64,000 bases of DNA from Actinomycetospora sp. NBRC 106378 (GTDB lineage Bacteria > Actinomycetota > Actinomycetes > Mycobacteriales > Pseudonocardiaceae). This document shows, one piece after another, positions 1-64,000 of this stretch. The translations under genes were made by a program, and so were the position numbers. Location: NCBI RefSeq assembly GCF_030269685.1, contig NZ_BSTT01000004.1, forward strand, positions 124,001 through 188,000. The letters are read 5' to 3'. Position 1 is the stretch's first letter. Each line of letters opens with the position of its first letter. A model generated the notes under the pieces. It made no database searches, had not been told where the DNA came from, and was given only the letters and a program-made list of their open reading frames with translations.

Positions 1-468
1 GAACACCATCCACGGCGGCACGCCGAGCAGGGGCAAGGGCACCCAGAACAGCATCTCGAACCACGGGTTCCACTTCTGGCGGGCCGCGGTGGAGAAGTTG
101 AAGTACTCGCTGTTGTGGTGCGCCTGGTGGGCGGCCCAGACGAGCCGCACCCGGTGCGCGGTGCGGTGGTAGCAGTACCAGAGCAGGTCGACGCCGAGCA
201 GCACGCCGACCCACGTCCACGGGCTCGACGGGTCGAGACGCAGTGGCGTCAGCTCGTACAGCACCGCGTAGCCGAGCAGGGCGACACCGCGCGCCACCGT
301 GTTGAACAGCAGAGCGACCATGCCGCTCACGACGCTGGTGATCGTGTCGCGGCGCTCGTAGCCGCGGAGGTCGTCGTCGGCGAACACGGCGAACGAGACC
401 GCCTCGAGCACGACGAAGGCGATGAAGAACGGCACCGCGAGGGTGAGGGGATCCCGGAGGACCGACAT
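1..468 (-). CDS. Sterol desaturase / fatty acid hydroxylase family protein (3' end cut by window edge)
   Basis: Membrane di-iron hydroxylase or desaturase acting on lipid or sterol-like substrates. 156 residues are visible from the ATG at 468; the C-terminus lies beyond the left edge. Hydrophobic stretches lie near residues 8-30, 45-72 and 84-100. They are followed by two of the family's histidine clusters, HRTAH (101-105) and HQAHHNSE (114-121); the last cluster is expected off-window. The spacing fits the fatty acid hydroxylase superfamily. The exact substrate cannot be told from this fragment. It is transcribed divergently from the gene at 539. Confidence 0.85.
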   Translation of the reverse strand, partial: MSVLRDPLTLAVPFFIAFVVLEAVSFAVFADDDLRGYERRDTITSVVSGMVALLFNTVARGVALLGYAVLYELTPLRLDPSSPWTWVGVLLGVDLLWYCYHRTAHRVRLVWAAHQAHHNSEYFNFSTAARQKWNPWFEMLFWVPLPLLGVPPWMVF

Positions 469-538
469 GGGCGCATTGTGTCGGACCGGGTGGTTCCCCC
501 CTCCTGCACCCGGAACGGGTGACGCCAGGATGCCGGGC

Positions 539-1156
539 ATGGCTCTCGTCCCGGTCGACCTGCCCGCCCCGATGACGATGCGCGGCCGCTGGGCCGCGTT
601 CGCCGCGATCCTCGGCGCCCGCGGCTGGGGCAGCGGCGCCTTCGCCGAACCCGCCCGCTGGCACTACGACGACGGCGGGGGCAACTGGGCCGACCTGCAC
701 CTCGTCGGACAGGGGCGCGCCGTGCTCGTCGGGAACGACCACGAGTACTCCGACACCTACTTCCGCGAGGCGGCGGCGTACTTCCAGGAGGAGGAGACCG
801 ACCTCCTCGCGGGCGCGCCGGACTGGTGGGAGGCGCCGGCGGTCGACGGGATGGCGCGCGAGACGTGGGTCGGTTTCGTCTACGGGTGGGACGGCTCCGG
901 CTGGTCGCGGGCGCCCTACGACCTCTCCGACGGGTTCACGTCGCTGCACCCCGTCTTCGTCGACGACGAGCGGTGCGCGGAGATGGTCGTCGAGTTCGTG
1001 GAGAACGAGGTGGAGGGTCCCGTACGCCCCGACGCCGTCGCCGCGCTGATCGCCGCGGGCGCCGACCTCACGCACGACCAGCTGCGCGCCGTCGCCGACG
1101 TCCCGGGGTGGGACCTCGACGCGGGCGTCGCGGCGGCGCGGGCGTTCCGGGGCTGA
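539..1156 (+). CDS. Hypothetical protein, 205 aa
   Basis: I do not recognise this family. The protein is acidic and rich in Trp, Tyr and Asp, with a core around WHYDDGGGNWADLHLVGQGR and HEYSDTYF. It has no signal peptide or membrane segment, so it is probably cytosolic. The ATG at 539 is chosen because AGGA lies 8 nt upstream; the in-frame ATG at 530 lacks such a site. It ends 5 nt before the convergent TetR gene. Codon use matches its neighbours, so I treat it as a real gene of unknown role. Confidence 0.7.
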   Translation: MALVPVDLPAPMTMRGRWAAFAAILGARGWGSGAFAEPARWHYDDGGGNWADLHLVGQGRAVLVGNDHEYSDTYFREAAAYFQEEETDLLAGAPDWWEAPAVDGMARETWVGFVYGWDGSGWSRAPYDLSDGFTSLHPVFVDDERCAEMVVEFVENEVEGPVRPDAVAALIAAGADLTHDQLRAVADVPGWDLDAGVAAARAFRG

Positions 1157-1161
1157 GCGGT

Positions 1162-1692
1162 TCAGCGCGGCGTCGTCAGCCCGTCCAGGACGAAGCCCGC
1201 GAGCCGGTCGGCGCGGACGGGCCAGGTCTCGTCGTCGGGCAGCGTCCAGAGGCCCGCGAGCAGGGCGAGCACGTCGGCGGGGTCGCGGTCGTCGCGCAGC
1301 GTCCCGTCGGCCCGGCCCCGGGCGAGGATGCGGTCGAGGGCGTCCAGGATCACGCCTCGCGCGGGCGGGTGGTCGGCGCCCGGGGCGTGGAGCAGGTCGC
1401 CGAGCGCGCGCTTGGTCCGGGCGAACTCGACGAAGCGCAGGAGCCAGCCCGCGAGTGCGACCGCGCCGGTGCCCTCGTCCGCGAGTTCGCCGAGTGACGC
1501 GATCTCCTGGGCGTAGGTGGCGGCGACCAGGGCCTCGCGGTTGGGGAAGTGCCGGTAGAGCGTCGCGATGCTCACGCCCGCCTCGCGGGCGACCTTCTCC
1601 AGGGGGACGTCCGCGCCGTCGGAGGCGAAGCGGGCGGACGCGCTGCGGAGGAGCGCGTCGCGGTTCGCGCGGGCGTCGGCACGGGGTGACAC
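1162..1692 (-). CDS. TetR family transcriptional regulator
   Basis: One-component repressor of 176 aa. The N-terminal helix-turn-helix is clear (VAREAGVSIATLYRHFPNRE, about residues 35-54); the C-terminal half is a ligand-binding helical domain. GTG start at 1692. On this strand a TACGCT -10-like hexamer ends 6 nt before the start codon, so the mRNA may be leaderless. It is divergent from the SDR gene at 1775, and the intergenic region holds two copies of a palindrome. It therefore probably represses both itself and the SDR gene. The inducer is unknown. Confidence 0.9.
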   Translation of the reverse strand: MSPRADARANRDALLRSASARFASDGADVPLEKVAREAGVSIATLYRHFPNREALVAATYAQEIASLGELADEGTGAVALAGWLLRFVEFARTKRALGDLLHAPGADHPPARGVILDALDRILARGRADGTLRDDRDPADVLALLAGLWTLPDDETWPVRADRLAGFVLDGLTTPR

Positions 1693-1700
1693 ACGACAAG

Positions 1701-1756
1701 CGTAGACGCCCTACGTTTCGGTGGTACGGTCGATCCGTATCCGTAGGAGCCCTACG
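1701..1756. promoter_or_regulatory. Two operator copies CGTAG-N5-CTACG for the divergent TetR/SDR pair
   Basis: The palindrome CGTAG-ACGCC-CTACG (1701-1715) recurs as CGTAG-GAGCC-CTACG (1742-1756), each followed by TTTCG, with centres 41 bp apart (about four helical turns). The first copy overlaps the promoter region of both genes and the second lies just before the SDR ribosome-binding site. The arrangement fits co-operative binding by the adjacent TetR protein; binding itself is inference. Confidence 0.75.
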
Positions 1757-1774
1757 TTTCGAGGGAGCACGACC

Positions 1775-2707
1775 ATGACCATCCAGACCCCCTTCGGCGA
1801 GTTCTCGACCGCCGACGAGGTCGCCGCCGGGATCGACCTGACCGGGAGGCGGGCCGTCGTCACCGGGGCCTCCTCCGGGATCGGCGTCGAGACCGCGCGC
1901 ACGCTGGCCACCCACGGGGCGGAGGTGACGCTCGCCGTCCGGAACCTCGAGGCCGGGGAGAAGGTCGCGGCAGACCTCCGCGCGCAGGGCGGGAAGGTCG
2001 ACGTCCGGCCGCTCGAGCTCGGCGACCGGGCCTCGATCGCCGCGTTCGTCGACGCGTGGGAGGGCCCGCTGCACCTGCTGGTGAACAACGCCGGCGTCAT
2101 GGCGTTGCCGGAGCGCACGCTGATCGACGGGCAGGAGGCGCAGTTCGCGACCAACCACCTCGGGCACTTCGCGCTGGCCACGGGCCTGCACCGGGCACTG
2201 GCCGCGGCCGACGGGGCCCGCGTCGTCGCCGTGTCCTCCTCGGCGCACCTGCGCCTGCCCGTGCTGTTCGACGACCTGAACTTCTCGTTCGTCCAGTACG
2301 ACCCGTGGATCGGTTACGCCCAGTCGAAGACCGCGAACGTGCTGTTCGCCGTCGAGGCCACGCGGCGGTGGGCGGACGACGGGATCACCGTGAACGCGCT
2401 GATGCCGGGCGGCATCTCGACGGGTCTGCAGCGCCACGTCGACATGGAGGCGCTGCTGGCCGCGCGGCGGGCGGCGGGCGCGACCGCTCCGATGAAGACC
2501 ACGGAGCAGGGCGCGTCGACGTCGGTGCTCTGCGCGGTGTCCCCGCTGCTGGACGGGGTGGGAGGCCGGTACTTCGAGGACTGCCACGAGGCGACGGTCA
2601 TCACCGGACGCGACCGGTCGGACGGTCGCCACGGCGTCGCCGCGTTCGCGCTCGACCCGGAGAACGCGGCGCGGCTGTGGACGGTGTCGGAGGAGCTGAT
2701 CGCCTAG
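1775..2707 (+). CDS. Short-chain dehydrogenase/reductase (SDR)
   Basis: NAD(P)-dependent oxidoreductase of 310 aa, of the retinol-dehydrogenase/WW-domain-oxidoreductase-like type. The nucleotide-binding motif TGASSGIG lies near residue 30, NNAGV near 105, the catalytic Ser in VSSSAH, and the catalytic pair in YAQSK. The ATG at 1775 has GAGGGAG upstream; an in-frame upstream start would lie inside the operator region. It faces its probable repressor (1162-1692). The substrate is unknown. Its stop codon overlaps the convergent mtnA stop by 4 bp. Confidence 0.9.
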   Translation: MTIQTPFGEFSTADEVAAGIDLTGRRAVVTGASSGIGVETARTLATHGAEVTLAVRNLEAGEKVAADLRAQGGKVDVRPLELGDRASIAAFVDAWEGPLHLLVNNAGVMALPERTLIDGQEAQFATNHLGHFALATGLHRALAAADGARVVAVSSSAHLRLPVLFDDLNFSFVQYDPWIGYAQSKTANVLFAVEATRRWADDGITVNALMPGGISTGLQRHVDMEALLAARRAAGATAPMKTTEQGASTSVLCAVSPLLDGVGGRYFEDCHEATVITGRDRSDGRHGVAAFALDPENAARLWTVSEELIA

Positions 2708-3648
2708 CGCCAGGCCTGCTTCTCGGTGACGACCGCGGTGATCAGGTCGAACGGCGTGACGTCGAAGGCCGGGTTGTACACCGGGGTGCCGGCGAGCGTC
2801 GTGGTCCCGCGGACCTCGTCGGCGCCGCGCTCCTCGACGACGATGTCCGACCCGGTCGGGGTGTCCGGGTCGATCGTCTCCTCCGGGGCCACCACGAGGA
2901 ACGGCACGCCGGAGCGGGCGGCGGCGCACGCGAGGGAGTACGTGCCGATCTTGTTCGCGGTGTCGCCGTTCGCGGCGATGCGGTCGGCGCCGACCAGCAC
3001 CGCGTCGACCAGCCCCGACGCGATGGCCGCCGGCCCCGCCGAGTCCACGCAGAGCCGGTGCGGCGCGCCGGCCCGGGCGAGCTCCCACACCGTGAGGCGG
3101 GCGCCCTGCAGGAGCGGTCGGGTCTCGCAGGCGAGCACGTCGGTGAGCACCCCGCGGGCGTGCAGCCGCAGGATCGCGCCGAGGGCGGAGCCGCCCGGCC
3201 CGCAGGCGAGGTCGCCGGTGTTGCACACCGTCAACGCCCGCACCGGCCCCGGGCGGAGCTCCTGCACGAGGTCCGCGGCGCGCTCCGTGGCCCGGGCGTT
3301 CACGACGGCGGCCTCGGCCGCCACCGCCCGGGCCTCCGCGAGGGCCGCGGCGGGGCCGTCGTCGGCGCGGGTGAGGACCCGGCGCACGCCGAGGCTCAGG
3401 GGGACGGCCGTGGGCCGTGCCGTGGCGATGCGCTCCGCGGCCTCCGGGGTGCCGAGCGCGCAGGCGAGTGCCGCCCCGTAGGCCCCGGCGATCCCGAGGC
3501 TCGGGGCACCCCGGACCGCGAGGGTCCGGATGGCGGCGACCACCTCGTCGACGCTGCGCAGGGTCAGCCACTCCGTCTCGTGCGGCAGGGCGCGCTGATC
3601 GAGCAGGACCACCGCGGGGCCGTCGTCGGACCAGTCCACGAACTCCAC
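2704..3648 (-). CDS. mtnA: S-methyl-5-thioribose-1-phosphate isomerase
   Basis: Methionine-salvage enzyme converting 5-methylthioribose-1-phosphate to 5-methylthioribulose-1-phosphate; cytosolic. 314 aa, within the usual range. Family signatures are present: TLAVRGAPSLGIAGAYG near the N-terminus, the catalytic Cys in VCNTGDLACG, and the Asp loop GADRIAANGDTANKIGTY. The region before it, VDSAGPAAI, fits eIF2B-alpha-like isomerases. GTG start. No other methionine-salvage gene lies nearby, so it stands alone here. Confidence 0.95.
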   Translation of the reverse strand: MEFVDWSDDGPAVVLLDQRALPHETEWLTLRSVDEVVAAIRTLAVRGAPSLGIAGAYGAALACALGTPEAAERIATARPTAVPLSLGVRRVLTRADDGPAAALAEARAVAAEAAVVNARATERAADLVQELRPGPVRALTVCNTGDLACGPGGSALGAILRLHARGVLTDVLACETRPLLQGARLTVWELARAGAPHRLCVDSAGPAAIASGLVDAVLVGADRIAANGDTANKIGTYSLACAAARSGVPFLVVAPEETIDPDTPTGSDIVVEERGADEVRGTTTLAGTPVYNPAFDVTPFDLITAVVTEKQAWR

Positions 3649-3706
3649 GCCCCGATGGTCGCACTGTGACGATCACGTCCGGGGAGGAATCGGGCAGGAC
3701 GACCCC

Positions 3707-3765
3707 GTTACCCCGTGTGGGTGTTTAGAGTCGCAGCGTCATTGGATCCGTGTGAGGAGCCTCCG
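3707..3765 (+). promoter_or_regulatory. Promoter -10 and ribosome-binding site ahead of a CTG start
   Basis: TAGAGT at 3726-3731 fits the TAnnnT consensus and would start transcription near 3738. GAGGAG at 3754-3759 lies 6 nt before CTG 3766. Together they place the translation start downstream of the in-frame GTG codons at 3715 and 3721, which would not be transcribed from this promoter. No convincing -35 is visible. Confidence 0.5.
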
Positions 3766-5358
3766 CTGCGCACTCGACTCGTCGGCCTCGCCGCCGCCCT
3801 GCTCCTCGCCGTGGTCGGGGCCCTGACCGCCGTGCCGGCCCAGGCCGCGCCCGCGCCGGGCTACCAGCCGCCCCCCGTGACGTTCGGTCCGTGCACCTCG
3901 ACGACCCTGGTCGCGGCCGGCGCGCAGTGCGGGTTCGTCACCGTGCCCCTGGACTACGCGAACCCGGGCGGGCGGAAGATCAGGATCGCGATCTCGCGGA
4001 TCACCCACAAGACCCCGCAGTCCCAGGGGATCATGCTGGTGAACCCGGGTGGCCCCGGCGGCTCCGGGCTCGGCCTCTCCCGGCTGCAGTCCCGCGTCCC
4101 GAACGGCGCCGGGAACGCCTACGACTGGATCGGCTTCGACCCGCGCGGCGTGGGCGCGAGCGAGCCGTCGCTGTCGTGCGACAAGACCTACGCCGGCTAC
4201 AACCGCCCGTACTACGTGGCCACCGAGGACCCGCGCGCCGAGGCCGCGTGGCTCGCCAAGTCCGCCCGGTACACGGCGGCCTGCGCCGTCGCCGGGCGCG
4301 ACCTGCTCGGGCACCTGCGGACGACGGACACCGTCGAGGACATGGAGTCGATCCGGAAGGCGCTCGGCGAGCAGCAGATCAACTTCTACGGGTTCTCCTA
4401 CGGCACCTACCTCGGCACCACCTACGCGACGCTGCACCCGCAGCAGACCCGCCGCATGGTGCTCGACGGTGTCGTCGACCCGTCGCGCGTCTGGGAGCAG
4501 GGCAACTACGACCAGGACGTGGCGTTCGAGCGCTCCATCGGCGTGTTCTTCGGCTGGGTGGCGAAGTACGACTCCGTCTACCACCTGGGCACCACCGCAC
4601 AGGCCGTGCGGGCGAAGTACGACGAGCAGTACCAGAAGCTCCGGACCCAGCCGGCCGGCGGCCTGATCGGCTCGTCGGAGTGGAACGACATCTTCCTGCA
4701 GGCCGGCTACTACGTGTACGGCTGGGAGGACATCGCCTCCGCCTTCTCGGCGTGGGTGAACCAGAACAACCCGGCGGGCCTGCTCGCGCTCTACCCGGCG
4801 CCCACCGACGACAACGGGTACGCGATCTACCTCGGCGTGCAGTGCTCCGACGCCCCGTGGTCGCGCTACCCGCAGTTCCGGGCGCGCAACGCCGCGCTGT
4901 ACCCGAAGGCGCCGTTCGAGACCTGGGCCAACGCGTGGTTCAACGCGCCCTGCACCTACTGGCCGGTGCCCGCCGGGCGTCCGACCGCGGTCAACGGGGC
5001 GGCGGCCCCGCCGATCCTGCTGGTCTCCGAGACCCTGGACGCGGCGACGCCGTACTCCGGCGCGCTGGCCGTGCGGCAGTCGTTCCCGAGGTCGGCCCTC
5101 GTCGAGGGCACCGGCGGGACGACGCACGCCGGCACGTTGCAGGGACAGGCCCCGTGCGAGGACCAGATCGTGGCGCGCTACCTGAGCGACGGCACCCTCC
5201 CGGCCCGCAAGGCCGACGGCGGTTCCGACGCGCAGTGCGCCCCGACGCCGCAGCCGGTCCCGACGGCGGTGAACCTGCCCGCGCCGACGGCCGCGAGCGC
5301 CAAGGCGGCGGCCAGCGCCGTCACCGCGGTGGCGCCGCAGCGCTGGCTCGGGAACTGA
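3766..5358 (+). CDS. Secreted alpha/beta hydrolase with TAP-like C-terminal domain (tripeptidyl aminopeptidase type)
   Basis: Predicted exported serine peptidase, similar to Streptomyces tripeptidyl aminopeptidases and SlpD/E. From CTG 3766 the N-terminus is a classical signal peptide (RTR, then a long Leu/Ala/Val core, then VPAQA before the mature APAPGY). Next come the oxyanion loop VNPGGPGGSG, the nucleophile elbow GFSYGT, and the C-terminal TAP domain with the acid in SETLDAATP and the His in GGTTHAG. The length of 530 aa is normal. The start is uncertain: GTG 3715 and TTG 3742 are also in frame, but only CTG 3766 has a good Shine-Dalgarno site. Confidence 0.9.
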   Translation: MRTRLVGLAAALLLAVVGALTAVPAQAAPAPGYQPPPVTFGPCTSTTLVAAGAQCGFVTVPLDYANPGGRKIRIAISRITHKTPQSQGIMLVNPGGPGGSGLGLSRLQSRVPNGAGNAYDWIGFDPRGVGASEPSLSCDKTYAGYNRPYYVATEDPRAEAAWLAKSARYTAACAVAGRDLLGHLRTTDTVEDMESIRKALGEQQINFYGFSYGTYLGTTYATLHPQQTRRMVLDGVVDPSRVWEQGNYDQDVAFERSIGVFFGWVAKYDSVYHLGTTAQAVRAKYDEQYQKLRTQPAGGLIGSSEWNDIFLQAGYYVYGWEDIASAFSAWVNQNNPAGLLALYPAPTDDNGYAIYLGVQCSDAPWSRYPQFRARNAALYPKAPFETWANAWFNAPCTYWPVPAGRPTAVNGAAAPPILLVSETLDAATPYSGALAVRQSFPRSALVEGTGGTTHAGTLQGQAPCEDQIVARYLSDGTLPARKADGGSDAQCAPTPQPVPTAVNLPAPTAASAKAAASAVTAVAPQRWLGN

Positions 5359-5370
5359 CCCCGGTCGTTC

Positions 5371-5395
5371 GGGGCCGGCCGCTCGGGCCGGTCCC
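5371..5395. terminator. Bidirectional hairpin between convergent genes
   Basis: Ten-pair stem: GGGGCCGGCC, loop GCTCG, then GGCCGGTCCC, with one G-T wobble. It sits 13 nt after one stop codon and abuts the other. No U-run, as is usual in high-GC actinobacteria. Confidence 0.6.
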
Positions 5396-5707
5396 TCAGA
5401 CGAAGCGGACGGCGAAGCCCACGGGGCGGAGGTCGGCGGAGACGAACACGTCGAAGCGCGTGTAGCCCTCGGCCTCCGGCTCCGCGGCCGAGCTCCAGGA
5501 GAAGCTGAGTTCGGCCTCGCCGTCCCGCGGGACGGCGATCGTGTCGAGGTGGAAGCCGCGCCGATCCAGGCGCAGGTACAGCGACATCAGGTCCAGGGCC
5601 TTCCCGACGACGGCCTCGCGCTCGGCGACGACCCGTGCGGCCAGCTCCTCGCGGCCGGGGTGGATCTCGACCTCGAGCCCGTCGTCGTACCGCTGGATCC
5701 GGCTCAC
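5396..5707 (-). CDS. Hypothetical protein, 103 aa
   Basis: Small soluble acidic protein that I do not recognise. It has a predicted alpha/beta character: a charged N-terminal helix (HPGREELAARVVAEREAVVGKALDLM) followed by beta-rich sequence ending in VGFAVRFV. There is no signal peptide, membrane helix or obvious catalytic motif. GTG start at 5707. It is convergent with the secreted peptidase and separated from it by a strong hairpin. Codon usage is typical, which supports a real gene. Confidence 0.6.
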   Translation of the reverse strand: MSRIQRYDDGLEVEIHPGREELAARVVAEREAVVGKALDLMSLYLRLDRRGFHLDTIAVPRDGEAELSFSWSSAAEPEAEGYTRFDVFVSADLRPVGFAVRFV

Positions 5708-5862
5708 CCCACCGAGGATGCCACCGGGAGCGACCCACCCCGGAGGGGTCGCTCGTGGCGGGACGCGACCGCACCGGTGACACGATCGGGTGACTCCGGC
5801 TCACACCCGGCGTGCCGGCCGCGATGAGGGGGAACACGCCCCGTCCGGTTGAGGAGACCACC

Positions 5863-5967
5863 ATGGCCGTGCCGACCCCGAGGACCCCGAGCGGTGTCCC
5901 GGCCCTCGCCCTGCTGCTCGTGCTCCTGGTGATCGTCCTCGCGATGTGGATCGCCTGGACCGCCTGA
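5863..5967 (+). CDS. Small single-pass membrane protein, 34 aa
   Basis: A 34-residue frame with an ATG at 5863 and GAGGAG at 5851-5856. A short polar N-terminus (MAVPTPRTPSGVP) precedes an unbroken hydrophobic helix (ALALLLVLLVIVLAMWIAW). The good ribosome-binding site and the clean transmembrane segment suggest a genuine small protein. It is isolated between the 103-aa gene and purU. Function unknown; a chance frame cannot be excluded. Confidence 0.5.
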   Translation: MAVPTPRTPSGVPALALLLVLLVIVLAMWIAWTA

Positions 5968-6013
5968 CGAACCGATCGCGCGCTCCGGCGGCCGGAACGG
6001 CCTGGACGGCCTG

Positions 6014-6078
6014 AAGATCCGATCGAGCGGAGCGAAGCGGTCGCTCAGCGAGCACTTCGCTCCGCAGAACGAGATCTT
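6014..6078. repeat. Compound inverted repeat (65 bp)
   Basis: Nested arms: AAGATC (6014-6019) with GATCTT (6073-6078); GCGGAGCGAAG (6027-6037) with CTTCGCTCCGC (6055-6065); and an inner GCTC/GAGC pair. It lies between the 34-aa gene and the 3' end of purU and could terminate both transcripts. The A+T-containing outer arms are unusual here. Confidence 0.6.
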
Positions 6079-6129
6079 GGGCCCTGTCCGCCCCCGAGAC
6101 GCGACCGGCGGCCCAGGAGCAGCGCCCGG

Positions 6130-6987
6130 CTAGAACACGACCGTCGTCGCACCGTCGCGCATCACGCGGTCCTCGCAGTGCCACCGCACCGCGCGGGAGA
6201 GCACCGAGCGTTCGACGTCGGCGCCGAGGCGGGTGAGGTCGGCCGCGGTGTGCCGGTGGTTCACGCGCACGACGTCCTGCTCGATGATCGGGCCCTGGTC
6301 GAGCTCCTCGGTGACGTAGTGCGCGGTCGCCCCGACGAGCTTCACCCCCCGCTCCTTGGCCTGGCGGTAGGGCACGGCGCCGACGAAGGCCGGCAGGAAC
6401 GAATGGTGGATGTTGATCATCGGGGCGCCGACCGCCGTGAGCAGGGAGGCGGACACGATCTGCATGTAGCGGGCCAGGACGACCAGGTCGACGCCCGCCA
6501 GCAGCTCGGCCTGCCGGGCCTCGGCCTCCGGCTTGGTCTCCGGTGTCACCGGGACGTGCACGAAGGGCACCCCGAACGACTCGACGGCGGCCGCCAGGTC
6601 GGGGTGGTTGGAGATGACCACGTCGACGGTGACGTCGAGGTCGCCGCGCTGGGTGCGCCAGAGCAGGTCGAGCAGGCAGTGGTCGATCCGCGACACGAGG
6701 ATGCCGAGGCGCTTGGGTACGGCGGTGTCGGTGACCGTGAAGTCCATCCCGAAGTGGCGGGCGACGTCGGAGTCGAAGGCGGCGCGCAGCCGGCCGAGGT
6801 CGCCCGACGGGAGCGCGAACTCCGTGCGCTGGAAGTACGTGCCGTCGTAGGTGGCGGTGGTGTGCTGGTCCAGCGACAGGATGTTGGCGCCCGAGGCGGA
6901 CAGGAACGACGAGACGGCGGCGACGATCCCGAACCGGTCCGGGCAGCGCACGAGCAGGCGGCCGACGGTGTCGGCGGGGCGTGACAC
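6130..6987 (-). CDS. purU: Formyltetrahydrofolate deformylase
   Basis: Hydrolyses 10-formyl-tetrahydrofolate to tetrahydrofolate and formate, balancing one-carbon pools and supplying formate for PurT-type reactions. 285 aa with the expected two parts. The N-terminal ACT domain covers about 1-85 ([19 protein letters not shown]). The C-terminal formyltransferase-fold domain has the conserved [10 protein letters not shown] (catalytic His) and the Asp region [14 protein letters not shown] start at 6987. It complements fhs (23805-25502) in the same window, though it is not in its operon. Confidence 0.95.
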
Positions 6988-7000
6988 GCGAGCAGGGTAG

Positions 7001-7351
7001 TCAGGCGTGCCGCGACATCGCGCGGGCGTCGAGCTGGGTCGGCACCACGGCCCGGGGCATCCGGCGTCGGGAGGTCGGCAGGGGGATCAGGGCGTCGTTG
7101 CGACGGCGCACGATCGCGGTGGCGAGCTCACGGGACCGGGCCTCGACCTCGTCGTCGGCGCCCTCGGAGAGGGCGGCCGCGGCGTTCCCGACCTGCAGGG
7201 CCACCCGGGCGAGCTCGTCGAGGAGGTCGGCCGTCCAGTCGAACCGGTCGACACCCGCCGGGCACTCGGACCCCCGTTCGGCGACCGCGCTCAGCGCCAC
7301 GTGGGCCCGGTGCACGAGGTCCCGGAGGTGACGGCGTTCGTCGTCGTCCAC
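7001..7351 (-). CDS. Hypothetical protein, 116 aa
   Basis: Predicted mostly helical cytosolic protein, unrecognised. The helical body ([20 protein letters not shown], then [20 protein letters not shown]) is followed by a basic tail ([19 protein letters not shown]). The GTG at 7351 is preferred because GGGGAGG lies about 8 nt upstream; a GTG at 7393 has no ribosome-binding site. It lies downstream of the 6C RNA on the same strand, about 200 nt away, and ends 13 nt upstream of the purU start codon. Confidence 0.6.
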
Positions 7352-7548
7352 GAGACCAGCCTCCCCGATACGCCGTTCGTCCTCCCGGCCCACGGAGAAT
7401 GCCCGACCGCACGGGATTCACACGTTCTCCGGCAACCGGCCGGCATCAGATCGATGAACGGCGGGTGACGACGTCCGTCCGGGCGACCGGTCCGGGGGAC
7501 GGCGACGCGAACGGGTGACGGCCGACCGGGCATCGGCCCCGGAACGTG

Positions 7549-7615
7549 AGGAAGCCCGGTCGGCGGGGGGACACCGACCGGGCTTATGTCGATCACGGGG
7601 GGCATGATCGACGAA
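7549..7615 (-). ncRNA. 6C small RNA
   Basis: Read on the minus strand, two tandem hairpins each carry CCCCCC in the loop: TCGATCA-N9-TGATCGA (7611 to 7589) and AAGCCCGGTCGG-N10-CCGACCGGGCTT (7585 to 7552). Two stems with C6 loops define the actinobacterial 6C RNA family (B11 in Mycobacterium), and the second stem doubles as a terminator. A TTGACG -35 lies at 7648-7643 with GAGCCT 17 nt further on, which puts the 5' end near 7613-7616. In mycobacteria this RNA base-pairs with mRNAs through its C-loops; targets here are unknown. The rest of 7352-7726 shows no gene. Confidence 0.85.
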
Positions 7616-7726
7616 GCTGAGGCTCCTCTGCGTGCACCCGCCCGTCAAGGAGTTCGCACCTTCTGTGCGGTGTGACTCACCGGTAGCCACGCTGTGCGAC
7701 GATGTCCGTCGCCGGAGGGAGGCACG

Positions 7727-7972
7727 ATGCGCATCCGACTGCAGGACGGCCCGTGCGCGGGGGACCACGACGTGCGGGTGATCGACTCCGCGCCGCCGCC
7801 CGAGGAGTACCTGGTGCTCGTGGAGAAGGGCCCACGGACGCCGACCGACGGCGTCAACGGCGGCACGATCCCCGGCGTGAACGTCTTCGCGGTCCACCGC
7901 CTCGCCCGCCGCGACCCGGACGGCACCCCCGTCTACGGCTTCGCCGGCGAGCGGTTCTCCCGCGGTTACTGA
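7727..7972 (+). CDS. Hypothetical protein, 81 aa
   Basis: Small soluble protein beginning MRIRLQDGPCAGDHDVRVID. The ATG at 7727 has a strong GGAGGGA site. It looks like a compact beta-rich domain with one Cys. It contains no motif I can assign. It is divergent from the 6C RNA and convergent with the CsbD gene, from which it is separated by a 16-bp-stem hairpin. Confidence 0.6.
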   Translation: MRIRLQDGPCAGDHDVRVIDSAPPPEEYLVLVEKGPRTPTDGVNGGTIPGVNVFAVHRLARRDPDGTPVYGFAGERFSRGY

Positions 7973-7986
7973 ACCGTCCCGACCGT

Positions 7987-8023
7987 CCCGACGACGGGTC
8001 CGCCGCACGGACCCGTCGTCGGG
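7987..8023. terminator. Bidirectional terminator, perfect 16-bp stem
   Basis: CCCGACGACGGGTCCG, loop CCGCA, then the exact complement. It begins 15 nt after the stop of the 81-aa gene and lies just beyond the stop of the convergent csbD-like gene. Confidence 0.8.
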
Positions 8024-8030
8024 AAGGTGA

Positions 8031-8204
8031 TCAGGACTTGAAGGCGTCCTTGATCTTCTCGCCGGCCTGCTTGATGCTGCCCTTGGTCTGGTCGGCCTTG
8101 CCCTCGGCCTGCAGGTCCTTGTCGTCCTGGACCTTCCCGACGGTCTCCTTCGCCTTGCCCTTGAGCTCGTCGGCCTTGTTGTCGATCTTGTCACCGGTAG
8201 CCAT
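8031..8204 (-). CDS. CsbD family stress protein, 57 aa
   Basis: Small, highly charged, Lys/Asp/Gly-rich protein of the CsbD-like family. It shows the typical repeating pattern KADELKGKAKETVGKVQDDK followed by LQAEGKADQTKGSIKQAGEK. The length fits the family (about 55-70 aa). CsbD is a general-stress protein in Bacillus and is widespread in actinobacteria; its biochemical role is not established. ATG at 8204, directly downstream of the DUF3048 gene in the same direction. Confidence 0.9.
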   Translation of the reverse strand: MATGDKIDNKADELKGKAKETVGKVQDDKDLQAEGKADQTKGSIKQAGEKIKDAFKS

Positions 8205-8222
8205 ACCCCGGAGTACCCGATC

Positions 8223-9188
8223 TCAGGCCGCCACCAACAGGACCCAGACCGGTCCCGGGGCGAAGGTGAGCGGCGCGCCGTCGGCGCCGGTGAAGGTGGT
8301 CGGGTCGGCCGGCGAGGCCCGGGACCAGGTGCCGGTGAACCGGGTGCCGTCGCGCAGGACGTCGACCGCGCCCGAGCCGACGGTCACGGCGGTGGGGGAG
8401 GGCGAGCCGGCGACGTCGCGGATCGCCGAGGTCCGCACCGCCACACGCTGCACGACGATCGTCGCGGGACGCACGTCGGTCGGCGAGCCTCCGACCGTGA
8501 GGTCCCAACGGCCGCCGTCGGCACGGGCGAGCACCTCGGTCCGCCCGACCCGCTCGACGACGTCGGCCGCCGGGGTCCCGCCCCCGCCCGCCGGGCCGAA
8601 GCGGAACCCGACGTCACGCGGGCCCGCCGCGTCCGGGGCGGCGGCGAGGAGCGCGGCGGGGTCCCCGAGCAGGTTGTGCGGAGCGGGCCGGTCCCCCGCG
8701 CGGCGGTAGGCCCGGGGGACCCGTTCCGCGGACACCCCGTCGATGTCGGCGGCCGCGACGGCGGCGTCGAGTTCGGGGGCGTTCCCGGAGTAGGCCAGGG
8801 CCGGGCGGCCGTAGGCGGCCAGCAGGTCGAGGTCGGACTCCCGCAGGCTGCGCACGGCGCCGACGGTCGGGGGCAGGTGCGAGGCGAAGACGGCGAGCAA
8901 CCGGGTCAGCCCGGCCTCCACCGGTTCGACGTAGACGACGTCCGCGTCGCCCACCCCGATCCAGGGCCGACCCTCCGGCGCGTTGTCGACCTTGACGGCG
9001 AGCACCGCCCGCCCCGGGTCGCCGGGCTCGCCCGTCAGCGGGGAGCCCGCGGCGGACGTGGTGCGGGTGCCGCCGGCCGGCGTGTCGTGCCCGCCCAGCA
9101 CGACGAACCCGAGGACGGCGGCGACCAGGAGGGCGAGCAGCACGCCCAGCGCCCGGGTCCGCCGGTTCCCCTCCGCCACGCCGACCAT
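8223..9188 (-). CDS. DUF3048 domain-containing protein (YerB-like), membrane anchored
   Basis: 321 aa from ATG 9188. An N-terminal signal anchor (ALGVLLALLVAAVLGFVVLG) is followed by the extracytoplasmic DUF3048 domain: AVLAVKVDNAPEGRPWIGVG, VGAVRSLRESDLDLLAAY, then the C-terminal DUF3048 part ending FAPGPVWVLLVAA. The family is related to Bacillus YerB; function unproven but envelope-located. The start is set at 9188 because a longer frame would overlap the divergent gene and its promoter. Confidence 0.8.
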   Translation of the reverse strand: MVGVAEGNRRTRALGVLLALLVAAVLGFVVLGGHDTPAGGTRTTSAAGSPLTGEPGDPGRAVLAVKVDNAPEGRPWIGVGDADVVYVEPVEAGLTRLLAVFASHLPPTVGAVRSLRESDLDLLAAYGRPALAYSGNAPELDAAVAAADIDGVSAERVPRAYRRAGDRPAPHNLLGDPAALLAAAPDAAGPRDVGFRFGPAGGGGTPAADVVERVGRTEVLARADGGRWDLTVGGSPTDVRPATIVVQRVAVRTSAIRDVAGSPSPTAVTVGSGAVDVLRDGTRFTGTWSRASPADPTTFTGADGAPLTFAPGPVWVLLVAA

Positions 9189-9212
9189 CCTCGCCCGTGG
9201 AGCGGTCCGACC

Positions 9213-9225
9213 TATGATCGAGGGC
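9213..9225 (+). promoter_or_regulatory. -10 element (TATGAT) placed for leaderless transcription
   Basis: TATGAT at 9213-9218 is a near-perfect -10 hexamer only 7 nt before ATG 9226, so transcription would begin at or next to the A of the start codon. No usable Shine-Dalgarno site is present and no clear -35 is seen. Confidence 0.6.
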
Positions 9226-9936
9226 ATGGCGCGCCGCGCAGCGCAGGAACCCGATCCGGTCGACCCACCGCGGGAACGCGCCTCCGACTCCGAGCGCGAG
9301 GACGTCGCCGCGATGCTCGCGCGGGCGATGGTGGCCGGGCGGCTGACGCCCGTCGAGTACTCCGACCGGGCCGCGATCGCGCAGGCGGCGCGCTACCGCG
9401 ACCAGCTCGACGGCCTGCTCTCGGACCTGCCCGGCTTCGTGCTGCACTCCTCGCACGGGAGCGATGTCCTCGAACTGGAGGCCGGGCTCGGCGGGTCGAT
9501 CGACCGCCGCGGCCTGTGGAAGGTGCCCCCGACGGTGCGGGTGCACAGCTGGGTCGGCCGGGTGCTGCTCGACCTGTCCGAGGCGGAGTGCGCCACCGCG
9601 GTGGTCGCGGTCGAGCTGGCCACGGGCATGTGCACGCCGACGATCGTGGTGCCCGAGGGCGCCACCGTCGACGTGGACGACCTGCGGATCTCCGCGGGGT
9701 CGGTGCGCGACGACACGGTGCACCGCCGCGAGCGCGGGGACCTGCACGTCAGCGTGCGCGGACGGCACTCCTTCGGCGACGTCGTCCTGCGCCATCCGGT
9801 GCGCGGCCGGTGGGAGCGGCTGCGGTCGCTGCCGGCCGAGGCGCCGCGCTCGGTGGCGCGCCGGGTGACGCAGCGGGTCGCGGGGAGCCGACCCGCCCGC
9901 CCCGACGCACGCCGATCCGACGGCACGTCCGGGTAA
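9226..9936 (+). CDS. DUF1707 (SHOCT-like) domain protein with LiaF-like C-terminal part
   Basis: 236 aa. The DUF1707 domain is near the N-terminus (about 20-70): REDVAAMLARAMVAGRLTPVEYSDRA and AARYRDQLDGLLSDLP. The C-terminal half is beta-rich, with repeating hydrophobic strands like cell-wall-active antibiotic-response proteins (TIVVPEGATVDVDDLRI). There is no membrane helix, so it is probably cytosolic. A second DUF1707 gene lies at 32620-33279. The mRNA is probably leaderless. The Ser/Thr kinase starts 54 nt downstream and may be co-transcribed. Confidence 0.8.
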   Translation: MARRAAQEPDPVDPPRERASDSEREDVAAMLARAMVAGRLTPVEYSDRAAIAQAARYRDQLDGLLSDLPGFVLHSSHGSDVLELEAGLGGSIDRRGLWKVPPTVRVHSWVGRVLLDLSEAECATAVVAVELATGMCTPTIVVPEGATVDVDDLRISAGSVRDDTVHRRERGDLHVSVRGRHSFGDVVLRHPVRGRWERLRSLPAEAPRSVARRVTQRVAGSRPARPDARRSDGTSG

Positions 9937-9990
9937 CGTCGAGCCCCGCGCGAACGGCCCAGGACGCCCAGCACACCGAGGAGGGACCCC

Positions 9991-11799
9991 GTGACGCTCG
10001 AGCCCGGCGCCGGCCTCCGGCTCCTCGCCCCGCTGGTCGTCGGCGTCCTGGTCGCCCTGTGCGCCTCGCCGCTCTACCGGGCCCTCGTCGCCCGCCGCCG
10101 GCAGGCCCTCCTGGTCGACCGCGTGGTCACCGGACGGGTCGCCCGGGTGACCGGGCCGGAACGGCGCCGCGCCGTGCGCCACCTGCACCGCCAGGCCGGC
10201 GACCCGGTGCCGGTCGTCCTCGGCCTCGCCGGGCTGGCCGGCGTGATCACCGTGGTGGGGGCGGTGCTCACCGCCCGCCTGACCTCCGGCGGCAACGCCG
10301 ACCGCCGCGAGCTCATCGACCGCTTCGTGGCGACCCTCGACGACGCCGGGCTCCCGACGCCGGGCTCGGGTTCGACCGTCCTCGTGGTCGCCACGGTGGT
10401 CTCGGTGCTCCTCGCGCTGGCGGTCGCCACCCTGCACGTCGCCGCGCTGGACGTCGAGCGCCGCCGGGCGATGCCGGTGACCCGGCCCTGGCCGCTGTCC
10501 CGGCGTCGGACGACGTGGCTGTTCGCCGCGCTCGTCTTCGGGCTGCTGCTGCTCATCGGCCTCGACAACGGGGCCCTCGCCGCCGGGCTGTTCCTGCTCG
10601 GCCACCAGGCCGTCGTCCGCGCGATGCGGCCGAAGCTGTGCGCCACGCCGCCCGTCCTGCCCGAGGCCCTGCGCGCCGCCCGGCTCCCCGACCCGAAGGA
10701 GCGCCGGCTCATCCGGTCGCGGCGCGGCCCGGCGCCGTCCCTCGGCGCGGCCGGCTCGACCGGCGCGCGGCCCGGCACCGCCGCCCGCCCCCCGATCGGT
10801 GTCCCCGCGGGGCCGCGCTCGGGCCCGGGCCGGACCCCGCCGCCCGTCGCCGGTCCGCGGTCCACCACCGCGTCGCGCCCGCCGACGTCGGCGACCCGCC
10901 TGATCGACCTGGCGCCGCCGGAGCAGCCGCTGACCCCGCACGACCCGCGGACCGTCGGCGAGTACCAGCTCACCGGCCGCCTGGGCTCGGGCGGCATGGG
11001 CACGGTGTACCTCGGGCACCGGGCCGGCACCGCGGGCCAGGTCGCGATCAAGGTGCTGGCGCCGCACCTGCTCGACGACGTCGACGCCCGCACCCGCTTC
11101 CTGCGCGAGGGCCAGACGCTGCAGAAGGTCACCGGCGACTACACCGCCCGCGTGCTGGGGGTCGGGTTCGACGGCTCGATGCCCTACATCGTCATGGAGC
11201 GGCTCGACGGCCCGTCGCTGCACGCGTACGTGTGCGAGAGCGGCGCGGTCCGCGACGCGGAGACGCTGACGCGGATGGCGATCGCCCTCGCCCGCGCGCT
11301 CGCCGCGCTGCACAACGACGGCATCACCCACCGCGACCTCAAGCCCGGGAACATCCTGCTGACCTCGGCGGGGCCGAAGGTCGTCGACTTCGGCATCGCC
11401 CGGGTCGTCGGCCAGACCCACCACACCCCGGCCGGGAACATGGTCGGCACGCCCGGCTACATGGCTCCCGAGCAGGTCACCGGCAACGGGGCGGGGCCGG
11501 CCACCGACGTGTGGGCCTGGGCGTGCTGCGTGGTCTTCGCCGCCCGTGGCGACCACCTCTTCGACGGCGAGAACATCGTCGACATCGCCCGCCGCATCCT
11601 CGACGGCCCGCCCTCCGACGCCTTCGCCGGCGTCGGGCGGCTCTCGCCACGCCTGGTGCCCGTGCTGCGCCGGGCCACCGCCCAGGACGCCGCCGACCGC
11701 CCACGCGACGGCGCCGCCCTGCTGCGGCTGCTCGACCGCTCCGGGGCCACCGCGACCGTCGGCAGCTTCGCCTGGGACAAGCTCGTGGGGGCCCGGTGA
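9991..11799 (+). CDS. Membrane-anchored serine/threonine protein kinase, kinase domain C-terminal
   Basis: 602 aa. Four hydrophobic segments fill the first ~215 residues, then comes a Pro/Ser/Gly-rich linker, then a Hanks-type kinase from about 325. Motifs: glycine loop GSGGMG (331), Lys in VAIKVL (354), HRDLKPGN (447), DFG (466) and APEQ. All catalytic residues are present. Actinobacterial Pkn proteins usually place the kinase first and the membrane helix after it; this order is reversed, with no extracellular PASTA or sensor domain. GTG start with GAGGAGGG upstream. The substrate is unknown. Confidence 0.9.
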   Translation: MTLEPGAGLRLLAPLVVGVLVALCASPLYRALVARRRQALLVDRVVTGRVARVTGPERRRAVRHLHRQAGDPVPVVLGLAGLAGVITVVGAVLTARLTSGGNADRRELIDRFVATLDDAGLPTPGSGSTVLVVATVVSVLLALAVATLHVAALDVERRRAMPVTRPWPLSRRRTTWLFAALVFGLLLLIGLDNGALAAGLFLLGHQAVVRAMRPKLCATPPVLPEALRAARLPDPKERRLIRSRRGPAPSLGAAGSTGARPGTAARPPIGVPAGPRSGPGRTPPPVAGPRSTTASRPPTSATRLIDLAPPEQPLTPHDPRTVGEYQLTGRLGSGGMGTVYLGHRAGTAGQVAIKVLAPHLLDDVDARTRFLREGQTLQKVTGDYTARVLGVGFDGSMPYIVMERLDGPSLHAYVCESGAVRDAETLTRMAIALARALAALHNDGITHRDLKPGNILLTSAGPKVVDFGIARVVGQTHHTPAGNMVGTPGYMAPEQVTGNGAGPATDVWAWACCVVFAARGDHLFDGENIVDIARRILDGPPSDAFAGVGRLSPRLVPVLRRATAQDAADRPRDGAALLRLLDRSGATATVGSFAWDKLVGAR

Positions 11800-11935
11800 G
11801 GTCGCGGCCCCGGTGTGAGCGGTGGCACACGGCCGACACCCGACGTCAGCAGCGGGCCGCGGTCGTCGGGGCCCGCTGAGGCGGACCACCCGCTGCTACG
11901 GTTCCGCACGCACCGTCCGAGTCGAGGAGGAGCAC

Positions 11936-12325
11936 GTGGCCAGCTGGGACGACCTGGTGCTCTGGGTGCGGGTCCGGTACGAGGTGATGGCGCAGAAGGC
12001 GGACAGCCTCACCTTCCGGTTGCCGACGGGCGAGGACCGCGACCAGCTCGTGTACGTGCGCCACCGCGGCGAGGTCGGCGGCCACGACTGGATGCAGATC
12101 GAGTCGCCAATCGCGAAGCTCGACGACATCGACGCCCGGCGGCTCCTCGAGCTGGCCGAGGACGCCGTGGTGGGCGGAGCGGCCGCGGTCGGGGGCATCG
12201 CCGTCTTCCGCCACGCCGCGCCGCTCGAGGACCTGACCTTCGCCGAGTTCGAGGGCCCGTTCCGCCTGGTCACCGAGACCGCGGACCGGCTCGAGCAGCA
12301 GCTCACGGGCGCCGACCACTTCTGA
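11936..12325 (+). CDS. Hypothetical protein, 129 aa
   Basis: Soluble alpha/beta protein starting at GTG 11936 behind GAGGAGG. It opens with SWDDLVLWVRVRYEVMAQKADSLTF and has a central acidic helix (LDDIDARRLLELAEDAVVGG). The fold may resemble the YbjN / type III chaperone-like domain, but no diagnostic motif is visible. It follows the kinase after a 136-nt gap in which I see nothing notable. Confidence 0.65.
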   Translation: MASWDDLVLWVRVRYEVMAQKADSLTFRLPTGEDRDQLVYVRHRGEVGGHDWMQIESPIAKLDDIDARRLLELAEDAVVGGAAAVGGIAVFRHAAPLEDLTFAEFEGPFRLVTETADRLEQQLTGADHF

Positions 12326-12394
12326 CCGCTGGACCTCGGCGCGCGGACCCAGCAGGATCGGCGCGCACCGTCGTCGCGCCCGAGGGAGCCCGTC

Positions 12395-12718
12395 GTGATC
12401 GTCATCAACATCGTCATGCAGATCCGGCCCGAGAGGACCGACGACTGGTTGGCGCTGGCGGACTCCTACGCGCGGAACGTGAACGCCGAGGAGGGCTGCC
12501 TGTACTTCATGTTCAGCCGCAGCCTCACCGACGAGAACACCTACATCTGCATCGAGGGCTTCCGGGATGCCGACGCCGGCTCCACGCACACCTCGCAGCC
12601 CTACGTGAAGGAGTTCTTCGAGCAGATGCCCGACCTCGTCTCGGCCCAGCCGCAGATCCTCTACATCGACACCCCGCACGACGGGTTCGGTCCCATGGGC
12701 GAGATCCAGCCGCGGTGA
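12395..12718 (+). CDS. Antibiotic biosynthesis monooxygenase (ABM / putative quinol monooxygenase) family protein
   Basis: 107 aa, the typical size of the dimeric ferredoxin-like ABM fold. MIVINIVMQIRPERTDDWLA is followed by NVNAEEGCLYFMFSR and the strand ENTYICIEGFRDADA, then the family-typical helix YVKEFFEQMPDLV. Such proteins act on quinones or degrade small aromatics without a cofactor. The GTG at 12395 has GAGGGAG upstream. It overlaps the acetamidase gene by 4 bp (GTGA), forming an operon with it and the SDR gene. Confidence 0.85.
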   Translation: MIVINIVMQIRPERTDDWLALADSYARNVNAEEGCLYFMFSRSLTDENTYICIEGFRDADAGSTHTSQPYVKEFFEQMPDLVSAQPQILYIDTPHDGFGPMGEIQPR

Positions 12719-13722
12719 CCGAGCTCGAGTTCACCCCGACCCCCGAGCAGTACGCCTGGACCTTCGGCGGCGTGGCCCCGGTCCGCGAGGTCGACCCCGG
12801 CACCGTGATGCGGCTGTGGTGCGACGACGCCTTCGGCGGCCGCATCCGCGCGGTCACCGACCTCGCGAGCGCGGTGCTCGACCCCCGGTTCCTCAACCCG
12901 CAGACCGGGCCGTTCCTCGTCCGGGGCGCCGAGCTCGGCGACACGCTGGTGCTGCACCTGGTGGACCTCACGCCCGCGCGCGACTGGGGCGCGTCCACCC
13001 TCGTGCCCTTCTTCGGTGGCCTCACCGGCACCGACCGCACCGCGCTGCTCGACGACCCGCTGCCCGAGCTGACCTGGATCTACGAGCTGGACCGGGCGCG
13101 GAACACGGTCACCTTCGTCGCGCGGCGCAGCGAGTTCTCCGTCGACCTGCCGGTCGCGCCCATGCTCGGGACGGTCGGCGTGGCGCCCGCGGCCCGCGAG
13201 GTCCGGTCGTCGCTGACCCCGGACGCGTTCGGCGGCAACATGGACACGCCGGAGATGCGCGCGGGGGTCACCTGCTACCTGCCGGTGAACGAGCCGGGCG
13301 CGCTGTTCTCCGTGGGCGACGGGCACTACCGCCAGGGCGAGGGCGAGTCGTGCGGCACCGCCGTCGAGGGCGCGATGAACGTGACGCTCATCGTCGACCT
13401 GATCAAGGCCGACGTCGCGCCCGCGCCGCTCTGGCCGCGGATCGAGAGCGACGACGAGCTGATCACCGTAGGGTCGTCCCGGCCGCTCGAGGACGCGTGG
13501 CGGATCGGGCAGAAGGAGATGATCTCCTGGCTCGGGGCGCTGCACGGGTTGGACCGGCTCGACGCCTACGAGCTGCTCACCCAGATCTCGCTGGCCCCGC
13601 TGGCCAACGTGGTCGACACCAACTACAGCGCCGTGACGAAGGTGTCGAAGGCGTTCCTGCCCCGCGTCGAGCCGTACGACGGCCTGCACGCGGATCTGCG
13701 CGCCCGCGCGGCGCAGCTCTAG
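12715..13722 (+). CDS. Acetamidase/formamidase family protein
   Basis: 335 aa amidohydrolase of the FmdA/AmdA family, which releases ammonia from short-chain amides. Recognisable blocks are LGDTLVLHLVDLTPARDWGAS, MLGTVGVAPA, the family-typical FGGNMDTPEMRAGVTCYLPV, and FSVGDGHYRQGEGESCGTAVEG. No signal peptide. It is translationally coupled to the upstream ABM gene and followed 9 nt later by an SDR gene, so the three may process one small substrate containing an amide group; that link is inference. Confidence 0.9.
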   Translation: MTELEFTPTPEQYAWTFGGVAPVREVDPGTVMRLWCDDAFGGRIRAVTDLASAVLDPRFLNPQTGPFLVRGAELGDTLVLHLVDLTPARDWGASTLVPFFGGLTGTDRTALLDDPLPELTWIYELDRARNTVTFVARRSEFSVDLPVAPMLGTVGVAPAAREVRSSLTPDAFGGNMDTPEMRAGVTCYLPVNEPGALFSVGDGHYRQGEGESCGTAVEGAMNVTLIVDLIKADVAPAPLWPRIESDDELITVGSSRPLEDAWRIGQKEMISWLGALHGLDRLDAYELLTQISLAPLANVVDTNYSAVTKVSKAFLPRVEPYDGLHADLRARAAQL

Positions 13723-13731
13723 GAGGCGGAC

Positions 13732-14490
13732 GTGGACCTGCAGCTGGCCGGCCGGAAGGCCCTGGTCACCGGGGGCAGCAAGGGCATCGGTCGGGCGGTG
13801 GTGGAGAGTCTGGCGGGCGAGGGCGCCACGGTCGCGTTCTGCGCACGCGGCACCGAGGGCGTCGAGAAGACCGTCGCCGAGCTGACCGCGCAGGGCCACG
13901 ACGTCCGCGGGAGCGCCGTCGACGTGGCCGACGGCGACGCGCTGCGCGCCTGGGTCACCGGCAGCGCCGAGGAGCTGGGCGGGATCGACGTCGTCGTGGC
14001 CAACGTCTCCGCGCTGGCCATCCCGCCGACCGAGGAGAACTGGGAGGCGTCCTTCCGTACGGACATGCTCGGCACGGTGCGTCTCGTCGAGGCGGCCCTG
14101 CCGTCGCTGGAGGCGTCCGGCGTCGGGTCGATCGTCACCATCTCCAGCGTTTCCGGACGCGAGATCGACTTCGCGGCGGGCCCGTACGGCACCTTCAAGG
14201 GCGCGATCGTGCACTACACCCAGGGTCTCGCCCACCAGCTCGCGGGCCGGGTCCGGGCGAACTCGGTGTCGCCGGGGAACACCTATTTCGAGGGTGGCGT
14301 CTGGGAGTCGATCGAGTCGGGCGACCCGGAGCTCTACGACCGGGCCCTCGGGCTCAACCCGACCGGCCGGATGGCCCGCCCGGAGGAGATCGCGGTGGCG
14401 GTCACGTTCCTGGCCAGCCCGGTCGCGTCCTTCGTCACCGGCACCAACCTCGTCGTGGACGGCGCGCTGACGCGGGGCGTTCAGCTCTAG
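13732..14490 (+). CDS. SDR family oxidoreductase
   Basis: 252 aa classical SDR. TGGSKGIG near residue 13 is the cofactor motif, the catalytic Ser lies in TISSVSGRE, and YGTFKGA carries the Tyr/Lys pair. The C-terminus FVTGTNLVVDGALTRGVQL is typical. The NNAG motif is replaced by VANVSAL. GTG start at 13732, with AGGAGG overlapping the end of the acetamidase gene. Third gene of the ABM-acetamidase-SDR operon. Confidence 0.9.
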   Translation: MDLQLAGRKALVTGGSKGIGRAVVESLAGEGATVAFCARGTEGVEKTVAELTAQGHDVRGSAVDVADGDALRAWVTGSAEELGGIDVVVANVSALAIPPTEENWEASFRTDMLGTVRLVEAALPSLEASGVGSIVTISSVSGREIDFAAGPYGTFKGAIVHYTQGLAHQLAGRVRANSVSPGNTYFEGGVWESIESGDPELYDRALGLNPTGRMARPEEIAVAVTFLASPVASFVTGTNLVVDGALTRGVQL

Positions 14491-14996
14491 CGGCGGCCCT
14501 CGGGCAGGGCCGGCCGCTCGGGGCCGAAGATCAGGCCGACGACGGCGTTCGCCGCGGCGCCGAGCACGGTCACGGCGGCCACGACGCCGCGCGCCGTCCA
14601 GTCCACGGCCACCGCCACGCCGCGCCGGGCTGCGATCCCGGCGCGGCGCCACCGGCCGGCCAGGTCCTCCTCCGGCCGGGCGGGCAGGCGCCGCGGCGCC
14701 AGGACGAGCTCCGTTCCCGACGACGGGTCGGTGCCGGTCGCGCGGGCGGCCTCCTCCCGCCCGTTCCCGGCACGGAAGGCGAGCCGACGTTGGGGCAGCA
14801 GCGGGCCGACGTGCGGGTGGCGCGGCGCGGGGACGTCGGCCGAGAAGAGCGCGGGACCGTCGCCGAACCGGGCGATCGCCGCCGCCTCGCCGGCGACGAG
14901 CCCCGGCCGGTCGGCGTCCTCGGGGCCCTCGGCGCCGCCGGCGCCGCTCGACGGACCCGGAGTCGCCCCGCGGGGATCGTCCGGCTCGTCGGTCAT
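14487..14996 (-). CDS. Hypothetical protein with C-terminal hydrophobic segment, 169 aa
   Basis: Unrecognised. The first ~125 residues are polar and Pro/Ala/Glu/Arg-rich, with no clear domain. A hydrophobic stretch (VVAAVTVLGAAANAVVGLIFG) near residues 134-154 could be a membrane anchor, followed by a short polar tail. ATG at 14996 with AGAGGTGG upstream. Its stop overlaps the convergent SDR stop by 4 bp. Low-complexity composition makes this call less certain than its neighbours. Confidence 0.55.
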   Translation of the reverse strand: MTDEPDDPRGATPGPSSGAGGAEGPEDADRPGLVAGEAAAIARFGDGPALFSADVPAPRHPHVGPLLPQRRLAFRAGNGREEAARATGTDPSSGTELVLAPRRLPARPEEDLAGRWRRAGIAARRGVAVAVDWTARGVVAAVTVLGAAANAVVGLIFGPERPALPEGRR

Positions 14997-15284
14997 GGGC
15001 CACCTCTGCGCGTCGGGTCCGGCGGATGGCGGGACGGAGGCCGGATCGGCGACCGGCCGCCCTCCCGCGAGCGGAGGACAGTGTCGCCCATCCGGGGCGC
15101 GCCCGAACACCGCTCGCCGCATGTTTCCATCCGGTCACGGAGCGCGCCACGTTCCCCCTGTATCCGTCCCCTCCGGCTGCCGTTGACCCCGACGGGATGG
15201 CCTGCGCGGCGGTCCCTGGTGGTGCCGGTGTCCAGCGCAGGGGACCGGGTTCGGACAGTGACCGGATCGTGATCCAATCGAGAT

Positions 15285-15302
15285 CGGCGGGTCGACCCGC
15301 CG
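15285..15302. promoter_or_regulatory. Perfect 18-bp palindrome upstream of the penicillin-binding protein gene
   Basis: CGGCGGGTCGACCCGCCG ends 24 nt before the GTG start. GGATC-GT-GATCC lies a further 20 nt upstream. Its position suits an operator, but no cognate regulator is adjacent. The rest of 14997-15326 shows no gene. Confidence 0.45.
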
Positions 15303-15326
15303 GCGTGGGACGCGGGAGGTGGAGCA

Positions 15327-18300
15327 GTGGCGGGAGCGCACTCGCGGGCCTCGCGTCACGAGCGTCCGGCACCGCACGAGGTGCCCCCGCCCCCGGCGCC
15401 CGACCTCGATGCGACGGACCGTGACCGCGACTACGGCGAGATCTTCCGGCCGCGCCCCGCGGACGACCCGGCGCCGCCCTCGCCGCCGGTCGGCTTCCCG
15501 AACGCGTTGTCCGCGACCTCCTTCCGCACGGCGGCCGCCGTCGACGCGCCGGGGCGGCACGCCGAGCCCGAGCGCCGCACCCACGCCGCCGGCCTGCTGA
15601 CCGGCTCGCGGTCCTCCCGCGGCGGGTCGACCTCCACGGCCCTGCAGCAGCCGCCCACGGTGCCGCCGCCCCCGGCGCGGCCGCTGCCGGAGCGTCCGGG
15701 CGGGCAGGGGCCGGCCCGCCCGGCGGTCCCGTCGACCCCGGCCCGTCGCCCGGTCGGCCACCCCTCCTTCCCCGGCTCGCAGCCCGCACCGACCGGGCTG
15801 ACCGGGGCGCGCGCGGTGCCCGGCGCGCGCACCGACTCCGGGCCGCAGCCCCGTCCCGTCGTCCCGCCCCCCGCCCGCCCCGGTGGCGCGGCCCGGCCGG
15901 CCGGCCCCGCGACGCCGAACCGGCCCGTCACCGGGTCGGCCCCGGTGCGGCCCGGTGCCCCCGTCCCACCGACCGCCCGCGCTGCCACGGCCCCGGCGCC
16001 CGCGCCGGCCCGCCCCGCCGGTCCCGGGACGCCTCCCGCGCCCGCCGGACCTGGGGCCGCCGCTCCGGGAGCCCCGGGAGCGCCGGGAGCTCCGGCCCGG
16101 CCGGCGGGCCCGCAGCGTCCGGGCGCCGCCGGTCCCGGCCCGGGCACGGCCGTCCCGGCCCGACCGACGGGTTCGCAGCGGCCCGACGCCCCGTCGACCG
16201 GCTCCCGGTCCTCGGCGCCCGTCCGGCCCGACGCGTCGGTCGACGACCGGCGAGCACCCTCGGCGCCCGAGGGTCAGGACGGGCCCACGCCCCGCCGTAC
16301 GCCCGACGGCACGGCCATCGCACCCGCCGTCGGGAAGGACGGCACGGAGAACGGGACGGCCGAGCCGACCCGCGCGGCGTCGGCGACCACCACCGGCACC
16401 GCATCCACCACCACCACGTCGACCCGCCGCACCACCACGACGCCGCAGTCGATGCAGACCCGCGCCGAGCGTCGGGCGGCCGGCCGGGACGGGCTCTCCC
16501 GGGCCGCCGGGCGCCGGGCGACGGGTGCCAGGGCGGGCTCGAAGGCGGGCCCGAAGGCGGGCCCGAAAGCTCTGCCGGGGCGGACGCGGATCACGCCGTC
16601 CGCGGTGCCGAGCCGCGACGACCGTGCCGCCCCGCCGCGCGGGCGGATCGCCGCCGCCGTCGCGACCCTGCTCGCGGCGGTGGCCGCGAAGGTCGTGCAC
16701 TGGCCGGGCGGGGAGCACCTCGTCCGCGCCGGCCACCGGATCGACGGGTACGTGCAGCGCTACCTCGACGGCAAGGACGGCGAGTCGCTGCCGGTCGCGG
16801 CGCGGCTGTGGCGTCGCCGCCGCCGGATGGGCTACGCGATGCTGGCCACGTGCGTCGGCGTCCCGATCCTGACGCTGACCCTCGGCTGGCTGCTGATCCC
16901 GGTGCCGAACGCGGACTCGGCGGTCGAGAGCCAGTTGAACACGGTGTCGTTCTCCGACGGCACGGTGCTCGCCCGCGTCGCGCCCGGCGAGCAGGGCAAC
17001 CGGCAGAAGGTGTCGATCGCGCAGATCCCGCTGCCGGTGCAGCACGCGGTGCTCTCCGCGGAGGACCGCACCTTCTACACGAACTCCGGCTTCGACGTCT
17101 CCGGCATCGCGAAGGCCGCCTGGAAGCAGGTCACGGGCGGGCAGGGCGGCGGGTCGACGATCACGCAGCAGTACGTGAAGAACGCGATGGTCGGGTCCGA
17201 GCACTCGTACTTCCGCAAGTTCAAGGAACTGATCATCTCGGCGAAGATCACGCAGGAGTACTCGAAGGACCAGGTGCTCGAGGACTACCTCAACAGCATC
17301 TACTTCGGCCGCGGCGCGTACGGGATCCAGGCGGCGTCGCAGGCGTACTTCGCCAAGTCGGTCGACCAGCTCACCCCGGCCGAGGGCGCGATGATCGCGG
17401 GGCTCATCCAGGCTCCGTCGCAGTGGGACCCCGCGGTGAACCTGCAGGGGTCGCAGCGCCGGTGGGCCTACGTCCTCGACGGCATGGTCTCGCAGGGCTG
17501 GCTGTCCGCGGGCGACCGCGCGATCGCGACGTTCCCGATGACGATCCCGCCGCGCAAGGTCGGCAACGGCGTCCCGGACGACGACCGCGGGCACATCTAC
17601 AACGCGGTCAAGGACGAACTGAAGAGCCTCGGGATCGACGAGGACGCGCTGGTCACCGAGGGCCTGCAGATCCAGACCACGATCGACCCGCAGAAGCAGT
17701 CCGACGCGGTCGACGCGGTGCGCGCGGAGATGAAGGGCAAGCCCGGCAACCTGCGGACCGCCGCCGTGTCGGTGGACCCGCGGACCGGCGCGATCCTCGC
17801 CTACTACGGCGGGGACAACGGCTCGGGCCTGGACTACGCCCAGGTGCAGAAGCAGGCCGGGTCGACCTTCAAGCCGTTCGTCATGCTCGCCGCCCTGCAG
17901 CACGACCCGCCGATCGGGATCAGCACCCAGTTCGACGGACAGTCGGTGCCCGGGAAGACCGTGCGCAACGTCGAGGGCGCGGACTGCAGCAACTGCACGC
18001 TCAAGCGGGCGATGACGCTGTCCAACAACGTCGTGTTCACCGCGCTGGGCAACGAGGTCGGCCCGCAGGCCGTCGCGGACGCCGCCCACCAGGCCGGCAT
18101 CACCGCGAAGCTGGACAACCCGAACTCGGGGCTCGCGCTCGGCAACGCCGAGGTGACGCCGGTGGAGATGGCCGCGGCCTACGCGACGTTCGCCGACGAC
18201 GGCGTCTACCACAGGCCGCACCTGGTCCAGAAGGTCACCACGGCCAGCGGCGAGGTCCTCTACGACGGCGCCGCCGACCAGGGCGAGCAGCGCATCGACC

Positions 18301-18881
18301 CGAAGGTCGCGCGCAACGTCACCGAGGCGATGCGGGACGTCCCGACCTACGACGGCGCCCAACTGGCCGGTGGCCGGATCGCGGCCGGCAAGACCGGCAC
18401 CGTCCAGTCGCACCTGGACAACCAGAACAACGACGCCTGGATGGTCGGCTACACGCCGTCGGTGGTCGCGTCGGTGTGGGTCGGGACCGACGACAACACG
18501 CCGATCCAGTACGACGACGGCCGGCCGATCTACGGGCACGGCATCCCGAGCGACATCTGGCAGAACTTCATGAACGGGGCGGTGCAGGGCACGCCGAAGC
18601 AGACGTTCGGCGAGTTCGTGCCGGTCGCCGGGACCGACCCGGGGACGACGGCGACCGGCGAGGGACAGCAGGCGACCACCACCACGGCCGCGCCCACGAC
18701 GGCCAGCCGGGCGCCGGAGACCACCTCCTCGGCGGCCCCGACCCCGAGCGCCGGGCCCGCGCCGGAGCCCGTGCCGGTCGAGCCCGGGACCCCGGCCGAG
18801 GGCGCCGCGCCACAGGCGCCCGCCCAGCAGCCGGAGGAGCAGGCGCAGCAGCCGGCCGCGCAGCCCGCCGAGGGCGGCTGA
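15327..18881 (+). CDS. Bifunctional class A penicillin-binding protein (transglycosylase/transpeptidase)
   Basis: 1184 aa. Polymerises and crosslinks peptidoglycan. Residues 1 to about 490 are a cytoplasmic low-complexity Pro/Ala/Gly/Arg region. One transmembrane helix (about 503-524) follows, then the GT51 domain with the catalytic Glu in SAEDRTFY (579) and GGSTITQQYVKN, then the transpeptidase domain with STFK (846), SNN (899) and KTGT (1022). The tail is Thr/Ala/Pro-rich (EPVPVEPGTPAEG). All catalytic motifs are intact. It resembles mycobacterial PonA proteins, but the N-terminal tail is unusually long. GTG start with GGGAGG upstream. Confidence 0.95.
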   Translation: MAGAHSRASRHERPAPHEVPPPPAPDLDATDRDRDYGEIFRPRPADDPAPPSPPVGFPNALSATSFRTAAAVDAPGRHAEPERRTHAAGLLTGSRSSRGGSTSTALQQPPTVPPPPARPLPERPGGQGPARPAVPSTPARRPVGHPSFPGSQPAPTGLTGARAVPGARTDSGPQPRPVVPPPARPGGAARPAGPATPNRPVTGSAPVRPGAPVPPTARAATAPAPAPARPAGPGTPPAPAGPGAAAPGAPGAPGAPARPAGPQRPGAAGPGPGTAVPARPTGSQRPDAPSTGSRSSAPVRPDASVDDRRAPSAPEGQDGPTPRRTPDGTAIAPAVGKDGTENGTAEPTRAASATTTGTASTTTTSTRRTTTTPQSMQTRAERRAAGRDGLSRAAGRRATGARAGSKAGPKAGPKALPGRTRITPSAVPSRDDRAAPPRGRIAAAVATLLAAVAAKVVHWPGGEHLVRAGHRIDGYVQRYLDGKDGESLPVAARLWRRRRRMGYAMLATCVGVPILTLTLGWLLIPVPNADSAVESQLNTVSFSDGTVLARVAPGEQGNRQKVSIAQIPLPVQHAVLSAEDRTFYTNSGFDVSGIAKAAWKQVTGGQGGGSTITQQYVKNAMVGSEHSYFRKFKELIISAKITQEYSKDQVLEDYLNSIYFGRGAYGIQAASQAYFAKSVDQLTPAEGAMIAGLIQAPSQWDPAVNLQGSQRRWAYVLDGMVSQGWLSAGDRAIATFPMTIPPRKVGNGVPDDDRGHIYNAVKDELKSLGIDEDALVTEGLQIQTTIDPQKQSDAVDAVRAEMKGKPGNLRTAAVSVDPRTGAILAYYGGDNGSGLDYAQVQKQAGSTFKPFVMLAALQHDPPIGISTQFDGQSVPGKTVRNVEGADCSNCTLKRAMTLSNNVVFTALGNEVGPQAVADAAHQAGITAKLDNPNSGLALGNAEVTPVEMAAAYATFADDGVYHRPHLVQKVTTASGEVLYDGAADQGEQRIDPKVARNVTEAMRDVPTYDGAQLAGGRIAAGKTGTVQSHLDNQNNDAWMVGYTPSVVASVWVGTDDNTPIQYDDGRPIYGHGIPSDIWQNFMNGAVQGTPKQTFGEFVPVAGTDPGTTATGEGQQATTTTAAPTTASRAPETTSSAAPTPSAGPAPEPVPVEPGTPAEGAAPQAPAQQPEEQAQQPAAQPAEGG

Positions 18882-19301
18882 TCAGGCGTCGTCGGCGAGC
18901 TCCCAGTCGGCGTAGTCGAAGCCCGGGGAGACCACGCACGTCACCAGCACCTCGGCGCCCCCGGTCGGCTCCGCCCGCTGCCAGGAACCGGCCGGGACGA
19001 GCGCGGTGAGACCGTCGTCGGGACCGAGCCGGTGCTCCACCCCGCCGGCCGGGGCGTCGGCGATCCACACCGAGAGCGGGCCGCCGCGCTGCCAGAGCCA
19101 CAGCTCGTCCGAGCGCACCCGGTGCCACCCCGAGCGCTCGCCGGGCGCGAGGACGTAGTGGATCGCCGTCCCGGTCGGGCGCTCGCCGCCGTACCCGGGC
19201 GGGCTCACGACGGCGGGTGCGGTCCAGATCGGCCGGAACCAGCCGCCCTCCGGGTGCGGCTCGAGGTCGAACTCCTCCGCGAGGGCCGGCCGGTCGGTCA
19301 C
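18882..19301 (-). CDS. Cupin domain protein (DUF985 type)
   Basis: 139 aa single-domain cupin. LEPHPEGGWFRPIW opens the family signature, and the metal-site strand is IHYVLAPGERSGWHRVRSDE. The C-terminus LVTCVVSPGFDYADWEL is conserved in the family. Function is not established. GTG start overlaps the stop of the upstream PPOX gene by 4 bp, so the two are coupled. The stop lies directly against the stop of the convergent penicillin-binding protein gene. Confidence 0.85.
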   Translation of the reverse strand: MTDRPALAEEFDLEPHPEGGWFRPIWTAPAVVSPPGYGGERPTGTAIHYVLAPGERSGWHRVRSDELWLWQRGGPLSVWIADAPAGGVEHRLGPDDGLTALVPAGSWQRAEPTGGAEVLVTCVVSPGFDYADWELADDA

Positions 19302-19723
19302 GCCGTCATGTCCAGCGACGCGAGGACCTTGGTCGGCGTGACGCGCACGACGAGTTCCCCGGGCACCGCGTTGCGCTTCCCGAACTCCTCGGCGCGGTCG
19401 GCGCCCATGTAGCGCCCGCCGAGTTCGGTGGCCGTGCGGAGGAGCTCGTCGGGGTCCTCGGAGAGCGTGACCGTGCCCTGCACCTGCACGAACCCGAACG
19501 GCGGCTCCTCGAGGTCGACGCAGAGCACGACCCGCGGGTCGCGCGCGAGGGCCTTGCCCTTCGCGGTGTCGCGCCCGGTGTTGAACACCAGGGTGTCGCC
19601 CTCGACCAGGAACCAGATCGGCGCGACGAGGGGCCGGCCGTCGCGCGCGGTCCAGCCCAGCTTGCCGGTGCGGGTGCCGTGGGAGAGGAAGTCCCGGACG
19701 GCGGGGTCGGTCAGGCTGCTCAT
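19298..19723 (-). CDS. PPOX-class (split-barrel) probable F420-dependent oxidoreductase
   Basis: 141 aa flavin/deazaflavin-binding split beta-barrel. GTRTGKLGWTARDGRPLVAP and IWFLVEGDTLVFNTGRDTAK match the actinobacterial F420-dependent PPOX class, followed by RDPRVVLCVDLEEPPFGFVQ. Members reduce or bind small electrophilic substrates. Cofactor choice (F420 or FMN) cannot be proven from sequence alone. First gene of a two-gene unit with the cupin gene. Confidence 0.88.
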   Translation of the reverse strand: MSSLTDPAVRDFLSHGTRTGKLGWTARDGRPLVAPIWFLVEGDTLVFNTGRDTAKGKALARDPRVVLCVDLEEPPFGFVQVQGTVTLSEDPDELLRTATELGGRYMGADRAEEFGKRNAVPGELVVRVTPTKVLASLDMTA

Positions 19724-19774
19724 GGCGGCGAGCCTAGGGACGCGGGGCGCGGTCCGCCGCGAGCCGGGCCGGCC

Positions 19775-20233
19775 TCAGCCCGGCGACCCGAGCGCTCGCG
19801 CGAGACCGGTGACCGCGGTGCGGGCGGCCACGAGCCCGCCGACGCAGGCGCTCACGTCGACCGTCCCGCCCGGGGCGGTCGCGGGACAGCCGCGGGCGAC
19901 GTAGGCGTCGCGGGCGGCGCCGACCGCGGTCGCCGCGTTCGTCACCGCGGCGTCGTCGGGCAGGGCGTTCGCCGCCGTGCGCGCCGTCGAGGCGGTCTCC
20001 TCCACCCAGCGGCCGCACCGCGGCCACACCGCGCGTGGGTCGGGGTCGGTGTAGCAGGGATCGGCGAGCGCGAGGCGCAGCTTGTTCTCGGCGGCGTCCG
20101 GGGACCGGTTCTCGAGACCGGGTGCCCCCGCCGCCGTGGACTGTCCGGCGGGGATGCTCGCCGGGTTGTCGGAGTCCGCACAGCCCGCGAGCACCCCGAG
20201 CAGGACCGCCACGAGCACGACCGCGCGCCTCAT
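19775..20233 (-). CDS. Putative lipoprotein, 152 aa
   Basis: The N-terminus MRRAVVLVAVLLGVLAGCADS is a lipoprotein signal with lipobox LAGC, so the mature protein would be anchored from Cys18. The rest is helical, with conserved-looking Cys pairs (DPCYTDPD with WPRCGRW, and RGCPAT with VSACVGG) that could form disulfides. Family unknown. It overlaps the end of the ClC gene by 4 bp and so is in its operon. Confidence 0.75.
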   Translation of the reverse strand: MRRAVVLVAVLLGVLAGCADSDNPASIPAGQSTAAGAPGLENRSPDAAENKLRLALADPCYTDPDPRAVWPRCGRWVEETASTARTAANALPDDAAVTNAATAVGAARDAYVARGCPATAPGGTVDVSACVGGLVAARTAVTGLARALGSPG

Positions 20234-21777
20234 CGGTCCGCGCCCGGGCGCAGCGACGCGGCGAGGGTGTCGAGGTCGTCGGTCGGACCGGTGAGGAGCA
20301 CCCGCGCATCGTCCGTCCCGCCGTCCAGCCGCGCGAACGCGGGCGGCGGGGCCCACCGGTCGTCGGGGACGGGAACCCGGACGAGGACCCGCTCCTCGGG
20401 CAGGTCGAGCACCTCCCCGGGGCCGAACGGGCGCCACTCGCGGGCGCCGGGCGGGGTCAGCCGGATCCCGCGGCGGGAGAGCTTCATCGTGTAGATCGTC
20501 TCGCGGGAGACGAGGCGGGAGAGCGCGGTCGCGAGGGCCACCGCGATCATCAGCGGGACCACGAGCGACCACTCGCCGGTGATCTCGGCGACGATGACGA
20601 CGGCGGTGATCGGGGCCCGGGTCGCGCCCGCGAGGACGGCGGCCATCCCGACGAGGCCGTAGGCGCCGGCCGGGCCCGCGACGCCCGGTGCGAGGGCCGC
20701 GAAGCCGAGTCCGAGCGCGGTGCCGGTCATGGCCCCGAGGAACAGCGAGGGAGCGAAGATGCCGCCGGAGCCGCCGATCGCGAGCGTGAGGCTGGTGGCG
20801 AGGAGCTTCCCGACGAGCAGGACGAGCAGGAAGCCGAGCGCGTACCGGCCGGCCACGCCCGCCTGCAGGACGGGGTAGCCGACGCCGTACATCTCGGGCA
20901 GGGCGACGAGCAGGAGGCCGACGAGCACGCCGCCGACGGCGGGGCGCAGCCACTCCGGGCCCTTCCACACGGTGTCGGCCAGGTCCTCCAGGCCGTAGAG
21001 GACGCGGGTGAACAGCACGCCGACCAGGGCCCCGACGAGGCCGACCACGGCGAACAGGCCGAACTGCGCGAGCGAGTCGACGGAGAACGGCGGGAGCTTC
21101 AGGAACGTCGTCGAGCCCTCGAAGGCCCGGGCGACGAGGTTCGCGACCGCCGACGCGGTCACCACCACGACGAACGAGAGCATGGTGAAGTCGAGCAGGA
21201 TGATCTCGAGGGCGAAGAAGACGCCGGAGATCGGGGCGTTGAAGGTCGCCGAGATGCCCCCGCCCGCGCCGCACGCCACGAGCAGGCGCAGCCGGGAGGT
21301 CGGCATCCGCATCCACTGGCCGAGGCTGGAGCCGATGGCCGAGCCGATCTGCACGATCGGGCCCTCGCGCCCGACCGACCCGCCGGTGCCGATGGTCAGC
21401 GCGGAGGCGATCGACTTCACGACGGCGACGCGGGGCCGGATGCGTCCGTCGTTCTCGGCGACCGCGAGCATCACCTCGGGGACGCCGTGCCCGCGGGCCT
21501 CGCGGGCGTAGCGGTAGACCAGCGGGCCGTAGAGGAGGCCGCCGACCACGGGCGCGGCCACGAGGAACCAGCGGCCGATCTCCGGCCACCACGGCAGCGG
21601 CGCCCCGGGCGTCGCGGCGTAGTCGGTGGTCCCGGTGACGAGCCGGGTCACCCCGAAGATGAGCTCGCGGAAGACGACCGCCCCGAGACCGGCCCCGAGA
21701 CCGACCACGACGGCGGCCACGGCCATGCCGACCACGGACTCGCCCAGGAACCGTTGCCAGCGGGGCGCGGTCGTCAT
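20230..21777 (-). CDS. ClC family chloride channel / Cl-/H+ antiporter
   Basis: 515 aa, about 10-12 hydrophobic helices. Selectivity and gating motifs are present: GHGVPEV (GSGIP region), GREGPIVQIG with the gating Glu, GGGISATFNAPISGVFFALE, and GGSGGIFAPSLFLGAMTG. The gating glutamate suggests a proton-coupled antiporter. The cytosolic tail is too short for a CBS pair. ATG 21777 has GGGAGG 9 nt upstream; an in-frame TTG at 21786 is less likely. It lies between a MobA-like gene (28-nt gap) and a lipoprotein gene. Confidence 0.93.
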   Translation of the reverse strand: MTTAPRWQRFLGESVVGMAVAAVVVGLGAGLGAVVFRELIFGVTRLVTGTTDYAATPGAPLPWWPEIGRWFLVAAPVVGGLLYGPLVYRYAREARGHGVPEVMLAVAENDGRIRPRVAVVKSIASALTIGTGGSVGREGPIVQIGSAIGSSLGQWMRMPTSRLRLLVACGAGGGISATFNAPISGVFFALEIILLDFTMLSFVVVVTASAVANLVARAFEGSTTFLKLPPFSVDSLAQFGLFAVVGLVGALVGVLFTRVLYGLEDLADTVWKGPEWLRPAVGGVLVGLLLVALPEMYGVGYPVLQAGVAGRYALGFLLVLLVGKLLATSLTLAIGGSGGIFAPSLFLGAMTGTALGLGFAALAPGVAGPAGAYGLVGMAAVLAGATRAPITAVVIVAEITGEWSLVVPLMIAVALATALSRLVSRETIYTMKLSRRGIRLTPPGAREWRPFGPGEVLDLPEERVLVRVPVPDDRWAPPPAFARLDGGTDDARVLLTGPTDDLDTLAASLRPGADR

Positions 21778-21805
21778 GACGATCAACCTCCCACGTCGGG
21801 CGGGG

Positions 21806-22459
21806 TCACGCCCGGGCGTCGTCCGGTTCCTCCCGCTCCCGGGCGACGGCGGCCGCGTACTCCTCCGGGGTGTCGACGTCGGCGACGGCCCGGAGCCCGG
21901 GGTCGGCGGCCCGCACTACGGGGTCGGCGAGGAGGTCGTCGGCGGTGATCTCCCGGACCTCGCTCACCGCGAACAGCTCGGCCGGGCGGCGGGCGCCGGC
22001 GGCGAGCAGGCCGGTGGCCCGGGGGCCGAGCGTGGTCCGGTAGGCGGCGGCGAGCGGCTGACGGTGGCCGTGCAGCACGGGGAGGGCGACCTCGGCGTCG
22101 CCCAGCGCGGCGAGCACCGCGCCGACGTAGGCCGGGTGCAGCCGCGGCAGGTCGACCGAGCACAGGAAGGCCGTCGCGCGGCCGGCCCCGGCCGCCGCGG
22201 TCAGGCCCGTGGCGATGCCCTGCAGCGGCCCGCGCCCCGGCTCGTCGTCGGTGACCGCGAGGACCCCCTCGCCGTCCACCGGCCGGGGGAATCCGGCGGC
22301 CCCGACCACGACCACTGGACCGCATCCGGCCCGGCGCGCCACGGCCACGACGTGGTCGAGCAGCGTGCCGTCGGCCCAGCTCAAGAGGGCCTTGTCCCGG
22401 CCCATGCGGCTCGATCGCCCCCCGGCGAGGACCACGGCGGCGGCAGTCGTGTCGGACAC
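21806..22459 (-). CDS. mobA: Molybdenum cofactor guanylyltransferase-like NTP transferase
   Basis: 217 aa nucleotidyltransferase. The N-terminal signature VVLAGGRSSRMGRDKALL is the MobA/GlmU nucleotide-binding loop. DEPGRGPLQGIATGL and the metal-site SVDLPRLHPAYV follow. It would attach GMP to molybdopterin. A MobA-like (MocA/CofC) transferase with another nucleotide cannot be excluded, since no molybdenum enzyme is nearby. GTG start at 22459. First gene of the unit with the ClC and lipoprotein genes. Confidence 0.8.
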   Translation of the reverse strand: MSDTTAAAVVLAGGRSSRMGRDKALLSWADGTLLDHVVAVARRAGCGPVVVVGAAGFPRPVDGEGVLAVTDDEPGRGPLQGIATGLTAAAGAGRATAFLCSVDLPRLHPAYVGAVLAALGDAEVALPVLHGHRQPLAAAYRTTLGPRATGLLAAGARRPAELFAVSEVREITADDLLADPVVRAADPGLRAVADVDTPEEYAAAVAREREEPDDARA

Positions 22460-22547
22460 AGCGCTGATTGTTGCGCGCACATTGCGTCTATCCCGCGGGT
22501 GGCGGGGCTTGAGCAGCAGGCCCACCGTGCGACGAAGGAGCAACAGC

Positions 22548-22766
22548 ATGGCCGGCAGGTACGCAGGCGAGCCCGAGGACGCCCGGCGCGGACAGATCGC
22601 GGCGACGCCGTCCGACGTCGACGAGGCGCGCGCCGATCGCGAGATGGCCGACGCGGAGCGGGCGGTGGCCCTGGGCACGGCGAACGAGGAGCAGCGCGCG
22701 GCGGTGGACCGCATCGCGCACGCCCGCACCCACGAGGAGCGCCGCAGCCTCTGGATGAGCAACTAG
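22548..22766 (+). CDS. Small hydrophilic protein, 72 aa
   Basis: Highly charged helical protein (ATPSDVDEARADREMADAER, then NEEQRAAVDRIAHARTHEER) with an aromatic C-terminal end (SLWMSN). The ATG at 22548 has a GAAGGAG site. It resembles small stress-associated or disordered actinobacterial proteins but I cannot name a family. It is divergent from mobA. The stop overlaps the convergent AEC gene stop by 4 bp. Confidence 0.65.
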   Translation: MAGRYAGEPEDARRGQIAATPSDVDEARADREMADAERAVALGTANEEQRAAVDRIAHARTHEERRSLWMSN

Positions 22767-23704
22767 AGCGCGAGCGTCAGCACCACCGGCAGCGTCACGA
22801 TCGACCCGACGGTGGTCAGGACGACGGCGGCGGTGCTCTCGCGGTACCAGGTCCGGTACTGCGCCATGAGGACGAACACCGTCGCCGCGTCCGGCAGCGC
22901 ACACATCAGCACGAGTACCGCCGCCCACGGGGCGGGCACGGCGAACAGGTGCACCGCGGCCACCGCGAGCGCGGGGAGCACCACGAGTTTCAGGACGACG
23001 GCGACGGCGATCCCGCCGAGCTTCCCGCCGCGCAGCGCCGGGACGGCGCCGCGCAGCAGGATCCCGAGGGCGAACAGGCCGCCCGGGGCGGCCATCGCGC
23101 CGATCAGCTCGACGGTGGTCGCGGCCGGACGGGGCAGACGCCACCCGCTCGCGGCGACGAGCAGGCCCGCCGCGATCGCGATGACGATCGGGTTCCCCAG
23201 CACCCGTCGCGCCACCGTGCGCACCAGCAGCCCGCGCGAGGACCGGTCGCGGTCGACCAGGGTCGCCGCGACGATGAACACCGAGATGGCGAGCGCCGTG
23301 TGGATCGTCGAGACCAACGAGGCCGCGAACCCGGCCGTCGGGCCGAGCACGGCGAGCGAGAGCGGGATGCCGAGGTAGCCGACGTTGCCCCAGGCGCCGA
23401 CCGTGCCCACCGCGTTCGCCTCCCGCAGCGGCATCCGGATCGCCCTGGCCGCGAGGACACCGAGGGCGTAGCCCACCGCGAGCAGGCCGGACGCGACGGC
23501 GATCGCCGTCCCGGACACGCCCGTCGACAGGTCGGCCTCGGCCACCGAGTCGAAGATGAGGGCGGGCAGCGCGAGGTAGTAGACGAGGTCGTTGAGGGTC
23601 GCGGCGGCGGACTCCGAGAAGCGCTCCCACCGGGCCGCGACCGCCCCCACCGCGATCACGGCGAAGATCGGGGCGATCTGGGTGAGCAGGGTCGTCGGGT
23701 CCAC
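22763..23704 (-). CDS. AEC family (auxin efflux carrier-like) transporter
   Basis: 313 aa integral membrane protein with about 10 helices in two inverted halves, as in the AEC/BART superfamily. Typical are the N-terminal LTQIAPIFAVIAVGAVAARW, the central NAVGTVGAWGNVGYLGIPL, and the second half with MAAPGGLFALGILLRG and MCALPDAATVFVLMAQY. Bacterial members export or import organic acids and related solutes; the substrate is unknown. GTG at 23704. Divergent from fhs. Confidence 0.88.
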   Translation of the reverse strand: MDPTTLLTQIAPIFAVIAVGAVAARWERFSESAAATLNDLVYYLALPALIFDSVAEADLSTGVSGTAIAVASGLLAVGYALGVLAARAIRMPLREANAVGTVGAWGNVGYLGIPLSLAVLGPTAGFAASLVSTIHTALAISVFIVAATLVDRDRSSRGLLVRTVARRVLGNPIVIAIAAGLLVAASGWRLPRPAATTVELIGAMAAPGGLFALGILLRGAVPALRGGKLGGIAVAVVLKLVVLPALAVAAVHLFAVPAPWAAVLVLMCALPDAATVFVLMAQYRTWYRESTAAVVLTTVGSIVTLPVVLTLAL

Positions 23705-23804
23705 GGGACGCCACTCTCTCCGACGATTCAGTGCGCGTGCGCGCAGTAGGCGCGAGGTCACTTCACGTCGACGGCCGGGACGGTCTCTGCTTGTGTGATC
23801 CGTC

Positions 23805-25502
23805 ATGAGCATCCCGTCGGACCTCGAGATCGCCCAGAAGGCGACGCTGAAGCCGCTGGACGACGTCGCCGCGGCCATGGACCTGCCCTCCCACCTGCTG
23901 GAGATGCACGGCCGCGACGTCGCCAAGATCGAGCTCGACGCGATCGACGTGATGGCGGACCGCCCGACGGCCAAGTACGTCGTGGTGACGGCGATCACCC
24001 CGACGCCGCTCGGCGAGGGCAAGACGACGACCACGGTCGGCCTGGGGCAGGCGTTCTCCCACATCGGGCGCCGCGGCGTGATCGCGATCCGCCAGCCCTC
24101 GATGGGGCCGACGTTCGGCATCAAGGGCGGCGCCGCCGGCGGTGGCTACTCGCAGGTCGTGCCGATGGAGAAGTTCAACCTCCACCTCACCGGCGACTTC
24201 CATGCCGTGACCAGCGCCCACAACATGCTCTCGGCGGTGCTGGACAACCACCTCTACCAGGGCAACGCCGCCGGGCTCGACCCGTACCGCGTCACCTGGC
24301 GCCGCGTGCTCGACGTGAACGACCGGGCGCTGCGCAACGTCGTGACCGGGCTCGGTGGGCGGCTGGACGGTGTCCCGCGCGAGTCGGGCTTCGACATCAC
24401 GTCGGCCTCCGAGGTGATGGCGATCCTCGCGCTGTCGAACTCGCTCGAGGAGATGCGCTCGCGGCTCGGGCGGATCGTCGTCGGCTACACCCCGGACGGG
24501 GACGCCGTGACCGCCGAGGACATCCACGGCGCCGGCGCGATGGCCGCGCTGATGCGCGACGCGCTCAAGCCGAACCTCATGCAGACGCTGGAGAACACGC
24601 CGGTGCTGGTGCACGCCGGCCCGTTCGGCAACATCGCCCACGGCAACTCCTCGATCGTCGCCGACCGGATCGGCATCCACGCCGGGGACTTCCTCGTCAC
24701 CGAGGCGGGCTTCGGGGCCGACATGGGGGCCGAGCGCTTCTTCAACATCAAGTGCCGCGCGTCGGGGATGACCCCGGACGCCGCCGTCGTCGTCGCCACC
24801 GTGCGGGCGCTCAAGGCCCACAGCGGCAACCACCGCATCGTCGCGGGCAAGGAGCTGCCGGAGGCGCTGCTCGCCGAGAACCCCGACGAGGTCCACGCCG
24901 GTGGGGCGAACCTGCGCAAGCAGATCGAGAACATGCGCCTGCACGGCGTCTCCCCGGTGGTGTGCATCAACGCCTTCCCCACCGACCACCCGAGCGAGCA
25001 CGCCGCGATCCGCGAGATCGCCGAGTCGCTCGGGGCGCGCGTGGCCGTGTCGACGCATTTCGCGGACGGTGGACGCGGGGCGGCCGAGCTCGCCGAGGCG
25101 GTCGCGGAGGCGGCCGAGGAACCGTCGGACTTCCAGCTCCTCTACCCCGACGGCGCGTCGCTGCGCGAGAAGATCGAGACGGTGGCGACGAAGGTCTACG
25201 GCGCCGACGGCGTCGACTACGCACCGGCCGCGAACACCTCGATCGACCTCTACGAGCGCAACGGGTTCGGCGGCCTGCCGGTCTGCATCGCGAAGACCCA
25301 CCTGTCGATCTCGTCGGACCCGAAGCTGCTCGGCGCCCCCACCGGGTGGCGGATGCCGGTCCGCGAGGTCCGCGCGTCGGTCGGCGCCGGGTTCGTCTAC
25401 CCGATCTGCGGCGACATGCGGACGATGCCGGGTCTGGGCAAGCAGCCGGCTGCGCACTCGATCGACGTCAAGCCCGACGGGACGATCGTGGGGCTGTTCT
25501 AG
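23805..25502 (+). CDS. fhs: Formate--tetrahydrofolate ligase
   Basis: 565 aa. Makes 10-formyl-tetrahydrofolate from formate, tetrahydrofolate and ATP. The P-loop is PTPLGEGKTTTTVGLGQ (about 66-82). Other family blocks are RQPSMGPTFGIKGGAAGGGY, NLHLTGDFHAVTSAHN, VLVHAGPFGNIAHGNSS and FVYPICGDMRTMPGLG. Full length and intact. ATG 23805. The cyclodeaminase-like gene starts on the base after its stop, so the two are co-translated. Together with purU it forms a formate/10-formyl-THF cycle. Confidence 0.97.
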   Translation: MSIPSDLEIAQKATLKPLDDVAAAMDLPSHLLEMHGRDVAKIELDAIDVMADRPTAKYVVVTAITPTPLGEGKTTTTVGLGQAFSHIGRRGVIAIRQPSMGPTFGIKGGAAGGGYSQVVPMEKFNLHLTGDFHAVTSAHNMLSAVLDNHLYQGNAAGLDPYRVTWRRVLDVNDRALRNVVTGLGGRLDGVPRESGFDITSASEVMAILALSNSLEEMRSRLGRIVVGYTPDGDAVTAEDIHGAGAMAALMRDALKPNLMQTLENTPVLVHAGPFGNIAHGNSSIVADRIGIHAGDFLVTEAGFGADMGAERFFNIKCRASGMTPDAAVVVATVRALKAHSGNHRIVAGKELPEALLAENPDEVHAGGANLRKQIENMRLHGVSPVVCINAFPTDHPSEHAAIREIAESLGARVAVSTHFADGGRGAAELAEAVAEAAEEPSDFQLLYPDGASLREKIETVATKVYGADGVDYAPAANTSIDLYERNGFGGLPVCIAKTHLSISSDPKLLGAPTGWRMPVREVRASVGAGFVYPICGDMRTMPGLGKQPAAHSIDVKPDGTIVGLF

Positions 25503-26075
25503 GTGGCCGGCGGGAGTCCCCGCCCGCTCGGCGAGGTCCCCGTCGGGAAGCTCGGCGACGCGCTCGCGGCGAAGGGACCCGGCCCGGCCGCCGGGTCCAC
25601 CGCCGCGATCACCGCGGCGCTGGCCGCGGGGTTGGCGGGCAAGGTCGCGAAGGCGGCCGCGCGGACCGATCCCGCCGCCGTCGACCTGTCCCACGAGCTC
25701 GACGGCCTGCGCGGCCGCGCCCTCGTCCTGGCCGACGACGACGTGGCCGCGTTCGCCGGGTTCCTCGCCGCCCGGAGGGCCCCGGGCGGCGACGCCGGGG
25801 CGACCGAGGCGATCGTGCAGGTGCCGCTGGACGTGCTGGGGCTCGCGGTCCGGGTCACCGAGATCGCGGCGGCCCTGGCCGAACACGGTCCCGACGCGCT
25901 CTCCGGCGACGCCGTGACCGCCGCGCTGCTCGCCGCCGGCGCCGCCGAGGCCGCCTCGGCCCTGGTCGGCATCAACATCGCCGACGGCCCCGACGCGTGG
26001 GCGGACCCGCGCGTGGAGGACGCCGAGGAGCGCGCGGGCGAGGCGCGGCGGCTGGCGGAGCGGGCGGCGTTCTAG
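25503..26075 (+). CDS. Cyclodeaminase/cyclohydrolase (FTCD C-terminal domain) family protein
   Basis: 190 aa all-helical protein like the C-terminal domain of formiminotransferase-cyclodeaminase or FchA-type methenyl-THF cyclohydrolase. AAKGPGPAAGSTAAITAALAAGLAGKVA matches the glycine-rich folate-binding start; EAIVQVPLDVLGLAVRVTEI and AAGAAEAASALVGINI follow. Immediate linkage to fhs suggests it interconverts 5,10-methenyl- and 10-formyl-THF. GTG directly after the fhs stop. Confidence 0.85.
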   Translation: MAGGSPRPLGEVPVGKLGDALAAKGPGPAAGSTAAITAALAAGLAGKVAKAAARTDPAAVDLSHELDGLRGRALVLADDDVAAFAGFLAARRAPGGDAGATEAIVQVPLDVLGLAVRVTEIAAALAEHGPDALSGDAVTAALLAAGAAEAASALVGINIADGPDAWADPRVEDAEERAGEARRLAERAAF

Positions 26076-26109
26076 GTGGGCGGAGCCCTCGTGAGCAGAA
26101 GAGGTGGCC

Positions 26110-27057
26110 ATGGCGACCGTGAGTGCCCACGTGCGCAGCACCCGCGGCGGTCTCGTCGAGTCCGTCCACGAGGTCTCCCTCGTCGTCCTGCGCCCCGACG
26201 GCTCTCCCTGCCTGACGGCGGGTGACCCGGCCGCGCCCGTCTACGGCCGCTCCTCGCTCAAGCCCGCCCAGACGGTCGCGGTGCTGCGCGCAGGGGCCGA
26301 CCTCACCGACGACGAGGTCGCGATCGCGAGTGCCTCGCACAGCGGCGAGCCGGTCCACCTCGCCACCGTGACCGCGCTCCTCGCGCGCCACGGCCTGACC
26401 CCCGAGCACCTGGGCTGCGTGCCCGACCTGCCGCTGGGCGCCGCCGCGATGCGGCAGTACCTGGCCGCGGGGCACGGGCCGACCCCGCTCGCCATGAACT
26501 GCTCGGGCAAGCACGCCGCGATGCTCGTCGCGGCGGGCGGCGACCCGGCCTACCTCGACCCGGCCCACCCGCTGCAGCAGGCGTGCCGGGCGGCGGTCGA
26601 CGAGCTCGCGGGCCCGGTCCTCGGCGCGAGCGTCGACGGCTGCGGCGCCCCCGCGTTCGTCACCCCGCTGGACGGACTGGCCCGGCTCGCGCACGCCCTC
26701 GCGCGACCGGCGGATCCGGTCGTCGCGCGGGTCGCGGCGGCGATGCGGGCCCGGCCCGACCTCGTCGCGGGCACCGGCCGGCTCGACACCGTGCTGATGA
26801 CCGAGCTGCCCGGCGCCGTCGCGAAGTCCGGCGCCGAGGGCGTGCTCGTCGCCGCGCTCCCCGACGGCACCGCCCTCGCGGCGAAGGTCCACGACGGCGC
26901 GGCCCGCGCGCTCGGACCGATCCTGCTCGCGGTGCTCGACGCGGTCGGCGTCCCCACGTCCGACGGGCTGCGCGCGGTGGCCGCACCACCCGTCGTCGGG
27001 AAGGGGGAGCCCGTCGGGGAGATGCGGGGGAGCCTGACACGCGACCCGGACGGGTGA
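26110..27057 (+). CDS. Asparaginase family protein (type II, PF06089-like)
   Basis: 315 aa. L-asparaginase of the Rhizobium-type family, unrelated to the AnsA fold. Diagnostic blocks: GRSSLKPAQTVAVLRAG, ASASHSGEPVHLATV (Ser/His site), NCSGKHAAMLVAA with the conserved Ser-Gly-Lys-His, and DGCGAPAFVTPL. Cytosolic. The ATG at 26110 has AGAGG about 6 nt upstream; GTG 26104 is an alternative. It follows the cyclodeaminase gene by 34 nt and may be in the same operon. Confidence 0.92.
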   Translation: MATVSAHVRSTRGGLVESVHEVSLVVLRPDGSPCLTAGDPAAPVYGRSSLKPAQTVAVLRAGADLTDDEVAIASASHSGEPVHLATVTALLARHGLTPEHLGCVPDLPLGAAAMRQYLAAGHGPTPLAMNCSGKHAAMLVAAGGDPAYLDPAHPLQQACRAAVDELAGPVLGASVDGCGAPAFVTPLDGLARLAHALARPADPVVARVAAAMRARPDLVAGTGRLDTVLMTELPGAVAKSGAEGVLVAALPDGTALAAKVHDGAARALGPILLAVLDAVGVPTSDGLRAVAAPPVVGKGEPVGEMRGSLTRDPDG

Positions 27058-27145
27058 TGTCCTGAAACGTGTCGGCAGGGCGGGGGTCGGGGTGTCGGTT
27101 CCGTGTGGGAGTCTGACGCCGATCGACCGAAACCGAGGAGCCGCC

Positions 27146-27718
27146 GTGCCCGTCTGCCTGATCGTGGCGCCGGACGCCGCCGCCCGGGAGCGGGTCGCCC
27201 GCGGGGTGGACGCCGGGTTCGACGTGGTGCGGGGGGTCGGACCGGGCGAGGAGCTCACCACCGCCATGGAGCTCGAGCGGCCCGACCTGGTGCTGGTCGC
27301 GGCCGACGCGCACGGCCTGGACCGGGCCGGCACGGACTGGATCGCGGTGCTGGACACCGTGCGCACCACCGCGCCGGACGTCGCCGTCCTCGTCGTCGGC
27401 GGCCCGTCCGACGAGCCGCGCGCGGCGGGCGTGGCCCTGGAGCGCGGGGCCAAGGGATTCCTGCGCGCCGGGGAGGAGACCGGGCCGCGGCCGTTCAGCG
27501 CCCGCGGCCGCCGGCCCGCCACCACCGAGCTGTCCCGCCGCGAGCTCGACGTGCTGCTGGGGATGTGCGAGGGGTTGTCGAACTCCGAGATCGCGGCGTC
27601 GCTGTCGCTGGCGGAGGACACCGTCAAGACCCACGCACGGCGCCTGTTCCGCAAGCTCGGCGCCGGCGACCGCGCGGACGCGGTGGCCCGCGGCTTCCGG
27701 CAGGGCATCCTGCACTGA
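27146..27718 (+). CDS. LuxR family response-regulator-like transcription factor
   Basis: 190 aa. The N-terminal part (about 1-110) has a receiver-like alpha/beta pattern (RPDLVLVAADAHGLD, PDVAVLVVGG, LERGAKGFLRAG). The acidic cluster at its start is missing (IVAPDAAARERV), so phosphorylation is doubtful. The C-terminal LuxR helix-turn-helix is complete: LSRRELDVLLGMCEGLSNSE, IAASLSLAEDTVKTHARRLF. GTG 27146 with GAGGAG. No histidine kinase is adjacent. It lies just upstream of the cobalamin riboswitch. Confidence 0.85.
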   Translation: MPVCLIVAPDAAARERVARGVDAGFDVVRGVGPGEELTTAMELERPDLVLVAADAHGLDRAGTDWIAVLDTVRTTAPDVAVLVVGGPSDEPRAAGVALERGAKGFLRAGEETGPRPFSARGRRPATTELSRRELDVLLGMCEGLSNSEIAASLSLAEDTVKTHARRLFRKLGAGDRADAVARGFRQGILH

Positions 27719-27764
27719 GCGTCGGGCACGTGATGCCCACGTCGTTGACCCCCGACCCGTGGTG

Positions 27765-27950
27765 TGGTCGGGTCAGGGGTCGACGGACGCGGAGGAAGCC
27801 GGTGTGAATCCGGCGCGGTCCCGCCACTGTCACCGGGGAGCGGACCCCATGCATGGCCACGGTCGGGCAACCGGCGGGAAGGCCGGGGCGAGCGTCGATC
27901 CGGGAGCCAGGAGACTCCGGCCGTCGTGAGGTGCCACCAGCACGCCGACG
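27765..27950 (+). promoter_or_regulatory. Cobalamin (B12) riboswitch
   Basis: Core B12-box pieces are in order: GGAAGCCGGTGTGAATCCGG at 27793-27812, CGGTCCCGCCACTGT at 27816-27830, and GGGAGCCAGGAGACTCCGGC at 27902-27921, with the loop/receptor elements between. The aptamer ends about 60 nt before the ATG of the 125-aa gene. That gap can fold over the ribosome-binding site (GAGGAAGG at 27992-27999), so control at translation is likely. It would repress the downstream cobalamin genes when B12 is abundant. The outer boundaries are approximate. Confidence 0.93.
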
Positions 27951-28009
27951 GCTCCACCCCGGGGACCGCCGGCCGATCGGGCGAGGAACCCGAGGAAGGC
28001 CTGCCTGCG

Positions 28010-28387
28010 ATGACGCACGCCCCCCACACCGGACGGCCCGGCGGTCCCTCCCGCTCCCTGCGCCGCCACACCGTCTGCCCCCGACCGGCCACGTGGCGCA
28101 CGCGCGCCGTCGACGACGTCCGCGCCGCCCTCGCCCTGGCCTGCCTCGGTGACGGCGCGACCGTCCCGTTCGACCTGCTCGGCGCGGGGCCGGTCCGTTC
28201 CCGGGCCGACCTCGCCGCCCGCGTCGAGACCCTGACCGACGCGCTGCTGGAGCGGATGGACGCCGAGGGCTGGGACCCGGGCGCGGCCCCGCGGGCGGTC
28301 ACCTCGGTCCTCGCGGCGTCGGTGCCCGCGGTCGAGGCGGCGCTGCTGCGCGCCGCCTCGGGCGCGCGCCTGGGCGAGATGCGGTGA
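28010..28387 (+). CDS. Hypothetical protein in cobalamin operon, 125 aa
   Basis: First gene behind the B12 riboswitch. A basic N-terminus (GRPGGPSRSLRRHTVCPRPA) is followed by a mostly helical domain (VDDVRAALALACLGDGATVP, LAARVETLTDALLERMDAEG, VTSVLAASVPAVEAALLRAA). No motif I can assign. It overlaps cobC by 4 bp (GTGA), so it is translated with it. Its position suggests a role in lower-ligand or aminopropanol attachment, or a regulatory leader; both are speculation. Confidence 0.7.
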   Translation: MTHAPHTGRPGGPSRSLRRHTVCPRPATWRTRAVDDVRAALALACLGDGATVPFDLLGAGPVRSRADLAARVETLTDALLERMDAEGWDPGAAPRAVTSVLAASVPAVEAALLRAASGARLGEMR

Positions 28388-29436
28388 CGGCGCTCCTTCC
28401 CGACGACGCCGCGGCCGCCTACGACCTCGCCCACCACGGGGACACCGAGGTCGGGCCCGGCCTCGTCGACCTCGCGGTCAACGTCCGGGCCGGCACCCCG
28501 CCGGCCTGGCTGACCGAGCGCCTCACCGCGTCGTTGTCCGGGCTCGCCGCCTACCCCGACGCGGGCGCGGCACGGTCGGCGGTGGCGGCCGCCCACGGCC
28601 GCGACCCGGCGCAGGTGTGGCCGGTGGCGGGCGTCGCGGAGGCGTTCGTGCTGCTCGCGCGGGCCCTGCGCCCCCGCCGACCCGTCGTCGTGCACCCGCA
28701 GTTCACCGAGCCCGAGGCCGCGCTGCGGGCGGCCGGGCACGCGGTGGAGCGGGTCGTGCTCGACGGCGACCTGACGCTGCACGCGCGGGACGTGCCCGAG
28801 GAGGCCGACCTCGTCGTCGTCGGGAACCCGACGAACCCGACCTCGGTCCTGCACCCGGCGGCGACCCTCGCGGCGCTCGCCCGGCCCGGCCGGGTGCTCG
28901 TCGTCGACGAGGCGTTCGCCGACACCGTGCCCGGCGAGCCGGAGTCGCTGGCCGGGCGGACCGACCTGCCGGGGCTGGTCGTCCTGCGCAGCCTCACCAA
29001 GACCTGGGGTCTCGCGGGCCTGCGGGTGGGCTACGTGCTCGCCCCCGCCGACCTCGTCGCGGGGCTGGCCGCGGCCGCCCCGCCGTGGTCGGTCTCCACT
29101 CCGGCGCTGGAGGCGATGCAGGCCTGTACGACGGCGGGTGCGCGGGCCGAGGCCGACGCGGCGGCGGTCGCGCTGCGGGACGACCGGGAGCACCTCCTGG
29201 CCGCGCTCCGGAGGCTGGCGGGGGTCGAGGTGCGCGGCTCCGCCCCGGCGTCCAGCTTCGTGCTGCTGCGCTTCCCGGGCCGGACCGACGTCCGCGACCG
29301 CCTGCGGGACCGCGGCTGGGCCGTACGGCGCGGCGACACGTTCCCGGGGCTCGACGGGGAGCACGTGCGCGTGGCCGTCCGGGACCGGACGACCATGGAC
29401 GCGTTCATCGACGTGCTGCGGGAGGTGCTCGGATGA
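28384..29436 (+). CDS. cobC: Threonine-phosphate decarboxylase / CobC-like PLP aminotransferase-fold enzyme
   Basis: 350 aa fold-type I PLP enzyme of the CobC/CobD/HisC group (like Mycobacterium Rv2231c). It would supply the aminopropanol phosphate linker of cobalamin. DLAVNVRAGTPPAWL is the family start, GNPTNPTSVLHP and VVDEAFADTVPGE are PLP-site blocks, and the PLP Lys is K206 in SLTKTWGLAGLRVGY. Location in a B12-riboswitch operon with CobT and CobA favours the cobalamin role over histidine biosynthesis. Confidence 0.9.
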   Translation: MTALLPDDAAAAYDLAHHGDTEVGPGLVDLAVNVRAGTPPAWLTERLTASLSGLAAYPDAGAARSAVAAAHGRDPAQVWPVAGVAEAFVLLARALRPRRPVVVHPQFTEPEAALRAAGHAVERVVLDGDLTLHARDVPEEADLVVVGNPTNPTSVLHPAATLAALARPGRVLVVDEAFADTVPGEPESLAGRTDLPGLVVLRSLTKTWGLAGLRVGYVLAPADLVAGLAAAAPPWSVSTPALEAMQACTTAGARAEADAAAVALRDDREHLLAALRRLAGVEVRGSAPASSFVLLRFPGRTDVRDRLRDRGWAVRRGDTFPGLDGEHVRVAVRDRTTMDAFIDVLREVLG

Positions 29437-31331
29437 CGGAGCTGGAGCCCGGGGACCGGGAGGCGCTGTACCGGGTGCTCTCGGCGCGGCGGGACGTGCG
29501 GACCGGCTTCACCGCCGAGCCCGTCGACGAGGCGGCGCTGGGGCGGGTCCTCGCGGCCGCGCACACCGCGCCGAGCGTCGGCTTCTCCCAGCCGTGGGAC
29601 TTCCTGGTGCTGCGCGATCCCGCGGTGCGGGCCGAGCTCGCCGAGCTCGCGGCGGCCCAGCGCACGGCGTTCGCGGCGTCGCTGCCGGCCGCGCGGGCCC
29701 GGGCCTTCGCGGGCCTGAAGGTCGAGGCGATCCGGGAGGCGCCGCTCGGCGTCGTCGTGACCTGCGACCCGACGCGTGGCGGGCGCCACGTGCTCGGGCG
29801 GGCCACCCAGCCCCGGATGGCGGCGCACTCCGTGGCCGGGGCCGTGCAGAACCTGTGGCTGGCGGCGCGGGCCGAGGGGCTCGGCGTCGGGTGGGTGTCG
29901 TTCTTCCGCGAGCGGGAGATGGCGGCGCTGCTCGGCGAGCGGGTCGGGCTCCCGCAGCACCTCGAGATCGTCGCCTACCTGTGCCTCGGGCACGTCACCG
30001 AGTTCGCCGACGCGCCGGAGCTGGAGAGCGCCGGCTGGGCCCGGCGCCGACCCCTGGAGTGGGCCGTGCACGACGGAGCCTGGGGCACGCACCCCGGCGG
30101 GGACGCGCTGGACGACGCGCTGGCGGCGTGCGCGTCGCTCTCCACCGTCGAGGGGGAGGCCGCCGCCCGCGAGCGACTGACCCGGATGACGGTGCCGCCG
30201 GGGGCGCTCGGGCAGGTCGCCGAGGTCGGGGTGCGACTCGCCGGCCTGGCCGGGCAGTGCCCGCCGCCGGTCCCCGAGCCCGCCGTCGTCGCGGTGTTCG
30301 CCGGGGACCACGGGGTGCACGCCCAGGGCGTGACGCCGTGGCCGCAGGAGGTGACCCACCAGATGGTGGCGAACTTCCTCGCCGGCGGGGCGGCCGTGAA
30401 CGCGTTCGCGCACCAGGTGGGCGCGGAGGTCGTGGTCGTCGACGTCGGGGTGGCGGCGACGATCGACCCGGCGCCCGGCCTGCTGCCCCGCAAGGTCACC
30501 CGGGGGACCGCCGACATGACGGTGGGGCCGGCGATGACCCGGGCCGAGGCCCGCGAGGCGGTCGTCGCCGGGATCGAGGTGGCGCGCGACCTCGTCGCCG
30601 CGGGCAACCGGCTGCTCGTCACCGGCGACATGGGGATCGCCAACACCACCGCCTCGGCCGCGCTCGTGTCGGCGTTCACCGGGACCTCGCCCGAGGTGGT
30701 CACCGGCCGTGGCACCGGGATCGACGACGCGATGCTGGCGCGCAAGGCGGCCGTGATCCGCACGGCGTTGGCGCGGCACGGCCTGCTGCCGGGCGCCCCG
30801 TCGAGCGAAGGGCACCTCCGGTCGGATAGATCGAGCGACGGGGCCCTTCGGTCGGGACCGGGTGCGGCCGACGCCGATGGCGAGGGGCGCCCTTCGGCGG
30901 ATAGATCGAGCGACGGGGCCCTTCGGTCGGAAGGGGGTGCGGCGGCGGACGACCCGCTCGGCGCCCTCGCGGCCGTCGGCGGGCTGGAGATCGCGGGGAT
31001 CGCCGGGCTGCTGCTGGGCGGCGCGGCGCTGCGGACCCCCGTCGTCGTCGACGGTGTCGTGGCCGGGGCGGCGGCCCTCGTCGCGGCTGCGCTCGCCCCG
31101 AATGCGTCACAGGCGTGGCTGGCGGGTCACCGTTCCGTGGAGCCTGCCCATACCCTGGCGCTGGCCCACCTGGGGCTCGAGCCGCTGCTCGACCTCGGGA
31201 TGCGGGTCGGCGAAGGGACCGGAGCCCTCCTGGCGGCTCCGTTGGTCGCCGCTGCCGCGCGGGCGCTCGCCGAGGTCGCCACCTTCGACAGCGCCGGGGT
31301 CGCCGAGAAGACCGAGGAGACACGTCCGTGA
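29433..31331 (+). CDS. cobT: Fusion: 5,6-dimethylbenzimidazole synthase (BluB) plus nicotinate-nucleotide:DMB phosphoribosyltransferase (CobT)
   Basis: 632 aa. Residues 1 to about 215 are a BluB-type flavin-destroying nitroreductase-fold domain (RRDVRTGFTAEPV, HTAPSVGFSQPWDF, RATQPRMAAHSVAGAVQNLW, GVGWVSFF). Residues from about 235 are CobT: VAVFAGDHGVHAQGVTPWP, RLLVTGDMGIANTTASAALV, VTGRGTGIDD, and GMRVGEGTGA with catalytic Glu594. One protein therefore makes DMB and activates it to alpha-ribazole phosphate. About 50 low-complexity residues (457-506) interrupt CobT and come from a DNA repeat. ATGA overlap with cobC and GTGA overlap with the next gene. Confidence 0.93.
   Translation: MTELEPGDREALYRVLSARRDVRTGFTAEPVDEAALGRVLAAAHTAPSVGFSQPWDFLVLRDPAVRAELAELAAAQRTAFAASLPAARARAFAGLKVEAIREAPLGVVVTCDPTRGGRHVLGRATQPRMAAHSVAGAVQNLWLAARAEGLGVGWVSFFREREMAALLGERVGLPQHLEIVAYLCLGHVTEFADAPELESAGWARRRPLEWAVHDGAWGTHPGGDALDDALAACASLSTVEGEAAARERLTRMTVPPGALGQVAEVGVRLAGLAGQCPPPVPEPAVVAVFAGDHGVHAQGVTPWPQEVTHQMVANFLAGGAAVNAFAHQVGAEVVVVDVGVAATIDPAPGLLPRKVTRGTADMTVGPAMTRAEAREAVVAGIEVARDLVAAGNRLLVTGDMGIANTTASAALVSAFTGTSPEVVTGRGTGIDDAMLARKAAVIRTALARHGLLPGAPSSEGHLRSDRSSDGALRSGPGAADADGEGRPSADRSSDGALRSEGGAAADDPLGALAAVGGLEIAGIAGLLLGGAALRTPVVVDGVVAGAAALVAAALAPNASQAWLAGHRSVEPAHTLALAHLGLEPLLDLGMRVGEGTGALLAAPLVAAAARALAEVATFDSAGVAEKTEETRP
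30801..30951 (+). repeat. Palindromic repeat element inserted in frame within cobT
   Basis: A 33-nt unit occurs identically at 30823-30855 and 30898-30930, 75 nt (25 codons) apart. The segment 30802-30855 folds as an imperfect hairpin: the GCGAAGGGC arm faces GCCCTTCGG across a GATAGATC centre. The arms resemble the intergenic hairpin at 59237-59283 (GCGAAGGGCCCCTCC). The encoded peptide contains SSDGALRS twice and falls between conserved CobT blocks (HGLLPGAP and DPLGALAAVGG). Confidence 0.8.
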
Positions 31332-32545
31332 GCACGCTCTATCCCGTCGGACTCGACCTGGCCGGTCGCCGCGTCGTCGTCGTGGGCGGCGGTTCGGTGG
31401 CCCAGCGCCGCGTCGCGGGGCTGCTCGAGGTGGGAGCGGACGTGCACGTCGTGAGCCCCGCCGTGACCACCGCCCTCGAGGCGCTCGCGTCGTCGCGGGA
31501 GATCGCCTGGGAGCAGCGGGAGTACGCCACGGGCGACCTCGACGCCGCCTGGTACTGCGTGGCCGCCACCGACTCCGCGGCGGTCAACGCGGCGGTCGCC
31601 GCCGAGGCCGAGGGCGCCCGCGTGTTCTGCGTGCGCGCCGACAGCGCGGGGGAGGGCACCGCGGTGACCCCCGCGGTCGGGCGCTACGACGACGTCACGG
31701 TCGGCGTCATCGGCGGTGGCGACCCGCGCCGCGCGGCCGGGGTGCGCGATGGCGTCGTCGAGGCGCTGCGCAGCGGCACCCTCGCCGACCGGCGTCACCG
31801 CGGCGACCGCAACCCCGGGGTGACGCTCGTCGGCGGCGGCCCGGGCGACGCCGGCCTGATCACCGTGCGCGGCCGGCAGGCGCTCGCGCAGGCCGACGTC
31901 GTGGTCACCGACCGCCTGGCCCCGCAGGCCCTGCTCGACGAGCTGCCGCCGGACGTCACCGTCATCGACGCCTCCAAGCTCCCGCGCGGGCGCTACATGA
32001 GCCAGGACACGATCAACGCGGTGCTGGTCGACGAGGCGCTGGCCGGGAACCGGGTGGTCCGGCTCAAGGGCGGCGACCCGTTCGTCTTCGGCCGCGGCTA
32101 CGAGGAGATCCAGGCGTGCGCCGCGGCGGGCGTCACGGTCGACGTCGTCCCGGGCGTGACCAGCGCGATCTCCGTGCCGGCCTTCGCCGGGATCCCGGTG
32201 ACCCACCGGGGGATCACCCACGAGTTCGTCGTCGTGTCCGGGCACCTGCCGCCCGGGCACGAGCAGTCGCTGGTCGACTGGGCCGCGCTCGGTCGGCTCA
32301 CCGGCACGGTCGTGCTGCTCATGGCGGTGGAGAACCTGCCGCACATCGCCGAGGCGCTCGTCGCGGGCGGCCGTGACCCGGAGACGCCGGCGATCGCGAT
32401 CCGGGAGGGCGGCCTGCCCGGCGAGGCCACGGTGCGCGCGCCGCTGGCGAAGCTCCCGTCGGCCATCGTCGACGCCGGACTCCGCCCGCCCGCCGTCGTG
32501 GTGATCGGGCCCGTCGCCGACCCGTCGGCCTTCCCGCCGCCCTGA
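31328..32545 (+). CDS. cobA: Uroporphyrinogen-III C-methyltransferase fused to precorrin-2 dehydrogenase domain
   Basis: 405 aa, CysG-like. The N-terminal ~150 residues are a Rossmann precorrin-2 dehydrogenase (VVVVGGGSVAQRRVAGLLEV). The C-terminal SUMT methyltransferase starts at VTLVGGGPGDAGLITVRG and carries VVRLKGGDPFVFGRGYEE and PGVTSAISVPAFAGIPVTHR. It makes precorrin-2 (and sirohydrochlorin by oxidation) from uroporphyrinogen III, feeding cobalamin and siroheme synthesis. Whether a ferrochelatase function exists is not visible. Last gene of the riboswitch operon, with GTGA overlap. Confidence 0.93.
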   Translation: MSTLYPVGLDLAGRRVVVVGGGSVAQRRVAGLLEVGADVHVVSPAVTTALEALASSREIAWEQREYATGDLDAAWYCVAATDSAAVNAAVAAEAEGARVFCVRADSAGEGTAVTPAVGRYDDVTVGVIGGGDPRRAAGVRDGVVEALRSGTLADRRHRGDRNPGVTLVGGGPGDAGLITVRGRQALAQADVVVTDRLAPQALLDELPPDVTVIDASKLPRGRYMSQDTINAVLVDEALAGNRVVRLKGGDPFVFGRGYEEIQACAAAGVTVDVVPGVTSAISVPAFAGIPVTHRGITHEFVVVSGHLPPGHEQSLVDWAALGRLTGTVVLLMAVENLPHIAEALVAGGRDPETPAIAIREGGLPGEATVRAPLAKLPSAIVDAGLRPPAVVVIGPVADPSAFPPP

Positions 32546-32555
32546 TCCCGGGCGC

Positions 32556-32602
32556 GCGAACGGCACTCTCGCTCACTGAGAAGCTGCGAACGGCACTCTC
32601 GC
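32556..32602. repeat. Direct repeat of GCGAACGGCACTCTCGC in the cobA 3' flank
   Basis: The 17-mer occurs at 32556-32572 and 32586-32602, 30 bp apart, between two convergent genes. Each unit can pair weakly with itself (GCGA/TCGC ends). It may act in termination; no strong stem is present. Confidence 0.55.
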
Positions 32603-32619
32603 GCACGTCGCGGGAGGCG

Positions 32620-33279
32620 TCAGTCGTCCCGGTCGTGGCGCTGCTGGTCCTGCGCGTACTCGGTGGCGGTGAGCACCTCGACGCTGCCGAACGCGCCGCG
32701 GCCGGACACCTGGACCTGCGGTGCGCCGGGCGGCTCCGGGGCGCAGGCCGTCTCGCAGTTCGTGGACCCGAAGATCGTGGTGCCCGAGGTGCGCGCCTGC
32801 GTGCCGTCGGGGACCACCACCTTCGTCGAGCCGAACAGCACCCCGACCTGCACGTCGCTCTGACCGGCCGCGACCTGCACGACCCGGCTGCCGAACACCG
32901 CCGCGCCCTGGCTCGCCCCGAGGACGCCGGGTGCGGTGGCGGCCACCGCGACGAAGACGACGAGCCCGACGACGCCGCCCGGGACGCGACGTCGTCGCCG
33001 TCGACGCTCGGGGGATCGCGTGTCCTCGTGCCACGACGGTTCGGCCACGACGGTCGGTGGCTCGGGTTGAGGGGCCGGGGACGGGCCCTCGTCGGGAAGG
33101 TCCGCGGTGAGGGGGTCGAGCTCGCTGCGGTAGCGGGCGGCGTAGCAGGCCCGGGCGCGCTCGTCGTACTCGGCGAGCGTGATCATGCCGTCGTCCTGGG
33201 CCCGTCTCAGGCGTTCGTCGACCTCGCGGCGTTCACGGTCCCCGATCCGCGGTTCCGGCGCGTTCTCCACGCCGCTCAT
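32620..33279 (-). CDS. DUF1707 (SHOCT-like) domain membrane protein
   Basis: 219 aa. N-terminal DUF1707 domain (about 10-62): RIGDRERREVDERLRRAQDD, GMITLAEYDERARACYAARY, ELDPLTADLP. A polar linker follows, then a basic run of arginines (RSPERRRRRRRVPGG), one transmembrane helix (VVGLVVFVAVAATAPGVLG), and an outer beta-rich LiaF-like domain (VLFGSTKVVVPDGTQARTSG). A paralogue of 9226-9936 but membrane-anchored. The N-terminus overlaps the 3' end of the glycosylase gene by 47 nt; the DUF1707 domain needs this start. Confidence 0.82.
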   Translation of the reverse strand: MSGVENAPEPRIGDRERREVDERLRRAQDDGMITLAEYDERARACYAARYRSELDPLTADLPDEGPSPAPQPEPPTVVAEPSWHEDTRSPERRRRRRRVPGGVVGLVVFVAVAATAPGVLGASQGAAVFGSRVVQVAAGQSDVQVGVLFGSTKVVVPDGTQARTSGTTIFGSTNCETACAPEPPGAPQVQVSGRGAFGSVEVLTATEYAQDQQRHDRDD

Positions 33280-34096
33280 CCTGACGCGGTTGGCACGACG
33301 GACACCACCACACCTCGCGCGCGTAGTGCGCCCCGGTCGCGGGTCGGAACCGGACGAGCGTGCCGCAGCGATAGCAGGGACGGTTCGACCGCCCGGTCAC
33401 CCAGTGGTTCCGGCCCTTGCGCTTCACCCCGGTCGTCGTCATCCCGGTGTTGTGCTCGAGGGAGTGCCGGATCATCCTCCGGCCGAGCGCGAGGAGCGGT
33501 TCGAGTTCGACGTCGCCGACCGGCCGCCACGGATCGAGGCCGCGCAGGAAGCACATCTCGACGGCCCACAGGTTCCCGAAGCCCGCGACCCCGCGCTGGT
33601 CGAGGAGGGTCTCGACGACGGCGCGGGACGGGTCGGTCCGTAGCCGTGCCAGCGCCTCGTCGAGGTCGAAGTGCTCCTGGGTCGCGGTCGGCTGCCCGGC
33701 CAGGACGTCGGGCCCGAGGTGGCCGACGACGCGGTGCTCGTCGCGGGTGTCGAGCAGGTCGGTGACCGGCACGCCGAGCCCGACGAGGCTGCGCCCGTCG
33801 TCGAGCGTGATCGCGACGCGGAGGTTCGGCAGGAGGTGGCGCGGGAGGGCGGGCCGGCCGTCGGGCCGGTGCTTGCGCACGATCGTCCACGAGCCGTCCA
33901 TGCGCAGGTGCGAGTGCAGGGTGCGGCCGTCGGTGAAGCGGCTGAGCAGATGCTTGCCGTGCGCCTTCGTCGCGTCGAGCACGGCCCCGCGCAGGTCGGC
34001 GCCCGCGAGGTGGTTGCGGAACTCGGCGCGGGTCACCGTCGCGCCGGCGAGCGTGCTCAGTCGCGCGGCCGCCCGGTGGACCGCGTCACCCTCCAT
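33233..34096 (-). CDS. Fpg/Nei family DNA glycosylase (Nei-like), lacking the N-terminal proline
   Basis: 287 aa base-excision-repair glycosylase. Helix-two-turn-helix region GVAGFGNLWAVEMCFLRG and C-terminal zinc finger CYRCGTLVRF with WWCPSCQ are intact, as is the Lys in HGKHLLSRF. The protein starts MEGDAVH rather than the usual MPEGDTV: the nucleophilic Pro2 is absent and no in-frame upstream start restores it (the codon before ATG is CCC). Glu follows Met directly. Catalysis may be altered, or another amine used. It follows a strong hairpin after the Hsp70-like gene. Confidence 0.85.
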   Translation of the reverse strand: MEGDAVHRAAARLSTLAGATVTRAEFRNHLAGADLRGAVLDATKAHGKHLLSRFTDGRTLHSHLRMDGSWTIVRKHRPDGRPALPRHLLPNLRVAITLDDGRSLVGLGVPVTDLLDTRDEHRVVGHLGPDVLAGQPTATQEHFDLDEALARLRTDPSRAVVETLLDQRGVAGFGNLWAVEMCFLRGLDPWRPVGDVELEPLLALGRRMIRHSLEHNTGMTTTGVKRKGRNHWVTGRSNRPCYRCGTLVRFRPATGAHYAREVWWCPSCQPRQDERRGERAGTADRGP

Positions 34097-34123
34097 GGGG
34101 TGGGGTGTACCCGCACCCCGCGT

Positions 34124-34176
34124 GGCAGGAAAGCGTCGTTGCTGTCACCGGATGGCAGCAACGACGCTTTCCTGCC
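34124..34176. terminator. Perfect 21-bp inverted repeat
   Basis: Arms at 34124-34144 (starting GGCAGGAAAGCGTCGTTGCT) and 34156-34176, with an 11-nt loop. Located 16 nt beyond the Hsp70-like stop and 28 nt upstream of the glycosylase start, both on the minus strand. It most likely ends the P450/Hsp70-like transcript. The arm is long and A+T-rich for this genome, suggesting a repeat element. Confidence 0.75.
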
Positions 34177-34192
34177 GACCCGAGGGAGGGGG

Positions 34193-35344
34193 TCAGCGAC
34201 CCAGCGACGCCCGGTCCGCGGCCCACGCCGCCGCGCCGCACACGAGGCCCGTCGTCGACCCGGCGCCCGGGTCCTCCACGCCCGCCAGCGCGCACCCGGT
34301 CCGGGCGGCTAGCCAGTCGCGGACCCCGGGCAGCGCCGCGATCCCGCCGCGCACGAGCAGGGGAGGGCGGTCGTCCCCGAGCAGGTCGACCGTCGCCGCG
34401 CCCACCTGTTCGAGGGCCGGGGCGAAGAGGGGGCCGAGGTCGTCGTGGGTGATGCGGACGGCGCCGGGCCCCGGGTTCTCGGGCGGCAGGACCGGGACGG
34501 CGATGTCGACGTACCCGTCGGTGCCCAGGCGCGGCTTGGCGTCGTGCACCCCGCGGCGCAGCCAGAACCAGGCGCGGTGGGCCTCGGGGTCGGCGGAGAA
34601 GCGGATGCGGTCGGCCAGGGCGGGACGGGCCCGGTCGAGCACCAGCTGGGTCAGCGCGTCGTCGAGCGACTCCGCCCCGACGTCCACGGTGCGGGTGCCC
34701 GGCCGCAGCCGGGCGGCGGTGGTGCCGTGCTCGCCCTCGGACCGGTCGACCAGCGCGACCTCGGTGCCGCCCCCACCCAGGTCCACCACGACGACGGGTC
34801 CGCTCCCGCCGAGCCGCACCGCGGCCGCGACGGGGGCGGGCACCAGCGCGACCTCGGCGTCGCCGGCGCCCGGCACGGCGCCCAGCGCGGACCGGCCGGC
34901 CGCGGTCAGCGCCGCCCGCCCCGTGGCGGGGTCGGTCCACGACGGCGGGTGGACGAGCGCGAGCACGCTCGGCGCGCTGCCGCGGCGCCCGGCCTCGGCC
35001 TGCAGCACGCGGGCGATCAGCGCGGTCGCGACGTTCACGGCCGTCGTCGGGCGGGGCCAGGTGGCGAGCAGCGCGTCGTCGCGGCCGCCGGTGGCCGCGC
35101 CGAGGTAGTCGCGGCCCCGGAGGACCGCCGCCTGCGGTTCGGCGTGGGCGGCCTCGAGGGCCGGGCGACCGGCGAGGACGGCGCCGTCGGTGCGGGAGAG
35201 GACCACCGACGGCAGCTCGGTGGCGCCGTCGACGGCGACCGTCGAGACCCGCGTCCACCCGTCGTCGGGATCGACGTCGGCGACGGCCCCGGTGGTCGTC
35301 GAGGTGCCGTGGTCCACCGCCAGCACCCAGCGCAGGTCGCCCAT
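34193..35344 (-). CDS. Hsp70-family (DnaK ATPase-like) protein without substrate-binding domain
   Basis: 383 aa actin-like ATPase fold. Phosphate-1 motif LAVDHGTSTTTGAVADV, phosphate-2 VVVVDLGGGGTEVALVD, and adenosine motif LLVRGGIAALPGVRDWLAA are present. The length equals only the nucleotide-binding domain; the peptide-binding part of DnaK is missing, so a general chaperone role is unlikely. Similar truncated Hsp70-like proteins occur in actinobacteria with unknown function. It starts 12 nt after the P450 stop and may be its operon partner. Confidence 0.82.
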   Translation of the reverse strand: MGDLRWVLAVDHGTSTTTGAVADVDPDDGWTRVSTVAVDGATELPSVVLSRTDGAVLAGRPALEAAHAEPQAAVLRGRDYLGAATGGRDDALLATWPRPTTAVNVATALIARVLQAEAGRRGSAPSVLALVHPPSWTDPATGRAALTAAGRSALGAVPGAGDAEVALVPAPVAAAVRLGGSGPVVVVDLGGGGTEVALVDRSEGEHGTTAARLRPGTRTVDVGAESLDDALTQLVLDRARPALADRIRFSADPEAHRAWFWLRRGVHDAKPRLGTDGYVDIAVPVLPPENPGPGAVRITHDDLGPLFAPALEQVGAATVDLLGDDRPPLLVRGGIAALPGVRDWLAARTGCALAGVEDPGAGSTTGLVCGAAAWAADRASLGR

Positions 35345-35356
35345 GGGCGCAGTGTG

Positions 35357-36562
35357 TCAGGACCCCGGCGAGAGTCGCACCGGCAGCGCGGCGAGGGCGT
35401 GGATCAGCATGCTGTGCCGGTAGACGATCTCCTCGAGCGGCACGGCCGGCGCGAGGCGCGGGAAGCGGCCGAACAGCGCGGTGAGCGCGATCTCGCCCTC
35501 GAGGCGCGCCAGCGAGGCGCCCAGGCAGAAGTGGATGCCGTGGCCGAAGGCGACGTGCCCGGTGAGGTCCCGGTCGGTGTCGTACAGCTCGGGGGCGTCG
35601 AACCGCTGGGGGTCGCGGTTGGCGGCCGCCACCGACAGCGTGACCAGCGCGCCACGCGGGATCGTCACCCCGTCCATCTCGATGTCCTCGGTGGCGAAGC
35701 GCACCGGCGCGTTGGCCACCGGCGAGGTCCAGCGCAGGAACTCCTCGACGACGGGGGCGAGGGAGTCCGCGCCGAGCACCCGCTCCCGCAGCGCGTCGTC
35801 GCGCAGGATCGCGTGGACGCTGTTGACGATGAGGTTCGACGTCGTCTCGTGGCCCGCGATCAGCAGGATCATGCCCATGGCGACGATCTCGTCGTGGGAC
35901 AGCGCGTCGCCGTCCTCCGAGGCCCGGATCAGCGCGGAGAGCAGGGCCTCGTCGGGCGCGTCCCGCTTCGCCGCGACCAGCTCGGACAGGTAGCCGGTGA
36001 GGCTGGCCTGCGCCTGGTGCTTCTCCGGCTGGGTCGACGTGTCGTCGATCATCGTGCGCGACCACAGGGCGAACGCGTCCCGGTCGTCGAGCGGCACCCC
36101 GAGCAGCTCGCAGATCACCTGCATGGGCAGGGGCACGGCGTAGTCGTTCACCAGGTCGATGTCGCCGGCCTGCTCGGCCCGGTCGAGCAGCGTCGTCGCG
36201 ATCTGCTCGATCGCGGGGCGCAGCGCCGCGATCCGGCGCACCGTGAAGGTGGAGACGACGAGCTTGCGCAGCCGGGTGTGCACCGGCGGGTCGTTGAGCA
36301 GGAGCATGTGCCCCGCCGGGCCCGGGATCAGGGGCTCCGCCGGCCGCTGCTCCGGCGGCATCGTGGAGCGGAAGTCCTTGGCCAGGCGGGGGTCGACGAA
36401 CGCCGCCCGCACGTCGGCGTAGCGCGTGAGCAGCCACGTGGACCCGCCGTCGGGAAGGTCGACCTCCCGGACCGGCGCGATCTCGCGCAGGCGCGAGAGC
36501 GTGCCGTAGGGGTCGGCCCAGTAGGCGTCGGTGAAGACGGGTCCGGTGGCGAGGTCGGTCAC
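35357..36562 (-). CDS. Cytochrome P450
   Basis: 401 aa bacterial class I P450. The I-helix motif AGHETTSNL carries the oxygen-activating Thr. The ExxR motif lies in VEEFLRWTSP, and the heme loop FGHGIHFCLGASLARLE contains the axial Cys. No redox partner is encoded nearby. GTG at 36562. Sits 61 nt downstream of the SDR and BVMO genes on the same strand, suggesting a shared pathway oxidising a lipophilic substrate (inference). Confidence 0.95.
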   Translation of the reverse strand: MTDLATGPVFTDAYWADPYGTLSRLREIAPVREVDLPDGGSTWLLTRYADVRAAFVDPRLAKDFRSTMPPEQRPAEPLIPGPAGHMLLLNDPPVHTRLRKLVVSTFTVRRIAALRPAIEQIATTLLDRAEQAGDIDLVNDYAVPLPMQVICELLGVPLDDRDAFALWSRTMIDDTSTQPEKHQAQASLTGYLSELVAAKRDAPDEALLSALIRASEDGDALSHDEIVAMGMILLIAGHETTSNLIVNSVHAILRDDALRERVLGADSLAPVVEEFLRWTSPVANAPVRFATEDIEMDGVTIPRGALVTLSVAAANRDPQRFDAPELYDTDRDLTGHVAFGHGIHFCLGASLARLEGEIALTALFGRFPRLAPAVPLEEIVYRHSMLIHALAALPVRLSPGS

Positions 36563-36623
36563 GCGGCCATCAGAACACCCCCGGCGTGAGGTCGCTGAGG
36601 GTTCGTTCAATGAAACGAGGGAT

Positions 36624-37508
36624 TCAGCCCTTCGGCTCACCCATCCCGACGGAGGTACGCCCGAACGCCCGCCCGGTCTTGCGGAACTGCTCCTCGAGCT
36701 GCGGCACCATCTTCTTCGCCTGCGCCATGATCGGGAGGTCGCCGAGCCAGGAGAAGGTGATCGGGCGCAGCCCCGCGAGCAGCCCGACCGACTTCGGGAC
36801 GAACACGCGCCGCTTGCGCTTCGCGATGCCCTCGAGGAAGCCCGCGACGCACTCGTCGACCGTGGCGATGCTGCCCAGGGGCGGCGGCAGCTTGCGCAGG
36901 GTGTCCTCGAAGGTCGAGGAGTCGGCCTTGACGTCGCGCACGAGGTCGGTGTCGATCCACCCCATGTGGGCGGTCCCGACGCCGATGCCGCGGTGGGCGA
37001 GCTCGAAGCGCAGCGCGTTGCCGTAGTTCTCCACACCGGCCTTCGACCCGCAGTACGCGGCCATGCCGGGCAGGGCGGTGAACGCGGCCAGGGAGGACAC
37101 GAGCAGGTAGTAGCCGCGGCGCTTCTCCACCTCGGCGACCGTCGCGGACACGGTCCGCGAGACGCCGATGAGGTTGACCTCCATGACGCGGGCGATCACG
37201 TCGGCGGGCGACTCCGCCACCGTGCCGTGGTTGGCGATGCCCGCGTTCGCGATGACGACGTCGATCCCGCCGAGCTCGGCGACGGTGTGCTTCACCGCGG
37301 CGTCGAGCGAGGCCTGGTCGGTGACGTCGCACGGCGCCCAGGTGTGCTGCGGGCCGAGCTCGCCGGCGATGCGCTCGAGGCGGTCGGACTCCAGCCCGAC
37401 GAGGGCCACGCGGGCCCCCCGCGCGGCGGCGGCCCGAGCCACGGCCTCGCCGATACCGCGGGCGGCGCCGGTGATGAAGAGGACTCGGCCGGTGATGTCG
37501 TAGGTCAC
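36624..37508 (-). CDS. SDR family oxidoreductase
   Basis: 294 aa. Cofactor motif TGAARGIG near residue 12, ANAGIAN near 89, the Ser in LVSSLAAF, and YCGSKAG as the Tyr/Lys pair. The C-terminal extension (about 210-294) has a basic patch AKRKRRVFVP and a hydrophobic segment, as in steroid- or lipid-acting SDRs found beside monooxygenases. GTG start overlaps the BVMO stop by 4 bp, so the two are coupled: alcohol/ketone interconversion ahead of Baeyer-Villiger oxidation is a reasonable guess. Confidence 0.9.
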   Translation of the reverse strand: MTYDITGRVLFITGAARGIGEAVARAAAARGARVALVGLESDRLERIAGELGPQHTWAPCDVTDQASLDAAVKHTVAELGGIDVVIANAGIANHGTVAESPADVIARVMEVNLIGVSRTVSATVAEVEKRRGYYLLVSSLAAFTALPGMAAYCGSKAGVENYGNALRFELAHRGIGVGTAHMGWIDTDLVRDVKADSSTFEDTLRKLPPPLGSIATVDECVAGFLEGIAKRKRRVFVPKSVGLLAGLRPITFSWLGDLPIMAQAKKMVPQLEEQFRKTGRAFGRTSVGMGEPKG

Positions 37509-39022
37509 GAACGCTCCAGGGCTCGTCGGGGGGTGAGGACGTACTCGTCGGTCTTCATCTGCTTGAGGCGCCGGTGGAAGGGCATCGTGAAGGTCGGCCA
37601 GAGTGCCGAGTTGTTCCCGTGACCGTCCAGGTACCACGACCGGCAGCCCCCGTCGGTCCACACCGTGCCCTCGGTGAGGCGCTGCATCTCCTCGACGAAG
37701 CGGTCCTGCACGTCCTGGCGCGGCTCGACGGCCCCGACCGACCGGGTCCGCAGCCGCCGCAGCACGTCCATCACGAGGTTGATCTGTGCCTCGATCATGA
37801 ACACGACCGAGTTGTGCCCCAGGCCGGTGTTCGGCCCGAGCAGCGTGAACAGGTTCGGGAAGCCGTTGATCATCGTGCCGTTGTGGGCGAACATCGTGTC
37901 GCCCCAGTGCTCGGCGAGGCTGCGCCCGTCGCGGCCGAACACGCGGTGGCTGATCGGCAGGTCGCTGATCGCGAAGCCGGTGCCGGCGATGATCGTGTCG
38001 ACCTCGTGCTCGGTGCCGTCGGCGGTGACGACGGCGTGCGGCCGCACCTCGGTGATCTTCTCGGTCACCACCTCGACGTTGGGGCGGTCCAACGCCGGCA
38101 GGTAGGTGTTGGACAGCAGGATGCGCTTGCAGCCCATCGAGTAGCTCGGCGTGATCTTCTCGCGCAGCGTGGGGTCGGTGACCTGGGTGCGCATGTGCTT
38201 CTCGGCGAGCTTCGCGGCCTTCGCCATGCGCTTCGGGTCCTTGAAGCCGAGCACGAAGGTCTCGCGGGCCCAGTAGATCGCCTCACGGTTGAGCTTCTGC
38301 AGCGCGGGGAAGCGGCGGAACGCCCACTTCTCGATCCCGGTGATCCGGCGGTCGCGCCGCGGCATGATCCACGGGGGGGTGCGCTGGAAGACGGTCATCT
38401 GCCCGACGACGGGCGCGATCTCGGGCACGAACTGGATGGCCGAGGCGCCGGTGCCGATGACGGCGACGCGCCGGCCGCGCAGGTCGAGGTCGTGGCGCCA
38501 GGTGGCCGAGTGGAAGACCTCGCCCTCGAAGTCGTCGAGGCCGGGGACGTCGGGGAACGACGGGTCGGACAGCGCGCCGCTGCCGAGCACGAGGGCGTCC
38601 GCGGTCCACGTGCCCTGCGTGGTGGTCACGGTCCAGTGCTGCGTCCCGTCGTCCCAGCGGGCCTCGGTCACCTCGTGGTGGTTCCGGGTGAACCGCTCGA
38701 TGCCGTACTCGCGGTGGATCGTCTGCAGGTAGCGGTGGATCTCCGGCTGCGGGGAGAACGCGTGGCTCCAGTCCGGGTTCGGCGCGAACGAGAACGAGTA
38801 CAGGTGGCTCGGCACGTCGCAGGCGCAGCCCGGGTAGGAGTTGTCCCGCCACGTCCCGCCGACGTCGCCGTGGCGCTCGAAGATCAGGAAGTCCTCGACG
38901 CCGGCCTGCCGCAGCCGGATCGCGGTGCCCAGCCCGGAGAATCCGTTCCCCACGATGGCGACGGACAGGTGCGGCACGTCGGAATCCTTCCCGACGGCAG
39001 GTGCAGCGGCTTCGGTGGTCAC
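37505..39022 (-). CDS. Flavin-containing monooxygenase (Baeyer-Villiger type)
   Basis: 505 aa FAD/NADPH class B monooxygenase. FAD site VAIVGNGFSGLGTAIRL (about 21-37), NADPH site VAVIGTGASAIQFVPEI, and between them the BVMO fingerprint-like FEGEVFHSATWRHD (FxGxxxHxxxW). GDVGGTWRDNSYPGC is also typical. It would insert oxygen next to a ketone. First gene of a minus-strand unit with SDR, P450 and Hsp70-like genes; its promoter region carries two palindromes for the divergent TetR. Confidence 0.93.
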   Translation of the reverse strand: MTTEAAAPAVGKDSDVPHLSVAIVGNGFSGLGTAIRLRQAGVEDFLIFERHGDVGGTWRDNSYPGCACDVPSHLYSFSFAPNPDWSHAFSPQPEIHRYLQTIHREYGIERFTRNHHEVTEARWDDGTQHWTVTTTQGTWTADALVLGSGALSDPSFPDVPGLDDFEGEVFHSATWRHDLDLRGRRVAVIGTGASAIQFVPEIAPVVGQMTVFQRTPPWIMPRRDRRITGIEKWAFRRFPALQKLNREAIYWARETFVLGFKDPKRMAKAAKLAEKHMRTQVTDPTLREKITPSYSMGCKRILLSNTYLPALDRPNVEVVTEKITEVRPHAVVTADGTEHEVDTIIAGTGFAISDLPISHRVFGRDGRSLAEHWGDTMFAHNGTMINGFPNLFTLLGPNTGLGHNSVVFMIEAQINLVMDVLRRLRTRSVGAVEPRQDVQDRFVEEMQRLTEGTVWTDGGCRSWYLDGHGNNSALWPTFTMPFHRRLKQMKTDEYVLTPRRALERS

Positions 39023-39036
39023 GCGGTCCCTCCCTT

Positions 39037-39087
39037 GGTACGGCTTCGTACCGTGCTCTCCGGGAGGATGGTACGAGCTGGTACCAT
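39037..39087. promoter_or_regulatory. Two operator palindromes between BVMO and TetR genes; -10 for leaderless tetR
   Basis: GGTACG-GCTT-CGTACC (39037-39052) and ATGGTAC-GAGCTG-GTACCAT (39068-39087), centres 33 bp apart, share the GGTAC core. The second overlaps TACCAT (39082-39087), a TAnnnT -10 whose start site would fall on the GTG at 39094. The neighbouring TetR protein is the obvious ligand. Confidence 0.75.
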
Positions 39088-39093
39088 AGGCCA

Positions 39094-39750
39094 GTGACTG
39101 TGAGCGCGCACACGACGGGTTCCGGCGACCACCCGGTCGTGGTCGCGATCCGCACCGGCACCGCTCCCGGACCGGACCACCGCGACCGGCTGATCGCCGC
39201 GATGGGTGAGCTCCTCGCCGAACAGGGCTACGCGAGCGTGACCGTCACCGACGTCGTCGCCCGGGCCCGCGTGTCGAAGCGGACCTTCTACCAGCACTTC
39301 GCCGACCGCGAGGAGTGCCTGCTCGCGACCTACCGCGTCGTCGCCGAAGCCCCGCTGCACCGCATCGCCGAGGCCGCCGCCTCGTCGGTCGGGACCGGGC
39401 TGGGGGTCCGCGAGGAGATCGCGGGCGTCACCGGCGCGTACCTCGCGGCCATGGCCGAGCACCCGCTGCTGACCCGCGCGATGCTCACCGAGGTCGGCTC
39501 GGCCGGGCCCGCGGGGCTCGCGGTACGCCGCGAGGTGATGCGCCGCTTCGCCGACGGCCTGGTGGCGCTCGCCGCGGCCGGCGGGCGGGAGCTCTCCGCC
39601 GGGGTCGCGCAGGCCCTCGTCGGCGGGATCAACGAGCTGGTCCTCGAGGCCGTCGAGTCGGCGGACGTGCCGGCCTCGTCGATGGCCGACGCCATCCTCG
39701 CGCTCGGGGACACCGTGACCGAGCTGGGTGTCGCCGTCCTGGACCGGTAG
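39094..39750 (+). CDS. TetR family transcriptional regulator
   Basis: 218 aa. Helix-turn-helix at about residues 33-76: RDRLIAAMGELLAEQGYASV, TVTDVVARARVSKRTFYQHF, ADREECL. The C-terminal ligand domain has no recognisable family. GTG at 39094, probably on a leaderless transcript. Divergent from the BVMO-SDR-P450 genes and therefore their likely repressor, with autoregulation through the shared operators. Confidence 0.9.
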   Translation: MTVSAHTTGSGDHPVVVAIRTGTAPGPDHRDRLIAAMGELLAEQGYASVTVTDVVARARVSKRTFYQHFADREECLLATYRVVAEAPLHRIAEAAASSVGTGLGVREEIAGVTGAYLAAMAEHPLLTRAMLTEVGSAGPAGLAVRREVMRRFADGLVALAAAGGRELSAGVAQALVGGINELVLEAVESADVPASSMADAILALGDTVTELGVAVLDR

Positions 39751-39766
39751 CCGAGCACGTCGGGCC

Positions 39767-39824
39767 GCGAGGGTCACGTGGGGCATGCCGCCGAGCCCGC
39801 GGGGATGCCTGGTGTGCACCTCGC
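39767..39824. repeat. Dispersed 58-bp palindromic element, copy A
   Basis: Left arm GCGAGGGTCACGTGGGGCAT, centre, right arm ATGCCTGGTGTGCACCTCGC. The outer six pairs, CAC/GTG and the inner GGCAT/ATGCC pair; the remainder are mismatches and G-T wobbles. Lies in the gap between the tetR stop and the convergent VOC gene, with copy B. Confidence 0.75.
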
Positions 39825-39850
39825 GCTCGCTGGTGGCGAGCTCGGTACGC

Positions 39851-39906
39851 CGAGGGTCACGTGGGGCATGCCGCCGGGCCCGCGGGGATGCCTGGTGTGC
39901 ACCTCG
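39851..39906. repeat. Dispersed 58-bp palindromic element, copy B
   Basis: Nearly identical to copy A (one base change in the centre) and 84 bp downstream in the same orientation. It ends 8 nt before the VOC stop codon. The A/B pair looks like a recent tandem duplication. Confidence 0.75.
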
Positions 39907-39914
39907 CCGCGCGC

Positions 39915-40631
39915 TCAGCGGGCGTCGAGCACGCAGAACTCGTTGCCCGACGGGTCGGCCCACACCGTCCACGGCAGCTCCGGGTCCTCGAGGAGCCGGG
40001 CGCCGAGGTCGCGCACCCGCGGTCCCGGGTCGCCGTCGGCGCGTTCGGCCCGGACGTCGAGGTGCATCCGGTTCTTCCCCCGCTTCGGGGTCGGCTCTGG
40101 GCAGAGCTCGAGCAGCGGCCCGACCCCCGACGGGTGACGCAGGCTCAGCAGGCCGGGGGTGCCGGTCGTCGGTGTCCAGCCCGTGAGCGCCGCCCAGAAC
40201 GCGGCGTCGCGCTCCGGGTCGGCGCTGTCGAACGGGAGCGCGGCGATCGGACCGGTGTCGCGGTAGGCGGCGCGGTCCTCCATGACGCAGAACGGCTCGT
40301 CCGCGGGGTCGGCGAGCACCGTCCATCCGACGTCGCCCTGACCGATGTCGACCGGGTGCGCGCCGAGTCCGGTCAGCCGGTCGGCGACGGCCTGCCGCTC
40401 GGCGCCCCCGAGCAGGTCGAGGTGGAGTCGCGCGGGCGACGGCGAGGGATCGGACACCCGCGGGAAGCACAGGTCGAGGTAGCCCGCCGTGCCGAGCTCC
40501 AGGCGGGCCTCGAACGCGTCGGGCTCGTCGGTGAGCACGGTCAGGCCGAGCGCGGCGGCCCAGAACCGGCCGGCCGTGCCCGGGTCGCGGGTGTCCTGGA
40601 CGACGTTCTCGAGGTACACGGGCCGCATCAT
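39915..40631 (-). CDS. VOC (glyoxalase/bleomycin-resistance fold) protein, two domains
   Basis: 238 aa made of two VOC modules. The first (about 1-115) begins VYLENVVQDTRDPGTAGRFW and ends GWTVLADPADEPFCVMED. The second (about 128-238) begins PFDSADPERDAAFWAALTGW and ends PWTVWADPSGNEFCVLDAR. Each has the paired beta-alpha-beta-beta-beta pattern and C-terminal Phe-Cys-Val strand. This type is annotated as glyoxalase-like in actinobacteria; substrate unknown. ATG at 40631 (or 40628). Confidence 0.82.
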   Translation of the reverse strand: MMRPVYLENVVQDTRDPGTAGRFWAAALGLTVLTDEPDAFEARLELGTAGYLDLCFPRVSDPSPSPARLHLDLLGGAERQAVADRLTGLGAHPVDIGQGDVGWTVLADPADEPFCVMEDRAAYRDTGPIAALPFDSADPERDAAFWAALTGWTPTTGTPGLLSLRHPSGVGPLLELCPEPTPKRGKNRMHLDVRAERADGDPGPRVRDLGARLLEDPELPWTVWADPSGNEFCVLDAR

Positions 40632-40653
40632 CTCCGGGTCGACGTCGCGAGTG

Positions 40654-40706
40654 GTGCCCCAGGCACGGTCGGGGCCTCGTCGGGATGCCTGGCGTGCACC
40701 TGGCGG
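40654..40706. repeat. Decayed copy C of the 58-bp palindrome
   Basis: GGGATGCCTGGCGTGCACCT (40682-40701) matches the right arm of copies A/B at most positions, and CCAGGCA at 40669-40675 pairs with TGCCTGG inside it. The left arm is otherwise divergent. It lies between the divergent VOC and LCP genes. Confidence 0.5.
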
Positions 40707-40755
40707 TGGTCCGGTCAGGTGACACGAGGCAACGGGTGGGTGATCCGGACGTCGT

Positions 40756-40785
40756 GTCCCGGATGCAGTCGTCACGTCCCGGATG
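40756..40785 (+). promoter_or_regulatory. Direct repeat GTCCCGGATG, 20-bp period, upstream of LCP gene
   Basis: GTCCCGGATG occurs at 40756-40765 and 40776-40785, exactly 20 bp apart (two helical turns). TATGGT at 40788-40793 is a possible -10. The arrangement suits an activator binding one face of the DNA, but no regulator is known here. The rest of 40632-40884 holds only the decayed palindrome. Confidence 0.4.
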
Positions 40786-40884
40786 GATATGGTCCCGGAA
40801 CCAACGCGGCGTCCGGTATCTCCCGGCGTCCCTCCTGCGCCGGTGACCGGAGGCGGGGGAGCCGAGCAGCGAGGGAGACGTGCG

Positions 40885-42075
40885 ATGGCTCCAGTCCCGG
40901 GCCCGCCGGGCCCCCGACCGCCGCGCCCCGGCGGGTTCGCCCTGCCGCCGCAGGGCCCGCCGCCGGGACCACCGCCGGGACCACCCCCACGCGTCGGGCG
41001 TCCGTTGCCACCGCAGCCGATGCCACCGCAGCCGATGCCACCGCAGCCGATGCCACCGCAGCCGACCCGCGTCGGCCCCCCACCCGCCGTCGGGAACGCG
41101 CCGGCACGGCCGCCGCGACCCGCCGTCCGGAAGGGACGGTGGGGACGCCGGATCGCAGCGCTGCTCGGGGTGCTCCTGCTGCTCGTCGTCGGGTTCGGCA
41201 TCTACCTCGACACGCAGATGACGCGGACCGAGGCCCTGTCCTCGTACGCCGGTCGTCCGGCGTCGGGCTCCGGCACGAACTGGCTGCTCGTCGGCTCCGA
41301 CAGCCGCGCCGGGCTCTCGTCGGCGCAGGAGCAGCAGCTCTCGACCGGCGAGGCGGACGGCAACCGGACCGACACGATGATGATCGTCCACGTCGGGTCG
41401 TTCGGCGGGCAGACCTCGATCGTCAGCCTGCCCCGGGACTCGCTCGTGGAGGTCGACGGCACCACCGCCCGCCTGAACTCGGCCTACTCGTCAGGCGGTC
41501 CGCAGCTCCTGGCGCGCACCGTCGAGCAGTCCACGGGCCTGCGGATCGACCACTACGCCGAGATCGGGTTCGAGGGGTTCGCGTCGATGGTGGACGCCGT
41601 CGGCGGGGTCGAGATGTGCCTCGACGACCCGATCGACGACCCGAAGGCCGGCATCGACCTGCCCGCGGGCTGCCAGGAGCTCGACGGGCCGAACGCCCTC
41701 GGCTACGTCCGCACCCGGGCGTTCCCCAACGCCGACCTGCAACGCGTGCAGAACCAGCGGGCGTTCCTGTCCGCCCTCATGTCCACGGCGGCGAGCCCGC
41801 TGACGCTGGCCGACCCGTTCGCGTCGGTCCCCTTCGCGACGGCGGCGGTGCGCACGTTGACCGTCGACGAGTCGACCCACGTCTGGCACCTCGCGGGCCT
41901 CGGCTGGGCGATGCACTCCGTCGGCTCGGGCGGGGTCACGACGACGGTGCCGGTCCGGCCCTCGACGTCGGTCTCCGGCGCCGTGGTGTGGGACAGGACG
42001 AACGCGCCGCGCCTCTGGGACGCCCTGCGCAGCGGCGACGACATCCCGCCGGACCTGGTCACCGCGGGGTCGTGA
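40885..42075 (+). CDS. LytR-CpsA-Psr (LCP) family protein
   Basis: 396 aa. Cytoplasmic Pro-rich N-terminus (about 1-85), one membrane helix (RRIAALLGVLLLLVVGFGIYL), then an extracytoplasmic LCP domain: NWLLVGSDSRAG, NRTDTMMIVHV, SIVSLPRDSLVEV, and ALGYVRTRAF with the pyrophosphate-binding arginines. LCP enzymes ligate polymers such as arabinogalactan or teichoic acids to peptidoglycan. ATG 40885 with GAGGGAG. The N-terminal region contains four PPQP(M/T) repeats. Confidence 0.92.
   Translation: MAPVPGPPGPRPPRPGGFALPPQGPPPGPPPGPPPRVGRPLPPQPMPPQPMPPQPMPPQPTRVGPPPAVGNAPARPPRPAVRKGRWGRRIAALLGVLLLLVVGFGIYLDTQMTRTEALSSYAGRPASGSGTNWLLVGSDSRAGLSSAQEQQLSTGEADGNRTDTMMIVHVGSFGGQTSIVSLPRDSLVEVDGTTARLNSAYSSGGPQLLARTVEQSTGLRIDHYAEIGFEGFASMVDAVGGVEMCLDDPIDDPKAGIDLPAGCQELDGPNALGYVRTRAFPNADLQRVQNQRAFLSALMSTAASPLTLADPFASVPFATAAVRTLTVDESTHVWHLAGLGWAMHSVGSGGVTTTVPVRPSTSVSGAVVWDRTNAPRLWDALRSGDDIPPDLVTAGS
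41008..41067 (+). repeat. 15-bp tandem repeat (x4) in LCP N-terminus
   Basis: Unit CCACCGCAGCCGATG repeated three times exactly, plus a fourth copy ending GACC. It encodes PPQPM PPQPM PPQPM PPQPT. Copy number is likely to vary between strains by slippage. Confidence 0.9.
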
Positions 42076-42144
42076 CGATGCGTCGTTCCTGCCACTGGAC
42101 GACAGCAGTTCAACGGAGCACGCCGATAGGGCTTTTCTGTCACG
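42071..42144. repeat. Intergenic element flanked by CGTGAC/GTCACG; shares GGAGCACGCCGATAGGG with tadA
   Basis: CGTGAC (42071-42076) and GTCACG (42139-42144) bracket the segment. Inside, GTTCA then GGAGCACGCCGATAGGG (42115-42131) recurs in the tadA coding sequence at 55761-55788. Lies between the LCP stop and the 30-aa gene on the opposite strand. Confidence 0.45.
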
Positions 42145-42153
42145 AGCGGGGGG

Positions 42154-42246
42154 TCAGCGGTCCCGCGCGAACAGGATCGCCAGCACGGTGCAGCCGAGCA
42201 CGATGAGCGCGATCGGCAGCACGGCGTTGAGCGTGTCCCAGGACAT
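42154..42246 (-). CDS. Small membrane protein, 30 aa
   Basis: MSWDTLNAVLPIALIVLGCT continues as VLAILFARDR: one hydrophobic helix with a short charged C-terminus. The ATG lies 2 nt beyond the stop of the DMT transporter gene, so it would be translated by coupling. No strong Shine-Dalgarno site of its own. It may be an accessory subunit of the transporter; confidence is limited by its size. Confidence 0.45.
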   Translation of the reverse strand: MSWDTLNAVLPIALIVLGCTVLAILFARDR

Positions 42247-42248
42247 GC

Positions 42249-43142
42249 TCAGCCCCAGGCCGGGGCGCGCTCGCCCGACGCGGCGCGATCGGTGTCGAGC
42301 AGCGCCGCGCTCTGCCGGGTGATCGCGACGGTGCCCGCCACCACCACGGCCGCGGCGAGCACCTGACCGACCAGCGCCAGCGGCGTCGTCCGGACCCACT
42401 CGCCGAGGACCAGCACGCCCAGGGTGACCGCCACGGCCGGGTCGGTGGTGCCGATGACGGCGTTGACCGGCGCGTTGAGGCGGCCGAGGTGCAGGGCGCG
42501 CTGCGAGAACGTCCAGCCGCACAGCGAGGTGACCAACGCCGCCGCGAAGGGCCAGGAGACTACGGCGACGACGAGGTTCGAGGCGGCCAGCGCGGTGGCG
42601 AAGAGCGTCGCGGTGAGCCCGTAGAAGCCGCCGGTCGCGAGGGCGAGCAGCGTCGCGCGCAGCGGCTCCGACCAGCCGTCGCCGCGCAGCCCCAGCACAC
42701 CCACGAACCCGGCGATCAGCCCCACCGCCACGAGCGGCCCGACGGCGGGGGTCGGCATGACGGCGGGTGCCTGCGGATGGGCGATGGTGAGGAAGGCGGC
42801 GAGCCCGAGGACGCAGACCACCGACGCCCCGAGCAACCGGCGGTCCAGGCGGCGGCCGGCCAGGGCGGCGGACGCGATCGTGCCGAACACGAGGCCGGTG
42901 ACGAGGACGGGCTGCACCAGCGCGACCGGGCCGAGGTGCAGGGCGTAGGCGTACGAGCCGAACCCGACCACGATCACGGCCTGCCCGGCCCACCATCGGC
43001 GCCGACGCAGCACGCGGGCGAGCAGTTCCCGGGTGGAGCCCGGTTCGTCGATCTCCTGCCCGGCGCGCTGCTGGAGCACGGTGCCGGTGGAGATCCCCGC
43101 GGCGCCGACCAGGGCGGCGAGCAGGGCGATCGCGACGGTCAC
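42249..43142 (-). CDS. DMT (EamA-like) superfamily transporter
   Basis: 297 aa with about 9-10 hydrophobic helices arranged as two repeats; the family is shown by GPVALVQPVLVTGLVFGTIA and, in the second half, LHLGRLNAPVNAVIGTTDPA with VTLGVLVLGEW. Substrate unknown. GTG at 43142 overlaps the stop of the upstream glycosyltransferase by 4 bp, so the pair is translationally coupled. A lipid-linked or precursor-export role with the glycosyltransferases is possible but unproven. Confidence 0.85.
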   Translation of the reverse strand: MTVAIALLAALVGAAGISTGTVLQQRAGQEIDEPGSTRELLARVLRRRRWWAGQAVIVVGFGSYAYALHLGPVALVQPVLVTGLVFGTIASAALAGRRLDRRLLGASVVCVLGLAAFLTIAHPQAPAVMPTPAVGPLVAVGLIAGFVGVLGLRGDGWSEPLRATLLALATGGFYGLTATLFATALAASNLVVAVVSWPFAAALVTSLCGWTFSQRALHLGRLNAPVNAVIGTTDPAVAVTLGVLVLGEWVRTTPLALVGQVLAAAVVVAGTVAITRQSAALLDTDRAASGERAPAWG

Positions 43143-44323
43143 GGCATCTTCTCCACGGTGGGGAGCTTGAGCACGGCGGCGAGGTCGACGCCGGCCTGAC
43201 GACGGGACCAGGCGGCGGCCCGGGCGTGTGCGGCGCGCAGGTCGGCCGGGTCCGCGAGCCAGCCCCGCAGCAGCCGGGTCAGGTCCCGGGGCCGACGGCA
43301 GGTGCGGGCGAGGCCGGCGCGTCCCAGCAGCCGGGCGGAGTCACGCCCGTGCCCGGGCAGCGGCTGGTAGAGCACGAGGGTGCGCCCGCACGCGAGCGCC
43401 TCCTGGGCGGTCGCGCCGCCGGAGTTGTTGACGACCACGTCGGCGGCGGCGAGGAGCGTCGGGACGTCGTCCACCCACCCGGGTACCCGCAGCCGCGCGG
43501 AACCCACGCGGTCCTGGAGGTCCCGCAGCCGGCGCCGCGCCCGCTCGTCGCGGCCGCACAGCGCCACCACGTGGCAGCGCGGGTCGGCCGCGAGCGCCGC
43601 CCGCACCGCGCCGGCGACCCCGCCCAGGCCGAGTGAGCCCGCCGTCACGACGACGACGAGCGCGTCCGCCGGGAGCCCGAGGCGCTCGCGGGCCGCGCGG
43701 GCCTCCTCGTCGGGGACGGGCGTGAAGGGGGCCCCGACGAGCGCCGAGCGCACCGTGACCCCGGCCCCGGGGTCCATGACCCGCGTCGGGGCGGCCGCGA
43801 GGTCGTCGAGGACCAGGTACTCGTCGACGCCGGGGTAGGTCCAGTAGGCGTGCGGCGCGAAGTCGCAGATCGCCGCGACGACGCGGGCCTCGAGCCGGCC
43901 ACGGCGGCGCAGCCAGGCCAGACCCGCCGTTGCGAGCTGGTGGGTCGAGACGACGACGTCCGGAGCGCCGTCCGCCGCCAGGCGGGCGTGCGGACCCTCG
44001 AGGTCCGCGGCGAGCGCGCGGGCGACCCAGGCGCCCATGACCTCGCGGTAGAACCAGCGCACCGGGCGCAGGTGCGTCACGGCCGCGTACCAGGCCTCCT
44101 GCAGGACGGGCGTCCACTGCACCGCGAACTCGAACAGCCAGCGGAACACCGGCCCGGAGCCGTGGCCCATCCGCGCGAACGCCTCCGCGAGCCGGATGTC
44201 GCAGTCCGGGCGGTCCCGCGCGACGATCGTCGCCACCGCACGGGCGACCGCCGCGTGACCCTCACCGATCTCCCCGGAGACGATCAGCAGCCGCGTGGCA
44301 CGGTCGGTCGGCGGGCCCGTCAC
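43139..44323 (-). CDS. MGDG synthase-like / MurG-like GT28 glycosyltransferase
   Basis: 394 aa GT-B fold. N-terminal MGDG-synthase domain with the glycine loop SGEIGEGHAAVARAVA and VVVSTHQLATAGLAWL. C-terminal nucleotide-sugar domain: VVVTAGSLGLGGVAGAV, VALCGRDERARRRL, and the acceptor loop NNSGGATAQEALACGRTLVL. Likely transfers a sugar to diacylglycerol or another lipid at the membrane. GTG start. A divergent paralogue lies at 44600; the 276-nt gap between them contains no gene, only TAGGTT-type promoter candidates near 44502. Confidence 0.85.
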   Translation of the reverse strand: MTGPPTDRATRLLIVSGEIGEGHAAVARAVATIVARDRPDCDIRLAEAFARMGHGSGPVFRWLFEFAVQWTPVLQEAWYAAVTHLRPVRWFYREVMGAWVARALAADLEGPHARLAADGAPDVVVSTHQLATAGLAWLRRRGRLEARVVAAICDFAPHAYWTYPGVDEYLVLDDLAAAPTRVMDPGAGVTVRSALVGAPFTPVPDEEARAARERLGLPADALVVVVTAGSLGLGGVAGAVRAALAADPRCHVVALCGRDERARRRLRDLQDRVGSARLRVPGWVDDVPTLLAAADVVVNNSGGATAQEALACGRTLVLYQPLPGHGRDSARLLGRAGLARTCRRPRDLTRLLRGWLADPADLRAAHARAAAWSRRQAGVDLAAVLKLPTVEKMP

Positions 44324-44599
44324 GCCGCCCAGTCTCCCGACCGCGGAGGGGGCGCACCCGTCCGGGTGTGCCGTTCACACGAGCGGCGGCTCCCGTTCAC
44401 CCCCACCCGTGTCCTTCCGCGACGCTTCACCCGCGCCTCATCGTCCGTCCTCCGGACGCGCCGATCATGAGTCCCGCGTCGAGGTCCACCGTGGGTCACA
44501 GTAGGTTCACGGGCGGGTCACGGCACCCGGACGATCGTCGGTGGGTCGTACCGACCCGGCCCCCGGCCGTCGTCACGCCCGAGAGGAGCCCTCCGACCG

Positions 44600-45805
44600 A
44601 TGACCGCACTCGGCGTCCCGAGGTCGACCCATGGCCGACGTCGCCCCCTGCGTCGTCCCCGGCACCTACGGGTCCTGCGGCGGAACCGCCCGACCGAGGA
44701 CCCCCGCCCCGACCGTTCCCCCCGCGTCGTCGTCCTGACCGCGCGCGTGGGCGCGGGGCACGACCGGGCCGCCTACGAGCTCGCGGCGCGCCTGCGGGCC
44801 CGCGGTGCCGTCGTCGACGTCCACGACTACCTGGACGCCCTGCCGCGCTACGGCCAGGTCATCATCGGTGACGGGTACGGCTTCACGGTCAACCGGCTGC
44901 CGCGCTTCTTCGACTGGCTCTTCTACGCGCTCGAGCACCGCTGGGACGTCCGCGGCATCATCCTGACCTTTCTCACCTTCTCCGAGCGCACCGTGCGCCG
45001 GTGGACCCGGGACGCCGACGTCGTGGTGTCGACGTTCCCGCTGTCCTGCCAGACGCTGGGCCGCATGCGCGCCGCGGGCCGCATCGGCGTGCCGGTGATC
45101 AGCTACCTCACCGACCCGGCCCCGCACCGCATGTGGCTCCATCCCGGCGTCGACACGCACCTGTCGGTGACCAGCGCGTGCGCGGCGGCGGCCGACGCCA
45201 TGTACGGGGTGCAGGTGCGCCCGGCGGGCCCGCTCGTCGGCCCCGCCTTCTCCCGCGCGCACACCGACGCCGACCGCGCCGAGACCCGCGCGTCGCTCGG
45301 CCTGCGGGACGACGAGACCGCCGTGCTCATCAGCGCGGGCTCGCTGGGGCTCGGGGACGTGCCGTCGCTCGTGTCGGCGGCGCTGACCAACCCGGCGTCG
45401 CACGTGGTGGTGCTGTGCGGCCGCAACACCGGGCTGCAGGCCGAGCTCGACGCGATGCCCCGGGTCACGGCCCTCGGCTGGCGGGACGACGTGCCCGCGC
45501 TGATGGGCGCCTGCGACGTCCTGCTGCACAACGCGGGTGGCCTCTCGGTGACCGAGGCCCTCGTCGCGAACCTGCCGGCCGTGACCTACTGCCCGATCCC
45601 GGGGCACGGGCGGGCCAACGCGACGGTGCTGGCCGACGCCGGCCTCGCCCCGTGGCCGACGACGCCGGAGGCGCTCGCCGAGGTGCTCGACGGCATCTCC
45701 CGGACCTCTCCGCTCTCACCCTGGCCGACCGATCCCGACGGCGACGTCGCGGAGATCGTCCTCGCGGCGGCCGGGGAGCGGGCCCAGGTGGCCGCCGCCT
45801 CGTGA
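44600..45805 (+). CDS. MGDG synthase-like / MurG-like GT28 glycosyltransferase (paralogue)
   Basis: 401 aa. A basic N-terminal tail (HGRRRPLRRPRHLRVLRRNR) precedes the GT-B enzyme: VVVLTARVGAGHDRAAYEL, VVVSTFPLSCQTLGRM, ISAGSLGLGDVPSLVSAA, VVVLCGRNTGLQAELD, HNAGGLSVTEALVANLPAVT. It shares the fold and key loops with 43139-44323 but is divergent in sequence. Probable glycolipid synthase; donor and acceptor unknown. ATG with GAGAGGAG upstream. Confidence 0.85.
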   Translation: MTALGVPRSTHGRRRPLRRPRHLRVLRRNRPTEDPRPDRSPRVVVLTARVGAGHDRAAYELAARLRARGAVVDVHDYLDALPRYGQVIIGDGYGFTVNRLPRFFDWLFYALEHRWDVRGIILTFLTFSERTVRRWTRDADVVVSTFPLSCQTLGRMRAAGRIGVPVISYLTDPAPHRMWLHPGVDTHLSVTSACAAAADAMYGVQVRPAGPLVGPAFSRAHTDADRAETRASLGLRDDETAVLISAGSLGLGDVPSLVSAALTNPASHVVVLCGRNTGLQAELDAMPRVTALGWRDDVPALMGACDVLLHNAGGLSVTEALVANLPAVTYCPIPGHGRANATVLADAGLAPWPTTPEALAEVLDGISRTSPLSPWPTDPDGDVAEIVLAAAGERAQVAAAS

Positions 45806-45808
45806 CCC

Positions 45809-45841
45809 GGTCGCCGTGGGGCCGGTGGCCCCACGGCGACC
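45809..45841. terminator. Bidirectional terminator, perfect 15-bp stem
   Basis: GGTCGCCGTGGGGCC, loop GGT, then the exact complement, between two convergent stop codons (45805 and 45846). Confidence 0.85.
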
Positions 45842-45845
45842 GTCC

Positions 45846-46961
45846 CTAGGGCGCGTCGACGATCTGGATCACTCCGGTGTTCACGCTCGCGATGTAGAGC
45901 CGACCGGACGTGGGGTCGACGCCGAGCGTGTACGGCCCCTGGGCGGTCGCGACGCGCGCCACCTCGCGGGGCTGCGGGTTCGTCATGTCGTAGCCGATCA
46001 CCTCGTTGGTGCCCGAGGAGGCCACGTAGACGCGGTCGCGCACCGGGTCGTAGGTGATGCCGTAGGGGCCGCCGGGCTGCGGCACGGCGCCGACCTGGGT
46101 GGGCGGGCCGCTCGCGTTCGGCTGGAACACCAGCACCTGGTTGCCGCGGGTGTCGGTGGCGATCATGCGGCCGTGCCGGTCGGCGACGAGGTGGGTCGGG
46201 CCGGCACCGGACGGGGCGCTGCCGACGATGTTCAGCGTGTTCACGTTGTAGATCGTCAGGTCGTCCTTGCGGACGTCGATCAGCCCGACGAGGTCGCCGA
46301 CCGGGGCGAGACCGGCGGGCTGCACGGCGTCGGTGAACATCTTCACCACGCGGTCGCCGCGGACGGCCGAGACCGTGCCGCCGAGCTCGTCGGCGGTCAG
46401 GACGGTGCCGTTGGGCGCCTCGGTCGCGTCGTGCGGGACGGTGCCGACGAACAGCGGCGCGTCGGCCTGACCGCCGGGCAGGTTCACCCGGACCAGCGCG
46501 TTGGCGCTCTCGACCGGCACCAGGATCGGCCCGCCCGGCGCCGCCAGCTGCAGGTGCCGGACGAACCCGGGCAGGGGCGTGCGGGTGCGGATCGCGCCCG
46601 TGTCGGCGTCGAGCAGGACCAGGGAGTTCGGGTTGCGGGTGGCCACCGCGACCGTCCGGGTCACCGGGTCGACCACGACGCCCTCCGGGGCCTGCCCGAC
46701 CTGGACCTGGCGCCCGGGTGGGGTGGTGGTCGGCACGGGGGCCGACTCGGGCTCCGCCGCCGGCGACAGGTTCGTCGTGTCGGGGCGCGTGCCCTCGGTG
46801 GGGACGCCGGGGACGAGGAGCCCGGTGGTCGGCGCGACGCTCGGCGACGACGTCGGGGCGGGCGTCTGCGGAGCCGGGGAGGTCTGGGTGCTGCACGCCG
46901 TGAGCGCGAGGCTCGCGGCCAGGGCGGACAGGATCAGGACGCGTGCTCGGCGTCGAGGCAT
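45846..46961 (-). CDS. Lipoprotein with YncE-like beta-propeller
   Basis: 371 aa. Lipoprotein signal MPRRRARVLILSALAASLAL with lipobox LTAC; a Pro/Thr/Ser-rich spacer (about 25-85); then seven-bladed-propeller-type repeats such as VVVDPVTRTVAVATRNPNSL, HLVADRHGRMIATDTRGNQV, ITYDPVRDRVYVASSGTNEV and LGVDPTSGRLYIASVNTGVI. Such proteins sit on the outer face of the membrane; partner unknown. No enzymatic motif. Confidence 0.82.
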   Translation of the reverse strand: MPRRRARVLILSALAASLALTACSTQTSPAPQTPAPTSSPSVAPTTGLLVPGVPTEGTRPDTTNLSPAAEPESAPVPTTTPPGRQVQVGQAPEGVVVDPVTRTVAVATRNPNSLVLLDADTGAIRTRTPLPGFVRHLQLAAPGGPILVPVESANALVRVNLPGGQADAPLFVGTVPHDATEAPNGTVLTADELGGTVSAVRGDRVVKMFTDAVQPAGLAPVGDLVGLIDVRKDDLTIYNVNTLNIVGSAPSGAGPTHLVADRHGRMIATDTRGNQVLVFQPNASGPPTQVGAVPQPGGPYGITYDPVRDRVYVASSGTNEVIGYDMTNPQPREVARVATAQGPYTLGVDPTSGRLYIASVNTGVIQIVDAP

Positions 46962-47043
46962 GGGTGGAGTATCCCGTTCGTCACGTGTGGTCGGGGCGAT
47001 GGCCCGGCTGTCGCGGGACGTCCGTCGCCCCGACCGGCGTGGT

Positions 47044-47634
47044 TCAGCGCACCTCGGGTGCGTGGATCTCGGCCACCCTCTCGGCCTTGGCGAACTCCTC
47101 CACCAGCGTCGAGCAGAAGGCGGGCAGGTCGTCGGGGTTGCGGCTGGTGATCAGCCCGTGGTCGACGACGACCTCCTCGTCGACCCACTCGGCGCCCGCG
47201 TTGCGCAGGTCGGTGGCGAGGCTGGGGAACGACGTCATCCGTCGGCCGCGCACCACGTCGGCCTCGATGAGCAGCCACGGCGCGTGGCAGATCGCGGCGA
47301 CCGGCAGGCCGACGGAGAAGGCCTCGCCGACGAGGCGCACGAAGTTCGGGATCGTGCGCAGCAGGTCGGGGTTGGCCACGCCGCCGGGCAGGACGAACCC
47401 GTCGTAGTTGTCGGTCTTGACCTGGCTGACCACGGCGTCGACGTCGAAGCGGTCGCCCTTGTCGAGGTGGTTGAAGGCCTGGATGGAACCCGGCGTCTCC
47501 GAGATCAGCACGGGCGTCCCGCCGGCGTTCTCGACGGCCTTCCAGGGCTCGGTGAGCTCGACCTGCTCGGTGCCCTCCTTGGCGGCGAGGAACCCGATGG
47601 TGCGGCCCTCGAGCGGGCGGTCCGATGTGGCCAT
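47044..47634 (-). CDS. DJ-1/PfpI family protein (type 1 glutamine amidotransferase fold)
   Basis: 196 aa. The family core is GRTIGFLAAKEGTEQVELTE (with the acidic residue), DGFVLPGGVANPDLLR, the nucleophile elbow AAICHAPWLL with Cys, and WVDEEVVVDHGLITSRNPDD. Related proteins are stress-induced deglycase, chaperone or protease candidates. ATG at 47634 with AAGGAG about 12 nt upstream. A GGGTA/TACCC palindrome 35-49 nt upstream suggests copper-linked control. Confidence 0.88.
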   Translation of the reverse strand: MATSDRPLEGRTIGFLAAKEGTEQVELTEPWKAVENAGGTPVLISETPGSIQAFNHLDKGDRFDVDAVVSQVKTDNYDGFVLPGGVANPDLLRTIPNFVRLVGEAFSVGLPVAAICHAPWLLIEADVVRGRRMTSFPSLATDLRNAGAEWVDEEVVVDHGLITSRNPDDLPAFCSTLVEEFAKAERVAEIHAPEVR

Positions 47635-47668
47635 GGCGATACGACACTCCTTGAAACAGCAGGTGGGA

Positions 47669-47683
47669 TACCCTTGGGGGGTA
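47669..47683. promoter_or_regulatory. CsoR-like operator between pfpI and copZ-like genes
   Basis: TACCC-TTGGG-GGGTA inside GATACCCTTGGGGGGTAAC resembles the GC-tract palindromes bound by the copper sensor CsoR and its relatives. It overlaps the likely promoter of the PfpI gene and lies 140 nt upstream of the copper-chaperone gene. No csoR or copA gene is in the window, so the regulator would act from elsewhere. Confidence 0.6.
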
Positions 47684-47823
47684 ACGGTCGGCGCGACGGC
47701 CGACGGACAGGGCCGGGATCCCCGGCGCTCGCCCGACGAAACGCCCCCGGGGTGGGCGCCACGCGGCGGGGGCGGGCGTGGCACCGTCGCGGGCGACCAC
47801 CCCGATGTTCGGAAGGACACCTC

Positions 47824-48054
47824 ATGGCCACGACGACGCTGTCGGTTCCCGAGATCCACTGCGACCACTGCCGCGCCGCGATCGAGGGCGCGCTCTCGCC
47901 GATCGACGGGGTGGAGGGCATCGACGTCGACCTCGAGAACCGCGTGGTCCGGGTCGAGCACGACGACGAGCTGCAGCTCGGCGCCGTCGTCGAGGCGATC
48001 GAGGACCAGGGGTACGACGTCCCGAACCGGGACGCCTACGTCCGGGCCTCCTGA
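47824..48054 (+). CDS. copZ: Heavy-metal-associated domain protein (CopZ-like copper chaperone)
   Basis: 76 aa single HMA domain. VPEIHCDHCRAAIEGALSPI carries the CxxC metal-binding pair; the beta-alpha-beta-beta-alpha-beta pattern continues with EGIDVDLENRVVRVEHDDEL and the C-terminal helix AIEDQGYDVPNRD. Binds Cu(I), probably for delivery to a P-type ATPase not in this window. ATG with GAAGGA upstream. Divergent from the PfpI gene across a CsoR-like site. Confidence 0.9.
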   Translation: MATTTLSVPEIHCDHCRAAIEGALSPIDGVEGIDVDLENRVVRVEHDDELQLGAVVEAIEDQGYDVPNRDAYVRAS

Positions 48055-48134
48055 CCATTCCCGGGTGCGGGCAGCCGGGGCGTGCACCCGAGGCCGGGAG
48101 CGTCATACCGTCGGGCCCGGCCGGACGCCGGATC

Positions 48135-48193
48135 GCGAGGGTGACGTGAGGCTGGGCCCGGGGCTCGGAGGCCTGCGTGGTGTGACCCTCGGC
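48135..48193. repeat. Dispersed 58-bp palindromic element, copy D
   Basis: Arms GCGAGGGTGACGTGAGGC and GCCTGCGTGGTGTGACCCTC. The first eight pairs match (GGGT/ACCC), where copy A has mismatches, i.e. paired changes that keep the stem. It lies between the convergent copZ-like and ku genes and ends 2 nt before the ku stop. Confidence 0.7.
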
Positions 48194-48195
48194 GT

Positions 48196-49176
48196 CTAGC
48201 TCGCCTTCTCCTTCTCCGCCGGGTCGTCGTCGGACTTCTTCCGGCGCGAGCGGGAGGTGGAGCTCTTCTTCGTCCCCGACGACGAGCCGTCCTCGGACTT
48301 CGTGCCCGACGACTTCTTCCGGGTCGGCTTCTTCTCCGCCGGCTCCTCCGCGGGAGCGGCGTCCGGCTGCTCCGCCGACGACGACGGCTCCGCCGCCTTC
48401 CCGCCCGCGGCCTCCACGGAGCGGCGCAGCGCGGTGAGCAGGTCGGTCATGTCGTCGGTGTCCTCGGCCGGGGCCTCCTCCGGCGTCGGACGACCGCCCC
48501 CGTGCTCGCGCTTGTACTCGATGAGCTCGCCGACGGCCTTGCGGTACTCGTCCTCGAACCCGTCGACCTCGAAGTCGCCGGACAGCGAGTCGATGAGCGA
48601 CGACGCCATCGCCATCTCCTGCGGGCGGACCTCCACGTCGTTGTCCAGCACCGGGAACTCGGCCTCGCGGACCTCGTCCGGCCAGAGCATCGTCTGGAGC
48701 ACGATCGCGTTCTCCCGGACCCGGAGCAGCGCCAGGGTCTCCCGCTGGCGCAGCGCGACCTTCACCACCGCCATCCGGTCGGTCTCGCGCAGGGCCTCGC
48801 GGAGCAGCGAGTAGGGCTTGAGGGCCTTGTTCTCGGGCTCGAGGTAGTAGCTCTTGTCGAGCAGCAGCGGATCGACCTGGTCGGCGGGGACGAACTGCAC
48901 GACGTCGATCTCGTGGCCGGTCGCGGTGGGCAGGGTGGCGAGGTCGTCGTCGTCGAGCATGATCAGCTGCCCGTCGTCGGTCTCGTAACCCTTCGCGATC
49001 TCGGAGTAGGCCACCTCCTCGCCGCAGACCGAGCACGTGCGCTTCTGGCGGATGCGTCCGCCGTCGATCTCGTGCACCTGGTGGAAGCGGATGTCGTGGT
49101 TCGACGTCGCGGCGTAGAGCCGGACCGGGACGTTGACCAGTCCGAACGACACTGCGCCGCTCCAGATCGCGCGCAT
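48196..49176 (-). CDS. ku: Ku protein (non-homologous end joining)
   Basis: 326 aa homodimeric DNA-end-binding protein. It starts MRAIWSGAVSFGLVNVPVRL, the classical bacterial Ku N-terminus, followed by HQVHEIDGGRIRQKRTCSVC (Cys pair), VDPLLLDKSYYLEPENKALK, and the core helix EMAMASSLIDSLSGDFE. The C-terminal ~85 residues are a Lys/Ser/Glu-rich tail that in other species aids DNA binding. ATG 49176 with GAGAGGAG. No complete LigD is in the window; a degenerate ligase-like gene lies 0.9 kb away. Confidence 0.95.
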   Translation of the reverse strand: MRAIWSGAVSFGLVNVPVRLYAATSNHDIRFHQVHEIDGGRIRQKRTCSVCGEEVAYSEIAKGYETDDGQLIMLDDDDLATLPTATGHEIDVVQFVPADQVDPLLLDKSYYLEPENKALKPYSLLREALRETDRMAVVKVALRQRETLALLRVRENAIVLQTMLWPDEVREAEFPVLDNDVEVRPQEMAMASSLIDSLSGDFEVDGFEDEYRKAVGELIEYKREHGGGRPTPEEAPAEDTDDMTDLLTALRRSVEAAGGKAAEPSSSAEQPDAAPAEEPAEKKPTRKKSSGTKSEDGSSSGTKKSSTSRSRRKKSDDDPAEKEKAS

Positions 49177-49249
49177 CGCACGGCTCCTCTCGTCCGTCAC
49201 CGGGCGTCACCGGTGCTCGGACCCCAGGATGCCCCACACGCGTGCCGCC

Positions 49250-49999
49250 TCACAGGATTTCCGCGGGCGGGTAGCGCGCGGCGTACGCGGTCGGGGTCTC
49301 GCCGAGCAGCCCGGTGACGTCCCGGACGAGGTGGGACTGGTCGGCGTAGCCGAGCTCGTGCGCGAGCCCGGCCCAGTCGATCGGGCGCCCGGCGGCCATG
49401 CGGTCGGTCACCTCGCGGAGCCGGAACCGGCGCAGGACCCACTTCGGGCCGACGCCGACGTGCTCGGCGAACAGCCGCTGCAGGCGGCGGAGGTGGGTCC
49501 CGCACCGGTCGGCGAGGTCCTCCACACGGACCAGCGCCGGCTCGTCACGGGCGATCCCGACGGCGGCGGCCGCCTCCAGGGCGGCCGGGGCCGGGGCGGC
49601 GGGGAGGCGGTCGGCGAGCCAGTCGACGAGGGCGTCGAGGGTGACGATGCCCGCGGGCCCGCCGGCGGGCACCGAGGCGTCGGTCCAGCGGGCCACGGGT
49701 CCCCCGAGGAGGTCGCGGGCCAGGCCGGGCCGCAGCGCCGCGCCGACCACGCCGCCCCGGCCGGAGAGCCCGCGGGTGCGGTGGCGGGTCGTCACCCCGT
49801 GCCAGTGCGGCGGGGCGCCCTCGCGGGCGGTGAGGTGGACCGACACCGACGGCGGGACCTTCTGCGCGTAGGGCGTGGCGTAGTCCCACGTGACGGCCCA
49901 GAGGTGGTCGACCCACGGTGCGAGCGCAGGGTCGGGCGCGCGGTGCTCGTGCCGCTGGTGGCGCCGCCACCGCCCTCCGGTCTCCCGCTCGTCGCGCAC
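49250..49999 (-). CDS. AraC family transcriptional regulator
   Basis: 249 aa from GTG 49999. The N-terminal sensory domain (about 1-140) begins HRAPDPALAPWVDHLWAVTW. C-terminal AraC DNA-binding domain with two helix-turn-helix motifs: VEDLADRCGTHLRRLQRLFA, then WAGLAHELGYADQSHLVRDV. The start is uncertain: an in-frame ATG at 50068 would overlap the divergent gene. The target is unknown. Confidence 0.82.
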   Translation of the reverse strand: MRDERETGGRWRRHQRHEHRAPDPALAPWVDHLWAVTWDYATPYAQKVPPSVSVHLTAREGAPPHWHGVTTRHRTRGLSGRGGVVGAALRPGLARDLLGGPVARWTDASVPAGGPAGIVTLDALVDWLADRLPAAPAPAALEAAAAVGIARDEPALVRVEDLADRCGTHLRRLQRLFAEHVGVGPKWVLRRFRLREVTDRMAAGRPIDWAGLAHELGYADQSHLVRDVTGLLGETPTAYAARYPPAEIL

Positions 50000-50066
50000 C
50001 CGCCCAGTGTCGCGTTCCGGGGTGTCGGGGACGAGAGTGTCGGACCCACCGGGCACGATGTCGGGC

Positions 50067-50840
50067 ATGCAGGACGTCGGCGTGCGCGGAGCCGGCATCC
50101 GGCCCATGCAGCCGGTGCCGGGGCGGCTGCCCGTGGGCCCGGAGTGGTCCTACGAGGTGGACTGGAGCGGCATCCGGCTGCTCGCCGACGTCGAGGACGG
50201 CGTGCTGTGCCTGCGCACGCTCGAGGGCGACGACGTCACGGCGCGCTTCCCGGAGTTCGCGCCGCTGGCCGACGTGGTGCCCGACGGGCTCTTCGACGGC
50301 GAGGCGGTGCTGCTCGACGCGGGCCAGCCGTCGTCGCTCGCCCTGTTCGACCGGCTGCGCCGCGCCGACCCGCGCAAGGCCCGCACGCTCGCCCGGGCCC
50401 GGCCGGCCATCCTCATGGTCTACGACGTCCTGCGGCTCTACGGCGTCCCGCTCGCCGCGCGCCCGCTCGACGAGCGCCGGGCCACCCTGGGGCGGCTGAG
50501 CCTCGACGAGGTCGGGCGCATCCAGGTCTCCCCGGTCTACGACGACGGGCCCGCGCTGCTCGCCGGGGTCCGGGAGCAGGGGCTGCCCGGGGTCATGGCC
50601 CGCCGGCGCGACACGCCCTACGAGGCGGACGCCGACGGGGACTGGCTGCGGGTCGTGGCGCCCGCCGAGGCGCCCACCGCGCCGACGGCGGCCACGGCCG
50701 TCGACCTCCCGACCGCCGAGCAGCCCCCGGCCGGCCCGGCGTTGTCGGCCCTGTCGCCGAGCCGGCCCGACCCGGCGTCGGGCAAGGTCCCGCGCGGCCG
50801 CCACAGCCGACGGCAGGAGGAGTCGCCCGGGCTCTGGTGA
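50067..50840 (+). CDS. Degenerate ATP-dependent DNA ligase-like (adenylation domain) protein, lacking catalytic lysine
   Basis: 257 aa. The fold pattern follows the LigD/LigC-type adenylation domain: YEVDWSGIRLLADV is motif I, where the nucleophilic Lys is Asp32 and the following Asp is Ser34; LFDGEAVLLD resembles the motif around the conserved Glu; VYDVLRLYG is motif III; PGVMARR replaces EGVxAKR; and WLRVV replaces WxKxK. No OB fold follows, only a polar tail. It cannot form ligase-AMP in the usual way. ATG 50067 (50058 possible). Near ku, so an NHEJ accessory role is possible. Confidence 0.75.
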   Translation: MQDVGVRGAGIRPMQPVPGRLPVGPEWSYEVDWSGIRLLADVEDGVLCLRTLEGDDVTARFPEFAPLADVVPDGLFDGEAVLLDAGQPSSLALFDRLRRADPRKARTLARARPAILMVYDVLRLYGVPLAARPLDERRATLGRLSLDEVGRIQVSPVYDDGPALLAGVREQGLPGVMARRRDTPYEADADGDWLRVVAPAEAPTAPTAATAVDLPTAEQPPAGPALSALSPSRPDPASGKVPRGRHSRRQEESPGLW

Positions 50841-50849
50841 CGCGCGTCG

Positions 50850-51506
50850 TCAGGCGCGGGCCACCAGCCCGCTGAGGAGGACGGCGAGCAGCTCGCGCAG
50901 CGTGTCCGGCAGCTCGACCCGCATCGCCGCGAGCGTCGGGTCGTGGTCGTAGACGGCGGCCATCGCCGGGGTCGGGCGGCAGGCGCTGAACACGGTGCCC
51001 GCGCAGAGCAGGCCGGCGGCGCCGACCCGGAACGCGTCGTCGTCGCCGAGCTCGCCGACGTGCCGCCGGACGATCCCGCCCAGCCGGAGCCCGAGGTCGC
51101 GCAGCCCGCGCTTGTGCTCGAGCGCCACCTCGGTCGAGACGTTGCGCTCGAGCACCGCGGACTGCGTGGCGAGCAGGTCACCGAGCACCGGGCGCTCGGT
51201 GAGGGTGGTCGCGAGGAGGTCGGCGAGGGCGTCGATCCGCGCCCGCGGGGTCCCGACGGCCGGTGGGGCCGCGTCCAGCGCGTCGACCCACTCCGCGAGC
51301 CGTTCCCGGAGCAGGGCGAGCAGGGCCGCCTCGCGCGACTCGACGTAGCGGAGCACGTTCGACTTCGCGAGCCCGACCCGTCGCGCCAGCTCGTTGAGGC
51401 TGATCTCGGACACCGGCATCTCGGCGAGCATCCCGGCCAGGGTCCTGAGGACCGACCGGCGCCGCTCCTCGCGCTGGTCGTCGCTGCGTGCGCGCCGGAA
51501 GGTCAC
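50850..51506 (-). CDS. TetR family transcriptional regulator
   Basis: 218 aa. Helix-turn-helix: EISLNELARRVGLAKSNVLR, YVESREAALLALLRERLAEW (about 35-75). The C-terminal domain resembles TetR_C of regulators next to SDR genes. GTG 51506 is chosen because TAAATT lies 7 nt upstream on this strand, giving a leaderless transcript; TTG 51515 is the in-frame alternative. Convergent with the ligase-like gene and divergent from the SDR gene at 51613, which it probably represses. Confidence 0.88.
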   Translation of the reverse strand: MTFRRARSDDQREERRRSVLRTLAGMLAEMPVSEISLNELARRVGLAKSNVLRYVESREAALLALLRERLAEWVDALDAAPPAVGTPRARIDALADLLATTLTERPVLGDLLATQSAVLERNVSTEVALEHKRGLRDLGLRLGGIVRRHVGELGDDDAFRVGAAGLLCAGTVFSACRPTPAMAAVYDHDPTLAAMRVELPDTLRELLAVLLSGLVARA

Positions 51507-51517
51507 GCCGGTCAATT

Positions 51518-51593
51518 TACAGACCGGCGGGCTCTTGTAGAAGAGACCGGCGGTCCGTTAGCGTCGTCCATGTCAAGAGACCGCCGGTCTCTT
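51518..51593. promoter_or_regulatory. Three copies of a 19-bp TetR operator
   Basis: AAGAGACCG-C-CGGTCTCTT (51575-51593, perfect), AAGAGACCG-G-CGGTCCGTT (51541-51559) and TACAGACCG-G-CGGGCTCTT (51518-51536). They fill the gap between the regulator and the SDR gene. The last overlaps the regulator's -10, so autoregulation is expected. Confidence 0.8.
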
Positions 51594-51612
51594 CGAACGG
51601 GAGGACCTCGCC

Positions 51613-52542
51613 ATGTACTCCGTACCCGACCAGTCCGGACGGACCGCCGTCGTCACCGGCGCGAACAGCGGCACCGGCAAGGAGGCCGCCGCCCGGCTCG
51701 CGGCGGCGGGCGCGCACGTCGTGCTGGCCGTGCGCACGCCGGAGAAGGGCGAGGCCGCCCGTACCGAGATCCTCGACCGGGCACCGGGGGCGGCGGTCGA
51801 GGTCCGCCGGCTCGATCTCGCCGACCAGGCGTCGGTGCGGGACTTCGCCGACGGCCTGGAGGGCCCGGTCGACCTGCTGCTGAACAACGCGGGCGTCATG
51901 GCCGTCCCGGAGCAGCACCTCACCGTCGACGGGTTCGAGCTGCAGACCGCCTCCAACGTCCTCGGCCCCTTCGCCCTCACCCTGCGCCTGCTCCCGCAGC
52001 TGCTGGCCGCCCCGGCCCCGCGCGTGGTGTGGATGAGCAGCACGGCCGCGTGGACGGGGCGGGTCGACCCGGAGTCGCCCGCCGTGCCGCGGCGCTACCA
52101 CCCCCAGCTGGTCTACGGCGCCACGAAGCTCGCCGACCTGCTGCTCGCGAACCACCTCGCCCGCGTGGCCGACGACCGCGGGTGGGCCCTGCGCAGCCTC
52201 GCCGCCCACCCCGGCGTGACCCGCACCAACCTGTTCGCGAACGGCACCGCCGCGGGCGGCGGAGCTCCGCGGGCCAACCCCTCCTTCGAGCGGTTCCTGC
52301 CGCTGCAGGAGGTCGACACCGGCGCGGAGCCGATGCTCCTCGCCGCGACCGATCCCACCGCTGCGGGCGGCACGTACTGGGGCCCGACGGGGTGGGGGCC
52401 GACCGGGCTGCTGCAGATGCGGGGCCGGACCGCGCAGGTGCGCGCACCCCGGGCCGCGGGCGACGCCGGGCTCGCCGCGCGCTACTGGACGGCGGCGGAG
52501 CGGGTCACCGGGGTGTCGCTGGAGGCCACCGTCCCGGCCTGA
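51613..52542 (+). CDS. SDR family oxidoreductase
   Basis: 309 aa. TGANSGTG cofactor motif near residue 16, NNAGVMAVPE near 93, Ser in WMSSTAAW, and YGATKLADL with the Tyr/Lys pair. Same WW-oxidoreductase/retinol-dehydrogenase-like subgroup as 1775-2707, and likewise paired with a divergent TetR. The third glycine position is Thr-Gly (SGTG) rather than Ile-Gly. ATG 51613 with GGGAGG. Substrate unknown. Confidence 0.9.
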   Translation: MYSVPDQSGRTAVVTGANSGTGKEAAARLAAAGAHVVLAVRTPEKGEAARTEILDRAPGAAVEVRRLDLADQASVRDFADGLEGPVDLLLNNAGVMAVPEQHLTVDGFELQTASNVLGPFALTLRLLPQLLAAPAPRVVWMSSTAAWTGRVDPESPAVPRRYHPQLVYGATKLADLLLANHLARVADDRGWALRSLAAHPGVTRTNLFANGTAAGGGAPRANPSFERFLPLQEVDTGAEPMLLAATDPTAAGGTYWGPTGWGPTGLLQMRGRTAQVRAPRAAGDAGLAARYWTAAERVTGVSLEATVPA

Positions 52543-52569
52543 GCGTCCCCGACCCGTCGTCGGGAACCC

Positions 52570-53598
52570 TCAGTCCTCCTCGGGGGCCGCCGCCTCCAGT
52601 GCCTCGGCGGTCCAGCCGATGATCCGGCCCCCGGTGCGCCCGAGGTCGCGCATCGCCTCGAGGTGCTCCGCCGGGGTGCCGGCGAGGTCGATGCGGACCT
52701 CGCGCCGGTCGAGGCGGGCGGCCTCCAGGGCACTGCGGCCGTCGTGGCCCGCCGTCAGGGTGGCGAGCAGGCCGCCGGTGGAGGCCAGCGAGCCGCGGGC
52801 GGCGCCGAGTCGGCCGAGGGCGTCGTCGAAGGCGGCGAGCAGCGAGGCGCGGTTGCCCTCGCACATCGCCGCGGTCAGCTCGGGGCGGGTCGCCGCCACG
52901 CGGGTCCCGTCGGCGAAGGACCCGGCGGCGAGCGCCAGTGCCAGCTCGCCCCCGTCCGCGCCGACCGCGGCCAGCACGGCCGCGAGCAGGTGGGGGAGAT
53001 GCGAGATGCGGGCGACGGCGACGTCGTGCTCGTCGGAGGCGGCCGGCACGACGGTGGCGCCGCAGGCGAGCGCGAGGGCGACCACGTCGGTCCAGACGGC
53101 GAGGTCGGTGTCGTCGTCGGTGGCGACGACCCAGACCTTGTCGTGGAAGAGCTGCAGCGAGCCCGCGTCCCACCCGGAGAACTCGGTCCCGGTCATCGGG
53201 TGGCCGCCGACGAACCGGGTGCCCGGCGCCCAGCGCTCGACCGCGTCACGCACCGGCTCCTTGACGCTCGTGACGTCGGTGAGCCGGCAGTCCGGCGCCT
53301 CCTTGCCGACGAGGGCCAGCACGTCGTCCATCGCCGTGAGCGGCACGGCGACGACCACCAGCGCGTCGGCGTCCTTCGCCCGGCGCAGCGCGTCCGCGAC
53401 GGTGTCGCTCACCTCGTAGCCGTCGGCGCGGGCCTTCTCGACCGTCGTCTCCGACGCCGACGCCCCCCAGGCCTCGCGGCCCGCGTCGGTCGCGGCGCGC
53501 AGCAACGAGCCGCCGATCAACCCGAGCCCGACCACGCACACGGGCCGGGTCAACGCGGCGGCGAGCACCGCACCGGTGTCCGGTTCCACTGTCCCCAC
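52570..53598 (-). CDS. tyrA: Prephenate dehydrogenase
   Basis: 342 aa. Converts prephenate to 4-hydroxyphenylpyruvate with NAD(P)+ for tyrosine synthesis. Nucleotide motif VVGLGLIGGSLL (24-29 GLGLIG), catalytic His in GGHPMTGTEFSG, and RISHLPHLLAAVL typical of TyrA. The C-terminus RRIDLAG-type segment (REVRIDLAGTPAEHLEAM) is common in actinobacterial TyrA. GTG 53598 lies 8 nt after TACGCT, a possible -10 for a leaderless mRNA; GTG 53589 is the alternative. Confidence 0.92.
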   Translation of the reverse strand: MGTVEPDTGAVLAAALTRPVCVVGLGLIGGSLLRAATDAGREAWGASASETTVEKARADGYEVSDTVADALRRAKDADALVVVAVPLTAMDDVLALVGKEAPDCRLTDVTSVKEPVRDAVERWAPGTRFVGGHPMTGTEFSGWDAGSLQLFHDKVWVVATDDDTDLAVWTDVVALALACGATVVPAASDEHDVAVARISHLPHLLAAVLAAVGADGGELALALAAGSFADGTRVAATRPELTAAMCEGNRASLLAAFDDALGRLGAARGSLASTGGLLATLTAGHDGRSALEAARLDRREVRIDLAGTPAEHLEAMRDLGRTGGRIIGWTAEALEAAAPEED

Positions 53599-53669
53599 GG
53601 TCGCCGAGCGTAGGGCGGGACCCGCCGGTGACGGTCGTTCACCCACTCCAGCGACACGTCGGCGGTGGA

Positions 53670-54920
53670 TCAGGGTCGCAGGACCTCCAGGGCGTACCCC
53701 GCGTAGAGCGCCACGCCCGCGACCATCGCGTCCTCGTCGAACACCACGCGGTTGGAGTGGTTCGGCGGCGCCTCGGTCGGGTCGACCCCCGGCGGGCAGG
53801 CACCGAGGAACGCCAGCGCCCCGGGCACCCGGCCGAGCACGTAGGAGAAGTCCTCCGAGCCCATGATCGGGTCGGGCATCGGCTCGACGAACCGCGACCC
53901 CAGCACCGACCGGCCGACGTCGGCCACCCGCTCCGCGACCTCCCCGTCGTTGACCGTGACCGGGTAGCCGCGGTCGATCTCCACCTCGGCCGTGCAGCCG
54001 TAGGCCTCGGCGGTGCCGGTGCAGACCCGTCGCAGCTCGGTCAGGAGCTGCTCGCGCGTGGTCTCGGAGAGCGTGCGGACGGTGCCCTCGAGGGTCGCCG
54101 TCTCGGGGATGACGTTGGTCGTGGTGCCCGCGGTGAGGTGGGCGACGGTGAGCACCGCCGGGTCGAAGGCGCTGACCCGCCGTCCCACCATCGTGTGCAG
54201 GGCGCCGACCATCGCGGCCGCCGCCGGCACCGGGTCCAGCGCGTCGTGCGGGGCGGAGGCGTGGCCGCCGGCGCCGTGCACGGTGACGGTGAAGTCGTCC
54301 GACGAGGCCATGATCGACTCGGCCCGCGTCTGCAACGTGCCGGAGCCGAGCCGCGAGGTCACGTGCAGCGCCATCGCCGACGACGGCACGGCGCCGCCCG
54401 CCTCGAGCACGCCCTCGGAGAGCATCGCGAGCGCCCCGTGCCGGGACTCCTCCCCGGGCTGGAACATGAACACCACCGTTCCGGCCAGCCGGTCCCGCCG
54501 TCCGGCCAGCAGGCGGGCGGCCGACGCGAGCATCGCGGTGTGCAGGTCGTGGCCGCAGGCGTGCATCGCGCCCTCGACACGGGACGCGTGGTCGAGGCCG
54601 GTGTCCTCGTGCAGCGGCAGGGCGTCCATGTCGGCGCGGAGCAGCACGACGGGGCCGGGCCGGCTGCCGGTGAGCGTGGCCACCACCGAGGTCGACGACC
54701 GGCCGCAGGTGATCGTGACGGGCAGGTCGCGCAGGACGGCGAGCACCGCGGCCTGGGTCTGGGGCAGGTCGAGGCCGAGCTCGGGCTGGCGGTGCAGGGT
54801 GCGGCGCAGGGCCACCGTGTCGGGCTGCAGGGTGCGGGCCTCGGTGAGCAGGGCCCGTTCGGGCGCGCGGTGGGCGGCGCGGCGACGGACCTCCTGCCGG
54901 GCCTCGCCAGACGTCCTCAC
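53670..54920 (-). CDS. M20 family metallopeptidase (amidohydrolase, IAA-amino acid hydrolase-like)
   Basis: 416 aa. Cleaves N-acyl or peptide amide bonds; cytosolic di-metal enzyme. Typical M20D blocks: LRRTLHRQPELGLDLPQTQA, LLRADMDALPLHEDTG, GAMHACGHDLHTAMLASAA, FMFQPGEESRHGA, HGAGGHASAPHDALDPV and the C-terminal MGSEDFSYVLGRVPGA. All metal ligands are visible. GTG 54920 is weakly supported; a shorter start is possible because residues 1-30 are not conserved. Confidence 0.9.
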   Translation of the reverse strand: MRTSGEARQEVRRRAAHRAPERALLTEARTLQPDTVALRRTLHRQPELGLDLPQTQAAVLAVLRDLPVTITCGRSSTSVVATLTGSRPGPVVLLRADMDALPLHEDTGLDHASRVEGAMHACGHDLHTAMLASAARLLAGRRDRLAGTVVFMFQPGEESRHGALAMLSEGVLEAGGAVPSSAMALHVTSRLGSGTLQTRAESIMASSDDFTVTVHGAGGHASAPHDALDPVPAAAAMVGALHTMVGRRVSAFDPAVLTVAHLTAGTTTNVIPETATLEGTVRTLSETTREQLLTELRRVCTGTAEAYGCTAEVEIDRGYPVTVNDGEVAERVADVGRSVLGSRFVEPMPDPIMGSEDFSYVLGRVPGALAFLGACPPGVDPTEAPPNHSNRVVFDEDAMVAGVALYAGYALEVLRP

Positions 54921-55006
54921 ACCCCCGATCCTGCACCCCCGGGCCCGGAGGGGCGACCGTCCGGCGCGCGGAAGGTGTCGATTCGGTGCGCCTGTCGTCC
55001 GTCCCC

Positions 55007-55042
55007 TTCACGGCGTCGGCCACCGGTCCTACCGTGGTGACC
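55007..55042 (+). promoter_or_regulatory. Promoter TTCACG-N17-TACCGT with start site at the ATG (leaderless)
   Basis: -35 TTCACG at 55007-55012 and -10 TACCGT at 55030-55035 are exactly 17 bp apart. The -10 ends 7 nt before ATG 55043, so the transcript would start at the start codon. No Shine-Dalgarno site is present. Confidence 0.65.
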
Positions 55043-55582
55043 ATGGCAGGACAGGGCGCGCAGACCGCCCCTCGAGGCGGTGGACAGGGCACCGTCGTAC
55101 CCCTGGACGGCTGGGCCGTCGCGGTGACCCGTGAGGAGGGTCGGTGGCGTGCGGTCTCGATGGACCGTACCGCGCTCGCCGACCTGGATTCCGCCATCAC
55201 CGCGCTCCGCGCGTTACGGTCGACCGGAGCGGTCATCGGACTGCTCGACGTCGACGACGAGTTCTTCGTCCTCGTGCGCCCGGTGCCCGGCGGGGTCTCG
55301 CTCCTGCTCTCCGACGCCGTCGCGGCGCTGGACTACGACGTCGCCGCGGACGTGCTCGACCTGCTGCGCCTCGACGTGCCCGACGAGGACGAGGTCGACG
55401 ACGACCCCTGGCCCGAGGGCGACCTCGGGATGCTGGCCGACCTCGGCGTCCCCGCCGACGAGCTGGCGGTGCTGGTCGACGAGATCGACCTGTACCCGGA
55501 CGAGCAGCTGACCGCGATCGCCCGCCGCTGCGGCTTCGCCGAGGAGCTGGCCCGCATCGTGGAGACCGCGCCTGCGAGCTGA
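55043..55582 (+). CDS. tRNA adenosine deaminase-associated protein
   Basis: 179 aa, matching the actinobacterial family always found directly upstream of tadA. GWAVAVTREEGRWRAVSMDR opens it, and STGAVIGLLDVDDEFFVLVR is a conserved strand pair. An acidic stretch (DVPDEDEVDDDPWPEGDLG) and the C-terminal YPDEQLTAIARRCGFAEELA follow. The biochemical role is not known; linkage suggests help in tRNA wobble inosine formation. Overlaps tadA by 11 nt. Confidence 0.88.
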   Translation: MAGQGAQTAPRGGGQGTVVPLDGWAVAVTREEGRWRAVSMDRTALADLDSAITALRALRSTGAVIGLLDVDDEFFVLVRPVPGGVSLLLSDAVAALDYDVAADVLDLLRLDVPDEDEVDDDPWPEGDLGMLADLGVPADELAVLVDEIDLYPDEQLTAIARRCGFAEELARIVETAPAS

Positions 55583-56057
55583 GTCGCTGATCGACCGCGC
55601 CCTCGAGGTCGCGCGCACGGCGCACCCCGCCGACGTGCCGGTGGGCGCCGTCGTCGTCGATGCGTCCGGACGCGAACTCGCGTCCGCCACGAACGCGCGC
55701 GAGGCGCTCGGCGATCCGACCGCGCACGCGGAGGTCCTCGCGCTGCGGGCCGCGGCACTCGTTCAGCAAGGGGAGCACGCCGATAGGGGCTGGCGGCTGG
55801 AGGGCTGCACCCTCGCCGTCACGCTCGAGCCCTGCACCATGTGCGCCGGCGCCGCGGTGCTCGCCCGGGTGGACCGGGTGGTGTTCGGCGCCTGGGAGCC
55901 GAAGACCGGTGCCGCCGGCTCGTTGTGGGACGTCCTGCGCGACCGGCGCCTCACCCACCGCCCGGAAGTGGTCGGCGGGGTGCGGGAGAACGCCTGCTCG
56001 GAGCTGCTGCGGGGGTGGTTCCGGGGTGCTGCCGGTCCGCACGGGCCGGACCGGTAG
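55572..56057 (+). CDS. tadA: tRNA-specific adenosine deaminase
   Basis: 161 aa from CTG 55572. Deaminates A34 to inosine in tRNA-Arg(ACG). Zinc and proton-shuttle motif HAE (52-54) and PCTMC (Cys88, Cys91) are intact. The first helix (ESLIDRALEVARTAHPADVP) is essential to the fold but is only encoded if translation starts at CTG 55572, which has GGAG 7 nt upstream. The GTG at 55635 would delete it. Between HAEVLALRAAA and WRLEGCT sits an atypical LVQQGEHADRG stretch that contains a repeat-like DNA sequence. Confidence 0.88.
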   Translation: MRAESLIDRALEVARTAHPADVPVGAVVVDASGRELASATNAREALGDPTAHAEVLALRAAALVQQGEHADRGWRLEGCTLAVTLEPCTMCAGAAVLARVDRVVFGAWEPKTGAAGSLWDVLRDRRLTHRPEVVGGVRENACSELLRGWFRGAAGPHGPDR

Positions 56058-56067
56058 AGTTCTCGCC

Positions 56068-56153
56068 GGTAGCGTGTCCGAGCGGCCAAAGGAGCACGCC
56101 TCGAAAGCGTGTGTGGGTTCTGCCCACCGTGGGTTCGAATCCCACCGCTACCG
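56068..56153 (+). tRNA. tRNA-Ser (anticodon CGA)
   Basis: Acceptor stem GGTAGCG pairs with CGCTACC (56146-56152), discriminator G at 56153, encoded CCA at 56154-56156. Anticodon loop CTCGAAA gives CGA, reading UCG. A long variable arm (GTGGGTTCTGCCCAC) is typical of tRNA-Ser, and the T-arm is GTGGG-TTCGAAT-CCCAC. It starts 10 nt after tadA and could be read through from that operon. Confidence 0.97.
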
Positions 56154-56162
56154 CCAGCCAGC

Positions 56163-56271
56163 GCCGGGCCTCCCCGTGGGAGGGCCCGGCGTTCGTGTGT
56201 CCGGCGTGGGTGTCCGGCCCCGGAACGCACGAACGGGCCGTTCGTCACGCTCTTCCGTGACGAACGGCCCG
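56163..56271. terminator. Two hairpins downstream of tRNA-Ser and mftD
   Basis: Hairpin 1 (56163-56190): GCCGGGCC and GGCCCGGC arms with a one-base bulge. Hairpin 2 (56234-56271): CGGGCCGTTCGTCACG, loop CTCTTC, then CGTGACGAACGGCCCG (16 perfect pairs). The second lies 28 nt beyond the mftD stop and probably ends both transcripts. Confidence 0.8.
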
Positions 56272-56299
56272 CTCGTGTCGGAGCAGGGGACCGAGGGGC

Positions 56300-57481
56300 C
56301 TACGCGACCCCGGCCTGCCGCGTGAAGTTCGGCGGGATGAGCAGGTCCTCGGGGGTCAGCTCCTGCACCGAGGACTTGCCGAGACCCATGAGGCCCGACC
56401 CGATGCCGCTCTGCAGGATGTCGAGCACGTTCCCGACGCCGGCCTCGCCGTTCGCCGCGAGGCCCCACAGGTAGGCGCGCCCGATCGCGACGGCCTTCGC
56501 GCCGAGGCACAGGGCCTTCACGACGTCGGAGCCGCGGCGCACGCCGCCGTCCATGATCACCTCGACGTCCCGGCCGACCGCCTCGACGATCCCGGGCAGC
56601 ACCCGGATCGGCGCGGGCGTGGAGTCGAGGTTGTTCCCGCCGTGGTTGGACACCTGGATCGCCGTCGCGCCGGCGTCCACCGCGCGCTTGGCGTCGTCGA
56701 CCCGGGTGATGCCCTTGACGCAGAACGGCAGGTCGGCGCCCCACTGCTCCCGCAGCCAGGCCACGTCGGCCCAGGTGGGCGGCGGGGTGAACATCCACTG
56801 CCCGTAGGCGCCGAAGAAGGTCGGGGGCGCCGAGCCGTCGACGGGGATGTTCGGGACGGTGAGGTCGGGGATGAACCGGGCCTTGAGGAACTCGAGACCC
56901 CACCGCGGGCGCGTGATGCCCTCGGGGATGTACTTGATCATCGTCTTGAGGTCCATCTTCTCCGGGATGGACGGGCTGCCCCAGTCGCGGCCGTGGGAGA
57001 ACGACCAGTCCAGGGTGACGATGAGGCCCTTCGCGCCGGCCCGCTTGGCGCGCTCGGCCCGGGCGGCGAGCGTCTCGCGGTCGCCGACCCAGTACATCTG
57101 GAAGAACGTCTTGTCGTTCGCCGCGACGACGTCCTCGACCGAGCGGCTCGCGAACGACGACAGCCCCATCGCGGTGCCCCGGGAGGCGGCGGCCCGCGCC
57201 ACGGCGACCTCGCCCTCGGGGTTCACCGCCTGCACCCCGGTCGGCGAGATCATGACGGGCATGGAGATCTCCTGCCCCATGATCGTCGTCGCGAGGGACT
57301 TCTCGTACGGCAGGTCCGCCACGTGCGGGGCGAACTGCAACTCCCGGAAGGCGCCGGTGTTGTCGTCGAGCGTGTAGCCCGCCTCGCTGCCCGCCACGAG
57401 CGCGCCGTACACCGACTTCGGCAGCCGCTTCTTCGCGCGGCGCTGCGCCTCCGCCACCGACTCGAACCACTGACCAGCCAT
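56300..57481 (-). CDS. mftD: Pre-mycofactocin synthase-like FMN-dependent alpha-hydroxy-acid oxidizing protein (MftD)
   Basis: 393 aa TIM-barrel flavoenzyme. The start WFESVAEAQRRAKKRLPKSV matches MftD closely; further blocks are MPVMISPTGVQAVNPEGEVA, GTAMGLSSFASRSVEDVVA, FGAYGQWMFTPPPTWADVAW, SNHGGNNLDSTPAPIRVLPG (His/Arg active site) and IMDGGVRRGSDVVKALCLGA. MftD oxidatively deaminates the VY-derived intermediate of mycofactocin. None of mftA, mftB, mftC or mftE is within this window, so this copy is detached or the cluster is elsewhere. ATG with GGAAGG. Confidence 0.88.
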   Translation of the reverse strand: MAGQWFESVAEAQRRAKKRLPKSVYGALVAGSEAGYTLDDNTGAFRELQFAPHVADLPYEKSLATTIMGQEISMPVMISPTGVQAVNPEGEVAVARAAASRGTAMGLSSFASRSVEDVVAANDKTFFQMYWVGDRETLAARAERAKRAGAKGLIVTLDWSFSHGRDWGSPSIPEKMDLKTMIKYIPEGITRPRWGLEFLKARFIPDLTVPNIPVDGSAPPTFFGAYGQWMFTPPPTWADVAWLREQWGADLPFCVKGITRVDDAKRAVDAGATAIQVSNHGGNNLDSTPAPIRVLPGIVEAVGRDVEVIMDGGVRRGSDVVKALCLGAKAVAIGRAYLWGLAANGEAGVGNVLDILQSGIGSGLMGLGKSSVQELTPEDLLIPPNFTRQAGVA

Positions 57482-57710
57482 GTGCACCTTCCGCAGTCGC
57501 GTGTGTCCCCGAGGGTAAGTGGCCCGCCTCACGCCCGCGCCGCTCTCGCGGGGGGATTGCGCCCCGTCCGTCAGGACAGGGTCGCCCGGACGTCGCGCCG
57601 CCGGGAACCCGCGCCGGGCTCCGGTGAACCGACCGCCGCCGTCCTGACGAAAGCCCCGACGTCCCCGGTCCGTGGCCGGGGACGCGGCCTCACCGAAGGA
57701 GCCCCCTGTC

Positions 57711-58394
57711 ATGACACCGTCCCGCGCGGCCGGTCCCGACCTGACTGCACCCACGCGGTCACGTCGGGACGCCGACGCTCCCGGACCGGCTCCGGTCGAT
57801 GCCGACGTCACCGACGCCGACCTCGTCGCCCGTCTCGCGGCCCGCGACACCGGCGCCCTCGACTCCCTCTACGCCCGGCACGGGCGTGCGGCCTACTCGC
57901 TCGCCCGCCGGATCTGCGTGGACGAGGGGCTCGCCGAGGACGTCGTGCAGGAGGTGTTCCTCGTCCTGTGGCGCGACCCGGAGCGGTTCGACCGGACGCG
58001 CGGCTCGGTGATCAGCTGGCTGCTCACGCTCGTGCACCACAAGGCCGTCGACGCCGTGCGCCGGGAGGCCACCCGCCGTCGCCACCACGTCCCGACCGAC
58101 GAGCCCGAGGTGGGCCTCGACGCCTCCTCCGCGCCCTCGGCCGACCGGGCCGCCCTCGGCTCGGTGATCGCCGAGCACGTGCGCGCCGCGCTGCGCCACC
58201 TGCCCTCCGAGCAGCGTCAGGCGCTCGGCCTCGCCTACTACGGCGGCTACACGCAGCGGGAGGTCGCCTCCATCACCGGCGTCCCGATCGGCACCGTCAA
58301 GTCGCGCATGTTCACCGGCGTCGCCAAGCTGCGCGTCCTCCTCGCCCCGGTCCTCGGCACGTCGGGCCTCGAGCTGCTCGGAGACACCTGGTGA
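57711..58394 (+). CDS. ECF-type RNA polymerase sigma factor (SigK-like)
   Basis: 227 aa. Region 2: YSLARRICVDEGLAEDVVQE with VFLVLWRDPERFD. Region 4: LPSEQRQALGLAYYGGYTQR, EVASITGVPIGTVKSRMFTG. No region 3, as in ECF factors. ATG 57711 with AAGGAG upstream. It overlaps the anti-sigma gene by 4 bp, the usual SigK-RskA arrangement; released sigma would activate envelope-stress genes and probably itself. In the upstream gap, GGAACC (57604) and TGAACC (57623) are possible ECF -35 elements. Confidence 0.92.
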   Translation: MTPSRAAGPDLTAPTRSRRDADAPGPAPVDADVTDADLVARLAARDTGALDSLYARHGRAAYSLARRICVDEGLAEDVVQEVFLVLWRDPERFDRTRGSVISWLLTLVHHKAVDAVRREATRRRHHVPTDEPEVGLDASSAPSADRAALGSVIAEHVRAALRHLPSEQRQALGLAYYGGYTQREVASITGVPIGTVKSRMFTGVAKLRVLLAPVLGTSGLELLGDTW

Positions 58395-59221
58395 GCGGCC
58401 CCGAGAACCCGCACGACGGCGAGCTCGCGGGCGCCGTCGTCGGTCGCGCGCTGCACGCCCTCGAGCCCGAGGAGGAGGACCGCGTCACCGAGCACCTGCG
58501 CACCTGCGCCCCGTGCCGGTCGCTCCTCTCCGAGACCCACGCGACGATGGCCGCGATGGCCCACGCCGTCGCCGACGTCGAGCCGCCCGCCGGGCTGCGT
58601 GCCCGCATCCTCGCCGCGGCGGCGGACGAGCCGCTGCGCCCGTCGGTCCGCGTGCCCGACGAGCCCCCGGAGGCACCCGCCCCGGTCGCCGTCCCGCCCG
58701 TCGCCGCAGACCCGGCGCCGACCGCCCGGGTCCTGTCCGGGCGAGCTCCCCGTCGGCGCAGCGCCGCCGTGCTCGCGCTCGTCGCGGTGGTGGCCGGCGT
58801 CGTCGTCTTCTCCGCCCGGGGCATCGCCACCGGGCCCGGGGACGACGCCCGCACCGCGTCGGCCGCCCGGGCCGACCAGGTGATCACCTCCGCCGAGGCC
58901 CGGGACCCGGACGTGCGCCACGCGGCGCTCCTCCAGCCCGGCGGCGCGGTGCTCGCGGTGGTGCTGGACGACGCGGCCGGACCCCGGGTCGTCCCCGTCG
59001 ACGTCCCGGAGCTCGGCCCGGGCCGGACCTTCGTGCTCTGGCGCGTCGCGGGCGGCACGGCCACGGCCGTGGGCACCTTCGACGGCGCGGGCAGCTTCAC
59101 CTCGACCGGGGCACGACCGGACGCCGGGCTCGCCCAGGGTGCGTACGCGGTGTCCGCGGAGCCGGCCGGACCGGTGCCGGCCCGGCCCTCGTCGGTGGTG
59201 GCGAGCGGTCCGCTGATCTAG
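58391..59221 (+). CDS. Anti-sigma factor (RskA-like, zinc-binding)
   Basis: 276 aa. The cytosolic N-terminal anti-sigma domain has the ZAS signature H-x3-C-x2-C in EHLRTCAPCRSLL. One membrane helix (AAVLALVAVVAGVVVFSARG, about 118-138) leads to an outer RskA domain (PGGAVLAVVLDDAAGPRVVP, FVLWRVAGGTATAVGTFDGA). Sequesters the upstream sigma factor until cleaved by regulated proteolysis. GTG start overlaps the sigma stop. Confidence 0.9.
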   Translation: MSGPENPHDGELAGAVVGRALHALEPEEEDRVTEHLRTCAPCRSLLSETHATMAAMAHAVADVEPPAGLRARILAAAADEPLRPSVRVPDEPPEAPAPVAVPPVAADPAPTARVLSGRAPRRRSAAVLALVAVVAGVVVFSARGIATGPGDDARTASAARADQVITSAEARDPDVRHAALLQPGGAVLAVVLDDAAGPRVVPVDVPELGPGRTFVLWRVAGGTATAVGTFDGAGSFTSTGARPDAGLAQGAYAVSAEPAGPVPARPSSVVASGPLI

Positions 59222-59236
59222 ACGCACGCCCGGACC

Positions 59237-59283
59237 GCGAAGGGCCCCTCCCGTCGACCAGAGCGACCGGAGGGGCCCTTCGC
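59237..59283. terminator. Strong hairpin after the sigma/anti-sigma operon (repeat family shared with cobT insert)
   Basis: GCGAAGGGCCCCTCC (59237-59251) pairs exactly with 59269-59283; GTCG/CGAC extend the stem past one C-C mismatch to a 7-nt loop. The same arm sequence occurs within the repeat inside cobT. Downstream, 59284-59566 shows no gene; TACCGT at 59472-59477 is a possible -10 for the next gene. Confidence 0.8.
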
Positions 59284-59566
59284 TCGGGCGCGCACGCCCG
59301 CGCAAGGGCCGACCGGGCGAGCCCCGTCGTCCGGCGGCCTCCCTTCGCCGTGCGCCACCCGCCGGACCGCGCGACGATGTCGGGTCCGCCGTTCGTCGCG
59401 TGGTGTCGCTGTCCGGCCGCAGCACGCCGTGGCGCGCCGCGGAACCCGGCGTCACTGTCGGGGGGTCTGGCTACCGTGACGACCGTCGGGAAGACGCGTC
59501 GGTGCGTGCCCGGCGGGTGGCGTCGGAGCGGGCCGGCGCGTCGCGATGGGACCGGGAGGCGTGCGC

Positions 59567-61363
59567 ATGGCGTCTGGTGCGGCTGCCCCGGCCGAGGTCC
59601 TGCCCGGCGTTCCCGGGCCGCGTGGCGCCGCACGCCCGATGCTGGCCTCGGCGGGCGAACTGCCCCGCGGGGCGGGATGGGCCTTCGAGTTCGTGTGGTC
59701 GGGCCTGCGCTGCTTCGCGTACGCCCGGGACGGCGAGCTCCGCCTCGTCGACGCCGACGGGCACGACGTGACGGCGGGGTTCCCGGAGCTGGGCCTCCCG
59801 GCCGCCCACGGTCTGGTGCTCGACGGGGTCGTCGTCGCCAAGGACCCGGTGGGTCGGCCGAGCATGACGCGCCTGCGGCGCCGGCGTCGGGTGGCCCGGC
59901 CCTCACGGGCCCTGGTCAGCGGAACGCCGGTCTCCTACTACGTGTTCGACGTGCTCGAGATCGACGGGCGCTCCACCGCGCGCCTGCCCTACCGGCAGCG
60001 CCGCGAGCTGCTCACCGAGATCGACCTCGTGGGCGGCAACCTGGTGGTGCCGCCGTCGTTCACCGGCGTGAGCGCCGAGGAGATCACCAGTACGGCGCGG
60101 CAGTACGGCCTCGAGGGCGTGGTGGCCAAGCGGCTCGAGTCGACCTACCAGAGCGGCCGCCGCTCCCGGAGCTGGATCACCGCGGAGATCACGCGGGCGC
60201 AGGACGTCGTGGTCGGGGGCTGGCTGCCGCCGCGGGGGAGCCCCGACGGCGTCGGCTCGCTGCTGCTCGGCGTGCCCGACGACGGGGTGCTCCGCTACGT
60301 CGGGCGGGTGTCCACCGGGGTCACGGCCGCCGCCCGCCGGGAGGTCCTCGACGCGTCGGTCGGCCTGGACCGCCTGGTCAGCCCCTTCCACGGGGACCTG
60401 CCCGCCGACGTCGAGGCGGCCGCGCAGTGGCTCGCGCCGCGCCTGGTCGGGCGGGTGGAACACCGCCGCTGGACGCCGACGGGGCTCCTGGGGCGCCCGG
60501 TGTGGCAGGGCCTGCGGGCAGGGACGCACCCCGCGACCGTGCACGCCCCCGTGCTCGCGGCACCGGTCGTCGCGACGGATCTCGCGCTCGACGATCTCGA
60601 GCGGGTGGACGGGCCGGGCGGCGCCGGCTCGGGGAACAGGGCCTCCGTGGACACCGCGGAGACCGACGTCGTGGCGCCCCTGCCGCCCGGCGTCCTCGTG
60701 CCGGCGGCCGCCGAGGTCGTCCTGCCCGACGCCGAGGTCGAGGCGGCGCTGCGGTCGCGCTTCTCCGCGCACTTCGTGCACAACGCGCTGACCGCCATCG
60801 CGACCTTCGTGCGGGTGGACCCGACGCGTGCCCGGGAGCTGCTCACCGAGTTCGCCGACTTCACCCGCTACTCGTTCCGCGCCTCGGACACGACCACGAC
60901 GGTGGCCGAGGAGCTGCGCAACGCCCGGCGCTACCTCACGCTCGAGCAGGCCCGCTTCGGCGCGCGGCTCGGGGTGGAGATCACGGTGGCGCCCGAGGTG
61001 GAGAACGTGGTGCTCCCGCCGTTCGTGGTGGCGCCGCTGGTGGAGAACGCCGTCCGCCACGGCGTCGAACCCGTGCTGGGCGGCGGCACCGTGCGCATCA
61101 CCGCGGCGGGTGCGGGCGCCGACTGCGTCGTGACGATCTCCGACGACGGGGCCGGGATGGGCCCTGAGGCGTCGCGCGCCGCCTCGCAGGTCGACGCCCG
61201 CCACGGCGGGATCGCCGAGGTCACGCGTCGCCTGCGTGCCGCGTACGGCGGGCGGTGCGACCTACACGTCGACAGCCGTGCGGGGGTCGGCACCACGGTC
61301 CGGCTGCGGGTCCCGGCCCGGCGCGCCGAGGAACCGCCGGCCGATCGACTGCTGGTGGGCTGA
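59567..61363 (+). CDS. Fusion of a degenerate ATP-dependent DNA ligase module with a LytS-type histidine kinase
   Basis: 598 aa, no membrane helix. Residues about 20-215 follow the LigD-type adenylation domain: FEFVWSGLR (motif I, catalytic Lys replaced by Val43), YYVFDVLE (124-131, motif III), EGVVAKR (183-189, motif IV intact), SWITAEI (motif V lysines lost). Residues about 215-330 fit the ligase OB fold (VVVGGWLPPRG, LRYVGRVSTGV, PVWQGLR). From about 385 a LytS/YehU-type kinase follows: FSAHFVHNALTAI (phospho-acceptor His402), PLVENAVRHG (Asn494), DDGAGM (526), GTTVRLRVP. The ATG at 59567 has GGGAGG. No LytTR regulator is adjacent. Confidence 0.85.
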   Translation: MASGAAAPAEVLPGVPGPRGAARPMLASAGELPRGAGWAFEFVWSGLRCFAYARDGELRLVDADGHDVTAGFPELGLPAAHGLVLDGVVVAKDPVGRPSMTRLRRRRRVARPSRALVSGTPVSYYVFDVLEIDGRSTARLPYRQRRELLTEIDLVGGNLVVPPSFTGVSAEEITSTARQYGLEGVVAKRLESTYQSGRRSRSWITAEITRAQDVVVGGWLPPRGSPDGVGSLLLGVPDDGVLRYVGRVSTGVTAAARREVLDASVGLDRLVSPFHGDLPADVEAAAQWLAPRLVGRVEHRRWTPTGLLGRPVWQGLRAGTHPATVHAPVLAAPVVATDLALDDLERVDGPGGAGSGNRASVDTAETDVVAPLPPGVLVPAAAEVVLPDAEVEAALRSRFSAHFVHNALTAIATFVRVDPTRARELLTEFADFTRYSFRASDTTTTVAEELRNARRYLTLEQARFGARLGVEITVAPEVENVVLPPFVVAPLVENAVRHGVEPVLGGGTVRITAAGAGADCVVTISDDGAGMGPEASRAASQVDARHGGIAEVTRRLRAAYGGRCDLHVDSRAGVGTTVRLRVPARRAEEPPADRLLVG

Positions 61364-61411
61364 GCGCGTCCCCCGGTCCTCCGACGTCTGCCCGGGGGAC
61401 GCCAGCCGTCC

Positions 61412-61684
61412 TCAGTCGTCGGTGTTGGAGCAGGTCGGGGTGACCCCCGACAGGATGCTGCCCAGGATCGGCACCTGGAGCCCGCACGCGTTGACGGGCA
61501 GCAACGTCAGGTCGTTGAGCACCCCGACGTTGCCGTTCCCCGAGGGGCCGTCGCGGTCGTCGATGCGGGCGTGCGCGGATGCCATCGGCGCCACGGCGGT
61601 CAGGGCCGCCGCCGACAGCGCGAGCGCGGCGACGGGGGTGGCGGCACGCCGGGTGAGCCGGCGTGGGGCGCGGTGCTTGGCCAC
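61412..61684 (-). CDS. Chaplin-like small secreted protein, 90 aa
   Basis: Signal peptide (basic APRRLTRRA, then TPVAALALSAAALTAVAPMA, cleaved near ASAHA). The mature ~53-residue peptide contains GNVGVLNDLTLLPVNACGLQ and VPILGSILSGVTPTCSNTDD: two cysteines flanking a hydrophobic Gly/Val/Asn segment, as in chaplins and related actinobacterial surface peptides. It probably coats the cell or spore surface. GTG start with a strong GAGGAGG. Orphan; no other chaplin or rodlin is visible. Confidence 0.75.
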   Translation of the reverse strand: MAKHRAPRRLTRRAATPVAALALSAAALTAVAPMASAHARIDDRDGPSGNGNVGVLNDLTLLPVNACGLQVPILGSILSGVTPTCSNTDD

Positions 61685-61716
61685 GGGATTCCTCCTCGAG
61701 TACGCAGTAGGTCGGA

Positions 61717-61843
61717 TCGACCGTTCGGCGCAGCTGCCCCGCGACGAACGGTCGAGAGGGACTCTCCACCCCTGTGACCGGTGGGGCCATTGGGGCGAAG
61801 AGTTCGACCCGGAACGAGTGGCCCGGCTCGCGCCGGGTCGAAC
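61717..61843. promoter_or_regulatory. Two long inverted repeats upstream of the chaplin-like gene
   Basis: TCGACCGTTCG (61717-61727) pairs with CGAACGGTCGA (61745-61755), and GTTCGACCCGG (61802-61812) pairs with CCGGGTCGAAC (61833-61843). Both have 11-bp perfect arms, 17-20 nt loops and similar TTCGACC-type sequence. The first lies about 33 nt upstream of the start codon and could be in the 5' leader. Confidence 0.6.
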
Positions 61844-61915
61844 GGTCCGGTACAAGGGTCGAGCGGTCGTCCTGCTGCGACGAACGGGTGAGTAGTCCGC
61901 TGGCTCGCCCTTCCC

Positions 61916-61973
61916 GCGAGTGGCACGTGAGGCATCTGCAGGGGCCCGCGGGCATGCCTGGTGTGCCTCTCGC
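61916..61973. repeat. Dispersed 58-bp palindromic element, copy E
   Basis: Arms GCGAGTGGCACGTGAGGCAT and ATGCCTGGTGTGCCTCTCGC. Here GGCAC pairs with GTGCC where copy A has mismatches at two positions. It lies in the 416-bp gap between the divergent chaplin-like and DUF429-like genes; apart from repeats, that gap shows no gene. Confidence 0.75.
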
Positions 61974-62010
61974 AGCGCGGTCGAGTCGGGCGGCCGCGAG
62001 GTCCTCCGCC

Positions 62011-62067
62011 GCGAGGGTGACGTGAGGCATCTGCAGGGGCCCGCGGGCATGCCTGGTGTGCTTCTCG
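62011..62067. repeat. Dispersed 58-bp palindromic element, copy F
   Basis: Same orientation as copy E and 95 bp downstream, with an identical centre (CTGCAGGGGCCCGCGGGC). It ends 33 nt before the start codon of the DUF429-like gene, so it may lie in that gene's promoter or leader. Confidence 0.75.
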
Positions 62068-62100
62068 TGGTCCGGGACGGGCCCGGCAGGATGGCGTCCC

Positions 62101-62898
62101 GTGCGCGTCCTCGCCGTCGACTGGTCCGGCGACCTGCGCGCGGCGGCCCGGCGCATCCGGGTGGCCGAGGCGGCGCCCGGACGGCTGCTCGGCGTGCGCG
62201 GGGGCCTCGACCGCGCAGGAGTCGGCGCGATGCTGGCGGAGCTGCGCGACCCGCCCGCACCGGTCGTCGTCGGGATGGACTTCTCCTTCGGGCTGCCGGC
62301 CTGGTTCCCGGCGCGGTACGGCGCGACGTCGCTGCCCGACGTGTGGGACCTCGCCCGCGACGAGGGCGAGGGCTGGCTGCGGGCGTGCGATCCGCCGTTC
62401 TGGGGGCGGCCCGGCACCCGGAAGCCCGCCGACGTCGAGCTCTACCGCGACACCGAGCGCGCGGCCCGGGACCGCGGCCTGAACCCGCTGTCGACGTTCC
62501 AGATCGGGGGCGCCGGGGCGGTCGGGACGGGCTCGGTGCGCGGAATGGCGCTGCTGGGGCAGTGGCGCCGCGAGGGCATCGGCGTGTGGCCGCTCGACGC
62601 GGCTCCGGGACCGCGCGGGGTGCTCGTCGTCGAGGTCTACCCGCGGGCGATGACCGGGCCCGTGGTGAAGTCCTCGGCGGACGCGCGACGGGCGCTCGTC
62701 GACGCCGATCCCCGCATCCCGGCGGACCTGCGGGTCGCGGCGACCGCGACCGAGGACGCCTTCGACGCCGCCTACGCGGCGCTCGGGATGGCCGAGCACG
62801 CCGCCGAGCTCGCGGCGCTGCCCGCCTGCACCGACCCGGCGTCGGGAACCGAGGGACGGCTGTGGCTGCCGCCTACAGCGCCAGGGTCGCCTCGCTGA
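62101..62898 (+). CDS. DUF429-like (RNase H-fold) hypothetical protein
   Basis: 265 aa. VRVLAVDWSGDLRAAARRIR and VVVGMDFSFGLPAWF show the acidic residues of a ribonuclease-H-like fold (VDWS, GMDFSF), and LVVEVYPRAMTGPVVKSS, with ATATEDAFDAAYAALGMAEH, carries further conserved acids typical of DUF429. The biochemical role is unknown; possibly a nuclease. GTG 62101. Its 3' end overlaps the convergent oxidoreductase gene by 26 bp. Confidence 0.75.
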   Translation: MRVLAVDWSGDLRAAARRIRVAEAAPGRLLGVRGGLDRAGVGAMLAELRDPPAPVVVGMDFSFGLPAWFPARYGATSLPDVWDLARDEGEGWLRACDPPFWGRPGTRKPADVELYRDTERAARDRGLNPLSTFQIGGAGAVGTGSVRGMALLGQWRREGIGVWPLDAAPGPRGVLVVEVYPRAMTGPVVKSSADARRALVDADPRIPADLRVAATATEDAFDAAYAALGMAEHAAELAALPACTDPASGTEGRLWLPPTAPGSPR

Positions 62899-63871
62899 AC
62901 GTCAGCCCCAGCTGGTCCGCCGCCTCGGCGAGCACGCCCTGCACGGCGAGGGTGTCGTCGAGCGGCATCACGGCCGACTCGGTCCGCCCGGCCCGCAGGC
63001 AGGAGTTCACCTCGACGATCTCGTGCGAGTAGCCGGCGCCGGTGGCGGGGAGCTCGAGGCGCTCGCCGGGATCGTCGGGGGAGCGGTGCACCACGATCGT
63101 CGTCGGGTGGTGGAAACGGGGGAGCACGTCGATCCACCCGGTGGAGCCGAAGATGCGCGCCTGGCCCGGCGACGGCGAGTGGAACGACGTCTGCGCCGTG
63201 GCGAAGCGTCCGTCCTCCCACGCCATGACCAGCGCGTTCTCGGCGTCGACGCCCGTCGTCTCCCGGCGCCCGACCGCGTGCACCTGTGAGGGGCTCCCGC
63301 CGAGCACCATCTGCGCGAACGACACGGGGTAGACGGCGAGATCGAGCAGCGCGCCGCCGCCGAGCTCGGCGTTGAAGAGGCGGTCGTCGGGGTCGACGTC
63401 GCGCACCGTGCCGAGGTCCGCCTGCACCGAGCGGACCTCCCCGATCTCCCCGGCCTCGTAGATCTCGCGCGCCCGGACGACGGCGGGCTGGAAGCGGGTC
63501 CACATCGCCTCCATCGCGAAGACCCCGTGCCGCCGGGCCGTGTCCACCACGCGCCAGGCCCCGGCGAGGGTGGCGGTGAAGGTCTTCTCCACCAGCACCG
63601 CCTTGCCGGCCTCGAGCGCGGCGACGGCGAGATCCGCGTGCTGCGGGTGCGGGGTGGCGATGTAGATCGCGTCCACGTCCGGGTCGTCCACGAGCGCCCG
63701 GTAGGACCCGTGCGCCCGCGCCGCGCCGTGCTCCGCGGCGAACGCCTCCGCCCGCTCGGCCGACCGGGACCCGACGGCGGCGAACTCGGTGCCCTCCACC
63801 GCGACGAGGTCCCGGGCGACGTTCGCCGCGATCCGGCCCGGTCCGGCGATGCCCCAGCGGATGGTCTGCAC
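62873..63871 (-). CDS. Gfo/Idh/MocA family oxidoreductase
   Basis: 332 aa NAD(P)-dependent sugar or polyol dehydrogenase family. Rossmann start IRWGIAGPGRIAANVARDLV, then VDAIYIATPHPQHADLAVAA and KAVLVEKTFTATLAGAWRVV with the catalytic-type EK pair, and MEAMWTRFQPAV. The C-terminal domain contains GGGALLDLAVYPVSFAQMVL (the conserved Asp/Tyr site, His replaced). Substrate unknown. GTG start at 63871. Follows the partial DUF2993 gene on the same strand. Confidence 0.9.
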   Translation of the reverse strand: MQTIRWGIAGPGRIAANVARDLVAVEGTEFAAVGSRSAERAEAFAAEHGAARAHGSYRALVDDPDVDAIYIATPHPQHADLAVAALEAGKAVLVEKTFTATLAGAWRVVDTARRHGVFAMEAMWTRFQPAVVRAREIYEAGEIGEVRSVQADLGTVRDVDPDDRLFNAELGGGALLDLAVYPVSFAQMVLGGSPSQVHAVGRRETTGVDAENALVMAWEDGRFATAQTSFHSPSPGQARIFGSTGWIDVLPRFHHPTTIVVHRSPDDPGERLELPATGAGYSHEIVEVNSCLRAGRTESAVMPLDDTLAVQGVLAEAADQLGLTFSEATLAL

Positions 63872-63895
63872 GGCGTCAGCCTGTCACGCGGTCCG

Positions 63896-64000
63896 CTACA
63901 GGGAGCCACCGAGGAGGTCGACGTCCTCGGCGGTGCCCGACACGACGAGCTTGCCGTTCTCCGCGCGCAGGTCGGTGGCGGTGATCGAGAACGGCAGCTG
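63896..64000 (-). CDS. DUF2993 (LmeA-like phospholipid-binding) protein, C-terminal fragment
   Basis: Only the last 34 residues are in the window: LPFSITATDLRAENGKLVVS, GTAEDVDLLGGSL. The pattern of an LPF strand, then a charged turn, then VVSGTAxDV is typical of the C-terminus of DUF2993/LmeA proteins, which bind phosphatidylinositides and support lipomannan maturation in mycobacteria. The start lies beyond the right edge. It ends 24 nt upstream of the oxidoreductase start codon. Confidence 0.65.
   Translation of the reverse strand, partial: QLPFSITATDLRAENGKLVVSGTAEDVDLLGGSL

Follow-up and report, generated by a model that had tools for sequence, protein, structure and literature searches.

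Two described systems come closest to the protein encoded at 59567..61363 (+) of the window, i.e., the whole 64,000 nt stretch of Actinomycetospora sp. NBRC 106378 DNA analysed here (part of contig C4 of its genome, G000). The LIG domain of LigD in bacterial NHEJ (M. tuberculosis Rv0938; structures 1vs0 and 6nhz) has the same fold, with the same order of nucleotidyltransferase (NTase) and then OB domain, and is 34–37% identical over about 300 residues; the fusion gene is also linked to Ku in three of its four genera. In contrast to M. tuberculosis (Mtb) LigD, the fusion lacks equivalents of the motif I lysine, Arg501, Glu530 and Lys635, has neither a POL nor a PE domain, and is joined to a kinase. 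The LytS/BtsS-type kinases (PF06580) likewise have a DHp domain with HFxxN and a HATPase_c domain, but the fusion shows no evident membrane part, carries a LIG domain as input, lacks a dedicated regulator gene next to it in 16 of the 17 genomes in which it was located, and has a decayed ATPase domain in one genus (g5). LytS-type kinases are usually, though not always, encoded beside a LytTR regulator gene.

A precedent for a catalytic part turned to another use is DivL, the repurposed histidine kinase of Caulobacter described in part of PMC4211667; DivL has a PAS input, whereas the fusion keeps its acceptor histidine and has lost the ATPase in one genus only. Neither a bacterial kinase with the fold of a DNA-repair enzyme as its input nor a paper describing a ligase-kinase fusion was found in the open-licence literature. 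To our knowledge, bacterial Ku has been described only as a repair factor.

Architecture and decay of the two halves

The first-pass annotation described a single 598-aa frame joining a degenerate ligase to a kinase, and this frame was found uninterrupted at 59567–61363, beginning with the ATG at 59567. A likely ribosome-binding site, GGGAGG (59554..59559, +), lies 7 bases 5′ of the ATG in the window and in all three aligned congeners, which makes the start plausible. Between about 59220 and 59560, the window and the same three congeners share two identical or almost identical blocks, one around GTCGGGGGGTCTGGCTACCGTG and the other around GTCGCTGTCCGGCCGCAGC, perhaps promoter or regulatory sites.

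Four Pfam families match the protein above their cut-offs: DNA_ligase_A_M at residues 35–204 (PF01068, 65.5 bits), DNA_ligase_A_C at 227–317 (PF04679, 62.6 bits), His_kinase at 394–468 (PF06580, 59.7 bits) and HATPase_c at 487–585 (PF02518, 42.7 bits). The pseudo-ligase NTase domain covers residues 20–222 (59624..60232, +), with the Mtb LigD LIG structures 1vs0 and 6nhz among its best matches, and is followed by the OB-fold domain, seen also in the structure model (residues 223–320; 60233..60526, +), a disordered linker that is weakly constrained in sequence (residues 331–387, pLDDT <50; 60557..60727, +), the LytS-type DHp domain (residues 394–470; 60746..60976, +) and the HATPase_c domain (residues 480–587; 61004..61327, +). 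The individual motifs named in the first-pass annotation were also located: Val43 in place of the motif I lysine (59693–59695, +), YYVFDVLE from residue 124, EGVVAKR from 183, the phospho-acceptor His402 (60770–60772, +), the N-box from 492 and the G1 box from 526; the G2 box, from 546, is weak (HGGIAEV).

An AlphaFold2 model built from 28 rows (mean pLDDT 77.7, pTM 0.51) is confident for the ligase and kinase domains and leaves the linker disordered. By sequence comparison, the closest solved relative of residues 23–325 is the LIG domain of Mtb LigD, and that of residues 397–584 is the histidine kinase 6swj. The comparison with the LigD ligase domain that had been proposed gave a Z of 26.6 to 1vs0, with an rmsd of 13.2 over 298 residues in which the two domains are opened differently. 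Nick-bound human Lig1 (6q1v) matched with a Z of 26.4 and an rmsd of 3.9 over 312 residues, a likeness that is no evidence of DNA binding. The ligase part thus has a DNA ligase fold throughout; the structure search barely probed the kinase half.

Residues of the ligase half were compared among 20 fusion rows and 17 unfused rows (L051, L070, L072–L075, L077–L079, L081–L088), with Mtb LigD as reference and its contacts taken from PMC8656161. A fusion copy with Arg48 changed to Pro and a disturbed kinase end (L028) stands outside the 20, and two further unfused sequences, both with the motif I lysine (L076, L080), outside the 17. The loss of this lysine, reported from the window, holds for 29/29 readable fusions, in which V, L, A, S, T or G takes its place (the thirtieth, L014, is without the motif I region); all 17 unfused relatives keep it. 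Equivalents of Mtb Lys481, Arg501 and Glu530 are gone in all 20 fusions, the losses of Arg501 and Glu530 being additional to those noticed before. Both motif V lysines had been described as lost. For the first (Lys635) this stands, as it is gone in 19 of 20 fusions (Arg in 6). The second (Lys637) is also missing from 16/17 unfused relatives, so that this half of the description probably reflects an ancestral state and no degeneration. In Mtb LigD, nick sealing is reportedly abolished when Lys637 is changed to Ala (PMC8656161).

Other losses follow the clades. Glu183 (Mtb Glu613, metal-binding) is lost in all seven rows of genera g3 and g38 and is Glu or Asp elsewhere, and the motif III residue Phe127 is lost in 7/7 rows of g5. 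Retained in every one of the 20 rows are Glu41 and Arg48 (Mtb Glu479 and Arg486) and the equivalent of Mtb Arg629, and in 18 of them Lys188 (Mtb Lys618). The fusion therefore has the NTase and OB folds of a ligase without the motif I lysine (KxDGxR), Glu530, Arg501 and Lys635, and judged by these residues it would fail the defining test of an ATP-dependent ligase. The NCBIfam model NHEJ_ligase_lig (cut-off 227.75 bits) scores the window fusion at 184, below the cut-off, and a g3 fusion (P0007; L093:10594-12147, −) at 241.5, which passes without the catalytic lysine.

Selection was gauged by rough Nei–Gojobori dN/dS values. Across eight Actinomycetospora pairs these were 0.04–0.18 for the NTase domain and 0.05–0.22 for the OB domain, compared with 0.11–0.82 for the linker (residues 335–392; at least 0.45 in seven of the eight). 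Two g3 pairs gave 0.11 and 0.21 for the ligase, and one g5 pair 0.38 (LIG), 0.36 (OB) and 0.45 (DHp), indicating looser selection in g5. Low values in the domains together with the lost catalytic residues indicate that the ligase fold is under purifying selection and that its chemistry is not. The net charge of the LIG domains ranges from +1 to +16 in the 20 fusion rows and from −4 to +15 in the 17 unfused relatives; the ranges overlap and the rows are related, and on the whole the fusion domains appear at least as basic as the unfused ones.

In the kinase half, the phospho-acceptor histidine and the asparagine of HFxxN are retained in 18/18 aligned fusions. The DHp domain of these 18 is 45–71% identical to that of the LytS of the same genome, and the ATPase domain 14–51%. 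The eight Actinomycetospora pairs give dN/dS values of 0–0.30 (DHp) and 0.02–0.24 (ATPase), the two g3 pairs 0.78 and 0.28 for the ATPase, and the ATPase remnant of g5 about 1 (one pair, 38 codons), so that the ATPase is under looser selection outside Actinomycetospora. N-box and G1 box are kept in Actinomycetospora and largely present in g3, where the G2 box is missing and HATPase_c falls below the Pfam cut-off in the member tested. The g5 fusions (L023–L026, L033, L102) have lost the N-box asparagine in all six rows read and end early, without the C-terminal half of the ATPase part; the DHp histidine stays, and the member searched has no Pfam match to HATPase_c.

The window protein has the LytS-type features looked for, namely His_kinase and HATPase_c above cut-off, the acceptor histidine, the N-box asparagine and the G1 box. 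Going by motifs only, the fusion would pass as a LytS-type kinase in Actinomycetospora and fail in g5. The earlier description of a soluble kinase agrees with a transmitter that has no membrane segment evident by eye. As a description of a kinase it fits the motifs of Actinomycetospora and does not extend to g5, where the loss of the N-box asparagine and the C-terminal half of the ATPase means that kinase activity cannot be the common function of the whole family.

Occurrence and origin

The family was sampled with 297 genomes, and the fusion was found in 17 of 18 from Actinomycetospora (the lone exception is 83% complete), 10 of 11 of genus g3, both of g38, one of which (G037) has two copies including the disturbed L028, and at least 22 of 25 of g5. 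Outside the 22 stand two g5 genomes matching only to residue 358 (G122, G284) and one in which both halves appeared in one search only (G292). Beyond its source, the fusion is thus present in most sampled genomes of four genera, all of one family. A scan of a genome collection returned 34 loci, 15 of which carry the fusion (L036–L050), all from Actinomycetospora and with 64–89% identity in the best segment; the patterns were derived from the window protein, which favours close relatives.

A frameshift or an assembly join had been named as the finding that would undo the fusion, as had homologues in which the halves are always separate genes. The two halves share one frame in many separate assemblies, from many species in the four genera; no supporting evidence for such an artefact was found, and it can be regarded as refuted.

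In a tree of the ligase half (41 rows, 19 fusions and 22 others), the fusions lie on one side of a single branch (support 99/94). In that of the kinase half (47 rows, comprising 18 fusions, 21 canonical LytS and eight others) they again form one branch (73/92), apart from the canonical LytS rows in all 200 bootstrap trees. L028, the second G037 copy, was included. Both half-trees recover the subgroups g3 with g38, and Actinomycetospora (g1) with g5. The simplest history consistent with these trees would be one fusion event followed by vertical descent, the kinase half being less sure because of moderate support and long branches.

Searches outside the family could miss a diverged fusion. At the level of the order (397 genomes), no listed match outside the family at E 1e-60 or better spans both halves. 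The same holds for the class (394 genomes), a weak negative because even the fusion of the window is represented there by its ligase half alone. Among 80 genomes with good ligase matches, 49 have a PF06580 protein and none has a PF06580 match in the frame of the listed ligase. Of 1359 matching plasmid records, none has one place covering 80% of the query, and the 25 matches listed cover residues 25–317 only.

Ku and partner genes

The only Ku match of G000 lies in the window (48196..49176, −; PF02735, 173.7 bits). The linkage of the fusion to Ku is a new observation, beyond the first-pass annotation. In g3, the fusion follows Ku on the same strand in all seven genomes with both located (G002, G048, G080, G121, G154, G168, G191), with gaps of 28–130 bases by gene calls at four loci (L090–L093); at L094 the gene is split by the caller. 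In both g38 genomes Ku adjoins the fusion convergently; G037 has the disturbed L028 next to Ku and its full-length copy (C188) on a contig where no Ku was matched. In five of five Actinomycetospora genomes the fusion is 9–11 kb from Ku with other genes between, distances that are not independent because the synteny is common. In g5, Ku is near the fusion in none of eight genomes, being on another contig in six and megabases away in two.

One gene from Ku, the window carries a second pseudo-ligase of 260 aa (50058..50840, +), unfused, with the motif I lysine changed to Asp and without an OB fold. Its NTase dN/dS is 0.10 and 0.18 (two pairs). Orthologues in other genera are 51–57% identical to it (P0004), compared with 33% for a fusion LIG domain. 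G037 has the order second pseudo-ligase, Ku, fusion, the same content as 48196–49176, 50058–50840 and 59567 onward in the window. In three g5 genomes (L134, L135, L136) the Ku-adjacent orthologues retain both the lysine and the OB fold, but the lysine is Glu in G104 (L137) and Arg in G037 (L096), so that ligases beside Ku appear to have lost their activity on more than one occasion. These stand-alone ligases are, like the fusion, LigD-type and lose the motif I lysine in some genera; unlike it, they are unfused and of a separate lineage, in which decay, as in the window, also took the OB fold.

Downstream of the fusion, a gene without a family match (62101..62898, +) is kept in 15/15 congener loci and in L040 starts 17 bases after the fusion stop, by gene calls. 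Its product has no NCBIfam match, and none in Pfam with the threshold relaxed to E 5; by eye, we take it to be reminiscent of DUF429-like proteins, and it is a possible partner of the fusion. Two tRNA-Ser genes are also present in the window (24754–24846, −, anticodon tga; 56068–56156, +, anticodon cga). Three proteins tried as candidates for anti-phage defence gave no PADLOC match, and this was rejected. Upstream regions of 14 loci were searched with LexA-like and PafBC-like patterns: no LexA-like box had fewer than two mismatches (two-mismatch matches in 8/14, without a chance control), and none of the 14 had a PafBC-like box; a single PafBC-like match came from the reverse strand ahead of Ku at the g3 locus L093.

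The nearest relative of the kinase half in G000 is P0002, a LytS-type kinase of 401 aa (52% identity over 205 residues) that has, judged by eye, a membrane segment at its N-terminus. About 3.5 kb downstream of it, on contig C22, lies the only LytTR regulator of G000 (P0003), whose best NCBIfam equivalog is BtsR, below cut-off. G000 therefore has two LytS kinases and one LytTR regulator. Seven of the 17 fusion genomes (G000, G042, G118, G002, G080, G154, G104) have this set of exactly two PF06580 kinases with a single LytTR, and four of four fusion-free genomes (G001, G006, G008, G546) have one of each. The window fusion has no adjacent LytTR gene, and among the 17 fusion genomes located only G192 (g5) has one within about 5 kb (L103:15527-16351, +). 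In the simplest genomes, the fusion is thus without a regulator of its own; the other ten have two or more LytTR genes, so that the fusion need not share one in them.

Possible functions

The reading we tentatively prefer is that of a signalling protein derived from NHEJ, in which the dead LigD domain may dock on Ku or DNA ends and steer the LytS transmitter. A duplicated LigD ligase domain, probably beside Ku, would have been fused once, in an ancestor within the family, to a duplicated LytS transmitter, and the fused LIG domain would have lost catalysis. For Mtb and B. subtilis, contacts with Ku are reported or suggested to be made by the LIG domain itself (PMC13201618), so the dead domain, with its fold and basic charge kept, could retain such docking, presumably on Ku, clamping DNA ends, or both. 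Docking would alter the state of the linked DHp dimer, and the output would pass through the DHp histidine to a LytTR regulator, the sole one in the simplest genomes. In Actinomycetospora, with its ATPase motifs largely intact, the fusion's own kinase could serve; in g5, with its apparently dead ATPase part, the likeliest route would be pairing with, or phosphate from, the canonical LytS. Mixed dimers, cross-talk, the signal and the regulon are steps that we infer. If it works at all, the fusion would act as a LytS-like transmitter that takes its input through a pseudo-ligase. The more specific proposal of a two-component double-strand-break sensor, whose dead LigD domain reads Ku-bound ends and which, by way of the borrowed LytTR regulator, converts end-joining into transcriptional output independent of RecA/LexA, is possible but doubtful. 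Against the preferred reading stand the lack of a nearby Ku in g5, the looser selection in g5 and in the g3 ATPase, the disturbed copy beside Ku in G037, the 9–11 kb to Ku in the syntenic Actinomycetospora genomes, the two or more LytTR genes of ten fusion genomes with only G192 having one near the fusion, the overlapping charge ranges, and the lack of a clear LexA-like or PafBC-like box.

The linkage to Ku would also suit a scaffold bridging DNA ends, with no signalling, in which the kinase half only dimerises and two dead LIG domains hold two Ku-bound ends. The better preservation of the DHp than of the ATPase domain and the loss of the latter in g5 fit this as well, but a mere dimeriser should have no need of the acceptor histidine and HFxxN asparagine found in 18/18 fusions; the N-box and G1 box of Actinomycetospora and, largely, of g3, and the ATPase dN/dS of 0.02–0.24 in Actinomycetospora also count against it. 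That the acceptor histidine survives next to a decayed ATPase speaks more for phosphate passing through the fusion, or for a mixed dimer, than for a pure scaffold, which we consider unlikely. A modulator of the canonical LytS through mixed dimers, its input unrelated to DNA breaks, would account for the high DHp identity to the LytS of the same genome and for the lack of a regulator gene for the fusion in the simplest genomes, and has a precedent in RetS acting on GacS (PMC4866733, in the part available); it leaves the Ku linkage and the kept LIG fold unexplained, and there is little to recommend it.

The first-pass annotation had proposed that the ligase fold was re-used as a sensing input for ATP/ADP state or for DNA ends. 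Re-use agrees with a dead, selected fold placed ahead of a transmitter. Sensing of DNA ends gains from adjacency to Ku in two genera and proximity in a third, and is weakened by g5. The ATP/ADP branch fares worse. A dead pocket might bind AMP, ATP, NAD or DNA-adenylate non-covalently and report it, as Glu41 and Arg48 (whose Mtb LigD counterparts contact adenine and ribose) are kept in 20/20 fusions and Lys188 in 18/20, and crystals of Mtb LigD in which Met replaces Lys481 still contain bound ATP (PMC8656161). The retained residues may, however, be structural, the phosphate contacts Arg501 and Lys635 are largely gone, and Lys481 and Glu530 are missing in all clades. Since the clades lost different pocket residues, Phe127 in g5 and Glu183 in g3/g38, no common pocket remains, and a nucleotide sensor is improbable. 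A slowly decaying relict without specific function is very improbable: missing catalytic residues, the further decay in g5 (the ATPase remnant at dN/dS about 1, from that one pair of 38 codons) and the disturbed g38 copy speak for it, but the fusion is found in most sampled genomes of four genera and is under strong purifying selection in Actinomycetospora.

For annotation, the g3 member is a warning, as it passes the NCBI threshold for an NHEJ ligase without the catalytic lysine. Related genera display a series of pseudoenzymes, from intact LigD, through a dead domain with a largely intact kinase, to a dead domain with a dying kinase. Under the preferred reading of an NHEJ-derived signalling protein, the frequent encoding of the fusion beside Ku suggests a way for bacteria to signal broken DNA and, if this is true, bacteria would possess a DNA-break signal of the phosphotransfer type that is tied to Ku.
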